Shown here: positions 1-48,906 of the stretch, one piece after another | How the letters are laid out: each line of letters begins with the position of its first letter | Position numbering within the stretch: position 1 is the first letter of the stretch | DNA from: Flavobacteriales bacterium | GTDB lineage: Bacteria > Bacteroidota > Bacteroidia > Flavobacteriales_C > GCA-002722245 | DNA: 48,906 nt | Assembly: GCA_947444925.1 (NCBI GenBank) | Contig: CANFBW010000022.1 | Location: 1 to 48,906 of the forward strand | Direction: 5' to 3' | Position numbers and translations under genes: made by a program | The notes under the pieces: model-generated | Seen by the model: the letters and a program-made list of their open reading frames with translations, nothing else | Database searches by the model: none | What the model was told of the DNA's origin: nothing

Positions 1-594
1 CAAAATGCATATAATTCTGAAATAAAATATTTTGCTGCGATAAGCGAGGATGCTGAAGATTTGGGTACTGTTGGCTCTGGAGTACCTTATCATCCGAAAA
101 ATCGTCCTACAACAATTACTTGTATTTATTGGGAGGACAAAAATCTTCAAGATTTAGGGTATACTAAAAGTACAGGTAACTTTGAAGGTGGGCTGGAAAA
201 CGCCTATGAAAACGAGGAAGGTAGCGACAAACCAGGTAAAGGTGGGTATTGGGCGAATACAACTTCTACTTCTGGAACAGGAACTGGTACATCAAAGGTT
301 GTTTTTTATGCGGGATCCAATACCCAATATTCACAACCAATTTATATTACACTAAACGGAACTGTAATATTATTCTCACCCGGAAACCGAAAAATGCTTT
401 ATGCAGACTGGGGAACAGCCTACCCCACTTGCAGCACTGCTGAAAACTGCAGTCAAGATGTATTATGCGACATTATAAAGGTAGATGTAACACAAGCCAA
501 TAATACATGGGTTGCCAATGAAACGAATAGCGCAAGAACCTGGTCGGGTTCATTCACTAAAGCAGAGGGATGCACCCTCATTGAAGTAAAATAA
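1..594 (+). CDS. 3' part of a secreted or surface protein of unknown function
   Basis: The reading frame is open from the first base of the window to the TAA at 592-594, so the 5' end lies outside; 197 codons are visible. I do not recognise the family. The visible part is polar and rich in Gly, Thr, Ser and Asn, with a low-complexity STSGTGTGTS stretch near 265-294. It is followed by a beta-rich segment with aromatic residues and a cluster of four Cys (CSTAENC, then VLC and a final GC), which could form disulphides in an exported protein. There is no T9SS C-terminal sorting domain at its end. Composition suggests an extracellular protein; this is inference. Two small palindromes follow its stop. 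Confidence 0.6.
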   Translation, partial: QNAYNSEIKYFAAISEDAEDLGTVGSGVPYHPKNRPTTITCIYWEDKNLQDLGYTKSTGNFEGGLENAYENEEGSDKPGKGGYWANTTSTSGTGTGTSKVVFYAGSNTQYSQPIYITLNGTVILFSPGNRKMLYADWGTAYPTCSTAENCSQDVLCDIIKVDVTQANNTWVANETNSARTWSGSFTKAEGCTLIEVK

Positions 595-1131
595 TTATTG
601 CCACTAATAGTGCCTTTTAAAGGCAGACGGCTGCGATAGCGAGGTGCGGCAATCCACAAACACATTTGCGCAAGCTCAAAATAGCGCTGGAGGGGGCTGC
701 CATCTATTTTTATATTGACCGCTAATCTCCATATCTATTAAAGCAACTATCAGCCCTGATGGATATAATATTGGAATGAACTGCGGCGAATCAGCTGGTC
801 AGACTGTTTTTCACTGTCATTTAATACATCGATAAAATAGAGACACAGAAAACCCAACAGGAAGCATAAGACATTGCATAAATGAAAAAGGATATTACTA
901 ATCATTGCAATTGCGGACAGCTAGCATCTATTTTAAATATTCGTGCACCTGAGTTACTCTGAATGATCCATTGATCTATTTTAAACCTACTGACGCAATT
1001 GCTAATAATCATTAATACTTAAAGCAATGCACTATTCCAAATCACAAAATCATTCATCTTACCATTGAAATCAAATCGTAACGATGATTAAAGGAAGTTA
1101 GGATATTGTGCCATATCTTAGTTTTACTTCT
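595..1131. other. gene-free stretch with short palindromes and repeats
   Basis: No credible gene on either strand. Directly after the preceding stop lie two short palindromes, CACT-AAT-AGTG (602-612) and TGCCTT-TTA-AAGGCA (611-625). They are followed by a GC-richer patch to about 711 in otherwise A/T-rich DNA. A 12-bp direct repeat ATCTATTTTAAA occurs at 926-937 and 974-985, with a partial copy at 712-720, and GCAATTGCG at 907-915 is inverted at 994-1002. I see no tRNA, IS end or integron attC core. It may be decayed or transferred DNA, or hold an unrecognised RNA. Confidence 0.4.
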
Positions 1132-1160
1132 TTTGCTAGTCAATTAACAAAGTAACTTTG
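1132..1160 (+). promoter_or_regulatory. Bacteroidota-type promoter for the methyltransferase
   Basis: A TTTG at 1132-1135 is followed after 17 nt by TAACTTTG at 1153-1160, matching the Bacteroidota -33/-7 consensus (TTTG ... TAnnTTTG). The predicted transcription start is near 1166, leaving a leader of roughly 43 nt before the ATG at 1209. It also shows that an upstream TTG at 1158 lies inside the -7 box and is not a start codon. Confidence 0.65.
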
Positions 1161-1208
1161 ACGAATACACAACTGAAAAGAATATACTGTAACATTAAAC
1201 ATCAAGCA

Positions 1209-1859
1209 ATGAGTGAAATAACAAATACAGAATTGGGAAGACAACTAATGAAGCCCTCTGGAGAAATCGGTCTACAAGTAGCTGAAAACATGAATGTAAC
1301 GAATGCGAAATTATATGCGTTTGTGTTGAGTCATATGCAAATAAAAGACAACGACAAAATATTGGAAATAGGTTTTGGAAACGGCAAAACTATACCTCAA
1401 TTTTTTGCAATCAATCCTACAATTAAATTTTATGGGGTCGATTTTTCTGAAATCATGTGTGCAAAAGCAATTTCCTTAAATAAAGAATTTGAAAAAAGCA
1501 TACATATTTCGTGTCAAAACGCTATGAATATGAGCTTTGACAATGAATTTTTCGACCGAATAGTTACGCTAAACACTATATATTTTTGGGAAAACATAGA
1601 ACGTCAATTAGCCGAAATGAAAAGAGTTTTACGAAAAAATGGACAATTGATAATCGGCTACCGACCAAAAACTTCTATGCAAAAATTGCCCTTTACCCAA
1701 GAAGTATTTACACATTACGATTCGGCAGAATTACAAGCTATAATAACGCAAAATGGATTTAGAATTGTAAACGAAGAGTGCAATGAAACTCTTGTAAAGT
1801 CAGTTGAAAAGGGAATGATTGAAATGTTTGATATTTGTCTTATCGCAGAAAAACTATAA
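1209..1859 (+). CDS. class I SAM-dependent methyltransferase
   Basis: A 216-residue Rossmann-fold methyltransferase. Motif I is visible as ILEIGFGNGKT near residues 50-60, an acidic FYGVDFSE (ribose-binding region) follows, and then an IVTLNTIYFW segment and a MKRVLRKNGQLIIGY strand, as in the Methyltransf_11/25 group. The substrate cannot be read from the sequence; small molecules and lipids are common in this group. The ATG at 1209 is chosen because an upstream in-frame TTG at 1158 is part of the promoter. The gene is visibly more A/T-rich than the oxidoreductase downstream and follows a gene-free gap, which suggests acquisition as a single gene. The next gene begins 79 nt later and could be co-transcribed. 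Confidence 0.85.
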   Translation: MSEITNTELGRQLMKPSGEIGLQVAENMNVTNAKLYAFVLSHMQIKDNDKILEIGFGNGKTIPQFFAINPTIKFYGVDFSEIMCAKAISLNKEFEKSIHISCQNAMNMSFDNEFFDRIVTLNTIYFWENIERQLAEMKRVLRKNGQLIIGYRPKTSMQKLPFTQEVFTHYDSAELQAIITQNGFRIVNEECNETLVKSVEKGMIEMFDICLIAEKL

Positions 1860-1938
1860 ATGCAAACGAACTATCTTACCATTGCTAGCTATTGCAGAGA
1901 CAAAAACGATCCTACCAAAAATCACTAATTTAGCCCCT

Positions 1939-2964
1939 ATGGAAATAGGAATAGACAGTTTTGCAGCAGCACCACTTAAGAGCACAGTGAGTGATTCACA
2001 AGCCCTCATTGAATTGTTGGAACGAATTGAATTGGCAGACAAAGTAGGCTTGGATGTGTTTGGTTTGGGTGAACACTACCGCAAAGAATTTTTGGATTCG
2101 GCATCCACCATGATACTCGCTGCCGCTGCGGCGCGCACCAATAAAATAATTCTAACGAGTGCTGTTACTGTGCTCAGCGCGGCAGACCCTGTGCGCGTTT
2201 TTCAAAATTTTGCTACCCTCGATTTAATTTCAAAAGGCAGGGCTGAAATTGTGGTTGGACGCGGTTCTTTCACCGAATCCTTTCCGCTATTTGGCTTGAA
2301 TCTCCACGAATACGACGCACTTTTTAAGGAGAAACTCGACCTCTTGCTGCAAATTCGCGACCATGAATTCATCACCTGGAAAGGCAAATACCGCGCGGCC
2401 TTGAACAATCAACCCGTTTATCCGCGTCCGATGCAAAAGAAATTGCCCATTTGGCTAGGTGTTGGCGGCACGCCTGCCTCCTTCGCCCGCGCCGGTGAAC
2501 TCGGCCTGCCACTGATGGTAGCGGTAATTGGGGGTGAAACCCACCGCTTCAGACCCTTGATCGATTTGTACAAACAAGCCGGCCAAAGAGCCGGTCATAA
2601 ACCGTCGCAATTAATGGTGGGCCTCCACTCTCTGGGTTATGTTGCCAATACCAAAGAAGAAGCCGTTGCCGATTACTATCCAGGCTACGCCGAGATGTTT
2701 ACGCGCATTGGAAAAGAAAGAGGATTTCCTCCAGTTTCAAAAGAGCGTTTTGATGCGCAAAACCACAGCCTAGGAGCCTTGCTTGTTGACAGCCCTGAAG
2801 CGGTAGCCGAAAAAATCATGCGCCACAGCAAAGCGCTGGGCGGCATTTCGCGATTTACCTTTCAAATGGATGCCGGATTGTCGCATCAAAAACTAATGCA
2901 ATCTATTGAGTTGATTGGCACCAAAGTTATTCCCTTGGTGAAAAAAGCGGAAGCTTCACAATAA
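1939..2964 (+). CDS. LLM-class flavin-dependent oxidoreductase (luciferase-like)
   Basis: 341 residues with the bacterial luciferase-like monooxygenase fold. It begins MEIGIDSFAA, contains GLGEHY in the early part, LTSAVTVLSAADPVRV, then GRAEIVVGRGSF (phosphate/flavin-binding loop), YPRPMQKKLPIWLGVGGTP in the middle and a C-terminal VDSPEAVAEKI. Family members use FMNH2 or F420-like cofactors; Bacteroidota members are usually annotated as FMN-dependent, and the substrate is unknown. The ATG at 1939 fits the family N-terminus; an extension to 1819 would overlap the methyltransferase and lacks homology-like sequence. The gene is noticeably richer in G/C than the methyltransferase before it. The next gene, lipB, starts 87 nt downstream with its own promoter-like box. 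Confidence 0.88.
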   Translation: MEIGIDSFAAAPLKSTVSDSQALIELLERIELADKVGLDVFGLGEHYRKEFLDSASTMILAAAAARTNKIILTSAVTVLSAADPVRVFQNFATLDLISKGRAEIVVGRGSFTESFPLFGLNLHEYDALFKEKLDLLLQIRDHEFITWKGKYRAALNNQPVYPRPMQKKLPIWLGVGGTPASFARAGELGLPLMVAVIGGETHRFRPLIDLYKQAGQRAGHKPSQLMVGLHSLGYVANTKEEAVADYYPGYAEMFTRIGKERGFPPVSKERFDAQNHSLGALLVDSPEAVAEKIMRHSKALGGISRFTFQMDAGLSHQKLMQSIELIGTKVIPLVKKAEASQ

Positions 2965-3039
2965 CAATAGACCTGCGCTGGCGCTAATTTGTTAAAAGTG
3001 TTCTGACGTACAATCCCTCGTGCAAAACAAATCGTTTTG

Positions 3040-3047
3040 TATCTTTA
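3040..3047 (+). promoter_or_regulatory. probable -7 element of lipB, leaderless layout
   Basis: TATCTTTA, one mismatch to TAnnTTTG, lies four nucleotides before the lipB ATG. The predicted transcription start falls at or next to the start codon. No convincing -33 TTG is seen. Confidence 0.4.
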
Positions 3048-3051
3048 CCAA

Positions 3052-3774
3052 ATGCCAGTAAAAGTAAACTTCCAAAATCTTGGACTCATTGATTACAAAG
3101 CGGCTTGGGACTTTCAAGAAAAGCTCTTCAATGAAGCAACAGCGCTGAAGTTGTACAACCGCACACATCCAGAAAATCAAAAAGAAATTAAAAATCATTT
3201 GCTTTTTTGCGAACATCCCCACGTCTATACTTTGGGCAAAAGTGGTGACAGCGCCCATTTGCTGGTTAATGAAACAGAATTGAAAGACAACCAAGCTACT
3301 TTTTACAAAATCAACCGCGGTGGCGACATTACCTACCACGGTCCGGGACAAATTGTAGCTTACCCTATTTTAGACCTCGATCAATTTTTTACCGACATTC
3401 ACAAGTACCTGCGCTACCTCGAAGAAGCCGTTATACTCACCCTCAGCGAATACGGCATTGAAGCTGGAAGAGTAGAAGGACTCACTGGCGTTTGGATCGA
3501 CTTTGCCAACCCCTTAAAAGCGCGAAAAATTTGCGCAATGGGCGTTCGCTGCAGCAGATGGATCACCATGCATGGTTTGGCGCTCAATGTAAATACCAAC
3601 CTCGACTACTTCAACAACATTGTTCCCTGTGGAATTTCCGACAAAAAAGTTAGTTCAATGGCCTTGGAACTTGGCGAAAATATTGACATGGAGCAAGTGC
3701 AAGAAAAGCTTAAAAAACATCTTTGTACCTTGTTCCATATAGAATTAAGCAACTTATCGTTAACATCGTCGTAA
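3052..3774 (+). CDS. lipB: octanoyl-[acyl-carrier-protein]:protein octanoyltransferase (LipB)
   Basis: Transfers octanoate from acyl carrier protein to the lipoyl domains of enzymes such as pyruvate dehydrogenase and the glycine cleavage H protein; first step of lipoate synthesis. The 240-residue protein carries the LipB signature RGGDITYHGPGQ (89-100), the conserved Lys in RKICAMG (K159) and the catalytic Cys in IVPCGIS (C193). Length is typical. The ATG at 3052 gives the usual short N-terminus and sits four nucleotides after a TATCTTTA box. No lipA is visible nearby. The serine hydrolase gene begins 20 nt downstream, so the two may share a transcript although no functional link is obvious. 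Confidence 0.95.
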   Translation: MPVKVNFQNLGLIDYKAAWDFQEKLFNEATALKLYNRTHPENQKEIKNHLLFCEHPHVYTLGKSGDSAHLLVNETELKDNQATFYKINRGGDITYHGPGQIVAYPILDLDQFFTDIHKYLRYLEEAVILTLSEYGIEAGRVEGLTGVWIDFANPLKARKICAMGVRCSRWITMHGLALNVNTNLDYFNNIVPCGISDKKVSSMALELGENIDMEQVQEKLKKHLCTLFHIELSNLSLTSS

Positions 3775-3794
3775 AGAACTTAAAATATAAAATT

Positions 3795-4964
3795 ATGCGT
3801 CGTTTCTTAAAAGTACTTGGCATCATTGCCGCCGTTTTTTTGGTGATACACCTTGTTTTAGTGGCTACCAGCAACACGCACTTGTACAAAGGTTTGGCAA
3901 ACACTTACTTTACCGGTAAAACGGGACCAACGATTGACGAATACCAAATTTTTTACAACCGACACATCACGCCCAGCGATCCCAGCCCATGGGCACAAGC
4001 CGCAAAATACAACCAGCACAGTTTGGCGCCGCAATACTTGAACTATGCCGAGTCACTGCAGTCTTGCGCTTTTTTGGTCATTAAAGACGACTCCCTGCAA
4101 TTTGAAAAATACTGGGAAAAATATACCAAAGACAGCATTTCAAACTCATTCTCTATGGGAAAAACAGTGGTGAGTATTTTATTAGGGATCGCCATTAAAG
4201 AAGGGAAAATTCAATCGGTTGACCAACCAGTGAGCGACTTCTTACCACAATACAAAGAGGGCTTTGCAGGAAAAATGACCATTAAAAACTTGGTCACGAT
4301 GAGCAGCGGATTCAACTTTGACGAACCCTACAAAGATCCCTTTGGTTCACCTGCAAAGGCTTATTACGGCGACGATTTAGAAGGTCTTGTGAAAGATTAT
4401 GCCGTGGCAAAAGAACCCGGAAAAGTGTTTGAATACCGCAGCGGAACCACCTTGATTTTGTCGGCACTGCTCAAAAAAGCCTTGGGCAAAAGCATTTCTG
4501 AATACGATGAAGAAAAATTATGGGGCGCCATACATGCCGAGCACGAAGCTCTGTGGAACTTAGACCATGAAAATGGCGACGAAAAATCATTTAGTTCGTA
4601 CTATGCTACAGCCCGCGACTTTGCCAGAATTGGCAAATTGTACCTCGACAGCGGACGCGTTGACGGCAAACAAATTGTGCCCGAAGAATACGTTATGGCT
4701 TCGATTCAACCTGCAAAACTAATTGACGAACTCGACCAAAAACCACTCGAGCGCTATGGATACGCATGGTGGCTCGCCACCTACAAAGGACACAAAGTAT
4801 TTAGTCCTATCGGCTTGAATGGTCAATACGTCATTTGTGTACCCGATTACAACTTAATCATTGTGCGCCTTGGCAGACAGCGCGAACAAGAGCCTGGCGA
4901 CAAGCTGCCGCGCGACTTTTTTAAATACCTCGACGCTACATTCGACATGCTAAAACTAAAATAA
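3795..4964 (+). CDS. membrane-anchored serine hydrolase, class C beta-lactamase-like
   Basis: 389 residues. Residues 5-24 form a hydrophobic N-terminal membrane anchor with no clear cleavage site. The rest is a beta-lactamase/penicillin-binding-protein-like domain: S-M-G-K at 120-123 supplies the nucleophile Ser and Lys, Y-R-S at 214-216 is the second motif, and SPIGLNGQY near the end occupies the position of the KTG-type motif. Members of this family include esterases, D-amino peptidases and 6-aminohexanoate-dimer hydrolases, so the substrate is open; it is unlikely to be a true resistance beta-lactamase. The ATG at 3795 places the membrane anchor at the N-terminus. It sits 20 nt after lipB and 22 nt before a lipoprotein gene. 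Confidence 0.85.
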   Translation: MRRFLKVLGIIAAVFLVIHLVLVATSNTHLYKGLANTYFTGKTGPTIDEYQIFYNRHITPSDPSPWAQAAKYNQHSLAPQYLNYAESLQSCAFLVIKDDSLQFEKYWEKYTKDSISNSFSMGKTVVSILLGIAIKEGKIQSVDQPVSDFLPQYKEGFAGKMTIKNLVTMSSGFNFDEPYKDPFGSPAKAYYGDDLEGLVKDYAVAKEPGKVFEYRSGTTLILSALLKKALGKSISEYDEEKLWGAIHAEHEALWNLDHENGDEKSFSSYYATARDFARIGKLYLDSGRVDGKQIVPEEYVMASIQPAKLIDELDQKPLERYGYAWWLATYKGHKVFSPIGLNGQYVICVPDYNLIIVRLGRQREQEPGDKLPRDFFKYLDATFDMLKLK

Positions 4965-4986
4965 TTTGCACCATAAATCCGCTACT

Positions 4987-5601
4987 ATGAACAAAGCACA
5001 TCTTCCGATTCTCGCTCTAGCACTGACCTTTACTGTATTGTGGAGCTGTAAACCCGATGCCACTGAAAAGCCAAAAGCATTGACCAATAGCAAAGACGAT
5101 GTCAAATGGGCGTTTTACCATTCAGGCGACCTTTTTGTAAAAATTATGGGCGATAAAAATGGCCAGGGGGCCGACAAAATCTTACGCGGTTTGAACATCG
5201 GCGATCACCCCGACTCCTTAGCCATCAAAGAAAGTGGTGCTTTACAAGTTGACGAAACGGTGATGAAAGGTTATTTTCAAGACCTCAATGACGCTGAGTT
5301 TGTTTCTTCGTACTACTACTTCGACGAAAACAATTTTATGAGTGGTGCCAACGTGAAAGTAAACTTGGTGTCCGACAGCACTGCCGAAGACCTGTACTAC
5401 GAACTCAAACTGTATTTTGAACAAAAATACGGAAAGTCGTTTCACGGGCTAAACAAATACGAAACGTGGAACGCACTATCTGTAGACAGTTTTCCTTATG
5501 TGATCGGACTAAAATTCGAGAGAGGCGTTTTTCCTGAGAACGACAGCATTGAACCAGAGTTCAGCAAAGTGCTCATCAACCTTGAGGAAAGCGATTTTTA
5601 A
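4987..5601 (+). CDS. lipoprotein of unknown function
   Basis: 204 residues. Hydrophobic signal at residues 6-20 followed by the lipobox LWSC (lipidated C21), so it is probably exported and membrane-anchored. The mature part is acidic and aromatic-rich, without repeats or a family I recognise. The ATG at 4987 is preferred because it places the signal peptide directly at the N-terminus. It follows the serine hydrolase by 22 nt and is the last gene before a strong terminator at 5708-5738, so it probably closes the lipB-hydrolase-lipoprotein transcription unit. Confidence 0.7.
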   Translation: MNKAHLPILALALTFTVLWSCKPDATEKPKALTNSKDDVKWAFYHSGDLFVKIMGDKNGQGADKILRGLNIGDHPDSLAIKESGALQVDETVMKGYFQDLNDAEFVSSYYYFDENNFMSGANVKVNLVSDSTAEDLYYELKLYFEQKYGKSFHGLNKYETWNALSVDSFPYVIGLKFERGVFPENDSIEPEFSKVLINLEESDF

Positions 5602-5707
5602 AATATTTCAAAAAAAACGAAACCTATTTTTATTCACTCCCGTAATAGACCACAGTAGTAGTAAACAAAAAAAGGTTTTTCATAGTTTAGGTTTTTAGGT
5701 AATTAAG

Positions 5708-5738
5708 TGTTCCGCTCCCCAGCGGAACATTTTTTTTT
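5708..5738 (+). terminator. intrinsic terminator
   Basis: Perfect 9-bp stem TGTTCCGCT / AGCGGAACA (5708-5716 and 5721-5729) with a CCCC loop, followed by nine T residues. It lies 106 nt after the lipoprotein stop and ends transcription before the ABC gene. Confidence 0.92.
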
Positions 5739-5770
5739 GCGCACTGCACCGAGATTTTGTTTTAACTTTA
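5736..5770 (+). promoter_or_regulatory. possible promoter of the ABC ATPase gene
   Basis: TTTG at 5736-5739 and TAACTTTA at 5763-5770 (one mismatch to TAnnTTTG) are separated by 23 nt, directly after the terminator. The predicted transcription start is about 15 nt before the TTG start at 5790. Confidence 0.4.
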
Positions 5771-5789
5771 AGCCTCATTCATTAGTGCA

Positions 5790-7505
5790 TTGGAGCTTCT
5801 ACTCAATATACAAAATCTGGAAATTAAATTTGGCTCGGGTTCCGATCAATTCACGGCCGTAAACAACATCAGTTTTTCGTTGCACAAAGGAGAAACCATT
5901 GGTGTGGTTGGCGAATCAGGATCAGGAAAATCGGTCACCTCACTATCCATCATGCAACTCATTCCTTCGCCTCCGGGTAAAATTACTGGTGGAGCAATAC
6001 ATTACTACGGACGAGGTGAAAAAACAAATCTTCTTTCGCTATCTGAAAAAGAAATGCGCAGCTACCGCGGCAAAGACATTGCCATGATTTTTCAAGAGCC
6101 AATGACATCGCTCAATCCCGTTTTTACGTGCGGAAATCAAGTCACAGAAGCCATTTTACTGCATCAAAAATCAAGTGTAAAAGAAGCCAAAGAAAAGGCC
6201 ATTCAACTTTTTAATGAAGTACAATTGCCGCGACCCGAAGCTATCTTTGACGCCTATCCCCACCAACTTTCAGGCGGACAAAAACAACGCGTAATGATAG
6301 CGATGGCCTTGTCGTGCGAACCATCGGTGCTCATCGCTGACGAGCCTACCACTGCATTGGATGTAACGGTACAAAAAACCATTCTTGAACTGATCTCTTC
6401 TATTCAGAAGAAAAGAAACATGGGTGTCATTTTTATCACGCACGATTTAGGTGTTGTAGCTGAAATTGCCGACAGAGCCATTGTGATGCGCCAGGGGGAA
6501 ATAGTGGAAGAAAACAGCGTAAAAAACATTTTTCAAAATCCGCAGCACCCCTACACAAAGGGACTCCTGGCCTGTAAACCACCCCTTGACAAGCGCTTTG
6601 AGAAGCTGCCAACCGTATCCGATTTTTTAGACAATAAAATATTTCATGCGATAGAAATCAGCGCTGAACAAAGAAAAATAAAGCACGCTGCGCTTTACAG
6701 CACTTCGCCTATAATGAAAGTGAATGGATTGAAAACTTACTTTCCATTGAAAAAAAATTGGTTGGGCAAAACCACAGAATGTGTAAAGGCCGTTGACGAC
6801 GTTAGTTTTGACGTATACAAAGGAGAAACGCTTGGTCTCGTTGGTGAATCCGGGTGTGGCAAAACAACCATAGGGCGCACCATATTGCGCCTGGCAGATG
6901 CAACAGCAGGCGAAGTGATTTACAAAGGAAGCGATCTCCAAAAACTGAGCAACAGTGAAATGCTGCCTTTGCGCCGCAAAATGCAAATCATTTTTCAAGA
7001 TCCCTATTCATCGCTAAACCCCAGAATTCCTATTGGCAAAGCGATTATGGAGCCCATGACTGTACACGGAATTCTGCAGAGCAAAAAAGAAAGAGAAGAA
7101 TATGTGGTGAATCTGTTGGAAAAAGTAAGTCTGAAAGCCGATCACTTTTACCGCTATCCCCACGAATTTTCAGGAGGACAACGACAACGCATTTGCATCG
7201 CGCGTGCTTTGGCACTGCAACCCGAATTTTTAATTTGCGATGAATCAGTATCCTCTCTCGACGTTTCTGTGCAAGCACAAGTGCTCAACTTGCTCAACGA
7301 CTTAAAAAGAGAATTCGCGCTCACCTATATCTTCATCTCCCACGATTTGTCAGTAGTTAAATTCATGTGCGACCGCATGATCGTGATGAATAAAAGCGGG
7401 AAAATCGAAAGAATGGATGAGGCAGATGCCATTTACCTCGATCCGCAAACCGAATATACTCGCTCCTTGATTGACGCTATTCCGAAAGGCTTGTCGTTTC
7501 GATAA
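5790..7505 (+). CDS. dipeptide/oligopeptide ABC transporter, two fused ATP-binding domains
   Basis: 571 residues in the arrangement of DppD-DppF fusions such as YejF or GsiA. Domain 1 has Walker A GESGSGKS (41-48), Q-loop Q102, signature LSGGQKQR (160-167), Walker B LIADEP and H-loop H218. Domain 2 has GESGCGKT (352-359), FSGGQRQR (460-467), ICDE (482-485) and H518. The oligopeptide-specific C-terminal extension HPYTKGLL follows domain 1. All catalytic residues are present. It would energise uptake of peptides or similar solutes, but no permease or binding-protein gene is adjacent, so its partners are elsewhere. The start is a TTG; the frame offers no nearby ATG, and [10 protein letters not shown] is a normal family N-terminus. 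Confidence 0.93.
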
Positions 7506-7538
7506 ACTTGAGTATATTTATTTCCTAAAAATTAAGTC

Positions 7539-8480
7539 ATGATACTTCCAAGTTTGTACATCGTTGTTCCTGTAATATTAATTGTAGTAACCCTATTTCT
7601 GTCCTTTGTAACAGTGCAACAGGGAACCGTGGCAGTAGTCACTGTATTTGGAAAATACCGCCGTATTCTAACGCCAGGACTGAATTTCAAAATCCCTTTC
7701 ATTGAAGTCATCTTCAAAAGAGTATCGGTTCAAAATCGTTCAGTGGAATTGGAATTTCAAGCCACTACCATCGACCAGGCCAATGTTTTTTTTAAAGCCA
7801 TGTTGCTCTATGCTGTATTTAATCCAAATGAAGAAACAGTAAAAAACGTAGCATTTAAATTTGTTGACGATAGAAGTTTGATGCAAGCCTTGGTGCGGAC
7901 CATTGAGGGCTCTATCCGCGGTTTTGTCGCAACCAAAAAACAAGCCGAAGTGCTTTCTTTACGCAATGAAATAGTGGGCGATGTGAAAGAGCAAATCGAC
8001 CAAACATTAGAAGGTTGGGGCTATCACCTCATCGACCTACAATTGAATGACATCACCTTTGACGAAGCCATCATGAAATCAATGGCACAGGTAGTGGCAT
8101 CAAACAACCTAAAGGCGGCCGCCGAAAATGAAGGCCAAGCTTTGCTCATCACCAAAACAAAGGCTGCGGAAGCCGAAGGAAATGCCATTAAAATTTCTGC
8201 GGAAGCCGAAAAACTTGCCGCTCAATTGCGTGGTCAGGGCGTTGCTTTATTCCGCCAAGAAGTGGCAAAGGGAATGAGCGAAGCCGCGCGTGAAATGCAA
8301 CAAGCCAACTTAGATACTTCGGTGATTTTGTTTTCTATGTGGACAGAAGCCATCAAACAATTTTCAGAAAACGGCAAAGGCAACGTCATCTTTTTAGATG
8401 GTTCGGCTGACAATATGCAGCGCACCATGCAAGAAATGATGGCAATGAACAATCTCATGAAGACAAAAGAAATCGGCTAA
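7539..8480 (+). CDS. SPFH/band 7 membrane protein (paraslipin/QmcA-like)
   Basis: 313 residues. An N-terminal hydrophobic segment (about 4-25) anchors the protein; the SPFH/PHB domain follows (about 26-190, with VQQGTVAVVTVFGKYRR at its start). A long Ala/Glu-rich region comes next (AAAENEGQALLITKTKAAEAEG and on), typical of the coiled-coil part that drives oligomerisation. Family members form ring or cage assemblies in membranes and often accompany proteases; no NfeD or protease gene is adjacent here. A TTG at 7491-7493 and TATATTTA at 7513-7520, 19 nt apart, could be its promoter. Its stop overlaps the stop of radA on the other strand (8477-8480). Confidence 0.9.
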   Translation: MILPSLYIVVPVILIVVTLFLSFVTVQQGTVAVVTVFGKYRRILTPGLNFKIPFIEVIFKRVSVQNRSVELEFQATTIDQANVFFKAMLLYAVFNPNEETVKNVAFKFVDDRSLMQALVRTIEGSIRGFVATKKQAEVLSLRNEIVGDVKEQIDQTLEGWGYHLIDLQLNDITFDEAIMKSMAQVVASNNLKAAAENEGQALLITKTKAAEAEGNAIKISAEAEKLAAQLRGQGVALFRQEVAKGMSEAAREMQQANLDTSVILFSMWTEAIKQFSENGKGNVIFLDGSADNMQRTMQEMMAMNNLMKTKEIG

Positions 8481-9829
8481 CGAAACAGGTGGGTCACCAA
8501 ATCCTGTGCTTTTGTTAATCGCACAATCTTGATTTTTTTCCCTTTTAACGAATCTTCGTCGTTGTACTTGGAAAGATAAATGGTTTTAAATCCCATTTTC
8601 TCAGCCTCCTTGATGCGGGCCGCAACATTGCGCACCGAACGAATTTCACCCGACAATCCTATTTCTCCGGCAAAACAAACTGTTGACGGAATGGCAATAT
8701 CAACACCCGACGAAAGTATGGCTGCTACAATTGACAAGTCTATGCCGGTGTCTTCGGGCTTGATGCCCCCCGTAATATTTAAAAAAACATCTTTCAATTG
8801 AATTTTGAATCCGCATCGCTTTTCCAACACCGCCAGCAACATGTTCAATCGTCGTGTATCAAAACCAGTGGCGGAACGCTGTGGCGTGCCATATGCGGCG
8901 GTGCTCACCAAAGCCTGGGTTTCAATAAGCAAGGGACGAATACCTTCCATTGAAGCTGAAATTGCAATGCCGCTGAGGTGCTCTTCATTTTGTGACAAAA
9001 GAATTGACGAAGGGTTATCTACCACCTTCAGTCCGTTTTCTTCCATTTGATAAATTCCCATTTCATTGCTTGGGCCAAATCGGTTTTTTGAACTACGGAT
9101 AATTCTATAAATGTGGTTTCTATCGCCTTCAAAGGCAAGCACCACATCCACCATGTGCTCCAATACTTTTGGACCCGCAATTTGTCCGTCTTTCGTGATA
9201 TGCCCAATTAAAAATGTTGGAATTGAATTTCGCTTGGCAATGAGTGTGATATCGTTGGCGCATTCTCTAATTTGAGAAATAGTGCCAGGAGCAGAATCCA
9301 ATTTAGAACTTTGTAAGGTTTGTATAGAGTCAATAATCAACAGATCTGGAGCAATCTTTTGAATGTGCTCTACTATGGCTTCCACATTGGTTTCAGGAAG
9401 AATGTAAATGTTTTCGTTCGCCTTCTTGAGTCGATCGGCACGAGATTTAATTTGCTGAGGACTTTCCTCGCCCGACACATAAAGCACTTTTTTGCCCGGG
9501 AACTGCAAGGCAATTTGCAGCATCAAAGTAGACTTACCAATGCCTGGCTCTCCGGTAAACAAGATCACTGATCCGGGAACCAAGCCATCTCCCAAAACAC
9601 GGTTCAACTCCGTATCCGTCAATATTACTCTTTCTTTGTCGAGGGGTGCAATTTCTTGCAAAAGCGTTGGTGCCAAGGCTTCAAATCCAGGAATAGATTT
9701 AGGCGCGTTATTTCCTGTGACTTCTTCGTGGTAAGTGTTCCATTCGCCACACTGTGTGCACTTTCCAAGCCATTTCGCCGATTGATTGCCGCATGATGAA
9801 CAAACAAAAGCCGTTTTTAATTTTGCCAT
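8477..9829 (-). CDS. radA: DNA repair protein RadA
   Basis: Branch-migration helicase/ATPase that works with RecA in recombinational repair. The 450-residue protein has the N-terminal zinc finger (C10, C13, C24, C27), RecA-like core with Walker A GEPGIGKST (93-101), the RadA-specific KNRFG motif (248-252), and a C-terminal Lon-protease-like domain. Length is standard. The start ATG overlaps the TAA of the upstream lipoprotein gene by one base (TAATG), suggesting translational coupling. It seems to be the last gene of the panC-panD-nucleotidyltransferase-lipoprotein-radA run. Its stop codon overlaps that of the convergent SPFH gene. Confidence 0.97.
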   Translation of the reverse strand: MAKLKTAFVCSSCGNQSAKWLGKCTQCGEWNTYHEEVTGNNAPKSIPGFEALAPTLLQEIAPLDKERVILTDTELNRVLGDGLVPGSVILFTGEPGIGKSTLMLQIALQFPGKKVLYVSGEESPQQIKSRADRLKKANENIYILPETNVEAIVEHIQKIAPDLLIIDSIQTLQSSKLDSAPGTISQIRECANDITLIAKRNSIPTFLIGHITKDGQIAGPKVLEHMVDVVLAFEGDRNHIYRIIRSSKNRFGPSNEMGIYQMEENGLKVVDNPSSILLSQNEEHLSGIAISASMEGIRPLLIETQALVSTAAYGTPQRSATGFDTRRLNMLLAVLEKRCGFKIQLKDVFLNITGGIKPEDTGIDLSIVAAILSSGVDIAIPSTVCFAGEIGLSGEIRSVRNVAARIKEAEKMGFKTIYLSKYNDEDSLKGKKIKIVRLTKAQDLVTHLFR

Positions 9830-10209
9830 TATTTTTTTGCGAACTCGTAGTATTGCAAACCAAGGTCGGTGCGCACCAGAACCAATTCAGATCCCGTTAA
9901 ACTTTTAATTTGAAAGTTGCCCAAATAGTATTCTCCGCCTTTTGAAACCATTCCAGGTCCATTCGTAGTGATAGTATTATTTTTAACAGTATACGTTCCC
10001 TTCTTCAATGGATAAGGCACAGTATCATTAGTATAGCGAACAACTTCTATTTCATTTTCGGTAAAAGTCCATACTTCTCTGAATCCAGGGCTAGGAATCA
10101 AAAACATTTCCCAGCTTCCCGTCAATTGCTTTGTAACGCCGTAGCCACAAGATGGCGAAGCAAACGCGATCACTACAAGCGCAAAAAAAGACAGAATAAA
10201 ACTTCTCAT
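9829..10209 (-). CDS. small lipocalin-like lipoprotein, unknown function
   Basis: 126 residues with a signal sequence and a lipobox-like SPSC (C21). The mature part starts with a Gly-Ser-Trp element (LTGSWEMF), then beta-strand-rich sequence (WTFTENEIEVV, KGTYTVKNNTITTNG). This resembles the short lipocalin-like domain proteins of Bacteroidota; the match is by pattern only. The ATG at 10209 gives a complete signal peptide. It lies 48 nt after the nucleotidyltransferase gene and overlaps the radA start by one base, so it is translationally linked to radA although no functional connection is evident. Confidence 0.7.
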   Translation of the reverse strand: MRSFILSFFALVVIAFASPSCGYGVTKQLTGSWEMFLIPSPGFREVWTFTENEIEVVRYTNDTVPYPLKKGTYTVKNNTITTNGPGMVSKGGEYYLGNFQIKSLTGSELVLVRTDLGLQYYEFAKK

Positions 10210-10257
10210 AAAATATACATTTCCGTAAAAATAAAAATTATTTGCACAAATGACGTA

Positions 10258-10752
10258 CTAAGTTTTCTTGATTTTGTTAATTATGTCCGTCGACGAGAAA
10301 CCATCAATAAAACTCAAGGCCAATACTTTCCCTCCATTGGCGAGCACATGTTCGGCACCAACGATATTGTTAATAGCATAGTCGCCGCCTTTCACCAATA
10401 TATTTGGACTGATAGTATGAATCAATATTTCAGGTGTTTCTTCATTAAACACCACCACCAAATCAACAAAAAATAAACAGGCGAGCATGGCGGCTCGACT
10501 TTCTTCGCTGTTGATTGGCCGAGAAGGTCCTTTAAGTATTTGTACTGAAGCATCTGAATTCACGCCAAGAACCAATTTTTGTCCCAACGAAGCTGCTTCA
10601 CAGAGATAGTGAATGTGGCCTTTGTGCAGCAAGTCAAAACAACCATTGGTAAACACCACCTGTTGCCCTTGTGCCTGCCATGTTAAGATGGTTTTAGCCG
10701 CTTCGAGTCTAGAAACAATTTTACTTTCTACCTTTTGAAGCGCTGCACTCAC
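10258..10752 (-). CDS. rfaE2: D-glycero-beta-D-manno-heptose 1-phosphate adenylyltransferase (HldE C-terminal type)
   Basis: Activates heptose 1-phosphate with ATP to ADP-heptose for lipopolysaccharide core synthesis. The 164-residue protein has the nucleotidyltransferase motif TNGCFDLLHKGH (35-46, including HxGH), the RxxxS-region SRPINSEESRAAML and VVFNEETPEILI followed by VKGGDY, as in the C-terminal half of E. coli HldE. The kinase half is missing, so this is the stand-alone form. The start is GTG at 10752; no earlier ATG is available in frame. It begins 6 nt after panD. The GT9 family protein at 27 kb could use ADP-heptose, but this is inference. Confidence 0.93.
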   Translation of the reverse strand: MSAALQKVESKIVSRLEAAKTILTWQAQGQQVVFTNGCFDLLHKGHIHYLCEAASLGQKLVLGVNSDASVQILKGPSRPINSEESRAAMLACLFFVDLVVVFNEETPEILIHTISPNILVKGGDYAINNIVGAEHVLANGGKVLALSFIDGFSSTDIINKIKKT

Positions 10753-10758
10753 AATAGT

Positions 10759-11109
10759 TTATTTTAATTGGTTGGTCGCCGTATTTGGAAAAATGATCGT
10801 GGGCTTAAATGTCTTTGCTTCCTCTTCATTCAGCAGAGCGTAGGCAATGATGATTACAACATCACCAATAACCACTTTACGCGCAGCAGGACCGTTGAGA
10901 CAAATCTCACCGCTGTCTCTTTTTCCTTTGATCACATAGGTCTCAAGGCGTTCACCATTGTTGATGTTCACCACTTGCACTTTCTGACCTTCCAAGATGT
11001 TTGCTGCTTCCATCAACGTTTCGTCAATGGTGATACTGCCAATATAGTTAACATTCGCTTGCGTAACGGTAACCTGATGTATTTTCGATTTGAGGAACTC
11101 CACTAACAT
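10759..11109 (-). CDS. panD: aspartate 1-decarboxylase
   Basis: Makes beta-alanine for pantothenate. The 116-residue proenzyme contains the self-processing site YIGSIT with Gly24-Ser25, which is cleaved to generate the pyruvoyl cofactor, and the conserved [13 protein letters not shown] stretch. Length is typical. It begins 9 nt after the panC stop, so the two consecutive pantothenate enzymes are co-transcribed; panB and panE are not in the window. Confidence 0.97.
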
Positions 11110-11118
11110 GAGACGAAA

Positions 11119-11964
11119 TTAAGAATTAATACTCATATTGTCGATTAACCTAACTTTTCCCGCATAAGCAGCGACACAAACCACTGATCGCGAAGGGAAT
11201 GAAAAATCAGTGAGGGGCAAAAGTGTTTGAGCATCCACAATCTCCAAATATTCCAAACGGAGGTCGTCATTGTTAAAGAATTTGAAGCGCAATTCTTCTT
11301 TAATTGCTGAAACACTGCGTTTTTCTTTTGCTAAACTTTTTGCGAGATGCAATGCCTTTGCGATTTTTGTCGCTTGCTCACGCTGTGCTGCCGACAAACG
11401 CGCATTGCGCGAACTCATAGCCAAGCCCGATTCTTCTCGAATAGTTGGACTAGCGACAATCCCTATTTCTGGAAAATTTTGAGCGACCAATTTTTGGACA
11501 ATAAACAATTGCTGAAAATCTTTTTGACCAAAATACGCTTTGTTGGGACTAACAATTTGAAACAACAAGGAAACGATATTGACCATCCCTCGAAAATGTC
11601 CGGGACGAAATTCCCCTTCCAACACTTTGTCAACACCTTTTAAATCAAGAGAAACTTCTAGAATTTCGTTGACAAAATCATTCTCAGGAGCGAAAAGTAC
11701 CAAACAGCCATTTTCTTTCAACAAAAGCACGTCATTCACCTCGTCCTTAGGATAAAGCAAAAAATCCTCGGGGTTGTTGAACTGCGTAGGATTGACAAAA
11801 ATGCTGCAAACTGTAACGTCATTTTCCAGAGCCGATTGACGCAATAAAGACGCGTGGCCCTCATGCAAATAGCCCATTGTAGGAACAAAGCCTACGCTTT
11901 TGTGTGCTAGCTTATACTGCGCCACCAAGGCCTCCATTTCATTTCGTTTCCTAACAATCCGCAT
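11119..11964 (-). CDS. panC: pantoate-beta-alanine ligase (pantothenate synthetase)
   Basis: Condenses pantoate and beta-alanine using ATP. The 281-residue protein carries FVPTMGYLHEGH with the HxGH nucleotide-binding motif (34-37), FVNPTQF, GKDF-like GQKDFQQ and the KMSKS-like MSSRNARLS. The start is the ATG at 11964. A longer reading to 11988 would begin at a TTG that is part of a TACCTTTG promoter box, so I reject it. First gene of the panC-panD-nucleotidyltransferase-lipoprotein-radA series, divergent from the glycogen-synthase-like gene. Confidence 0.97.
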   Translation of the reverse strand: MRIVRKRNEMEALVAQYKLAHKSVGFVPTMGYLHEGHASLLRQSALENDVTVCSIFVNPTQFNNPEDFLLYPKDEVNDVLLLKENGCLVLFAPENDFVNEILEVSLDLKGVDKVLEGEFRPGHFRGMVNIVSLLFQIVSPNKAYFGQKDFQQLFIVQKLVAQNFPEIGIVASPTIREESGLAMSSRNARLSAAQREQATKIAKALHLAKSLAKEKRSVSAIKEELRFKFFNNDDLRLEYLEIVDAQTLLPLTDFSFPSRSVVCVAAYAGKVRLIDNMSINS

Positions 11965-11985
11965 ACTCAGTACAATTTGGGACGC

Positions 11986-11993
11986 CAAAGGTA
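11986..11993 (-). promoter_or_regulatory. -7 element of the panC operon
   Basis: TACCTTTG on the minus strand, a perfect TAnnTTTG, 21 nt before the panC ATG. No clear -33 TTG at the expected distance. Confidence 0.5.
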
Positions 11994-12023
11994 AAATAAA
12001 TCTATTGCGATTTCCCTTAGCGC

Positions 12024-12054
12024 TTGAATCTTAGCAAGATTTTTACTACTTTCG
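12024..12054 (+). promoter_or_regulatory. probable promoter of the glycogen-synthase-like gene
   Basis: TTG at 12024-12026 and TACTTTCG at 12047-12054 (one mismatch to TAnnTTTG), 20 nt apart. The leader to the ATG at 12157 would be about 95 nt. It is back to back with the panC promoter. Confidence 0.4.
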
Positions 12055-12156
12055 CATAGAATTTTACTCGTCAAAACATAAGAGCAGATCACTGCAGTTC
12101 ATCTTCATCAAAGTCTCTTATTTTTCGGTTACCGCGAGTGCTATAAAGCAGAAGCA

Positions 12157-12984
12157 ATGAAGAAAGCAAGAATTTTGTTTGTATCACAAGAAATGATTCC
12201 TTACCATGAAGAATCAGAAATTGCATCTGTAGCAAGATATTTGCCGCATGGCATTCAAGGCAAAGGCAAAGAAATTCGCGTATTTATGCCGCGTTTCGGC
12301 TGCATCAACGAGCGCAGAAACCAATTGCACGAAGTAATCCGTTTGTCGGGAATGAACCTCATCATTGACGATGCCGACCATCCATTACTCATCAAAGTAG
12401 CTTCAATACAGCCTGCGCGTATGCAGGTATACTTCATAGACAACGACGAATACTTCGAAAGAAAGTACGGTGTCAAAGACAAAAGCGGTAAATTTTACAG
12501 CGACAACGATGAGCGCGCCATCTTCTTTTGCCGTGGCGTTTTGGAAACGGTAAAAAAATTAGGCTGGTCACCAGACATCATCCATTGCCACGGCTGGATG
12601 ACAGCTTTAGTGCCTTTATACATCAAAAAAGCATTCAACGAAGACCCTATTTTTGAAAACACCAAAGTGATTTATTCTGTATACAACGAAGGTTTCGATA
12701 AAACTCTTGACAAGCGTTTTGCTGAAAAAGCGGTCATCGACGGAGTGAATATCAAAAACCTTAAAGCTGCAGCGAAACCCGATTTCGAGAGCTTGAATAA
12801 ATTAGGCGTGGAATGGTCTGATGCCGTAGTGAAAGGAAGTGAAGAGTTAGAATCAACAATGGAAAAATTCATCGATTCATTGAAAAAACCTGTGCTCCCA
12901 TACTATAGCAAAGAAGAGTACGTTGAACAATACAATAAGTTTTACGATACAGTTTTGGAAGAAGAAACTGTAGCAACGAATTAG
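12157..12984 (+). CDS. glycogen/starch synthase-like protein, N-terminal GT5 domain only
   Basis: 275 residues that match the N-terminal Rossmann domain of GT5 glycogen synthases: ILFVSQEMIP at the start, RVFMPRFGCIN, FFCRGVLET, PDIIHCHGWMTALVPLY and VIYSVYNEGF. Two departures are clear. The C-terminal nucleotide-binding domain (about 200 residues in GlgA) is absent, and the ADP-glucose-binding K-T-G-G-L motif is replaced by EESEI at 18-22. It is therefore doubtful that it makes glycogen by itself. I recall similar short forms as common in Bacteroidota, so this is probably a family of its own, not a recent truncation. The DUF4270 gene follows after 3 nt, implying co-expression. Confidence 0.82.
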   Translation: MKKARILFVSQEMIPYHEESEIASVARYLPHGIQGKGKEIRVFMPRFGCINERRNQLHEVIRLSGMNLIIDDADHPLLIKVASIQPARMQVYFIDNDEYFERKYGVKDKSGKFYSDNDERAIFFCRGVLETVKKLGWSPDIIHCHGWMTALVPLYIKKAFNEDPIFENTKVIYSVYNEGFDKTLDKRFAEKAVIDGVNIKNLKAAAKPDFESLNKLGVEWSDAVVKGSEELESTMEKFIDSLKKPVLPYYSKEEYVEQYNKFYDTVLEEETVATN

Positions 12985-12987
12985 TAA

Positions 12988-14343
12988 ATGATCCCGAGAA
13001 AGTCTACCCATTTTACAAAGCTGTACTTCGCGGCAGCTTTTTTTGCCATACTATTTTTAGCAGGCCAAGCATGCAAAAAAGAAAGTGCTGTCGGCTCTAC
13101 TCTTTTGACCGACGACGATCTGTTGCATGCTACACTAATTGACACTTTTACTGTTGATGCCTATACTCTGCAAAAAGACATGATACTAACAGACGGTATC
13201 CCTAAAATGGCTTTAGGCACATTCAATGATCCTGATTTCGGCATCACACGAGCACAAATTTTTAGTCAGTTCTTATTACCAAAGACCAATTATTCCTTTG
13301 GCACCACTCCTATAATCGACTCTGTGGTATTGAGTTTACACGTTGACAATATTTATGGCAGTAAATCGCAGGCAAGTACTTTTAAAGTTTACAAGGTTGA
13401 CGCACTTTTTAAGGCTGCTGACAACAGTTATAGTTCAAACGATACCATTGCCTATTCCACAGAACTGGGCAGCTCCTCAATTTCTGCCGACACGGGAAAG
13501 GTCAGTATTAAATTAGACAATGCTTTTGGTACGTCGCTCTTGGCTGCCGCAAGTGCCGATTTAGAAAGCAATACAAAATTTGTAAATTTCTTTAAAGGCA
13601 TCAGTGTGAAAGCCTACACCGCAGCACTCAATAGTGGGGAAGGAGCTCTATATTTAATAAACATGACGAATGCCAGCACCAATTTAAGCCTTTACTATCA
13701 CAATAGCGCAGGAAGCGCATCCTTGACACTTACTGTTCCAAAAACAGCCAAACGCTTTGCAAATTACAAACAGGATTACAGCAACACCACAGGTTTACAA
13801 GCACAACTCGCCGACAAATCTCTGGGTAAAACGCAATTGTATTTGCAGTCGCTCAAGGGAACCAAGGTATGCGTGAACATCCCACATATTGCTCAATGGG
13901 CAAAAGGAAAAAAAATAATGTTGAACCGTGCCGAACTGATTTTTCCTTTGCAAGGCGGATCCAATTCTCTATATGCATTGCCCGACGGAGCGTCGATCTA
14001 CAAAGATTCCATGGGCATTACCACGGAACTGCCCGATCAATTCGACTTTGACCACAGTCATCAAGGAGTAAAAAGTCCTGCTTCAGGAATTGCCTATGGA
14101 ACCGCGGCGATTTACTACGGTGGTGCTTATGAAACAAACATGAATTCTTACCCAAACGTAACAGGCTACCGTTTTTTGATAACACGCTACCTCCAAAAAA
14201 AGATTACAAACGAAGAAAACATCACCACCTTGCAGCTTAATGTGGCTTCTAACGCCTATTCGCTGGGAAGAGCAATATTGAATGGCGGAGACATCAATAC
14301 GTCCAATAGAATTAAACTTTTGGTGTATTACACTTATAAATAA
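12988..14343 (+). CDS. DUF4270 family lipoprotein
   Basis: 451 residues. Signal peptide at 11-28 ending in GQAC with lipidated C29 followed by KKES, a Bacteroidota lipoprotein pattern. The mature part is rich in beta strands and Asn/Ser/Thr (for example PKMALGTFNDPDFGITRAQIF, the early conserved element of the family). DUF4270 proteins are Bacteroidota-specific exported proteins of unknown role. It follows the glycogen-synthase-like gene by 3 nt, a pairing I recall from other Bacteroidota, so the two may act together, possibly at the envelope. Transcription ends at the bidirectional terminator 14357-14393. Confidence 0.85.
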   Translation: MIPRKSTHFTKLYFAAAFFAILFLAGQACKKESAVGSTLLTDDDLLHATLIDTFTVDAYTLQKDMILTDGIPKMALGTFNDPDFGITRAQIFSQFLLPKTNYSFGTTPIIDSVVLSLHVDNIYGSKSQASTFKVYKVDALFKAADNSYSSNDTIAYSTELGSSSISADTGKVSIKLDNAFGTSLLAAASADLESNTKFVNFFKGISVKAYTAALNSGEGALYLINMTNASTNLSLYYHNSAGSASLTLTVPKTAKRFANYKQDYSNTTGLQAQLADKSLGKTQLYLQSLKGTKVCVNIPHIAQWAKGKKIMLNRAELIFPLQGGSNSLYALPDGASIYKDSMGITTELPDQFDFDHSHQGVKSPASGIAYGTAAIYYGGAYETNMNSYPNVTGYRFLITRYLQKKITNEENITTLQLNVASNAYSLGRAILNGGDINTSNRIKLLVYYTYK

Positions 14344-14356
14344 AACACGACACATA

Positions 14357-14393
14357 AAAAAAGCCCCCTTGTAAACAACAAGGGGGCTTTTTT
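14357..14393. terminator. bidirectional terminator between DUF4270 and sod genes
   Basis: Stem AAGCCCCCTTGT / ACAAGGGGGCTT (14361-14372 with 14378-14389), loop AAACA, flanked by an A-run on the left and a T-run on the right. It works in both directions and separates the two convergent genes. Confidence 0.95.
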
Positions 14394-14409
14394 ATTTCAA
14401 TGCGCATCA

Positions 14410-15018
14410 CTATTTCGCCTTGGCGTACAACTCAGCTACTTTTTGCCAATTGATAACATTAAAGAAACCAGCGATATAATCGGGTCTTCTGTTTTGGTAT
14501 TTCAAATAGTATGCATGTTCCCAAACATCCAAAGTCAAAATCGGCGTTCCTTTCACATCCACCACATCCATTAAAGGATTGTCTTGGTTTGGTGTTGAAG
14601 AAACAGCCAATTTGCCATCAGCCTTCACGATCAACCAAGCCCAACCAGAACCAAAACGGGTAGCACCAGCATTTGAGAACTCTGTTTTAAAGGCATCAAA
14701 AGAACCAAACGATGTATTTATGGCTTCCGCCAAGTCACCAGTTGGCACTCCGCCACCATTTGGTGACATTAGGTCCCAAAACAGACAATGGTTGTAAAAA
14801 CCACCTCCATTGTTGCGCACCACAGGGGCAACAGTTGAGATACTTGTTAAAATTTCTTCAATCGTCTTTGACTCCAAAGCAGTACCTGCAATAGCGTTAT
14901 TTAGATTGGTAGTATATGCGTTGTGGTGCTTACTATGGTGGATTTCCATTGTTTTAGCATCAACATGGGGCTCCAACGCATCGTAAGCGTAAGGTAATTC
15001 GGGTAGTTTAAAGGCCAT
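14410..15018 (-). CDS. superoxide dismutase, Fe/Mn type
   Basis: Converts superoxide to oxygen and hydrogen peroxide in the cytoplasm. The 202-residue protein has the four metal ligands H27, H77, D164 and H168 (in [13 protein letters not shown] and DVWEHAYYL) and the family sequence GSGWAWL. Fe versus Mn cannot be decided safely. The ATG at 15018 is chosen; a TTG at 15042 belongs to the TACATTTG promoter box. It is monocistronic, with the bidirectional terminator downstream. Confidence 0.96.
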
Positions 15019-15039
15019 AAGATTGTTTAATTTATCTAC

Positions 15040-15047
15040 CAAATGTA
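15040..15047 (-). promoter_or_regulatory. -7 element of the superoxide dismutase gene
   Basis: TACATTTG on the minus strand, 21 nt before the ATG. A -33 TTG is not evident. Confidence 0.5.
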
Positions 15048-15072
15048 ATAAAAGAAGATTATTTCTAAAATA

Positions 15073-15105
15073 TTTGAGGTTATTAAAAAATATTTAATAA
15101 TTTTG
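15073..15105 (+). promoter_or_regulatory. promoter of the small lipoprotein gene
   Basis: TTTG at 15073-15076 and TAATTTTG at 15098-15105, 21 nt apart: a full match to the Bacteroidota consensus. Predicted leader about 30 nt. Confidence 0.7.
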
Positions 15106-15139
15106 CCGCGTAAGTAATTTAATCTTTAAAACATTGAAC

Positions 15140-15325
15140 ATGAAAAATGTATCTAAATTTTTGTTGGGAGCTGCAGTTGTAGTTCTTGCATCTTGTGGTG
15201 GCGAAGCTGCTACTACTGAAGGAACTGCTGTTGATTCAACTGCTGTTGTTGCTCCAGTTGAAGAAGTAGCTCCAGTTGCTGCTGACACTACTGTTGCTGC
15301 TGACACTACTGTTGTAGCTCACTAG
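15140..15325 (+). CDS. 61-residue low-complexity lipoprotein
   Basis: Signal peptide of 18 residues with lipobox VLASC (C19). The mature part has about 42 residues composed almost only of Ala, Val, Thr, Glu, Asp, Pro and Gly, with internal repeats (APVEEVAPV; AADTTV twice). No folded domain is expected; it is acidic and could be an abundant surface or periplasmic tether-like lipoprotein, which is inference. Strong gene signals support that it is real: consensus promoter 35 nt upstream and an intrinsic terminator 29 nt downstream. The ATG at 15140 is used. Confidence 0.75.
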   Translation: MKNVSKFLLGAAVVVLASCGGEAATTEGTAVDSTAVVAPVEEVAPVAADTTVAADTTVVAH

Positions 15326-15353
15326 TAACCCACTTCTCGCAAGAGAAAAAGTT

Positions 15354-15384
15354 AATCCCGGCCTTGGTCGGGATTTTCTTTTTT
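15354..15384 (+). terminator. intrinsic terminator of the small lipoprotein gene
   Basis: Stem AATCCCG / CGGGATT (15354-15360 with 15369-15375), loop of eight bases, followed by TTCTTTTTT. Confidence 0.88.
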
Positions 15385-15422
15385 ACACCCTTTCCATTCT
15401 TTGTCACAAGACCATGGAAAAC

Positions 15423-15460
15423 AAAAAACCCCAATTGCGATCAAACGCAATTGGGGTTTT
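15423..15460. terminator. terminator of pgk, possibly bidirectional
   Basis: A 15-bp perfect stem AAAACCCCAATTGCG / CGCAATTGGGGTTTT (15425-15439 with 15446-15460), loop ATCAAA. Read on the minus strand it is followed by a run of T and lies 20 nt after the pgk stop. Confidence 0.92.
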
Positions 15461-15479
15461 GCTTTGTTTTGGGAAGCAA

Positions 15480-16667
15480 CTAGTTCAACACTGCTTCAAC
15501 GCCTGGCAATACTTTTCCTTCCAAGTACTCCAACATTGCGCCACCACCAGTGGAGATGTAACTCACTTTGTCGGCCAGGTTGTATTTATTGATCGCCGCT
15601 ACAGAATCACCGCCGCCAATCAAAGAAAAAGCGCCATTTGCCGTTGCCTTAACAATTGCATCGGCAACAGATACTGTTCCCTTTTCAAATTTCTCCATTT
15701 CAAAAACCCCTACTGGACCATTCCAAAGTATGGTTCCGGCGTTTTCAATAGCATCGGCGAATATTTTATTGGTTTCCGGACCAACGTCCAAACCTTGCCA
15801 TCCTGCAGGAATATTATCGTTTGGTGCAATCTTAGTATTCGCATTATTTGAAAAATCATCAGCAATGACGCAATCTACAGGCAAAAACAATTTCACTCCC
15901 TTTTCTTTCGCTTTAGCAACTACATCAAGCGCCGTTTGCAAGTAATCTTCTTCTACTTTAGAATTACCAACATTGCCGCCTTGCGCTTTTGCGAAAGTGT
16001 AACCCATACCTCCTCCTATGATCAGCACGTCAACCTTGTCAAGCAATTGCATGATGATAGAAATTTTAGAAGACACTTTTGATCCGCCCATAATAGCTGT
16101 CAAAGGTGCTTTCCCTGTTTTCAAGGCTTTGTCAATGCTTTCCAATTCACCAGCCAACAACAATCCAAACATTTTATCCTTAGCAAAAAACTTCGCTATG
16201 ATAGTGGTAGATGCGTGGGCACGGTGCGCAGTGCCAAAAGCATCATTAACATAACAATCACCTAAAACAGCTAATTTTTGAGCAAAGGCTTCATCACCAG
16301 CTTCCTCTTCCTTATAGAAACGCAAGTTTTCAAGCACGAGTACTTCACCCGCCTGCAAAGAAGCGGCTGCATTTTTTGCTTCATCGCCAATACAATCGGC
16401 AGCGAATTTCACTTTGCGACCCAAAGCCTTCTCTAAAGTTGGCAAAATATGTTTCATAGACAGTGAAGCATCGGGTCCCTTAGGGCGACCAAGGTGGGAC
16501 ATCAAAATTACTGAGCCTCCTTTTTTCAAGATCAATTCTATCGTAGGCATCGACAAACGGATGCGTGTATCGTCGGTTACATTGAAGTTTTCATCAAACG
16601 GAACATTAAAATCAACTCTAACTAGGGCTTTCTTATTCGAAAAGTCGTACTCTTTCACTGTTTTCAT
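15480..16667 (-). CDS. pgk: phosphoglycerate kinase
   Basis: Glycolytic enzyme that transfers phosphate between 1,3-bisphosphoglycerate and ADP. 395 residues, the usual length, with RVDFNVP near the N-terminus, [24 protein letters not shown], the NGPVGVFE element and the nucleotide-binding GGGDSVAA near the C-terminus. The ATG at 16667 gives the standard N-terminus (MKTVKEYDF); a 51-residue extension to 16820 would run through the divergent holB gene. A TACATTTG box lies 30 nt upstream. It is followed by a strong terminator and looks monocistronic. Confidence 0.97.
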
Positions 16668-16697
16668 CGGCTTTGTTTTTTCTTGTTTTAGTATTTT

Positions 16698-16735
16698 CAA
16701 ATGTAAATAAAGCGTTTTATTTTTTAATACTTTTG
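16698..16735. promoter_or_regulatory. divergent -7 elements for pgk and holB
   Basis: TACATTTG on the minus strand at 16698-16705 (pgk) and TACTTTTG on the plus strand at 16728-16735 (holB), 22 nt apart. Both fit TAnnTTTG; -33 elements are not clear. RNA polymerase binding at one may exclude the other. Confidence 0.5.
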
Positions 16736-16746
16736 GCAGAGGAGTT

Positions 16747-17883
16747 ATGCAATTTAAAAAAGTCATAGGAAACAGCGCACTCAAACAAAGGCTCATCGCC
16801 CAAGTTTCAGAAAACCGCATCAGTCACGCCCAGCTCTTTGAAGAGAGAGAGGGCAGTGGCGCCATCGCTTTGGCATTGGCCTATGCGCAATACGTGAATT
16901 GCTTGCAGCGAAGTGCGAGTGACAGCTGCGGCACTTGTTCGTCGTGTTTAAAGTTTGAAAAACTACAACACCCCGATTTGCACTTTATTTTTCCTACTGC
17001 CACCACCAAAGAAATTACCAAAAACCCAAGCAGCGCTCAATTCTTTCAACAATGGACAGAAGCGCTTAAAAGCAACCCCTACCTTAGCCTCAACGCTTGG
17101 GTGGAAGCACTAGGCACTGAAAACAAGCAAGTCATCATCAATACGCGCGACAGCCAAGACATCATTCAAAAATTAAGTCTGCGCTCATACGAAGCACTGC
17201 GCAAAATTATACTGATCTGGCTGCCCGAGAAAATGAATGGAGACAGCGCCAATAAATTGCTAAAAACATTAGAAGAGCCCGACGAAAACACTCTTCTGCT
17301 GCTCATCACGCAAGATATTGACGCCTTGTTGCCAACCATACTTTCCCGCGTACAACTCATTAAAGTACCCAAGCCCTCAGAAGCAGAAATAGCCGAAGGA
17401 TTGACAGAGCGATACCATTTCAGCGCAACAGCCGCCGCTGCAGCTTCTTTACTTTGCGAGGGTGACGTCAACCGAGCATTGGAACTTGCCAATGGCAACG
17501 AAGACGAAGACTTTTACATCAGCAACTTTCAAAATTGGATGCGCTACTGTTACACTGCCAATGTAATGGATATTGCAGCGTGGGTAGATGCGGTGGCGAC
17601 AATAGGCCGCGAACGCCAAAAAAACATTGCTGAATATGGACTGCGTTTCTTCAGGGAATGTTTGGTGCGCAACTACGGCAGTGGACTCAACATGCTGCAC
17701 GAAAAAGAAGCACCATTTTTAGAAAAATTTTCACCCTTCATCCACGGCGGAAACATAGTACTGCTTACCGAGGCCTTTGAAGAGTTGCACCAGCAAATTA
17801 GCCGAAATGCCAATCCCAAAATAACATTTATGAATCTGTCGCTCAACGTCAGCAAAATGTTGAAGCTAAAAGCAGAATTTTAA
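16747..17883 (+). CDS. holB: DNA polymerase III subunit delta'
   Basis: Clamp-loader subunit of the replicative polymerase. 378 residues. The P-loop position reads EEREGSGAI (32-40) without the Lys, as expected for the non-hydrolysing delta' subunit. A zinc-module Cys cluster follows (C52, C61, C64, C67, in CGTCSSC). [12 protein letters not shown] and the sensor-like TILSRVQ are typical of the clamp-loader ATPase fold. The C-terminal third is the family collar region. It is divergent from pgk (79-nt gap) and ends one base before the stop of the convergent response regulator gene. Confidence 0.88.
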
Positions 17884-17884
17884 G

Positions 17885-18583
17885 CTATTTCTCTGTTAAT
17901 TTAAAGCCAGTGCCATGAATGTTGATGATTTCTACCTTCGGATCATCTTTCAAGTACTTGCGCAATTTGGCAATAAAAACATCCATGCTTCTACCCTTAA
18001 AATAATCGTTGTCGCCCCAAATCACCTTTAAAGCCATATCGCGCGAGAGCAATTGGTTTTTATTCAAGCACAGGAGTTTTAAAATCTCCGCTTCCTTTTT
18101 GGTCAGGCTTTGTTCTTGTCCATGCAGCTTCAACAGTTGATTTGGAAAATCAAACTCAAATTTACCAATCACAAAATTGTCCTTTTGCGTTTCGTGTAAA
18201 TCAGCAGGTTTGGTTCTTTTCAATATGGCTTTGATGCGGTAGGTCAGCTCGCTTACGCTGAAAGGTTTAGTGATGTAATCATCGGCACCCGATTGAAAAC
18301 CCTTGATTTTATCTTCGTCAAGCGAGCGCGCCGTTAAAAATATAATAGGCACATCGGCATTGGCTTCGCGAATTTCTTGCGCCAAAGTGAAGCCATCTTT
18401 CAAGGGCAACATCACATCGAGCAAGCATATATCATAGGTTTTGCTATGAAACTGACGAAAGCCTTCCTCTCCATCTTTGGCTAAGTTCACCAAATAGCCT
18501 TCTTCCTCTAAACTGTCTTTGATGACAAAACCGAGGTTTTCATCGTCTTCTACCAACAGTATATTGCCTTTCACGTCTTTCAT
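17885..18583 (-). CDS. OmpR-family response regulator (RprY-like)
   Basis: 232 residues. Receiver domain at 1-125 with D13-D14, phospho-acceptor D56 (in CLLDVMLP), T-containing FLTAR and the conserved Lys in DDYITKPFS. The winged-helix DNA-binding domain (about 135-230) contains LTKKEAEILKLL and DVFIAKLRKYL. The start ATG overlaps the TGA of the kinase gene (ATGA), a strong sign of a cognate pair. The sequence resembles the RprXY systems of Bacteroidota. Its regulon cannot be read here, but the aldehyde dehydrogenase and lipoprotein in the same run are candidates. Confidence 0.93.
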   Translation of the reverse strand: MKDVKGNILLVEDDENLGFVIKDSLEEEGYLVNLAKDGEEGFRQFHSKTYDICLLDVMLPLKDGFTLAQEIREANADVPIIFLTARSLDEDKIKGFQSGADDYITKPFSVSELTYRIKAILKRTKPADLHETQKDNFVIGKFEFDFPNQLLKLHGQEQSLTKKEAEILKLLCLNKNQLLSRDMALKVIWGDNDYFKGRSMDVFIAKLRKYLKDDPKVEIINIHGTGFKLTEK

Positions 18584-19836
18584 TCGATGGGTAATTTAAT
18601 AACGAAGGTGCTTCCCTCATTGTGCTTGCTGTCCACAGAAATACTCCCTTTGTGCGCTTCAACAATAAGTTTAACGTAATTGAGTCCAATACCAAATCCC
18701 TTTGTGGTGTGGATGTTCCCGGTAGGAATGCGGTAAAACTTGGTGAAAATATTTTTGAGTTCTTCTTTGCTCATGCCAATGCCATTGTCCTTTACTGAGA
18801 TGTAAAGGTATTTGCCGTCGGACCTGGTTTCAATAAAAATCTCGGGGGAGTTCTTACAGTACTTAATCGCATTATCGATCAAATTCGAGAGCACATTCGT
18901 CATGTGCCCCACATCAAATTTTCGCTCCACAACAGTTGCTTTGAGGTCGAGCGAAATTTTGCCGTTTTGTTGCTTAATAGGCACTTCAAATCGATTCACG
19001 GCTTGCTCAATAATGCTGTGTATGTTGGCCGGCTCTTTCTTGAGTTCAAAATCTTTCTTTTCAAAAAAGGCCATTTGCAACACCCGTTCTACAAGTCCTT
19101 TCAAGCGTTGATTTTCATCGTAAATAATTTTGGCGTAGCGTGACAGTCGGTCGGGATTCTTAGCAATTTCAGGTGTCATCAGCACTTCACTCGACAAAGA
19201 AATGGTTGATATCGGTGTTTTTAGTTCGTGCGTCATGTTGTTGATAAAATCGGTTTTAATCTCGTCGAGCTTCTTTTGCCTTATAATTACATAAATGGCA
19301 AAAGAGAAAAAGAGCAACATCACAATGGGCACAATTGAGGCGATGAGCCAAATGTTGAGTTGATTGACGATCTCGGATCTATTGGGAAAGATAACGCCGA
19401 AATTGTGGCTGTCGATGTCCCATTTGATGGAATAGTCTTTCGACGGCACAACGCGAATGCTGTCGGTTTCCGTGGTGTAAACCACCGAATCGGTAAAGCA
19501 ATCGTAAATCGCAATATAGTAAGGTTCGTTAATGCGGTAGCGCGAAAATTCTCTTTTCAAAAGTGCATTGAGCAACTTGGGCTGCACTACGTCATTGATC
19601 TTCACCACAAATTTATTGTAATCCACCTGTTCAATTGGATGAATGCGCGAAATAGAAAACTTATTGATCAACTCCAATCGATTGCCCACATTGGTCAGCG
19701 CAATATGCACCTTTTGATTGAACTGATTGTTCTCGAGGCGCTGCAGCTCCTTCGCCCAAAAATACTGCGTAACAAAAAGCACGAGCACAGAGAGTGCTCC
19801 GCTGACGATAAGTATTTGTATAAGGCGTTGTTTCAT
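18580..19836 (-). CDS. sensor histidine kinase (RprX-like)
   Basis: 418 residues. Two membrane segments (about 7-27 and 162-186) enclose a periplasmic sensor region of about 135 residues without a recognised fold. HisKA follows with phospho-acceptor H203 in MTHELKTP, then the HATPase domain with DNAIKY (N box), DNGIGM (G1) and GFGIGLNYVK (G2). All catalytic motifs are intact. There is no HAMP domain. It overlaps the response regulator by four bases and is preceded, 28 nt upstream, by a lipoprotein gene that could supply or modulate the periplasmic signal. Confidence 0.93.
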   Translation of the reverse strand: MKQRLIQILIVSGALSVLVLFVTQYFWAKELQRLENNQFNQKVHIALTNVGNRLELINKFSISRIHPIEQVDYNKFVVKINDVVQPKLLNALLKREFSRYRINEPYYIAIYDCFTDSVVYTTETDSIRVVPSKDYSIKWDIDSHNFGVIFPNRSEIVNQLNIWLIASIVPIVMLLFFSFAIYVIIRQKKLDEIKTDFINNMTHELKTPISTISLSSEVLMTPEIAKNPDRLSRYAKIIYDENQRLKGLVERVLQMAFFEKKDFELKKEPANIHSIIEQAVNRFEVPIKQQNGKISLDLKATVVERKFDVGHMTNVLSNLIDNAIKYCKNSPEIFIETRSDGKYLYISVKDNGIGMSKEELKNIFTKFYRIPTGNIHTTKGFGIGLNYVKLIVEAHKGSISVDSKHNEGSTFVIKLPIE

Positions 19837-19864
19837 GCTCTATTTATGATGGCTACTGCCTGAC

Positions 19865-20419
19865 TTAATTTGAATAAACTACCGTTACTTTATAATTAAT
19901 GCCTTCCATAAACTTAATGTCCTGCGAACCCGATATTTCATAGCCCTTTTGCACGTGGTATATCAGTTTTTTATAGTACGTAAATAACTCGTGTTGCTTT
20001 TGGACGATGATTTCTATGTCTCTGATCTTTTGGTTGAGTGACCATATTTTTACATTCTGTATTTTTTCTTCTGCATTTAGTGCATGAAAAATATCACATA
20101 CATAGCTATAGCAAGGAGGGACTGTATCGCGCAGGCAACGCACATCTGATGTCGTCGAGTGGCTATAATTCACCAACTGACTGCTGTCAACATCATTGGC
20201 CAAAAATACATTCAGCTCCTCCGACCAATCCAAACTATCAGAGACTACAGTGTCTATTTTGCCATTCATGATCGCCACTTTGATCACCGACGGCTTTTCT
20301 ACATTCAATCGCTCTATCTCCCTTTTTATGAAATTTGAAACCAAAGGTTTCTTTGTTTTTTCTGACTTCAAACAAGCAGTAAAAAACATCAACAATACTA
20401 GTCCTACAAACACTTTCAT
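19865..20419 (-). CDS. lipoprotein preceding the two-component genes
   Basis: 184 residues with a short signal peptide and lipobox FTAC (C16). The mature part is charged, contains four or more Cys-free helical or strand segments and one CLRDTVPPCYSYVC cluster with three Cys. I do not recognise a family. The gene starts 2 nt after the aldehyde dehydrogenase stop and ends 28 nt before the kinase gene, so it is probably expressed with both. Placement next to a periplasmic-sensor kinase suggests, but does not prove, an accessory sensing role. Confidence 0.7.
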   Translation of the reverse strand: MKVFVGLVLLMFFTACLKSEKTKKPLVSNFIKREIERLNVEKPSVIKVAIMNGKIDTVVSDSLDWSEELNVFLANDVDSSQLVNYSHSTTSDVRCLRDTVPPCYSYVCDIFHALNAEEKIQNVKIWSLNQKIRDIEIIVQKQHELFTYYKKLIYHVQKGYEISGSQDIKFMEGINYKVTVVYSN

Positions 20420-20421
20420 CT

Positions 20422-21963
20422 CTACAAATCAAATTTAATTCCCTGCGCCAATGGCAGCGTAGCGCCATAGTTGATGGTATTGGTTTGCCGGCGCATATAC
20501 ACTTTCCATGCATCAGAGCCCGACTCGCGACCGCCACCGGTTTCTTTTTCTCCGCCGAAAGCGCCTCCTATCTCAGCACCGGAAGTGCCAATATTTACAT
20601 TCGCTATACCACAATCCGAACCTTCTTGCGACAAAAACAACTCGGCCTCACGCAAATTTGTTGTCATAATAGACGACGACAAGCCTTGCGGAACGCCATT
20701 TTGAAGCGCTATGGCTTCCTCCAGCGTTTTGTATTTCATCAGGTACAAAATAGGCGCAAATGTTTCGTGCTGCACTATTTCCATTTCGTTTTTGGCCTCA
20801 AATATTGCGGGTTTCACGTAGCAGCCCGATGCGTAGCCCTTTCCCTTCATCACACCACCTGCTACCACGGTTTTTCCGCCCTGCTGCAAGGCCTGTTCAA
20901 GTGCCGACAAATACTGCGCTACTGCCGCCTCGTCAATGAGCGGCCCCACATGGTTGTTTCTGTCCAGTGGATCACCAATGCGCAATTGCGCGTAAGCCTT
21001 CGACAACTTCTTTTTCACGGCGTCATACAGTGATTCGTGAATGATCAGTCGACGGGTTGAAGTACAGCGTTGGCCACAAGTGCCTACTGCCCCAAACACA
21101 GCGCCAATCGTAACAATGTTCAAGTCGGCCGTCGGTGTAATAATGATCGCATTGTTGCCGCCCAATTCAAGCAATGAACGACCCAATCGAGCCCCAACGG
21201 CGGCTCCCACTTTTTTGCCCATGCGTGTTGAGCCCGTAGCCGAAACCAATGGTACACGCACATCGTGAGACAGCAATTCGCCAATGGTATGATCGCCGTT
21301 GACTATGCAGGAAACCCCTTCTGGCACGGCGTTTCTTTTGAAAACTTCATTCACTATATGCTGACAAGCAAGAGCACACAAGGGTGTTTTTTCAGAAGGT
21401 TTCCACACACAAACATCCCCGCAAATCCATGCTAGAAAAGCATTCCACGACCATACCGCCACCGGAAAATTAAAAGCAGATATCACACCCACCACTCCCA
21501 AAGGGTGGTATTGCTCATACATGCGGTGTTTGAAGCGCTCTGAATGCATGGTGAGTCCGTGCAATTGCCGCGACAAACCCACTGCAAAGTCAGCAATGTC
21601 AATCATCTCTTGCACTTCGCCCAAACCTTCTTCAAGTGATTTACCCATTTCATACGACACCAACTGACCCAATGCTTCCTTTTGCTGGCGAAGGGCATCG
21701 CCTATTTGGCGCACTACTTCACCGCGCTTTGGGGCAGGTACCGAACGCCAAATGTGAAATGCACTTTGCGCAAAATCAATTATTTTTTCGTAATCTTTTG
21801 CACTGGCCACCGAAACCTTCGCGATCAACTTCCCATCTACTGGAGAGAATGACGATAGGTATTTTCCTGAATCTTTAAACCAGCTTCGGCCGCTTGAAAC
21901 ACCGGGATTAACGGCTTGCAGTTGCAGCTTTTTAAGAACAGAATCGATTTTGAAAGTAGCCAT
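20422..21963 (-). CDS. ALDH7-type aldehyde dehydrogenase (aminoadipate semialdehyde-like)
   Basis: 513 residues, NAD(P)-dependent. Catalytic C300 (GQRCTSTRR) and general base E266 (LLELGGNN) are present, with N165 in AFNFPVAVW and the nucleotide-binding GSTRMGK. The extended LELGGNNAI and [11 protein letters not shown] sequences are those of the antiquitin/ALDH7 group, whose members oxidise 2-aminoadipate semialdehyde (piperideine-6-carboxylate) in lysine breakdown. The exact substrate is inferred. The TATATTCG at 21981-21988 on the minus strand is a weak -7 candidate. It heads a run with the lipoprotein (2-nt gap) and the two-component genes. Confidence 0.9.
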
Positions 21964-22040
21964 AGGACGACAGTTTACTACGAATATAAAACTTAAGCGG
22001 CTAAAGCGCGCACATTCCAGTTCAACATTTTTTAGGAAGA

Positions 22041-22901
22041 CTATTTTCCCAAAACACCTCCCGACTTGCTGTCGCTTGGCGTTGCTACTGTCACCCTTGG
22101 TATGCGGGGTTGTGGCAACTTGCTTGCAAGCTGCCTAGTTATGAGCGGAAAGTAATTTTGAACGATACTGCCCACCTTATTTTCTGTAGATGGAAACGTG
22201 GTCGACACCACGCCCATTGACACCAAGTGTCCGTGAAAATCATACATCGTATAATGAAATTTCAAAATCCGGTTGTAGTTGTTTTCAGCAACTTTATAGG
22301 GATCGCTAAGATCGTTTTCAATATCCATTTCATTGATGAAAACAAAAAGATCAGTGCCATACTTTTTACTGAGATAAGGCAACAATTTCTTGTCTTTAAC
22401 CACGGTGTTCATAAAGCGCGGTGTATTGTTATAATGAGACACAATTTGGCCATTTTGAATCCGGGTTTGCTCGTTGTCTTTCTTTTCCTTGTGTTCAAAT
22501 TTTTTGAGCACCGATGGAAATCCCTTTTTGCTTTCTTCCTTTGGCTCATCGGGCACTGGATCGTAGCTGCGACTGATAGAGCCATACACGCGGTGCAAGT
22601 CTTTCAACGAATCTTCCACCAAGTGTATCAACGATGTGGTGCTGTACAAATACAAAAATTCATTTTGCATGGATGAAGCAACGCCATAACGAAAATTTCG
22701 TATGATTTGGGCAGTATTCATCTGCGACTCATTGGCCAACAAATTTTGAATCTGGCAAATGTACATCTGCTCTTCAAAAGGAATGATCATTACCTTTTTG
22801 AATTTGTACGAAGTATCTAATTTCGTGGTGTCCTGAGCCAGGGCGGTTTGCACGCAAACAAAGAGGATGAAAAACAATAGAATATTTCGGGACTGCTGCA
22901 T
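22041..22901 (-). CDS. exported protein of unknown function
   Basis: 286 residues. Signal peptide of about 22 residues ending in QTALAQ followed by DTTKL, cleaved by signal peptidase I. The mature part begins [15 protein letters not shown] and later has a Lys/Glu-rich segment ([20 protein letters not shown]) and [13 protein letters not shown]; it ends basic and Pro/Ser-rich. This reads like a conserved Bacteroidota periplasmic protein, but I know no function. The ATG at 22901 is selected because it starts directly at the signal peptide; a longer reading would start with TTG at 22940. It lies 77 nt beyond the start of the aldehyde dehydrogenase gene. Confidence 0.7.
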
Positions 22902-22978
22902 ACAACAAGTATACTTATTTAAGCTGCAGCAGCCCACCAACGACCAAAAATATTACTAACAGATTGTTGTTTGTTCTT

Positions 22979-24310
22979 CTAAAAAAAGCGCACAATATCG
23001 TTGAACATAGCGTATGCCATCAATCCAAACAAGAGAATCATACCCGCCATTTGAGAGTATTCCATGAATTTCTCGCTGGGCTTCTTCTTCATGATGATTT
23101 CGTACAACAAGAACATCACGTGACCGCCATCCAAAGCAGGTATTGGCAAAAGGTTCATAAAGGCGAGGATAACCGACAACAATGCAGTAATACTCCAAAA
23201 TTTTTGCCAATAGTGGGCATCGCTAAAAGACTCCGGAAACAAACTTCCCAAAGTGCCAAAGCTACCAAGGTTACTCGCTCCCTCTTTTGAGAATAGGAGT
23301 TTAAACTGTTTCACATAGCCCACCAATTGGTCGGTAGCCGCATTCAATCCGGCAGGAATGGACTGGAAAAAAGAATATTCGTGTTTTTCCAAGGTGAAAT
23401 AATGCTCAATGCTTTTGTTGCCCACGCCAATGAGTCCGGCCGCATTAACAGCGCAAGGCACTGCCACTGTATCGCCTTTGCGCAATACGATAATGTCAAC
23501 ATTTTTGCCTTTGAAATCTTTGATGTGCAAAGCGAAATCCTGAAAATAAGGAGTCGCCACTTTATTGATCCCAATGATCTGATCGTTCTTTTGCAAAGTT
23601 GATTTAAAGGCCGGCATACTGTCAACCTGAATGATAGAATCAATGACAAAGGGCACCAAAGGCATAAACAACATGGCTTTGTGTTCGGCCAATACTCTTT
23701 TGTGAAAGTCTTCAGGAAGCACAATAACAGAGTCTTTTCCCTGACGGTTGATGGTCACATTGCGGCCGCCATCCAAAATAATGGTTTTCGTAACGTCTCT
23801 CAATTCTTTAGGATGTACCGAATCCACAGCAATAATTTTATCACCGTCTTTGAAGCCGTAGTCATACATCATAGAATCGCAGGCCAGGCCGTATTTTGCG
23901 TTTTGCAAAGGCAAAAATTCTTCGCCCCAAGTGAACAGCGACATACTGTAAATCGCCCAAGCCAACAAAGCATTCACCGTAACACCCCCCAGCATGATGA
24001 TCAAGCGTTGCCACGCTGGTTTGCTGCGGAACTCCCATGGTTGTGCAGGTTCCTTCATGGCTTCTTTGTCCATCGACTCGTCAATCATCCCCGCAATTTT
24101 CACATAACCACCAAAAGGAAGCCAGCCAATACCGTATTCTGTATCGCCTTTTTTGTATTTAAAAAGCGAAAACCAAGGGTCGAAAAAGAGGTAAAATTTC
24201 TCCACTTTCGTTTTAAACAAACGCGCCGGAATAAAGTGACCCATCTCGTGCAACAGCACTAAAATGGACAAGCTCATGATCAGACTTACAGCTTTAACAA
24301 ATATTTCCAT
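22979..24310 (-). CDS. rseP: site-2 zinc metalloprotease RseP
   Basis: 443-residue intramembrane protease. HExxH at 21-25 (LLHEMGH) lies in the first membrane segment, and the third zinc ligand motif LPIPALDGGH in the C-terminal membrane part. Between them are PDZ-like regions and the GMIDES segment. In many bacteria it releases an extracytoplasmic sigma factor by cutting its anti-sigma factor and clears signal-peptide remnants. It begins 3 nt after the dxr stop; a dxr-rseP order is common in bacteria. No sigma or anti-sigma gene is nearby. Confidence 0.95.
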   Translation of the reverse strand: MEIFVKAVSLIMSLSILVLLHEMGHFIPARLFKTKVEKFYLFFDPWFSLFKYKKGDTEYGIGWLPFGGYVKIAGMIDESMDKEAMKEPAQPWEFRSKPAWQRLIIMLGGVTVNALLAWAIYSMSLFTWGEEFLPLQNAKYGLACDSMMYDYGFKDGDKIIAVDSVHPKELRDVTKTIILDGGRNVTINRQGKDSVIVLPEDFHKRVLAEHKAMLFMPLVPFVIDSIIQVDSMPAFKSTLQKNDQIIGINKVATPYFQDFALHIKDFKGKNVDIIVLRKGDTVAVPCAVNAAGLIGVGNKSIEHYFTLEKHEYSFFQSIPAGLNAATDQLVGYVKQFKLLFSKEGASNLGSFGTLGSLFPESFSDAHYWQKFWSITALLSVILAFMNLLPIPALDGGHVMFLLYEIIMKKKPSEKFMEYSQMAGMILLFGLMAYAMFNDIVRFF

Positions 24311-24313
24311 GGA

Positions 24314-25483
24314 TTAAACGCTAAGTGTTTTTAAAATAATTTCATTCGCCAGTTCCCTACTCGCCCTGTCGGTTTCCATATAGTCTTCAAGACTTGGGGC
24401 CGCAACAAATTTCACATCACTCATGCAGCGCTCAATGATGTCGCTCATTTCTAAAAACTTGACCTTGTTTTTCAAAAAGGCATCCACCACTATTTCATTC
24501 GCTGCATTCAGTATGCAAGGGGCATTCCCACCTCTTTTCATCGCCTCAAAAGCCAGGGCAAGATTACGAAAAGTTTTTGTATCGGGCGCCTCAAAAGTCA
24601 GCGCTGGGTAGTTCAAAAAGTTAAATCTTTTAAAAGTAGATTTCAGGCGCTGTGGGAAAGCCATTGCATATTGAATCGGCAATTTCATATCTGGCAATCC
24701 CATTTGCGCTTTCATCGATCCGTCTTCGAACTGAACGATAGAATGCACAATAGATTGTGGATGCACGATAACATCTATTTGTTCTGCTTTAAGTCCAAAC
24801 AACCATTTCGCCTCAATCACCTCCAAACCTTTGTTCATCATTGATGCAGAATCGATGGTGATTTTAGCACCCATCTCCCAATTCGGATGTTTTAGCGCTT
24901 GCTCCCTTGTGACATCGGCCAATTTTTCTGCCGACCAGCCGCGGAAAGGCCCGCCCGACGCTGTTAAATATATTTTTTCTATCGGATTGCCGAACTCTCC
25001 CGACAAACATTGAAAGATCGCCGAGTGTTCAGAATCAACGGGAAAGATATTGACGTTCTTTTCTTTGGCCAATTTGGTCACCAGTTCTCCCGCCACCACC
25101 AAAGTTTCTTTGTTTGCTAAGGCGATTTGTTTGCCTGCATTGATCGCTGCCAACGTAGGTTTCAATCCGGCAAAACCAACCACTGCCGTAAGCACCATGT
25201 CGATGCTTTCCATCTCCATCACCTGTGATAACGCAGCCTCACCAGCATATACGTGAATGTCGTCGTTGGCCAAAGCATCCTTGACATACAAATATTTCGC
25301 CTCGTCGGCGATCACTACGGTGTTGGGTTTAAATTTTTTGCTTTGCGCAATGAGCAAGTCCGCATTGCCATTGGCAGTGAGCACTTCTACTTCAAATTCA
25401 TCAGGATGCTCTTGAATCACTTCCAAAGCCTGTGTTCCAATAGAACCCGACGAACCTAATATGGCGATTTTTTTCTTTTGCAT
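24314..25483 (-). CDS. dxr: 1-deoxy-D-xylulose 5-phosphate reductoisomerase
   Basis: Converts DXP to MEP with NADPH, a committed step of non-mevalonate isoprenoid synthesis. 389 residues, standard length. NADPH-binding GSSGSIGTQ at 10-18, LANKETLVVAG, the catalytic acidic residues in PVDSEHSAIFQCL, the flexible loop LTASGGPFRG, and HPNWEMGAKITIDSASMMNKG are all intact. A TATCTTCG (one mismatch to TAnnTTTG) lies about 14 nt before the ATG. Co-transcribed with rseP. Confidence 0.97.
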   Translation of the reverse strand: MQKKKIAILGSSGSIGTQALEVIQEHPDEFEVEVLTANGNADLLIAQSKKFKPNTVVIADEAKYLYVKDALANDDIHVYAGEAALSQVMEMESIDMVLTAVVGFAGLKPTLAAINAGKQIALANKETLVVAGELVTKLAKEKNVNIFPVDSEHSAIFQCLSGEFGNPIEKIYLTASGGPFRGWSAEKLADVTREQALKHPNWEMGAKITIDSASMMNKGLEVIEAKWLFGLKAEQIDVIVHPQSIVHSIVQFEDGSMKAQMGLPDMKLPIQYAMAFPQRLKSTFKRFNFLNYPALTFEAPDTKTFRNLALAFEAMKRGGNAPCILNAANEIVVDAFLKNKVKFLEMSDIIERCMSDVKFVAAPSLEDYMETDRASRELANEIILKTLSV

Positions 25484-25549
25484 TTTTGAGGTGAGGCGAA
25501 GATAAGATTTATTGAGAAGAAGTGCGAACCTGAAGTGTGCAGCTGGTCG

Positions 25550-27043
25550 CTAAGCCTTAAATTCTGCCAAAGCATCTGCAATATTTCTGTCGTTGCCCAA
25601 GCGCGGCACTTTGTTTTGCCCGCCCAGCTTGCCTTGCGACTTCATATACTGTATAAATCCTTCTTTGCCAATTTCAGTCAGCACCAGAGCGCGCAAGATG
25701 TTTCCACTGATCAAATCTTTGTAGTACACGTTTTGACGCACCATTTCTTCATTCAAAAATTGAGTGAAAGCAGCGCGGTCAGCCGGACGTTTTGAAAACT
25801 CCACAAACCATTCGTGGTATGGCAATCCTTCGCTTGGCGCTACTTGTGGCGCCACGGTGAATTCGGTCACATTGGCATCAAATTTTTCGCAGGCCTTGAT
25901 CATCGCACGGTCCACTTCTTCGCCAATCACGTGCTCGCCAAAGGCAGAAATAAAATGTTTTATTCTTCCGGTCACCACAATGCGGTGCGGCGCAGTAGAC
26001 ACAAATTTTACAGTGTCGCCAATGTTGTAACCAAAGAGTCCAGCATTGGTGTTGAGCACTATCGCGTAATTCACTCCCAGTTTCACATCTTTCAAAGAAA
26101 TACGTGTTGGTTTTTCATTGAAATATTCATCGGCAGGAATGAATTCAAAAAATATTCCGGCATTGGTATTCAACAACAAGCCCTCGTGTTTCTGCGAATC
26201 CTGAAAAGCGATAAAGCCTTCAGAGGCAGGGTATACCTCGACTGTAGGAATAGACTTGCCGATTATTTTTTCCATGATCGGTTGGTAGGGACGGTAGTTC
26301 ACGCCGCCTTGCACGAACAAAGTGAAATTTGGAAAAACCTCAGCTATTGTTTTTCCGGTGCGCTCGTGAATGCGCTCAAAATACATTTGCACCCATGGCG
26401 GAATACCTGATATCACGCGCATGTCTTCATTGATCGTTTCGTCAATGATGGCGTCGAGCTTGGTTTCCCAGTCACCAATGCAATTGGTGGCGTACGACGG
26501 CTTTCTGTTTTTTTGCAGATACTTTGGCACGTGGTGCGCTGTGATGCCAGACAGTCGACCAGTTGGCGTTTTGTAAGTATTGTCCAATTCCGGACTCCCC
26601 TGCAAAAAAATCATCTTGCCATCAACAAATTCAGCCTTTCCTGTTTCGGCGATGTATAGCAAAATGGCGTTGCGCGCTGCCGTGATGTGGTGACCCATTG
26701 AATCTTTTGAAATCGGAATGTACTTCACACCTGAAGTTGTCCCTGATGTTTTGCTGAAGTACATCGGCAATCCCGGCCACAACACATTTTCTTCGTCGTG
26801 CTTAATGCGCTCAATGTATTTTTTAATGCCTTCATAATCTTGCACAGGCACCGCTTTTTTAAAATCTTCGTAATTACTAATAGCCGCAAAACCGTGGTCT
26901 TTGCCAAAGGCTGTGTTTTTCGCTTTTTCAAGCAGCATTTTCAGCGTAGCATCCTGCAAATCCACTGCGCGCGCAGCTTCTTTGTAAACTTTTCGTGAAA
27001 TATATTTTGCAAACGGTTTGCTTAACGCGGCTTTGAGTCCCAT
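25550..27043 (-). CDS. GH3-family adenylate-forming enzyme
   Basis: 497 residues. Related to plant GH3 acyl-acid amido synthetases, which adenylate carboxylic acids and join them to amino acids. The ATP/AMP-binding loop is seen in SKTSGTTSGVKYIP, the second motif in VEVYPASEGFIAF and the third in GYNIGDTVKFVST, followed by VVTGRIKHFIS. Bacterial members, frequent in Bacteroidota, have no established substrate. The full length and intact motifs suggest an active enzyme. It is divergent from the GT9 glycosyltransferase gene and lies 67 nt before dxr. Confidence 0.88.
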   Translation of the reverse strand: MGLKAALSKPFAKYISRKVYKEAARAVDLQDATLKMLLEKAKNTAFGKDHGFAAISNYEDFKKAVPVQDYEGIKKYIERIKHDEENVLWPGLPMYFSKTSGTTSGVKYIPISKDSMGHHITAARNAILLYIAETGKAEFVDGKMIFLQGSPELDNTYKTPTGRLSGITAHHVPKYLQKNRKPSYATNCIGDWETKLDAIIDETINEDMRVISGIPPWVQMYFERIHERTGKTIAEVFPNFTLFVQGGVNYRPYQPIMEKIIGKSIPTVEVYPASEGFIAFQDSQKHEGLLLNTNAGIFFEFIPADEYFNEKPTRISLKDVKLGVNYAIVLNTNAGLFGYNIGDTVKFVSTAPHRIVVTGRIKHFISAFGEHVIGEEVDRAMIKACEKFDANVTEFTVAPQVAPSEGLPYHEWFVEFSKRPADRAAFTQFLNEEMVRQNVYYKDLISGNILRALVLTEIGKEGFIQYMKSQGKLGGQNKVPRLGNDRNIADALAEFKA

Positions 27044-27147
27044 GGCTTTTGAATGATAGGGCTAAAATAAAAAATTAGTTCAAGCTTAAACACAAAGTAC
27101 TGCGCAACACCTATATTTCTTTAATTTTCACTTTACAAAAGGAATTC

Positions 27148-27155
27148 TATTTTTG
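27148..27155 (+). promoter_or_regulatory. -7 element of the GT9 gene, leaderless layout
   Basis: TATTTTTG, a perfect TAnnTTTG, six nucleotides before the ATG at 27162; the transcription start would be at or near the start codon. Confidence 0.5.
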
Positions 27156-27161
27156 CTATAC

Positions 27162-28214
27162 ATGGGTTTGAAAATTCACTATTACATCGCCAGCTATAAA
27201 GAAAAGGCCTATTACCTTTTCTCCATCATACTGAGCGCATGGATCAATAGAAGAAAAAAAACGACGCATCCTTTCCAACGAATACTCATTGTTAAACTCG
27301 ACGAAATCGGCGATATGGTTACCGCGCTGCCTGCCTTTGAAGTGCTGCGCCGCTCGCAACCCAATGCGCACATCACCTTGTACTGCAAATCTGTAGTAAA
27401 AAATATTGTGGTCAACGACCCCTGCCTCAACGAAATCATTTGCGATAAAAAAGAGCTGCACGGCAATTACGATTTGATCATTGATCTGCGCAGCAACTGG
27501 CGTATGTTGTGGTTTGCCTTGCTGGCAAGGCCGCTATTGCGCCTCGAACGGGGCAAAATACGCTATCAAAATAAAAAATCGGGAGGGCACAAACACGACG
27601 TGGAAGTAAACTTGCAAATCATGGCGCCCGTGCTGACAGACATACCCGAAAAAGCAATACTGCGCCTACCCATCACTGATGAAGACAAGGCTTTTGCAGC
27701 AGCATTTTGTGTCCAAAACAAGCTGACTTCCTTTGTGCTCTTTCACATAGGGGCGCGGCGTGAAACACGCCAATGGCTACCTGCACGCTATGTCGCCATT
27801 GCTGAGTACCTCCACCAAAAAGGTTTACAAGTGGTGCTTGCCGGTGGCCCCGAAGATGCGCCCCTCAACAACAAAGTCATTGAGCAACTCTCTTTTCCAG
27901 CAATTGACATCGCTGGTAAATGCACACTGTCGCAATTTGCAGCCATTGCCAAACATGCGAAATTGTTTGTTGGAAATGAGAGCGGACCGATGCACCTCGC
28001 TGCTACAGCAAACATTCCTGTGCTCGGTTTATTTGGTCCGGGCATCACAGAAACATTTAGCCCCTACCACGACAAAGGGACTTTCATACACCACAAATTA
28101 GACTGCAACCCATGCGACCAAATACATTGCGTGCGGCCAAACGATCTCTGTATCAACCTAATTACGGTAGATGAAGTGCAACAAAAAATAGAAGATCTAC
28201 TGAAACAAAGCTAA
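27162..28214 (+). CDS. glycosyltransferase family 9 (heptosyltransferase-like)
   Basis: 350 residues. N-terminal region with ILIVKLDEIGDMVTALPAF, the GT9 nucleotide-sugar fold start; C-terminal half with FHIGARRETRQW, VVLAGGPEDAP, FVGNESGPMHLAAT and PVLGLFGPG. These are the signatures of ADP-heptose:LPS heptosyltransferases. It probably adds heptose or a related sugar to lipopolysaccharide core, fitting the ADP-heptose-forming nucleotidyltransferase at 10.3-10.8 kb. A membrane-associated N-terminal segment with aromatic residues precedes the domain. CNPCDQIHCVRP near the end has four Cys. Its stop overlaps the stop of the convergent M23 gene (28211-28214). Confidence 0.9.
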   Translation: MGLKIHYYIASYKEKAYYLFSIILSAWINRRKKTTHPFQRILIVKLDEIGDMVTALPAFEVLRRSQPNAHITLYCKSVVKNIVVNDPCLNEIICDKKELHGNYDLIIDLRSNWRMLWFALLARPLLRLERGKIRYQNKKSGGHKHDVEVNLQIMAPVLTDIPEKAILRLPITDEDKAFAAAFCVQNKLTSFVLFHIGARRETRQWLPARYVAIAEYLHQKGLQVVLAGGPEDAPLNNKVIEQLSFPAIDIAGKCTLSQFAAIAKHAKLFVGNESGPMHLAATANIPVLGLFGPGITETFSPYHDKGTFIHHKLDCNPCDQIHCVRPNDLCINLITVDEVQQKIEDLLKQS

Positions 28215-29047
28215 AAATTCATGTAGCTCGACGGATTGAGTGGTGTTCCATTGAACCACAACTCAAAGTGCAAATGCGGACCGGTGCTTTCTCCGCCCGA
28301 ATTACCAATGATGGCAATCACTTCTCCGGCCTTCGCAAATTGCCCTTCTTTTTTCAAAACCTCAGCATTGTGTTTGTATACCGATATTAAATTGTTGCTG
28401 TGCTGCAAAATAATAGTGTTGCCCGTTTCTGCCGACCACGATGACAAAAGCACCCTTCCGTTTAACGTGGCTTTTACTGCTTCGTTTTTTTGCGTCACAA
28501 TGTCAATGCCGTAATGCTTGTCTTGATAATTAAAATTCTTGGAAATATATCCCGACAAGGGTGAAAAAAAATGAAAATTACCTATTGCACGCATCTGCTC
28601 TGCAGCGGGCTGCAGCACCGGAATTTGAGCTGTGGTCCCTTGCAGACCACTGGAGTCATTTTGTGGAATCCACTCTTCTATCAGCGAATCCAAATGCGAA
28701 TAATACACCTCCTTGCCTTTCAATTGCGCTTCAATATCATCGGCCAAGTGCGCATCTTGCATGATTACCTCTTGTTGCGAACTCGTTAAAAACCCAGGCA
28801 CCATTTTTTGCAGAGGTGTATAGGCCAATATTAAAAATGACAAAGCAAAGATCAGCGCCACTAAAACCAATCCGATACCAATCAAGGAAATCAATCGCGT
28901 TTTCACAAAGAGCAATTCTCCTGTGCCGTGTACCTCTTCCTCAATAACTAAAACGTGCTGTTTTTTCAGCTTGTTCAGTATTTTCTTACTTTTATCGCTT
29001 ACCGCTTCTTTCAAAGTGCTGTTTTGTGTGAAATCAAATTTAGTCAT
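28211..29047 (-). CDS. M23-family metallopeptidase, membrane-anchored
   Basis: 278 residues. A cytoplasmic N-terminus of about 50 residues precedes one membrane segment (about 52-75), then a linker of Gln/Glu-rich sequence and a C-terminal LytM domain. The zinc motif HYGIDIV supplies H and D, and GPHLHFELW supplies the HxH pair, so the domain looks catalytically complete. Such proteins cut or regulate cutting of peptidoglycan cross-links during growth or division. The ATG at 29047 is used instead of a GTG five codons upstream. It is divergent from the PorW gene and convergent with the GT9 gene. Confidence 0.9.
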   Translation of the reverse strand: MTKFDFTQNSTLKEAVSDKSKKILNKLKKQHVLVIEEEVHGTGELLFVKTRLISLIGIGLVLVALIFALSFLILAYTPLQKMVPGFLTSSQQEVIMQDAHLADDIEAQLKGKEVYYSHLDSLIEEWIPQNDSSGLQGTTAQIPVLQPAAEQMRAIGNFHFFSPLSGYISKNFNYQDKHYGIDIVTQKNEAVKATLNGRVLLSSWSAETGNTIILQHSNNLISVYKHNAEVLKKEGQFAKAGEVIAIIGNSGGESTGPHLHFELWFNGTPLNPSSYMNF

Positions 29048-29081
29048 TTGTTGGGAAGGCACATAAATACAAAATTTAAAA

Positions 29082-29089
29082 TATTTTTG
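29082..29089 (+). promoter_or_regulatory. -7 element of the PorW gene
   Basis: TATTTTTG, matching TAnnTTTG, 23 nt before the TTG start at 29113. No clear -33 TTG at the right distance. Confidence 0.45.
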
Positions 29090-29112
29090 CTTCTTTATAG
29101 TTTATACCCTAA

Positions 29113-31680
29113 TTGAAAAAATACAGCGCACATATAGTCCTTCTTGTTGTCACTCTTCTTTGCGCCTGCAGCACTGAGAAAAATGCCTTTCCAAATAAAT
29201 TTTATCACGGCCTCACCACACGCTACAATGTTTACTACAACGCCAATGAAAAGCTTAAAAGCGCTGAAGCCAGCTTGTACAAAAAACACATTGATGACTA
29301 CGACCAACTGCTCGAAATTTATCCCTACGGTAGCGACGCCGCAGCGAAAGAAGTCACTCCCGACTTAGACGTTGCTATTAAAAAAGCCTCCAAAGCCATC
29401 GCCAAACACAGCATGCGCTTTAAAATAAAAAGAAAAGGAGAAAGTAAAACAGAAGACACCGAGGTGAATCCCTTTATCGACGACTCCTACTTCGTACTTG
29501 CAAAAGCTTATTTTTTTAAACGCGAATACAAAGAAGCCGCCGAAACATTTGAATACATCGCCAAAGAATACCACTACAAAAAAATAAAATACGACGCCCT
29601 CATCTGGCTCATTAAAACCTACATCGCAGCTGAGCAATACGAGGAGGCGCGACAAAAAATTGACCTGCTTCAAGCCGACAAAAATCTTCCAAAGGCTAAA
29701 AAAAGCGATTATTTCGCTGTGCGCGCCGCTTACTTTATTCGCACCAACGACCACAAAGAAGCAGTAAAAGCTTTGCAAGAGGCTGTGCTGTTTTCAAAAA
29801 AAGGAAAAAACAAACATAGGTGGACCTACATTCTCGCGCAATTGTATTTGCAAAACCATCAGTACAAAGAAGCGGTGCTCAATTTTAAAAAAGTGGCTGA
29901 TGCGAGTGTGAAATACGAAATGGAATTCAATGCGCGCATTCACATGGCGCTTTGCCACACCGAAGGGCAAAGCGTTGAGGGCTACATTCGCGATTTGATG
30001 AAACTCGCAAAAGACGAAAAAAACAAAGAATACCTCGATCAAATTCACTTTGCCATTGCACAACTCTACCTAAAAGAAAAAGAAAAAGAAAAAGCGGCTG
30101 AACATTTTCTGCTCGCAGCACACAACAGCACTAACAATCCAAAACAAAAAGCATTGGCCTTCCTCGCGCTGGCCGATATGAATTTTGCAAAATCAAACTA
30201 TGTTACCGCATCAGCATATTACGACAGCACAATGCTCGTGCTGCCTGCAACGCATCCAGCGTACGACAAAACATTAATCAAAAAGAACTCACTCACTGAC
30301 ATTGTAAAACAAGTAGAAATCATTCACACGCAAGACAGCTTGCAGCAACTTGCTTCCCTTCCTGAGCCACAACGTCTCAAAAAAATTGACAAAATGATTG
30401 CTGCCGTCTCTGAAAAAGAAGACCGAGCCAGCGAACAAATAATGTTGAAAGAAGCTGCCGCAACGCAACAGGCACTCAACGAACCTTCTGATGCCAATGC
30501 AAAATGGTACTTCTACAATCCCAAATTGATCTCAGGCGGACAGGCAAAATTTACCGTTATTTGGGGCCAGCGTACACTTGAAGACAATTGGCGGCGCAAA
30601 AGCAAGGTAAGTGCAGCGTTTGGCGCCGATACTGACGATGCCCAAAGCAATAGCAATACAACAGCTAGCAGCGACAATAAAAAAACAAGAGAATACTATC
30701 TCAGTGCGCTGCCCCTAACCGATACTGCACTTGCGCTATCTAAAAGCAAAATGATTGACGCCTACTTCAAACTCGGTGCTCTATACAAAGACAACCTTGA
30801 AGACGACGCAGCGGCAATAAAGACGTTTGAAGAAATGAACAGCAAATTTCCAAACAATAGCAATGCCCTCAAATCCTATTATCTTTTGTACAGAGCACAC
30901 CTCAAATTGGGGCAAATCGACAAGGCCAACCATTACAAAACGCTCATCAACAATGATTTTCCTAATAGTGAATACGCTGCATTGCTCAACAAAAAAGACG
31001 ACAGCAAGGAAGAAGCACAACAAAAAGCACACGTCAACGCACAATACGAACAATTGCTTGCTGAATACAAAGCAGGGCACTTTGCGGCCGTCATCACTGA
31101 AGTTCAAAATATCAATGCTGCATACAAAAACAACGCACTTGAAGCTCAATTCGAATTACTCAAAGCCTTCGCCATAGGACAAACAAAGGGTGTTGAAGAA
31201 TTCAAAAAGGCCTTGCTTCTTGTTAAAAGTGGATATGTAGGTTCCGATGCTGCAAATTCAGCAGCCGACGTTATCGCCAATATGAGTGCTGCTGCTCCCG
31301 CAAGTAATCCTAAAATATATACCGCCAATAAAACCGAAGAACATTACTTTATCGTCATTGCCGACGAAAATACCAGCGATGTAAAAGCATTAGAAAAAAA
31401 CATTTCTGATTTTTGCACCAAATATTACGCCCTTGAAAACTTACAACAACAAAGCATTATTTGGGAAGAAAGCAAAAAGGCCATCGTCATCAAAACCTTC
31501 CGTAAAAATGAAACGATGATGGATTTCTACAAAAGCATCAATACCAATGTGCTTTCTACTTATCCCAATATCGGCAAAGACTATTTCCCTATCTCAGTGA
31601 CCAACTACGTTGCATTCTACAAAAATAAAAATGTAACACAGTACTACGATTTCTTCGTTAGCGAATACACTGAAAAATAA
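29113..31680 (+). CDS. porW: type IX secretion system TPR lipoprotein PorW/SprE
   Basis: 855 residues. Signal peptide with lipobox CAC (C19) followed by STEKNAF; then the family-specific TRYNVYYNANEKL and many TPR-like helical repeats (for example YKEAAETFEYIAKEY, YKEAVLNFKKVA, EKAAEHFLLAA) across most of the protein. Length and architecture fit PorW/SprE, which is needed for type IX secretion and, in gliding species, motility. The identification rests on this pattern and would benefit from a search. The start must be TTG: the codon just before it is an in-frame TAA, and no ATG follows until after the signal region. It stands alone as a transcription unit. Confidence 0.78.
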   Translation: MKKYSAHIVLLVVTLLCACSTEKNAFPNKFYHGLTTRYNVYYNANEKLKSAEASLYKKHIDDYDQLLEIYPYGSDAAAKEVTPDLDVAIKKASKAIAKHSMRFKIKRKGESKTEDTEVNPFIDDSYFVLAKAYFFKREYKEAAETFEYIAKEYHYKKIKYDALIWLIKTYIAAEQYEEARQKIDLLQADKNLPKAKKSDYFAVRAAYFIRTNDHKEAVKALQEAVLFSKKGKNKHRWTYILAQLYLQNHQYKEAVLNFKKVADASVKYEMEFNARIHMALCHTEGQSVEGYIRDLMKLAKDEKNKEYLDQIHFAIAQLYLKEKEKEKAAEHFLLAAHNSTNNPKQKALAFLALADMNFAKSNYVTASAYYDSTMLVLPATHPAYDKTLIKKNSLTDIVKQVEIIHTQDSLQQLASLPEPQRLKKIDKMIAAVSEKEDRASEQIMLKEAAATQQALNEPSDANAKWYFYNPKLISGGQAKFTVIWGQRTLEDNWRRKSKVSAAFGADTDDAQSNSNTTASSDNKKTREYYLSALPLTDTALALSKSKMIDAYFKLGALYKDNLEDDAAAIKTFEEMNSKFPNNSNALKSYYLLYRAHLKLGQIDKANHYKTLINNDFPNSEYAALLNKKDDSKEEAQQKAHVNAQYEQLLAEYKAGHFAAVITEVQNINAAYKNNALEAQFELLKAFAIGQTKGVEEFKKALLLVKSGYVGSDAANSAADVIANMSAAAPASNPKIYTANKTEEHYFIVIADENTSDVKALEKNISDFCTKYYALENLQQQSIIWEESKKAIVIKTFRKNETMMDFYKSINTNVLSTYPNIGKDYFPISVTNYVAFYKNKNVTQYYDFFVSEYTEK

Positions 31681-31703
31681 GCACATCCCCCTATAATTAA
31701 GGC

Positions 31704-31731
31704 TTTCAAAAAGCGCCATCGCTTTTTGAAA
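31704..31731. other. strong hairpin after porW, possible terminator
   Basis: Perfect 12-bp stem TTTCAAAAAGCG / CGCTTTTTGAAA with a CCAT loop, 23 nt after the porW stop. No separate T-run follows, so it is not a textbook terminator; the T-run is inside the right arm. It could stop transcription in both directions or stabilise the 3' end. The rest of the gap up to 31871 shows nothing else I can name. Confidence 0.5.
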
Positions 31732-31871
31732 CGTAAATTTATGCGTTTAGTAGTCCGGCCGAAAGGACAACTTAAGACCATTTCCGAACAAAACACACCC
31801 GTCACAAGCGCCACTGCACCCTACCTTTCACCAAGGAAAAAACAAGGCTCGTAGCGAAAAAATTAACTTCT

Positions 31872-33572
31872 ATGTACAAAATAAAACTGTTCACCACCTG
31901 CTTACTTTTGCAAATATTCGTCCTACAGGCACAATCCGAACCGGGTTTTTTGCACGCCAACGGTACCAATATCGTCAACAACAAGGGCAATTATTTGCTA
32001 AAATCCATCAACCTCGGCAACTACATGTTGCAAGAAGGCTATATGTTAAACCTCGGCAGCGCCTACCAACACATCGTTATGCAAAAAATTGCCGACCTTG
32101 TTGGCACTGCCCAACGCAATGAATTTTACAATGCGTATTACAACAACTACATCACCAAAGCCGACATCGACAGCATTTCAAAATGGGGTTTCAACTCCAT
32201 CCGCTTGCCCATGCATTACCAACTCTTTACCACTTTGGGCAAAGCACAATCATTTCATGAACAAGGTTTTGCCCTTGTTGATCAACTTCTACAATGGTGC
32301 AAAGAAAAAAACCTGTATTTAATTCTCGACTTGCATGCCGTGCCAGGGGGACAAAACAGTGGCGACATTTGCGACTATGATAAAACAAAACCCTCTCTTT
32401 GGGAAAGTGAAGAAAACCGCGCGCAAACCATTTTGCTTTGGAAAGAATTTGCCCGCCGCTATGCCAAAGAAGAATACATTGGAGGTTATGATGTTATCAA
32501 TGAAACCAACTGGGAATTGGGCAACAACGAAGCCCTTGCAAAACTTATGAAAGACATAACAAAGGCCATCCGAAGTGTTGATCAACAACATCTTATTTTT
32601 GTTGAAGGCAACCGATACGCTAATGATTTCAATGGCCTCACCCCAAAATGGGACAACAATATGGCCTACAGCTTTCACAAATATTGGAACGACGTCACGC
32701 CCGAATCCATAGCATGGATACTTAAAATAAGAGAAGAGCAAAACGCGCCCATTTGGTGCGGTGAATTTGGCGAAAACTCAAATCATTGGATAGCAGAAAG
32801 TGTTGATCTGTTTGCGCAACACAACATCGGCTGGGCCATTTGGCCTTACAAAAAAATGGATTCGCCCCGCGGGATCTCTTCCTTTGCTGCGCCTTCACAT
32901 TGGTCGTCGCTCGCCGCTTACCTTAAGGGGGAAGGCCCCCTGATTGACCCTGCGCTGGCACAGTCCATCCTCAACGAAATGCTCGAAAACATAAAGGCTC
33001 AAAACTGCAGCATCAACTATGGCTACCTCTACGCTTTATTTCACCAAAACAATAGTGCACAGCCGCACTTGCCTATCACCCTTCCTGGCAAAATATACGC
33101 CTTCCACTACGACGAAGGGAAAAATGGCACAGCCTATTGCGACTCCCTCTACCAAACCGATGAATACGGCGCTGCAGGAGGGATGGGTCACGAAATCTGG
33201 AATGCCGGAAAAATTGCCAGAAACGATGGTGTTGACCTGCGTTATTCAGAAAGCGAAAAAGCAATTTTAGTGGCTGAAACCTCAAACAATGAATGGCTAC
33301 AGTACACCGTTTACGTTGCCCAAAGTGATTCGTTTATGGTACAGATACGCACCGCAGGAAAAGCAGGAAAAATCTCGCTGTCTTGCGACGGAAGCAACCT
33401 CATCAATTGTCAAGCAATCCCATCAACGGCAAACGCTGAAACGTGGGTAGATAGCAATTTGAAAACAATTGCTTTGAGCAAAGGACGGCACGTATTGCGG
33501 GTCTACACTGTAAATGGTGGATACGACATCAGCTACTTGAATTGTACTGTGGCTGAAAAAAAAGCCAAATAA
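31872..33572 (+). CDS. secreted GH5 glycanase with C-terminal CBM6 domain
   Basis: 566 residues. Signal peptide (about 1-20, VLQAQ). GH5 cellulase-type domain to about residue 370, with acid/base E211 (VINETNW), nucleophile E298 (CGEFGEN), LDLHAVPGGQN and FHKYWND. The C-terminal part (about 405-562), with GGMGHEIWNAGK, NNEWLQYTVYV and GRHVLRVYTVNGGYDI, is a CBM6-like carbohydrate-binding domain. It probably cuts beta-1,4 or beta-1,3-linked glucans or mannans; substrate unknown. No T9SS sorting domain is present at the C-terminus, so export is expected to end in the periplasm. No polysaccharide utilisation genes are adjacent. Confidence 0.9.
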   Translation: MYKIKLFTTCLLLQIFVLQAQSEPGFLHANGTNIVNNKGNYLLKSINLGNYMLQEGYMLNLGSAYQHIVMQKIADLVGTAQRNEFYNAYYNNYITKADIDSISKWGFNSIRLPMHYQLFTTLGKAQSFHEQGFALVDQLLQWCKEKNLYLILDLHAVPGGQNSGDICDYDKTKPSLWESEENRAQTILLWKEFARRYAKEEYIGGYDVINETNWELGNNEALAKLMKDITKAIRSVDQQHLIFVEGNRYANDFNGLTPKWDNNMAYSFHKYWNDVTPESIAWILKIREEQNAPIWCGEFGENSNHWIAESVDLFAQHNIGWAIWPYKKMDSPRGISSFAAPSHWSSLAAYLKGEGPLIDPALAQSILNEMLENIKAQNCSINYGYLYALFHQNNSAQPHLPITLPGKIYAFHYDEGKNGTAYCDSLYQTDEYGAAGGMGHEIWNAGKIARNDGVDLRYSESEKAILVAETSNNEWLQYTVYVAQSDSFMVQIRTAGKAGKISLSCDGSNLINCQAIPSTANAETWVDSNLKTIALSKGRHVLRVYTVNGGYDISYLNCTVAEKKAK

Positions 33573-33583
33573 ATCGCAAACTG

Positions 33584-35629
33584 CTATCTCACGCCGCCAC
33601 CGTTTTCCATAGCCTTTTCGGGCGCTACAAAACACAATTCGCCCTTGCTGTTTTCGGCCATGAGTATCATTCCTTGCGACTCAATGCCTTTGATGTTGCG
33701 CGGAGCGAGGTTCACCAAAATACTCACTTGCTGTCCTATGATGTCTTCAGGTTTATAATGCTCAGCGATGCCTGAAACCACAGTGCGCTGATCGATACCT
33801 GTATCAATTTTTAGTTTAAGCAACTTTGCCGTTTTGGGTACTTTTTCTGCTTCTACGATGGTACCAATGCGGATGTCCATTTTTGAAAACTCTTCAAATG
33901 AAACATTCTCCTTTTGCGGTACGACACTGACGGTGGCTTCTTGCGCTACAGCGCGTGACGCTTTTAATTTTTCCAGTTGCGCAGTCATCGCATCGTCTTC
34001 AATTTTCGTGAACAAGAGTTGTGGTGTGGCTATTGTAAATCCATCGGTCAACAAAAAATCGGCTTCAGCGGTACTCCACTCTGAATTCGAAATCCCCAGC
34101 CATCGCGCCATTTTCAGCGTGGTTTCAGGTAAAAACGGACTGCCCAATACGGAGATTTTTGCTGCGATTTCCAATGCAATGCGCAATATCGTTCCTACTC
34201 TTTCCGGATTTTCCTTGATCTTCCAAGGCTCAGTATCTGCCAAATATTTATTGCCCAAATTCGATAACTTCATCAACTCTGAACAGGCTTCGCGGAAGCG
34301 AAATTTATCAAGACTGTCGGCAATCTTAGTATTGAATTCTTTGGCTTGCGCCAAAGTGTTTTTGTCAAGGTCTTCCAGCGCCTCCAAGGCAGGCACAGCA
34401 CCATTGAAAAACTTATGCGTGAGCACAAAAGCACGGTTCACAAAATTGCCCAAATTGGCCGCCAACTCGTTGTTGTTTTTGGCTTGAAAATCTTTCCAAG
34501 TAAAGTCGGCATCTTTAGTTTCGGGCATATTGGAACAAAGCGCATAACGCAGCACATCCGTTTTATCGGGGAAATCAAGTAAAAATTCATGCAGCCACAC
34601 TGCCCAGTTTCCAGAGGTAGAAAATTTTTCTCCTTCCAAATTCAAAAACTCATTCGCCGGCACATTGTCAGGCAAAATATAATCGCCGAAAAGCTGAAGC
34701 ATCGACGGAAAAATAATGCAGTGAAAAACAATATTGTCTTTGCCAATAAAGTGTATCAATTTAGAATTCCCTTCCTTCTTCCAATAATCTTCCCACTTGC
34801 GCGTAGGATCATTTTTCAACAATTCCTGCGTAAAAGAAATATAGCCAATCGGAGCGTCAAACCATACGTACAGCACTTTTCCTTCACCACCCGCCACCGG
34901 AACAGGAATGCCCCAATCTAAATCGCGCGTGATGGCGCGGGGATGCAAACCACTTTCCAACCAGCTTTTGCACTGACCGTAAACATTGACCTTCCAGTCT
35001 TTGTGCTCTTCCAATATCCATTGCTTGAGCCATGGTTCGTATTGATCCAAAGGCAAAAACCAATGCTTCGTTTGTTTTAATACAGGTTTGTTTCCACTTA
35101 AAGCCGACTTTGGATCAATCAAGTCGGTGGCATTTAAAGTTGTTCCACACTTCTCACATTGGTCGCCATAGGCCTTCTCATTTGCGCAATGCGGACAAGT
35201 ACCGGTAATGTATCTGTCGGCCAAAAATTGATTGTTCGCCTCATCGTAATATTGCTCGGTCACCTGCTCTGTGAAAGCGCCCTCGCTGTGCAGTTTCACA
35301 AATAAATCCGACGCTGTTTTGCGGTGCGTAGGAGAAGTTGTTTTTGAAAACACATCAAGCGTTATACCCAATTGCTTCAGTGATGCGTCAATGATGTTGT
35401 GGTATTTATCCACCACTTCCTGCGGACTCACGCCCTCATTTTTAGCCTTGATGGTAATGGGCACACCGTGCTCATCGGTGCCACCAATAAAAACGACATC
35501 TTCTTTTTTGGCGCGCAAATAGCGCACATAAATATCGGCCGGAATGTAAACTCCCGCCACGTGACCCAGGTGCAAAGGGCCGTTGGCGTATGGTAAAGCA
35601 GTGGTAATGGTATAGCGTTGTTTTGTCAT
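33584..35629 (-). CDS. metG: methionyl-tRNA synthetase
   Basis: 681 residues, long form. HLGH at 20-23 ([10 protein letters not shown]), a knuckle-type zinc module [18 protein letters not shown], the KMSKS equivalent written KFSTS, and a C-terminal Trbp111/EMAP-like tRNA-binding domain ([16 protein letters not shown] to the end). All parts of the catalytic enzyme are present. The ATG at 35629 gives the normal N-terminus [17 protein letters not shown]; a 72-residue extension would run antisense into the LD-carboxypeptidase gene. The promoter box TATCTTTG ends four nucleotides before the ATG, a leaderless layout. Confidence 0.97.
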
Positions 35630-35633
35630 GTGG

Positions 35634-35673
35634 CAAAGATAAAATTTTCTGTTCCTCAAATTCAATATATTTG
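35634..35673. promoter_or_regulatory. overlapping divergent promoters of metG and the LD-carboxypeptidase gene
   Basis: Minus strand: TTG at 35665-35663, 21 nt before TATCTTTG at 35641-35634 (metG). Plus strand: TATATTTG at 35666-35673 (LD-carboxypeptidase, ATG 16 nt later). The metG -33 region abuts the other gene's -7 box, so the two promoters probably compete. Confidence 0.6.
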
Positions 35674-35689
35674 TGCAACAAATATTTCT

Positions 35690-36583
35690 ATGAAAATACC
35701 CTTCCTCAAAGCCAACGACAAAGTCGCCATCATGGCGCCGGCAAAACAAATTGCACGTACTGAAATTGATGTAGCGGTGAAAACGCTTATCGATTGGGGA
35801 CTGCAGGTGGTGGTAGGCGAAACCATCGACAGCAAATACTTTCAATTTTCAGCGCCCAAAGAACAGCGATTGGACGAGCTGCAAGCGTTAATGGACGATC
35901 CTGACATCAAGGCCATCTTTTTTGCACGCGGCGGTTATGGATCCATACAAATTATTGACAACCTCGATTTAAAGGCCTTCAAAAAAAACCCGAAGTGGCT
36001 CATCGGATTCAGTGACATCACTGTGTTTCATGCGCACTTGCACAGCAAAATTGCCGCCACAACCCTTCATGCAACAATGCCGCTGAACTTTGAAAAAAAT
36101 TCCAAAGAATCCCTTTCTACCCTCAAAGAAGCGCTGTTCAAGGGAAAAATGAAATACGAGTTGAAGAGCAAACACAAATTGAACCGCAAAGGAAAAGGCA
36201 AAGGAGAGATCGTGGGCGGCAATTTGTCTATTTTATACAGCCTGCTTGGATCTAAATCTTTTCCGAATTTAAAAGGAAAAATCCTGTTCATCGAAGACTT
36301 AAACGAATACTACTACCATCTCGACAGAATGATGTACGCTTTAAAAAGAGCAGGCGCACTCAAAGATCTAAAAGGCTTGATCGTTGGACAGTTTAGCGAC
36401 ATGCAAGAAGCGGCTTTGCCCTTCGATAAAAACAGCGAAGAGATCATTTACGACGCTGTAAAAGACTACAAATTCCCTGTGTACTTTAATTTTCCAGCGG
36501 GACACGTGAGCGACAACCGCGCACTGATTTTTGGAAAAGCAGTCAAAATAGAAGTGGGTGTTAAGGGATTTTCTTTGGGCTAA
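35690..36583 (+). CDS. LD-carboxypeptidase (peptidase family S66)
   Basis: 297 residues, the usual length. The catalytic triad is visible as S108 in GFSDIT, E202 in FIEDLNE and H272 in GHVSDN. Family members remove the terminal D-amino acid from muropeptide tetrapeptides during murein recycling in the cytoplasm, or cleave related peptides. The ATG at 35690 gives the family N-terminus. The stop lies 11 nt from the stop of the convergent riboflavin synthase gene. Confidence 0.92.
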
Positions 36584-36594
36584 TAAAGGGTTGG

Positions 36595-37185
36595 TCAAAT
36601 TTTTCCCATCATTTTAGCTACATATTTTCCAATGATGTCAAATTCCAAATTGACCACAGTGCCCTTCTCAATAAACTGAAAATTGGTGTGTTCGTGCGTA
36701 TACGGAATGATGCATACTGAAAATGAATCGTCCTTAGAGTCAACCACAGTAAGGCTTACGCCGTTTACACAAACCGAACCTTTTTCCACTGTGATGTCGT
36801 GCACGTGTTTTTTGGCATATCGAAAAGTGAACTTCCAGCTGCCGTCGAGAAAAAGCTTGTCGGTGCATTCAGCAGTAGTATCAACATGACCTTGCACAAT
36901 ATGCCCATCCAATGGTTTTGCTAAAGTGAGGCAACGCTCAAGATTTACGGTATCGCCAACTTTCCACGTCGACAAAGATGTTTTTTGCAAAGTTTCGTCG
37001 ATCGCCGTTACGCGATAGTTGTCACTCAGCAATTCCACCACCGTCAAGCAAACACCGTTGTGCGCAATACTTTGATCAATTTTTATCTCATTTAAAAAGG
37101 GCGCTTGAATGAAAAAATGCTTGTTGCTTTTTTCGCTTTCAATCTTCACTATTTTTGCTGTTGCTTCTACTATTCCTGTAAACAT
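36595..37185 (-). CDS. ribE: riboflavin synthase, alpha subunit
   Basis: Dismutates two 6,7-dimethyl-8-ribityllumazine molecules to riboflavin. 196 residues comprising two lumazine-binding repeats: MFTGIVEATAKI ... GVCLTV and GHIVQGHVD ... GVSLTVV. The ATG at 37185 gives the invariant MFTGIVE N-terminus; a longer reading to 37263 would overlap the next gene. I see no FMN riboswitch in the 52-nt gap before it. The symbol ribE follows Gram-negative usage; ribC is also used. Confidence 0.96.
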   Translation of the reverse strand: MFTGIVEATAKIVKIESEKSNKHFFIQAPFLNEIKIDQSIAHNGVCLTVVELLSDNYRVTAIDETLQKTSLSTWKVGDTVNLERCLTLAKPLDGHIVQGHVDTTAECTDKLFLDGSWKFTFRYAKKHVHDITVEKGSVCVNGVSLTVVDSKDDSFSVCIIPYTHEHTNFQFIEKGTVVNLEFDIIGKYVAKMMGKI

Positions 37186-37237
37186 AAAATAAGTTTTAGG
37201 TTCAAAATTTAAACATTGAGATGCCGTAATTTTGAAC

Positions 37238-39790
37238 TCATTTATTGTTGAACCCGTCGCCAATCAATTGCAAAAATCCCTTCTGCACATCAATTTGAAC
37301 GCCCGCCAGTTTCTTTTGGTGCACCTCACAAATATAGAAATAGGTTCCAGATGCGCACATTTCTCCATTCGCCTTAAATCGACCATCCCAAGCAATATCA
37401 GCATTGTCAGTTTGAAATACCGTGCGGCCCCAGCGGTCGTAAATTCTCAAGTCAATTTTTTGAATATGCTTATAAGGAAAAGGGCGAAAGAAGTCGTTTT
37501 TACCGTCGCCATTGGGTGTAAAAACATTGGGCAAAGCGTACTCCGGACAATTGTCAACACACTGTTCTCCGCCCAAATCACTCTCATTTCCGGTGCTATC
37601 CGTAGCCGTAATTAAATAACATCCAGCAACATATTCTAAGTTCGCGTGCACGTAAACCGTGTCAACAAATGGCAGCAAGTCTTTCAAAAAAACATAAGGC
37701 TTCGCCAATTCATCTTTATAGTAAAGGCTGTATTTTAAAAGATCTGCAGCGCAGTTTTGACCAGTTGCTATCCAGCTGATGCTATTTTCGTTTTTGTCGC
37801 AGCCTACGGTCACCTTCACGCTTGGCGGACAAGGTGGAACGGTGTCTTTTGGCACAGCGCACAGCACTTCTGAAAAATTCAACAAAGGCGCTGGATAACC
37901 TGAAGCACTGTATTTGCCCTTGCTTTGGATTTTGTAGCAATAATTTTGTCCATTTTGCAAACCCTGCGCAGTGTAAAACAAGTTTGTGGTGCTGTCCACC
38001 ACAGTGAAAACCCCGGAGCCAAATGCACTCTCCTCCCAAATATAATACATGTCGTTTTCCCAGGGCACACCCACCGTCCACTTCAACAAGAGCGACTTAT
38101 CGAGCGACTGTATTTGCAAAAACAGGGATGACGCCGGAGGGGAAGTTCCAATTAGATAACTGTTTCCCGGACTGTCATTCCACAATTCCACCACATACTG
38201 GTGTGCTACGCTTTGCGTGTTAAGCAAAGTGTCGGTGAATACGGTATCAGCGAGCTGACTTTGCAACAGCAGCCCATCGCGGTATACGCTATAACTATAA
38301 GGCCCCGGATTTTGCACACTGTCAAGATACATTGGTTTTTTCCAGCGCAACAGCATGGATCCGAGTGTTTGGTCAGTGCTTTTCACACTTACGTTGAGCA
38401 GCGCAGGCGCGGCTATTTTAAGCTCCATGCATGCTTCTTCGGACACCTTGCTTTCAGATCCATCGGCGAAAAAAGCCACCACGCGGTAGCAGTATTTTTT
38501 ACCCAAAACCAGCGCGGCATCTGTATATCCCGTTGCCATGCCAGAAGTGCTATGCACCAAAGTATATCCAATTCCAGAAGGCAAACCCGTTTCACAAGAA
38601 TCGGGAACAAAACTTGCTGAATTTTCTTTTCTGTAAATTTTATAGCCTTTTACGGCGTTGCAAAAACCGCTTGACCACGTCAATTGCGCCGTATTTGACA
38701 CTGCCACGGCAGAAAGGTTTTTAGGCGCTGCCGCTATCACGTGAATACTAACCGTCTCTAAATCGAAAAGATTTACTGGATCAGAATCGTCGTGGGCCTT
38801 GAATAAAATGGTGTAGGGCTGCTTGCGCACCTGCGCGCAAGTAGGCGTCCAACTATACAAGCCTTTCACTGAATCCTGCGCCACTAGCGGTTGCGCAAAA
38901 ACAAGTGCTGGTGCAGAAAGCGTAAACATAGAACTCACAGCGGTGAGTGTCACCACATCGCCCTTGTTGGGATCATGCGCCGCTACCTTTTGGTTTAAAA
39001 CCTTGCCTGCTTCCAAACAAATTTCCTTTTGCACTTCAATAATGGGCGCGTCGTTGGGCGGACAGGCAACTACCGTCACTTGCATGTCGCGCAAAATACT
39101 GCCAATTTTATATCCGTCGCGGTACTCATCAATCAAAATCGCAAAATTAAAATCACCAATAGTATCGGGAGACAACCAAGAAAAATCTCCAGTGAGGGGA
39201 TTTAAAGTGCAGCCACTTGGCAAAAAATATCCGTCGATATTTGCACCAAACTCCCCTTTACAAGGCACCAAGCTGTACACCAAGCTATCACCCTCCATGT
39301 CATACGCACCAGGATTGTGTAAATACAATTTGCCCAAACAAGCGTCGTCAATCGGCGGATAAAGAAGTTGTGGCGAATTGTTGCTGCCTAAAACGGAATT
39401 CAAAATTACTTTCGTGTAAATGTAAAAAGGCGTATTCACTGAACCGGGAATATTTTTGATGTCTTCCTCTCTGTTGGGATCTTCAAAAGCGATGGTATAC
39501 GCACCTGTTGAACCATAGGTATGCGTAGCTTCATACAAATTCACGTTGAGATTGGGTCCGAACAACTTGGGATATCCACTGCTGCGCACCAATACCGTTT
39601 TAACACCATCACCCCAGGTGAGCTCTATTTGCGGCCGATCCGCCGGACTAGAAGCTTTGGTATACGTTACCACCTGAACTTTAATCGTATTGGGTCCAAT
39701 TTGAGTATAGGTAATTTCCCCCGCTCTATTGTGCGTAGCGTGCAACAAAAAGCTGCCCGACAAAAATAATATGAGGAGGAATATCCGCAT
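37238..39790 (-). CDS. large secreted protein with T9SS type B (gliding-associated) C-terminal domain
   Basis: 850 residues. Signal peptide at 1-22 (MRIFLLILFLSGSFLLHA). The body has tandem beta-sandwich segments: an early VQVVTYTKASSPADRP region, a cadherin/PKD-like part and several fibronectin type III-like domains (AAPKNLSAVAVSNTAQLTW, APALLNVSVKST...). The C-terminal 85 residues carry the type B sorting signature LPNVFTPNGDGKNDFF followed by IYDRWGRTVFQT and WDGRF, then GTYFY. Such proteins are exported through the T9SS; a surface or adhesive role is inferred. The ATG at 39790 is chosen over 39835 because the TATCTTTG box lies between them and the signal peptide starts at 39790. Confidence 0.88.
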   Translation of the reverse strand: MRIFLLILFLSGSFLLHATHNRAGEITYTQIGPNTIKVQVVTYTKASSPADRPQIELTWGDGVKTVLVRSSGYPKLFGPNLNVNLYEATHTYGSTGAYTIAFEDPNREEDIKNIPGSVNTPFYIYTKVILNSVLGSNNSPQLLYPPIDDACLGKLYLHNPGAYDMEGDSLVYSLVPCKGEFGANIDGYFLPSGCTLNPLTGDFSWLSPDTIGDFNFAILIDEYRDGYKIGSILRDMQVTVVACPPNDAPIIEVQKEICLEAGKVLNQKVAAHDPNKGDVVTLTAVSSMFTLSAPALVFAQPLVAQDSVKGLYSWTPTCAQVRKQPYTILFKAHDDSDPVNLFDLETVSIHVIAAAPKNLSAVAVSNTAQLTWSSGFCNAVKGYKIYRKENSASFVPDSCETGLPSGIGYTLVHSTSGMATGYTDAALVLGKKYCYRVVAFFADGSESKVSEEACMELKIAAPALLNVSVKSTDQTLGSMLLRWKKPMYLDSVQNPGPYSYSVYRDGLLLQSQLADTVFTDTLLNTQSVAHQYVVELWNDSPGNSYLIGTSPPASSLFLQIQSLDKSLLLKWTVGVPWENDMYYIWEESAFGSGVFTVVDSTTNLFYTAQGLQNGQNYCYKIQSKGKYSASGYPAPLLNFSEVLCAVPKDTVPPCPPSVKVTVGCDKNENSISWIATGQNCAADLLKYSLYYKDELAKPYVFLKDLLPFVDTVYVHANLEYVAGCYLITATDSTGNESDLGGEQCVDNCPEYALPNVFTPNGDGKNDFFRPFPYKHIQKIDLRIYDRWGRTVFQTDNADIAWDGRFKANGEMCASGTYFYICEVHQKKLAGVQIDVQKGFLQLIGDGFNNK

Positions 39791-39796
39791 CGTTTT

Positions 39797-39804
39797 CAAA
39801 GATA
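39797..39804 (-). promoter_or_regulatory. -7 element of the T9SS cargo gene
   Basis: TATCTTTG on the minus strand, six nucleotides before the ATG at 39790. It lies downstream of another possible ATG at 39835 and so decides the start. Confidence 0.5.
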
Positions 39805-39855
39805 CGTATCTTAGACCCTCCGTAAGGGATTTCATGTTTACAATTTATACAAAAA

Positions 39856-40959
39856 ATGAACGATAAAAAACTAATTATAGGCATCAGCGCCGGAGATTGC
39901 AACGGTATTGGCTACGAAGTTATTTTGAAAACCCTTGCTGATCCGCGCATCACCGAAATGTTCACCCCAGTAATTTACGGCTCTCGCAAATACCTCAGCT
40001 ACTACCGAACAGCCTTGGCTATTGAAGGAATGAACTTTCAACTGCTCGAAAACACCAACAATGTGCAAGCACAAAAAATTAACCTCGTCAACTGCGTTAC
40101 CGACAGCGAAGAAATTCAACCCGGCGTTGTCACAAAAGAGGCGGGAAATGGTTCTTTACAAGCATTGGAGCGCGCAACAGCTGATTTATTGGAAAACAAA
40201 ATTGATGCCTTGGTCACTGCGCCCATCAACAAAGACAACATTCAATCAGAAGAATTCAAATTCCCTGGCCACACTGAATTTTTGGAGAAAGCTTGCGGCG
40301 CCAGCGACAGTTTGATGTTTTTGGTAAGTCCCGAAATGAAAATTGGGGTAGTGACTGGTCATGTCCCAGTGGCACAAGTGGCAAGTCAAATCAGCATTGA
40401 AAAAATACTGTCGAAATTGAATTTGATGAACGAGAGTTTGAAAAAAGATTTTCAAATCAGAAAACCTAAAATCGCTGTATTGGGTCTCAACCCTCACGCT
40501 GGCGACAACGGTCTGCTCGGTCAAGAAGAAATAGAAATCATTTCACCGGCAATAGCGCAAGCCAAAGCCAAAGGAATTTTTGCGCAAGGACCGTACTCTG
40601 CCGACGGCTTTTTTGGCAATGGCATGTTCAAAGAATTTGACGCAGTTTTAGCGATGTACCACGACCAAGGATTGATTCCATTCAAAACATTGAGTTTTGG
40701 CAGTGGCGTTAATTTTACCGCCGGTTTGCCCATTGTGCGCACGTCTCCCGATCACGGCACAGCTTATGAAATAGCCGGACAAAACAAAGCCGATGAAAGT
40801 TCATTTCGCAACGCAATCTATGAAGCGATAGACATTATCGCCAACAGAAAAACACACAAAGCCATTTCTGGAAACCCTTTGGTGATCACCGACAAAGACA
40901 AAATGGAAAAACGCAGTTACAGTGAAGAAGACCGCCATTTGCGCGGAATGGAAAATTAA
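39856..40959 (+). CDS. pdxA: 4-hydroxythreonine-4-phosphate dehydrogenase
   Basis: NAD-dependent enzyme of the DXP-dependent pyridoxal phosphate pathway. 367 residues, slightly longer than the common 330 but with all landmarks: ISAGDCNGIGYEV, VTAPINKDNI, FPGHTEFLE, MYHDQGLIPFKTL and RTSPDHGTAYEIAG with the metal-binding His residues. The extra length is a C-terminal tail of charged residues. It is divergent from the T9SS cargo gene, and its stop overlaps the uvrC stop in a shared TTAA (40956-40959). Confidence 0.96.
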   Translation: MNDKKLIIGISAGDCNGIGYEVILKTLADPRITEMFTPVIYGSRKYLSYYRTALAIEGMNFQLLENTNNVQAQKINLVNCVTDSEEIQPGVVTKEAGNGSLQALERATADLLENKIDALVTAPINKDNIQSEEFKFPGHTEFLEKACGASDSLMFLVSPEMKIGVVTGHVPVAQVASQISIEKILSKLNLMNESLKKDFQIRKPKIAVLGLNPHAGDNGLLGQEEIEIISPAIAQAKAKGIFAQGPYSADGFFGNGMFKEFDAVLAMYHDQGLIPFKTLSFGSGVNFTAGLPIVRTSPDHGTAYEIAGQNKADESSFRNAIYEAIDIIANRKTHKAISGNPLVITDKDKMEKRSYSEEDRHLRGMEN

Positions 40960-42761
40960 TCTTCTTTAGCGTCACTCAATCCTTTGTACACCGCATCGGC
41001 CCTACTCTTTCCAAGAAGTGCCTCGAGTTCCTCGTAGGAAGCCTCGCCTACTTTTTTAACCGATTTAAAATGGCGCAGCAACAGTTGAATCGTCTGCTCA
41101 CCCACACCTTCAATGTCTTGTAAGCGCGTTTTAGTAAAGGCTTTTGATCGACGATTGCGGTGTGCTGTAATGCCAAAACGATGGGCTTCGTTGCGCATGT
41201 GTTGAATCACTTTCAAACTTTCTGAACGCTTGTCGAGGTAAAGAGGAATTGAATCTCCGGGGAAATAAATTTCTTCTAGGCGCTTGGCAATACCAATGAT
41301 GGCAATTTTTCCGCGCAAACCCACTTTCTCCAAACTCTCCAAAGCGGCGCTCAGCTGCCCTTTACCGCCGTCAATCACAATCAGTTGGGGTAGGGCTTGG
41401 TTTTCGTCGAGCATTCGTTTGTAGCGACGCAAAATCACTTCTTCCATCGACGCAAAATCGTCGGGACCTTCCACTGTTTTAATGTTGAAGATGCGGTAAT
41501 CTTTATTGCTCGGTTTTGCATTTTTAAACACCACACAGGCCGACACCGGAAAGGCACCTTGTATGTTTGAGTTGTCAAAACACTCGATGTGCCGCGGCAA
41601 TTCGCTGAGTCGCAAATCTTTTTTCATTTGCTCCAGCACGCGGTCCGATCGCTCTGGCAACTTACTGTTGGTAGCCAACTTCTTCTTCTCTAACCCAAAA
41701 AACTTGGCGTTTCGCTCCGACAATTCCAACAATTTTTTCTTGTCGCCGCGCTGCGGCACGGTCCACTCTGCGTCTCTTAATATCAATTCAGGTAAAAAAG
41801 GAACAACGATTTCAGGCGCATCACTTTGGTAGCGCTCGCGCAATTCAACAATGGCGAGTAACAATATTTCTTCCTCCGATTCTTCTAATTTCTTTTTCAC
41901 CACCAAAGTGTGGCCTTGCACTATCGCACCATCCACCACTTTTAGGTAATTCACGTAAGCTTCTTCTTCTTTGCTCACAATGCTAAACACATCTAAATTG
42001 TGAATGCTTGTACTCACCACTGTAGACTTACTTTGGTAATTCGCTAAGGCATCCAGTTTCTCCTTAATGACTTGTGCTTTTTCAAATTCCAACTGTTCCA
42101 CAAAATGCTGCATCATTTGTTTCAAATGCTGAATCACCGTAGAAATATTGCCCTTCAATATGTTTTTGATTTGCGCAATTTTACTGTTGTACTCGTCCTC
42201 TTTTTCCTTCGCTTCACAAGCACCACCACAGTTTCCGAGATGGTACTCCAAACAAACTTTGAACTTCTTTTTAGAAATATTTTCGCGCGACAAATTCAAA
42301 TTGCAGTTGCGCAAGGGAAACAAACTTTCAATAAATTCAAGCAATGTACCAATCATACGCCCCGACGCATAAGGCCCAAAATACTGACTGCCGTCGCGCA
42401 CCATTTTTCGCGTGGAATACACCCTTGGAAAACGCTCGTTTTGAATACAAATCCATGGATAGGTCTTATCGTCTTTGAGCAAAATATTGTAGCGCGGCAA
42501 ATACTGCTTAATCAGCGAATTCTCCAGCAACAATGCATCTTGTTCACTGTCTACCAAAATGTATTTGATGTCTCTAATGTTGCGCACCAGCGCCTTCGTT
42601 TTGCCGTGGTGGTTTTTTAAATTGTTGAAATAGGAGCGCACCCGATTTTTCAACACCTTCGCCTTGCCCACATAAATCAATTTCGCCTGCGCATCAAAAA
42701 ACTGATACACGCCGGGATTGTCGGGCAAATTTTTAAGTATTTCGGCAAGATGATCGGTCAT
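40956..42761 (-). CDS. uvrC: excinuclease ABC subunit C
   Basis: Makes both incisions in nucleotide excision repair. 601 residues. GIY-YIG endonuclease domain at the N-terminus (PGVYQFFDAQ, IYVGKAKVLKNR), a central Cys cluster (CNLNLSREN ... CLEYHLGNCGGACEAK), UVR domain (LEFEKAQVIKEKLDALANY), RNase H-like C-terminal nuclease (ECFDNSNIQG, VIDGGKGQ, RNEAHRFGI) and terminal helix-hairpin-helix repeats. All parts are complete. Promoter TTG-N22-TAACTTTG (42786-42818 on the minus strand) lies inside a short repeat tract. Confidence 0.97.
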   Translation of the reverse strand: MTDHLAEILKNLPDNPGVYQFFDAQAKLIYVGKAKVLKNRVRSYFNNLKNHHGKTKALVRNIRDIKYILVDSEQDALLLENSLIKQYLPRYNILLKDDKTYPWICIQNERFPRVYSTRKMVRDGSQYFGPYASGRMIGTLLEFIESLFPLRNCNLNLSRENISKKKFKVCLEYHLGNCGGACEAKEKEDEYNSKIAQIKNILKGNISTVIQHLKQMMQHFVEQLEFEKAQVIKEKLDALANYQSKSTVVSTSIHNLDVFSIVSKEEEAYVNYLKVVDGAIVQGHTLVVKKKLEESEEEILLLAIVELRERYQSDAPEIVVPFLPELILRDAEWTVPQRGDKKKLLELSERNAKFFGLEKKKLATNSKLPERSDRVLEQMKKDLRLSELPRHIECFDNSNIQGAFPVSACVVFKNAKPSNKDYRIFNIKTVEGPDDFASMEEVILRRYKRMLDENQALPQLIVIDGGKGQLSAALESLEKVGLRGKIAIIGIAKRLEEIYFPGDSIPLYLDKRSESLKVIQHMRNEAHRFGITAHRNRRSKAFTKTRLQDIEGVGEQTIQLLLRHFKSVKKVGEASYEELEALLGKSRADAVYKGLSDAKED

Positions 42762-42775
42762 GAAATCAATTCAGT

Positions 42776-42835
42776 GGTGCAAGCTCAAAGTTAGTGCAAG
42801 TTAAGTTCAATGTCGCAAGTTAAAAGCCGAAAGTT
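42776..42835. repeat. uvrC: short degenerate direct repeats before uvrC, containing its promoter
   Basis: Imperfect copies of a GTGCAAG(T/C)T-A-AAGTT motif: GTGCAAGCTCAAAGTTA, GTGCAAGTTAAGTTCAATG and CGCAAGTTAAAAG with AAAGTTATC. The minus strand of the same stretch has TTG (42818-42816) and TAACTTTG (42793-42786), 22 nt apart, the probable uvrC promoter. Confidence 0.5.
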
Positions 42836-42876
42836 ATCTCTTGAATGTTTAATGATGGCAGTTGCCTTCTGCACTG

Positions 42877-43593
42877 CTAAAGATAAAGTGCTTCCAGCAC
42901 TTCCAAAGATTTCAATTCACCAAAACCTGAGCAATGGTAGCGGTAAAAAGTGAGAATGCCCTTGAGCAGGTTCACGCGTGAATTGCGCTCCACACAAATA
43001 CGGTGAAGGTCATCGCCCGAACTCTGCAGCAGGTTCAAAAACATTTTACTTTCGGCAGCGTCAAAGTATTTTTCGCGCGGCTCAAAATCAACAAACTCGC
43101 CATCTTCAATATTGAAAAACCGACCTTCACCCTGCAGCGGACGAAAGCCCAAATGGGTGATGAGGTGCGACAAAAAATACAAATGAAAATTATGAACCCC
43201 TTCTTCAAGCTGATCAAAAAACAACAATTCACGGCGTAAAAAATTAAACAATTCGGGATTTGCAGTTTCGTCTTTCACTGTTTTCAACAACACTTCCGAC
43301 AAAAAAAGCAACATGATGGTCTTCAGCGGATCGCTGTAAATGTTGGCAAAGGGCGCAATTATTTTACTGCTTTTGAGGCGGTACAAATCCTTATTTTTTT
43401 GACTGGAATATTCAATTTCAACAATGGACAAGGCCTGAAAAAATGCTTTCTTTTTATTTTTTCCACTATTGCTTTTTGCGGCAAAAGCCGTCACCAAACC
43501 GTGTTCACGCGTGAAAAATTTCACAATAACAGCACTCTCCGAATAATTAACGGTGTTGATGACAATGGCCTGGGCTACAAAATCCTTGGTCAC
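42877..43593 (-). CDS. recO: DNA repair protein RecO
   Basis: Recombination mediator that loads RecA with RecR. 238 residues, with an OB-fold N-terminus (AIVINTVNYSESAVIVKFFTREHGLVTAF) and a helical C-terminal region (LFNFLRRELLFFDQLEEGVHNFHLYFLSHLIT). The CxxC zinc motif of many RecO proteins is not seen. The start is GTG at 43593: an in-frame TAA, which is the porZ stop, lies only nine nucleotides upstream, leaving no alternative. PorZ-recO adjacency is a recurrent Bacteroidota arrangement as I recall it; co-transcription is likely. Confidence 0.92.
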   Translation of the reverse strand: MTKDFVAQAIVINTVNYSESAVIVKFFTREHGLVTAFAAKSNSGKNKKKAFFQALSIVEIEYSSQKNKDLYRLKSSKIIAPFANIYSDPLKTIMLLFLSEVLLKTVKDETANPELFNFLRRELLFFDQLEEGVHNFHLYFLSHLITHLGFRPLQGEGRFFNIEDGEFVDFEPREKYFDAAESKMFLNLLQSSGDDLHRICVERNSRVNLLKGILTFYRYHCSGFGELKSLEVLEALYL

Positions 43594-43602
43594 AAAAAAT
43601 AC

Positions 43603-45966
43603 TTAATGAATGAATGCGATCTTGGTCACCGCAGTTTCTGTACCATCGTCGTTTGAAATAAAAACAAGGTAAACACCACTTTGCACGCGCTCTCCATTGC
43701 GCTTTCCATCCCATGTTGCTTGACCCCCTTCTGCAAGTGTTTCGTACACCAGCACTCCCGTTAAATCGGTGATTTTCACAATGGCATTGTTCACCAATCC
43801 TCTAATTCCAATCGTGCCGGTAAAATTGTGCGGCACCGGATTAGGAAAAGCATAAATTACATCATTACTTACAGCGCCACCAGTGGCGGTACCACGGTAA
43901 GACACGATGCCTCTATCGGTTCCAAAAAACACTTCCCCCGTCACATCATCAATCGCAATATCAACAATATTGTTTGAAATCAATACACTATTCTCAGCCG
44001 TAAAATGCTGCAGTTGTTTGGTGCCATCTTCCGACAATTGAAAAACACCGGCGCCCTCAGTGCCAAACCATTTTTTATTGCCACCATCTACCGCGATGCT
44101 CGTCACACGCTGCGACTCCAGCAAGTGGTGCCAAACGCCATTTTCTTCAATCAATATTTGCTGCACATCGCTCAGCCCCGAAACGGTGGCGTTTGACACC
44201 ACGTCGGTTACCGCAACACCCTGATCGGTGGCAAACCATATTTTACCCTTTTTGTCTTCTACAATGTCGTTGACTTTTTCCGACGGTAATTTGCCACTGC
44301 CTGAAACAATCGACAAATGTCGCGCGGTGAATACTGTATTGGCATTGTAATTTTGATCTTTTTCTTTGGTGACCACCACACCAAAATTGGTTTTGGTTTT
44401 AATCATCCATTTATTGCCTTGCGAATCTATCATCAACTTAATAAGAATAGAGGCATTTGAAGTAATCGCTGGTATCTTAAAGCCCGTCCAAACGTCATCT
44501 TTCAAAATATGTAAAGGCGTTTCCACCGCAAATCCCGGCTGACCCGAATTCAAAGCCCACAAATTATTTTGACTGTCGTAATCCAATCCTGTTACCAGCG
44601 TTACGCCACCCACAAAATCCTTTAACGAACTGTTCGCGCTGGTGTAACCGTGCACCATCACGCCTTTTGACATTTCAACAATACCATAACCAAATGAACC
44701 ATAATAGGCGCGATTGGCCTCGGTAGGATGTGGCGCCACCGTCACTAAATCGCGGTTGACAACATAGCCCGGAGTCACCACATCATTGTAATTTGTCCAG
44801 GTATTGCCATCAAAATTGTAAAATCCAACATTCGACCATTCTTGTCCCATATAGGACGTATAACCGCCTGTCGCCACCCACAACCTGCCGTTGCGCGCTT
44901 TTAATTCCCAAACATCAGCATAAGCGGGACCATTCGGTATCAGTTGTTCGCTAACGCCGCTGCTCTTAAAATGAATCAAGCCAAACAGCGAATCGGCCAT
45001 CCAGTATTCCCCTTTAAGCTCTACAATTTCCATTGGTCGCGCCGGTGTCGCCCAGTCGGGAAAACCAGCAACATTCAAAACAGTACAGGTAGTATTGAGC
45101 GCAAAATCAGCACCCACAATCCAAGCCTTGTGCGGCAAAGCAATGAGCAAAGAAGCATCGCCAGCATTGATGTCTTTGATGTCGTCGTTGAGATAATAAG
45201 CCCCAAGCGCTGCCTTGGTCCAAACGCTGTTGTTGAAAGCAAACACAGTGTCTTGATTGCTCGTTTTCGCTTTGTCAAAATTAGTGTACAACACATCGTT
45301 CATTGTTGCAAGCGTATTGTAATTGCCAAGAGGCAGAGCGCTCACGGTAGACCAACTTTGAAAAGCAGCAAGGTTGGCATTGGCAGCACTAGCAACATAC
45401 ATGCCCTCTTTTGTAGCAGCATAAATTTTGCCGTGGTATACCTGAATTTCATTTACCAACACAAAGGCGCCATTGTTCCCAATTTTATAAGTGTCTTTAA
45501 TTTCTAATTTTTCTAAATCCAAAACCACAATGCCAAAACCACACGACAAATAAGCCAGCGAACCTTCAACGCAAATGTGGTTGATGATTTTGTTTCCGAT
45601 CATGCTGCTGCGCTTGATGTCAGGAATATTGATGATCTGCTCGCCTTTCAACAAGTCAATGTTTCCATTGCTGTAACACAGTATTTCCAGGTCATACGCC
45701 GCAGCATAAGCAAGGGCACTCACACTCAAATCAGAAAAGCCCTCCACTTTATTCATCCGCTTCAAAGACTTATCCTCGGTATCATACGAAAACAAACTTG
45801 GTGCTGTGGCGCACACCACTTTTGAACCATAAGCGTTTACTGCTATCCCTTTGGTACAAGGCAAATGGTCGCGAAATTGCCCTATTGCTACATTTTGTGC
45901 CTGTACGCAAAAAGCGAGGGCGCTCAGCACCACCATCAAAATTTGTTTCTTCAATTGCACTATCAT
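43603..45966 (-). CDS. porZ: type IX secretion system component PorZ
   Basis: 787 residues. Signal peptide (about 1-23, FCVQAQ). N-terminal beta-propeller with the PorZ-specific IGQFRDHLPCTKGIAV, LFSYDTEDKSLKRMNKVEG, IINIPDIKRSSM and LSCGFGIVVLDLEK. A second set of propeller repeats follows (GKIWFATDQGVAVTD, GEVFFGTDRGIVSY). A C-terminal type A sorting domain ends the protein: YAFPNPVPHNFTGTIGIRG, VKITDLTGVLVYE, GKRNGERVQSGVYLVFIS. PorZ is itself a surface-exposed part of the attachment complex that joins cargo to A-LPS. The ATG at 45966 gives the complete signal peptide. recO follows after nine nucleotides in the same frame. Confidence 0.9.
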   Translation of the reverse strand: MIVQLKKQILMVVLSALAFCVQAQNVAIGQFRDHLPCTKGIAVNAYGSKVVCATAPSLFSYDTEDKSLKRMNKVEGFSDLSVSALAYAAAYDLEILCYSNGNIDLLKGEQIINIPDIKRSSMIGNKIINHICVEGSLAYLSCGFGIVVLDLEKLEIKDTYKIGNNGAFVLVNEIQVYHGKIYAATKEGMYVASAANANLAAFQSWSTVSALPLGNYNTLATMNDVLYTNFDKAKTSNQDTVFAFNNSVWTKAALGAYYLNDDIKDINAGDASLLIALPHKAWIVGADFALNTTCTVLNVAGFPDWATPARPMEIVELKGEYWMADSLFGLIHFKSSGVSEQLIPNGPAYADVWELKARNGRLWVATGGYTSYMGQEWSNVGFYNFDGNTWTNYNDVVTPGYVVNRDLVTVAPHPTEANRAYYGSFGYGIVEMSKGVMVHGYTSANSSLKDFVGGVTLVTGLDYDSQNNLWALNSGQPGFAVETPLHILKDDVWTGFKIPAITSNASILIKLMIDSQGNKWMIKTKTNFGVVVTKEKDQNYNANTVFTARHLSIVSGSGKLPSEKVNDIVEDKKGKIWFATDQGVAVTDVVSNATVSGLSDVQQILIEENGVWHHLLESQRVTSIAVDGGNKKWFGTEGAGVFQLSEDGTKQLQHFTAENSVLISNNIVDIAIDDVTGEVFFGTDRGIVSYRGTATGGAVSNDVIYAFPNPVPHNFTGTIGIRGLVNNAIVKITDLTGVLVYETLAEGGQATWDGKRNGERVQSGVYLVFISNDDGTETAVTKIAFIH

Positions 45967-46056
45967 TCAACCAATTTAACTGTTTTATTGGAAAATTATT
46001 ACTTAAAAGTATTCCAATCAAATAATAAGCAAGCTTCGACATTAAAAAAAAGCGGA

Positions 46057-47352
46057 CTACTTCCCCTTTTTCATATCCTCTTCCACCGACCATTTGGCGT
46101 CGAGATAAATTGCAGAGTCAAGCGAAATGCTGCGCTCATCGGCCTTTTTCTGGATAGCTTCTACCCATTTTGCATCCGACTTTATGTACGCGGCCATCGA
46201 GGCCACCCTTTGTGTAAATACGTCATAATAGGGTTTTGCGCCGTGCGCGTATAAATCGTACGCAGCGTCAATAAAACCCCAACCAACATCTTTCAAATTA
46301 GCTTCAGTAGCCATAAGGATCACTATTTCACTGCCGTTAATTTCGTCCTCCAACATTGGATTACCTTGCGGAGTTAAATCCACGAGGCTATTGTTGTAAT
46401 ACCAAAAATGATGGTAACTAAAAGCTGCTGCAAAGCCCTTGTTGTGCAGTGTAGCATAAAAACTATCGCCAATGGCCATTACTTTGGGTTTCGTTTTTCC
46501 TCGAGATGATTGTATTTTCAAATAAGGATAGGCCAACTGCTCTGTATTTGAAAAGTAAAGTAGATTTAACGGTGCAACAATGTCGATGTCGGTTCCCTTT
46601 GCTTGGCGCACAACGACCTTGTCAAAATAAAAATTAGGCACATCGATATTTCTCTGATGCTCAATGTACTTTACCAATGAATCCATCACCAAAGTCATCG
46701 CGTATTCACTCCAGTGAATTCCATACTGCACAGGATAAATCGGGTACTTCGAGCTACTTTTATGAGCAACAAAATAACTGTTGAAATCAATGTAATTTAA
46801 TCCCTGCTCTTTGGCGCATTTCACATGTAAATTGTAATTGTTCTTTTGAACAAAAGCATTGGAATACGACGACGGAAAATATTCAGGGAAAAAAGACGCC
46901 TTTCCCGTAGCCAGCACAAAAATCAAAGTCTTATTTTTTTTCGCCAACACCTCTTGTACAAATTTTAAACGCTGCATGCGGTGGGCGATGCTGTCGGCAC
47001 CAATAAAGTCCTCTCCAGTATAGGCATCCAAATAACTTTTTGCATAAATGCAGCCTTGCTTTCCTGCAATAAATTCGGTGGCGTTCACTTTTGAAAACAA
47101 TGAAAAATCAATTTGATTGCGCAAGCGCACAGCAGTTTTTCGAGCACCAAAATTTTCGTTGATATATTTTTCCTTTTGCGCCTGATATTCACCTGAAAAC
47201 CAATTTCGAACACTCATCACCGCGTTGTTCGCAGCAACAAAAGAGCCCTGCAAGGGCTTTTCAGAAAAAAATTCAAATTGCTGCTGGGCAAAAGGAAAAA
47301 GCAATAGTCCAAAAACCAAAAGCAATAATATTTTGCGTAAAAGTAAATTCAT
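46057..47352 (-). CDS. AlgJ/AlgX-like SGNH acetyltransferase-related protein
   Basis: 431 residues. N-terminal signal-anchor (about 4-22), then an SGNH-type domain with GDSF at 295-298 and GIHWSE at 211-216. These are the motifs of the alginate acetylation proteins AlgJ and AlgX, which take acetyl groups from the AlgI-like partner and transfer them to polysaccharides in the periplasm. The usual D-x-H-W motif reads G-I-H-W, so the Asp is missing or replaced. The start ATG overlaps the MBOAT stop by one base (TAATG), strongly linking the two. Polymer acceptor unknown. Confidence 0.85.
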   Translation of the reverse strand: MNLLLRKILLLLVFGLLLFPFAQQQFEFFSEKPLQGSFVAANNAVMSVRNWFSGEYQAQKEKYINENFGARKTAVRLRNQIDFSLFSKVNATEFIAGKQGCIYAKSYLDAYTGEDFIGADSIAHRMQRLKFVQEVLAKKNKTLIFVLATGKASFFPEYFPSSYSNAFVQKNNYNLHVKCAKEQGLNYIDFNSYFVAHKSSSKYPIYPVQYGIHWSEYAMTLVMDSLVKYIEHQRNIDVPNFYFDKVVVRQAKGTDIDIVAPLNLLYFSNTEQLAYPYLKIQSSRGKTKPKVMAIGDSFYATLHNKGFAAAFSYHHFWYYNNSLVDLTPQGNPMLEDEINGSEIVILMATEANLKDVGWGFIDAAYDLYAHGAKPYYDVFTQRVASMAAYIKSDAKWVEAIQKKADERSISLDSAIYLDAKWSVEEDMKKGK

Positions 47353-48776
47353 TAAAATCTAAAATAGATAAAGGGGTTGAAGTCGGCAGAAGTAATTGAA
47401 CTCACAGAAACAATAAATAAAATTGCGGCAGTCACTGTCATAACAAGGTGTCCGGCATTGTTGTAGGATTTAAAATAAACGGCATCCTGAATTTTTTGTC
47501 CGTATTTGACTGAAACAAAAAAGGCGAAAAACAAAGCAACAACAAGAAAGAAATAAAATTCATTTCCAAAGAAAAAACTAGTGCTTCCACCCATTTGAAA
47601 AAGCCGCCCGAGATATACAAAAGCATCTTCCAATTTTTCAACACGAAAGAAAACCCACCCAACAACGACTATAAAAAAAGTAATTGCGATGCTCGGCCAT
47701 TTGCCGATTTTAGCATAAAACTTTGTCAAAAATGCTTTCTCCATTACGAGAAAAAACCCGTGGTAAGCACCCCACAAAATAAAGCTCCATGACGCACCAT
47801 GCCACAAACCCGACGCTAAAAAAACCAGCCATAAATTAAAATACAAACGGTATTTTGATTTCACTTTATTTCCTCCTAACGGGATGTACAAATAGTTTTT
47901 CATCCAAGAGCCAAGGGTCATGTGCCAGCGTCGCCAAAACTCGCTAATGCTTTGTGATATGTAAGGATTGTTAAAGTTTTCAGGGAATTTGAATCCAATC
48001 ATTTTTGCTAAACCGATGGCCATATCCGAATACCCTGAGAAATCAAAATACAATTGAAAAGTGTAAGCGAGTATACCCATCCAAGCAGTGTGCATGTCCA
48101 AATTCGAATACGACAATCCAAACACTTCATCGGCATAAATACCCAGCTGGTTGGCAATCAACACCTTTTTTGCGAGACCGATGGCGAAACGATAAAAACC
48201 CATCAGTCTGTGGTCAATCGTATCATTTTGTGAACGGTCACTGATTTGATCGGCAACTTCATGAAAGCGCACAATGGGACCGGCAATCAACTTTGGAAAT
48301 AAAATTATGTACAACTGGTAATCCCAAAACTTATCCAATGGCTTATGAACACCACGATATACATCAACCACATAAGTAATGGTTTCAAAAGTGTAAAACG
48401 AAATTCCTATGGGCAACAGCAGCTTTGTCCAATGAATGCTTGAAGTTCCAAACACAGACAACAATGCATTGGCATTTTCAATAAAAAAATTGGAATATTT
48501 AAAATAAGCCAGCAGTCCGAGATTCACTGCCACCGACAAACTCAAGATCCATCGTTTTTTCGCTAATACAGTAGTAGCCGCCATCCACCGCACCAAATAA
48601 AAATCGAGCAGAGTAGTGCCTAAAATGACAAAAATAAATTTTGGTGCACCCCAGGCGTAAAAGAAAATACTGGATAGCAAAAGAACTCCATTTTTATACT
48701 TTTTTGGGGTGATGTAGTACAGCAGCAAAAAAGCCGGAAGAAAATACATAAGAAACAAAACGCTGCTGAAAACCAT
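47352..48776 (-). CDS. MBOAT-family O-acyltransferase (AlgI-like)
   Basis: 474 residues with about ten hydrophobic membrane segments. The MBOAT signature regions are FWRRWHMTLGSWMKNYLYIPLGGN and GLWHGASWSFILWGAYHG, the latter with the conserved His. AlgI/DltB-type proteins move an acyl group, usually acetyl, from a cytoplasmic donor across the membrane for O-acylation of an extracellular polymer. The ATG at 48776 (MVFSSVLFLMYFLP) is the usual family start; the TTG at 48815 adds 13 residues without support. It is coupled to the downstream AlgJ-like gene. An inverted repeat AATTGTT/AACAATT lies around 48799-48818. Confidence 0.93.
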   Translation of the reverse strand: MVFSSVLFLMYFLPAFLLLYYITPKKYKNGVLLLSSIFFYAWGAPKFIFVILGTTLLDFYLVRWMAATTVLAKKRWILSLSVAVNLGLLAYFKYSNFFIENANALLSVFGTSSIHWTKLLLPIGISFYTFETITYVVDVYRGVHKPLDKFWDYQLYIILFPKLIAGPIVRFHEVADQISDRSQNDTIDHRLMGFYRFAIGLAKKVLIANQLGIYADEVFGLSYSNLDMHTAWMGILAYTFQLYFDFSGYSDMAIGLAKMIGFKFPENFNNPYISQSISEFWRRWHMTLGSWMKNYLYIPLGGNKVKSKYRLYFNLWLVFLASGLWHGASWSFILWGAYHGFFLVMEKAFLTKFYAKIGKWPSIAITFFIVVVGWVFFRVEKLEDAFVYLGRLFQMGGSTSFFFGNEFYFFLVVALFFAFFVSVKYGQKIQDAVYFKSYNNAGHLVMTVTAAILFIVSVSSITSADFNPFIYFRF

Positions 48777-48837
48777 GAAATAAAAATAGGAATAAAGAAT
48801 TGTTTTATCGAACAATTTATTTCACGCTGAACAACAA

Positions 48838-48906
48838 CTAAAATTTTACTAATCTCTCAGTATATGAAGTTTTATCATTAAAAACTTTCAAAATGTATAC
48901 TCCTTG
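48838..48906 (-). CDS. 3' end of a T9SS type A cargo protein
   Basis: Too short to appear as a full reading frame but unmistakable in style: the last 22 codons read QGVYILKVFNDKTSYTERLV followed by KF and TAG (stop at 48838-48840). This is the typical final beta-hairpin of a T9SS type A C-terminal sorting domain (GVY-ILKV ... RLVKF). The rest of the gene lies to the right of the window, so only the C-terminal 22 residues are known. Confidence 0.7.
   Translation of the reverse strand, partial: QGVYILKVFNDKTSYTERLVKF

Follow-up and report, generated by a model that had tools for sequence, protein, structure and literature searches.

We propose that the 275-residue protein encoded at positions 12157-12984 of the window (the whole stretch of 48,906 nucleotides of Flavobacteriales DNA that was analysed) is a catalytically dead descendant of the glycogen synthase GlgA that arose in place and now binds a ligand in a regulatory role, and we put the probability of this overall explanation at roughly one half. 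Its parts do not stand equally firm. That the protein, which we call the half, is a GT5 pseudoenzyme that arose in place from a GlgA heading its gene cluster is held with high confidence, and for the ligand-binding regulatory mechanism the odds fall slightly short of even. The features of the window that matter here are as follows.

10258-10752, minus strand: stand-alone RfaE-domain-II heptose-1-P adenylyltransferase
10759-11109, minus strand: panD, in line with panC
11119-11988, minus strand: panC, divergent from the half, in the same place in much of Bacteroidia
12157-12984, plus strand: pseudo-GlgA (the half), 275 aa, an intact open reading frame
12988-14343, plus strand: bamH (DUF4270), a 451-aa lipoprotein with lipobox Cys29, starting 3 nt past the stop of the half
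14357-14393, no strand assigned: terminator-like stem-loop of 16 bp with flanking A and T runs (-25.8 kcal/mol, z -8.3)

The half consists of a GT5 N-terminal Rossmann domain (about residues 1-228) and the terminal crossover helix of the GT-B fold (255-273). A sequence-only reading of this DNA had held that the fold of the GlgA N-terminal domain is kept, and this was borne out both by the Pfam model Glyco_transf_5 (PF08323, residues 5-230, E 7.3e-50, 170.3 bits against a gathering score of 22.7) and by an AlphaFold model of high confidence (pLDDT 93.7, pTM 0.92), which VIA-align superimposed on 6gne_B with Z 28.9 (rmsd 2.4 Å over 252 aligned residues) and on starch synthase IV, GBSS and GlgA with Z 25-29. 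The family models for the complete enzyme respond much less: TIGR02095 gave 116.6 bits against a cut-off of 328.45, and the remaining NCBIfam GlgA models were also far under their cut-offs.

Three GlgA motifs are exchanged in the half. EESEI stands at residues 18-22 in the place of KTGGL, as had been noticed from the letters alone, HDW has become HGW, and HN has become YN. Alignment of homologs shows that the loss belongs to the family, since the first Gly of KTGGL is absent from all 50 short homologs (replaced by T in 22, N in 14, S in 13 and D in 1) and retained in 17 of 19 full-length relatives. The Asp of HDW is Gly in 42 of the 50 short proteins, and at the position equivalent to H161 Tyr stands in 31 of them while just 8 keep His, whereas the 19 full-length relatives retain nearly all of KTGGL, the HDW Asp and the H161-equivalent.

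The claim that the protein stops before the C-terminal domain was right in one respect, in that the donor-binding Rossmann domain is missing, and wrong in another, as there is no simple stop. The structural alignment extends to the very end of chains some 480-500 residues long, yet pairs only about 250 residues. When the half was compared with the full-length profile, the match of the N-terminal part ended at column 238 of 495 and beyond it the terminal helix alone was matched. A profile of the tail found its best position at columns 481-494 of the same 495, with a score of 19.7 where the highest of 60 column shuffles reached 15.8, and in a sliding-profile test only the last position gave more than two tail matches above background (5 versus 0.1 in shuffles). 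Because the tail matches the extreme C-terminal helix of GlgA, the donor domain must have been lost internally with the crossover helix kept, and simple truncation at the domain border, which we had considered, was replaced by this account. Since glucose transfer from ADP-glucose requires the lost domain, we read the half as a pseudoenzyme. The very end of the protein may vary among relatives: at G012:C3:511969-512739 and G230:C87:14465-15271 the match to the half crosses one TAA, and the G012 open frame is shorter (258 aa).

With an N-domain alone encoded here, one might think of one part of a split glycosyltransferase whose C-domain comes from a separate gene. Alg13/Alg14 is a precedent for such an arrangement. 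We consider it very improbable: among the matches listed for 40 genomes, the C-domain frames measured at least 350 aa and were thus complete GT4 proteins, the sole exception being a 152-aa fragment near a contig end, and the half keeps GlgA's own terminal helix.

The half was found in 147 of 149 Bacteroidia genomes and in 163 of 169 when the draw was widened to include less complete genomes, and in most of 80 named loci it measures 266-281 aa. Within the genus of the window its dN is 0.05-0.13, below that of panC (0.18-0.40) and of bamH (0.32-0.71); dN/dS of the half is about 0.03-0.08, where dS is near saturation so that the ratios are rough and the order of dN is clear. By these comparisons the half is under purifying selection. 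From the loss of catalytic motifs one could imagine that it is a relic in decay or an artefact of sequencing, but we regard this reading as refuted by the uniform length, the near-universal presence, the low dN/dS and the survival of an intact copy in a 490-kb genome. The strength of selection, greater than on panC, together with a strongly conserved cleft side, could also be taken to mean that the half is an enzyme with some other chemistry, working as an N-domain alone or as a dimer. We find this improbable, as both the donor domain and KTGGL are gone and the H161-equivalent His and the HDW Asp survive in so few short homologs; another transferase role, which the sequence-only reading had left possible, likewise meets the lack of a donor domain.

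Where the half came from can be seen in other lineages of the phylum. There, in 18 of 19 loci, bamH is preceded by a full-length GlgA (488-499 aa) whose motifs are intact; a GmhB-like phosphatase separates the two in 16 of 19, and BamG follows bamH in 11 of 19. These last two names go with scores below the curated cut-offs (237.6 against 250 for the NCBIfam BamG model, 94-128 against 150-178 for the GmhB models), and a class-only HMM and a profile comparison (99.5% probability) served to test for drift in the iterated profiles by which BamH was recognised outside Bacteroidia. Across loci L056-L075 a GmhB-like (heptose bisphosphate) phosphatase is the usual gene in that intermediate position. 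In a maximum-likelihood tree 58 halves form a single clade (SH-aLRT 100) nested in the clade of syntenic full-length GlgA, and the canonical GlgA paralogs of Bacteroidia are set apart from them. This nesting indicates that the loss of the donor domain happened in situ. The ancestral full-length GlgA would have headed a glgA–gmhB-like–bamH–bamG cluster, and would then have lost the donor-binding Rossmann domain, KTGGL and mostly the catalytic His while keeping the N-domain and the crossover helix. By this gene order the link with bamH is older than the truncation. One short gene outside the half clade (L047:3872-4735, minus strand) has KTSAI and the same His-to-Tyr change, with a GmhB-like gene and bamH downstream; here the donor domain was lost a second time, independently, from the same locus.

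The DUF4270 lipoprotein gene had been correctly placed 3 nt past the stop of the half, and we could identify it further. A profile built from its class homologs (A3) matched PDB 9n2d_C, "Bam H", with E 1.5e-92, and the single sequence did so with E 7.8e-06; NF053686 (BamH_fj, the F. johnsoniae form) gave 86.8 bits, under its equivalog cut-off of 420. In Bacteroidota the BAM complex includes BamH as a lipoprotein at the cell surface, on the external side of the outer membrane; it is Bt4306 in B. thetaiotaomicron and Fjoh_0823 in F. johnsoniae (PMC12611786, PMC12578637). Because of the 3-nt gap and the stem-loop directly after bamH, the half and bamH look like a two-gene unit. The stem-loop could serve both strands and is absent from the list of a consensus scan, and an Rfam search over 11500-14700 returned no matches.

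That the pairing recurs in Bacteroidota had been suggested in the sequence-only reading, and it does: bamH lies 3' of the half in 78 of 93 Bacteroidia loci, some of which end at contig edges, and in 16 of 17 half loci of other classes, there in the order half-bamH-bamG. DUF4270 at first seemed to be absent from G049, G213, G249, G271 and G278 (L186-L192), but the narrow Pfam model had missed a divergent BamH that adjoins the half there, which leaves G218 as the only half-bearing genome truly lacking it. On the other side, panC is beside the half in 52 of 80 named loci. The gene glmS is found 3' of the half, or of half and bamH, in 51 of 79 class loci (L076-L155, L186-L200), and in four loci with no bamH found between the two genes it is still close to the half.

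Could the half then be a dedicated BAM factor, a cytoplasmic protein exerting control over the synthesis of BamH (in other classes also of BamG) or over how their precursors are handled early on? In its favour, the half heads a bamH or bamH-bamG cluster phylum-wide, and did so before the truncation too, and the short gap and strong stem-loop point the same way. Moreover, the BAM depletion strains of F. johnsoniae were made with two inducible promoters, one driving from ompA and one from fjoh_0824 (PMC12611786); by synteny and locus numbering, with bamH as Fjoh_0823, we infer that Fjoh_0824 is the half. However, the half persists where bamH has moved, not adjoining it in 11 of 80 named loci despite room downstream, and in several genomes DUF4270 sits on contigs other than that of the half. 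BamH also does its work outside the outer membrane, and one genome has the half and no detectable BamH or Omp85. We therefore hold this reading to be unlikely, although less so than the other alternatives. A scaffold or other physical role with DUF4270, as the sequence-only reading had suggested, is unlikely for similar reasons. The half has no signal peptide as judged by eye, and a scaffold with BamH is topologically implausible because the mature half and BamH would occupy different compartments. The two BAM papers (PMC12611786, PMC12578637) contain no mention of glycogen or of a glycosyltransferase, and do not report the half as a BAM subunit.

The genome in question, G218 (L156-L180), has 490 kb, 21.8% GC and 0.5% masked bases, and is most likely that of a symbiont. 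Its half is intact at 436927-437781 on the minus strand, between eno and gyrB, and retains 32 of the 38 family-invariant residues. Searches of G218 for BamH, Omp85 (BamA), LpxC, GlmS, PanC and PanD gave no matches. This suggests that the core job of the half is independent of BamH, the BAM-independent case being that of this one genome; the wider draw of 169 genomes held no second reduced genome, and a literature search on the half in Blattabacterium or on its essentiality found nothing useful.

A glycogen-making role had been called doubtful from the sequence, and the family-wide loss of domain and motif upholds that doubt. In 24 of 40 half-bearing genomes, G218 included, there was no GlgA-type (GT5), GT4-type, GT3-like or GT35 match, this count being a union tallied by hand over these four enzyme types. 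Among the remaining genomes, a canonical GlgA above cut-off was found in 5, a GT4-type glycogen synthase resembling that of the window's own genome in 10 and a match to the phosphorylase model in 13, some of these last resembling GT3 synthases by length. As to a separate full-length GlgA in the window's own genome, no canonical one was found, but a GT4-type glycogen synthase-like protein is present (P0003, L002, G000:C3:83530-84828), adjoining an open reading frame resembling a debranching enzyme. The half as a glycogen synthase is ruled out for most lineages by the loss of domain and motif and by the genomes devoid of glycogen synthases.

Perhaps, instead, the half is a non-catalytic helper of glycogen synthesis that binds glucan and recruits a separate synthase. 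Its descent from GlgA would fit, as would the 16 of 40 sampled genomes with some glycogen synthase or phosphorylase-like enzyme and the two Bacteroidales loci (L154, L155) in which a GT4-type glycogen synthase lies less than 3 kb from the half. Plant STARCH SYNTHASE 5 (SS5), described as a non-enzymatic starch synthase in granule initiation (PMC10801857), would be the model. We find this improbable nonetheless, given the majority of half-bearing genomes in which there would be no such synthase to help.

We return to the reading that we prefer, in which the half is a conserved pseudoenzyme of the cytoplasm that probably binds a ligand and has a regulatory role. Its conserved basic residues (R41, R53, H58, R62, K80, R102, K103 and R120) and those conserved specifically in the half (S64, V81-A82-S83 and K103) presumably lie on the cleft side of the N-domain, a placement that we take from the general GT-B fold and not from coordinates. 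A conserved basic cleft side suggests that the ligand is phosphorylated or resembles a nucleotide. Most of the invariant basic residues also occur in the full-length enzyme, and may reflect the fold and not a new ligand. In the proposed mechanism the basic cleft-side loops, with the half-specific S64 and V81-A82-S83, would be the binding site for a small molecule of this kind, a partner protein in the cytoplasm would sense whether the site is occupied, and co-transcription with bamH would tie the level of the half to envelope assembly. One published observation may bear on this: two independent screens with a vitamin B12 photo-probe enriched BT_4307, which is annotated as a putative glycogen synthase (log2 2.6 and 1.05; PMC8941943, Table 1). 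The probe may have captured it non-specifically, and we infer that BT_4307 is the B. thetaiotaomicron half from its name and from its place next to Bt4306 (BamH).

We would tentatively go one step further. The N-domain of the GlgA lineage may have had a second function, other than in glycogen synthesis, before catalysis was lost, and may now serve phylum-wide as a perhaps essential cytoplasmic sensor or regulator coupling a sugar-nucleotide-like metabolite to envelope assembly through the bamH(-bamG) operon. With such a function already in place, one would expect what is seen here: the donor domain lost twice, independently, from this locus, and the half kept where no BAM is detectable.

These results concern a family that is present in nearly all Bacteroidia and cannot bind a sugar donor in the usual way, and yet is named glycogen synthase. 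In print, BT_4307 has served as a potential glycogen synthase to support the case for glycogen storage (PMC10797578); this label is probably a misannotation that has spread, and database entries that call this non-catalytic, apparently important protein a glycogen-making enzyme are probably in error. The half is the first gene in the operon of an outer-membrane assembly subunit that is essential or nearly so, and both BAM papers passed it over. A conserved pseudoenzyme in this place raises a genetic question for F. johnsoniae and B. thetaiotaomicron: what is its role, and does it set BAM levels? It is new here that the neighbour is BamH, that a cluster-heading GlgA lost its domain in place and another did so independently, that the helix was retained, that constraint is very strong, and that the half survives where BAM or glycogen synthases are not detectable.

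Among known systems, the half touches on BamH/BamG of the Bacteroidota BAM complex (Fjoh_0823, Bt4306; PDB 9n2d) in that its downstream gene is a member of the BamH family. It resembles bacterial GlgA/starch synthase of GT5 (PRK14098-type; 1rzu, 2qzs, 6gne) in the fold of the N-domain (Z 25-29), in the terminal helix and in an ancestry common with the syntenic full-length GlgA, but it is without the donor Rossmann domain and KTGGL, has mostly lost the active-site His and Asp, and stays under the NCBIfam GlgA cut-offs. Plant SS5 is not known to have the GT1 domain. As a relative of starch synthases without enzymatic activity, kept for another role, SS5 is a further likeness (PMC10801857); the half differs from SS5 in being bacterial, presumably of independent origin, present in genomes without glycogen synthases, and linked to BamH.
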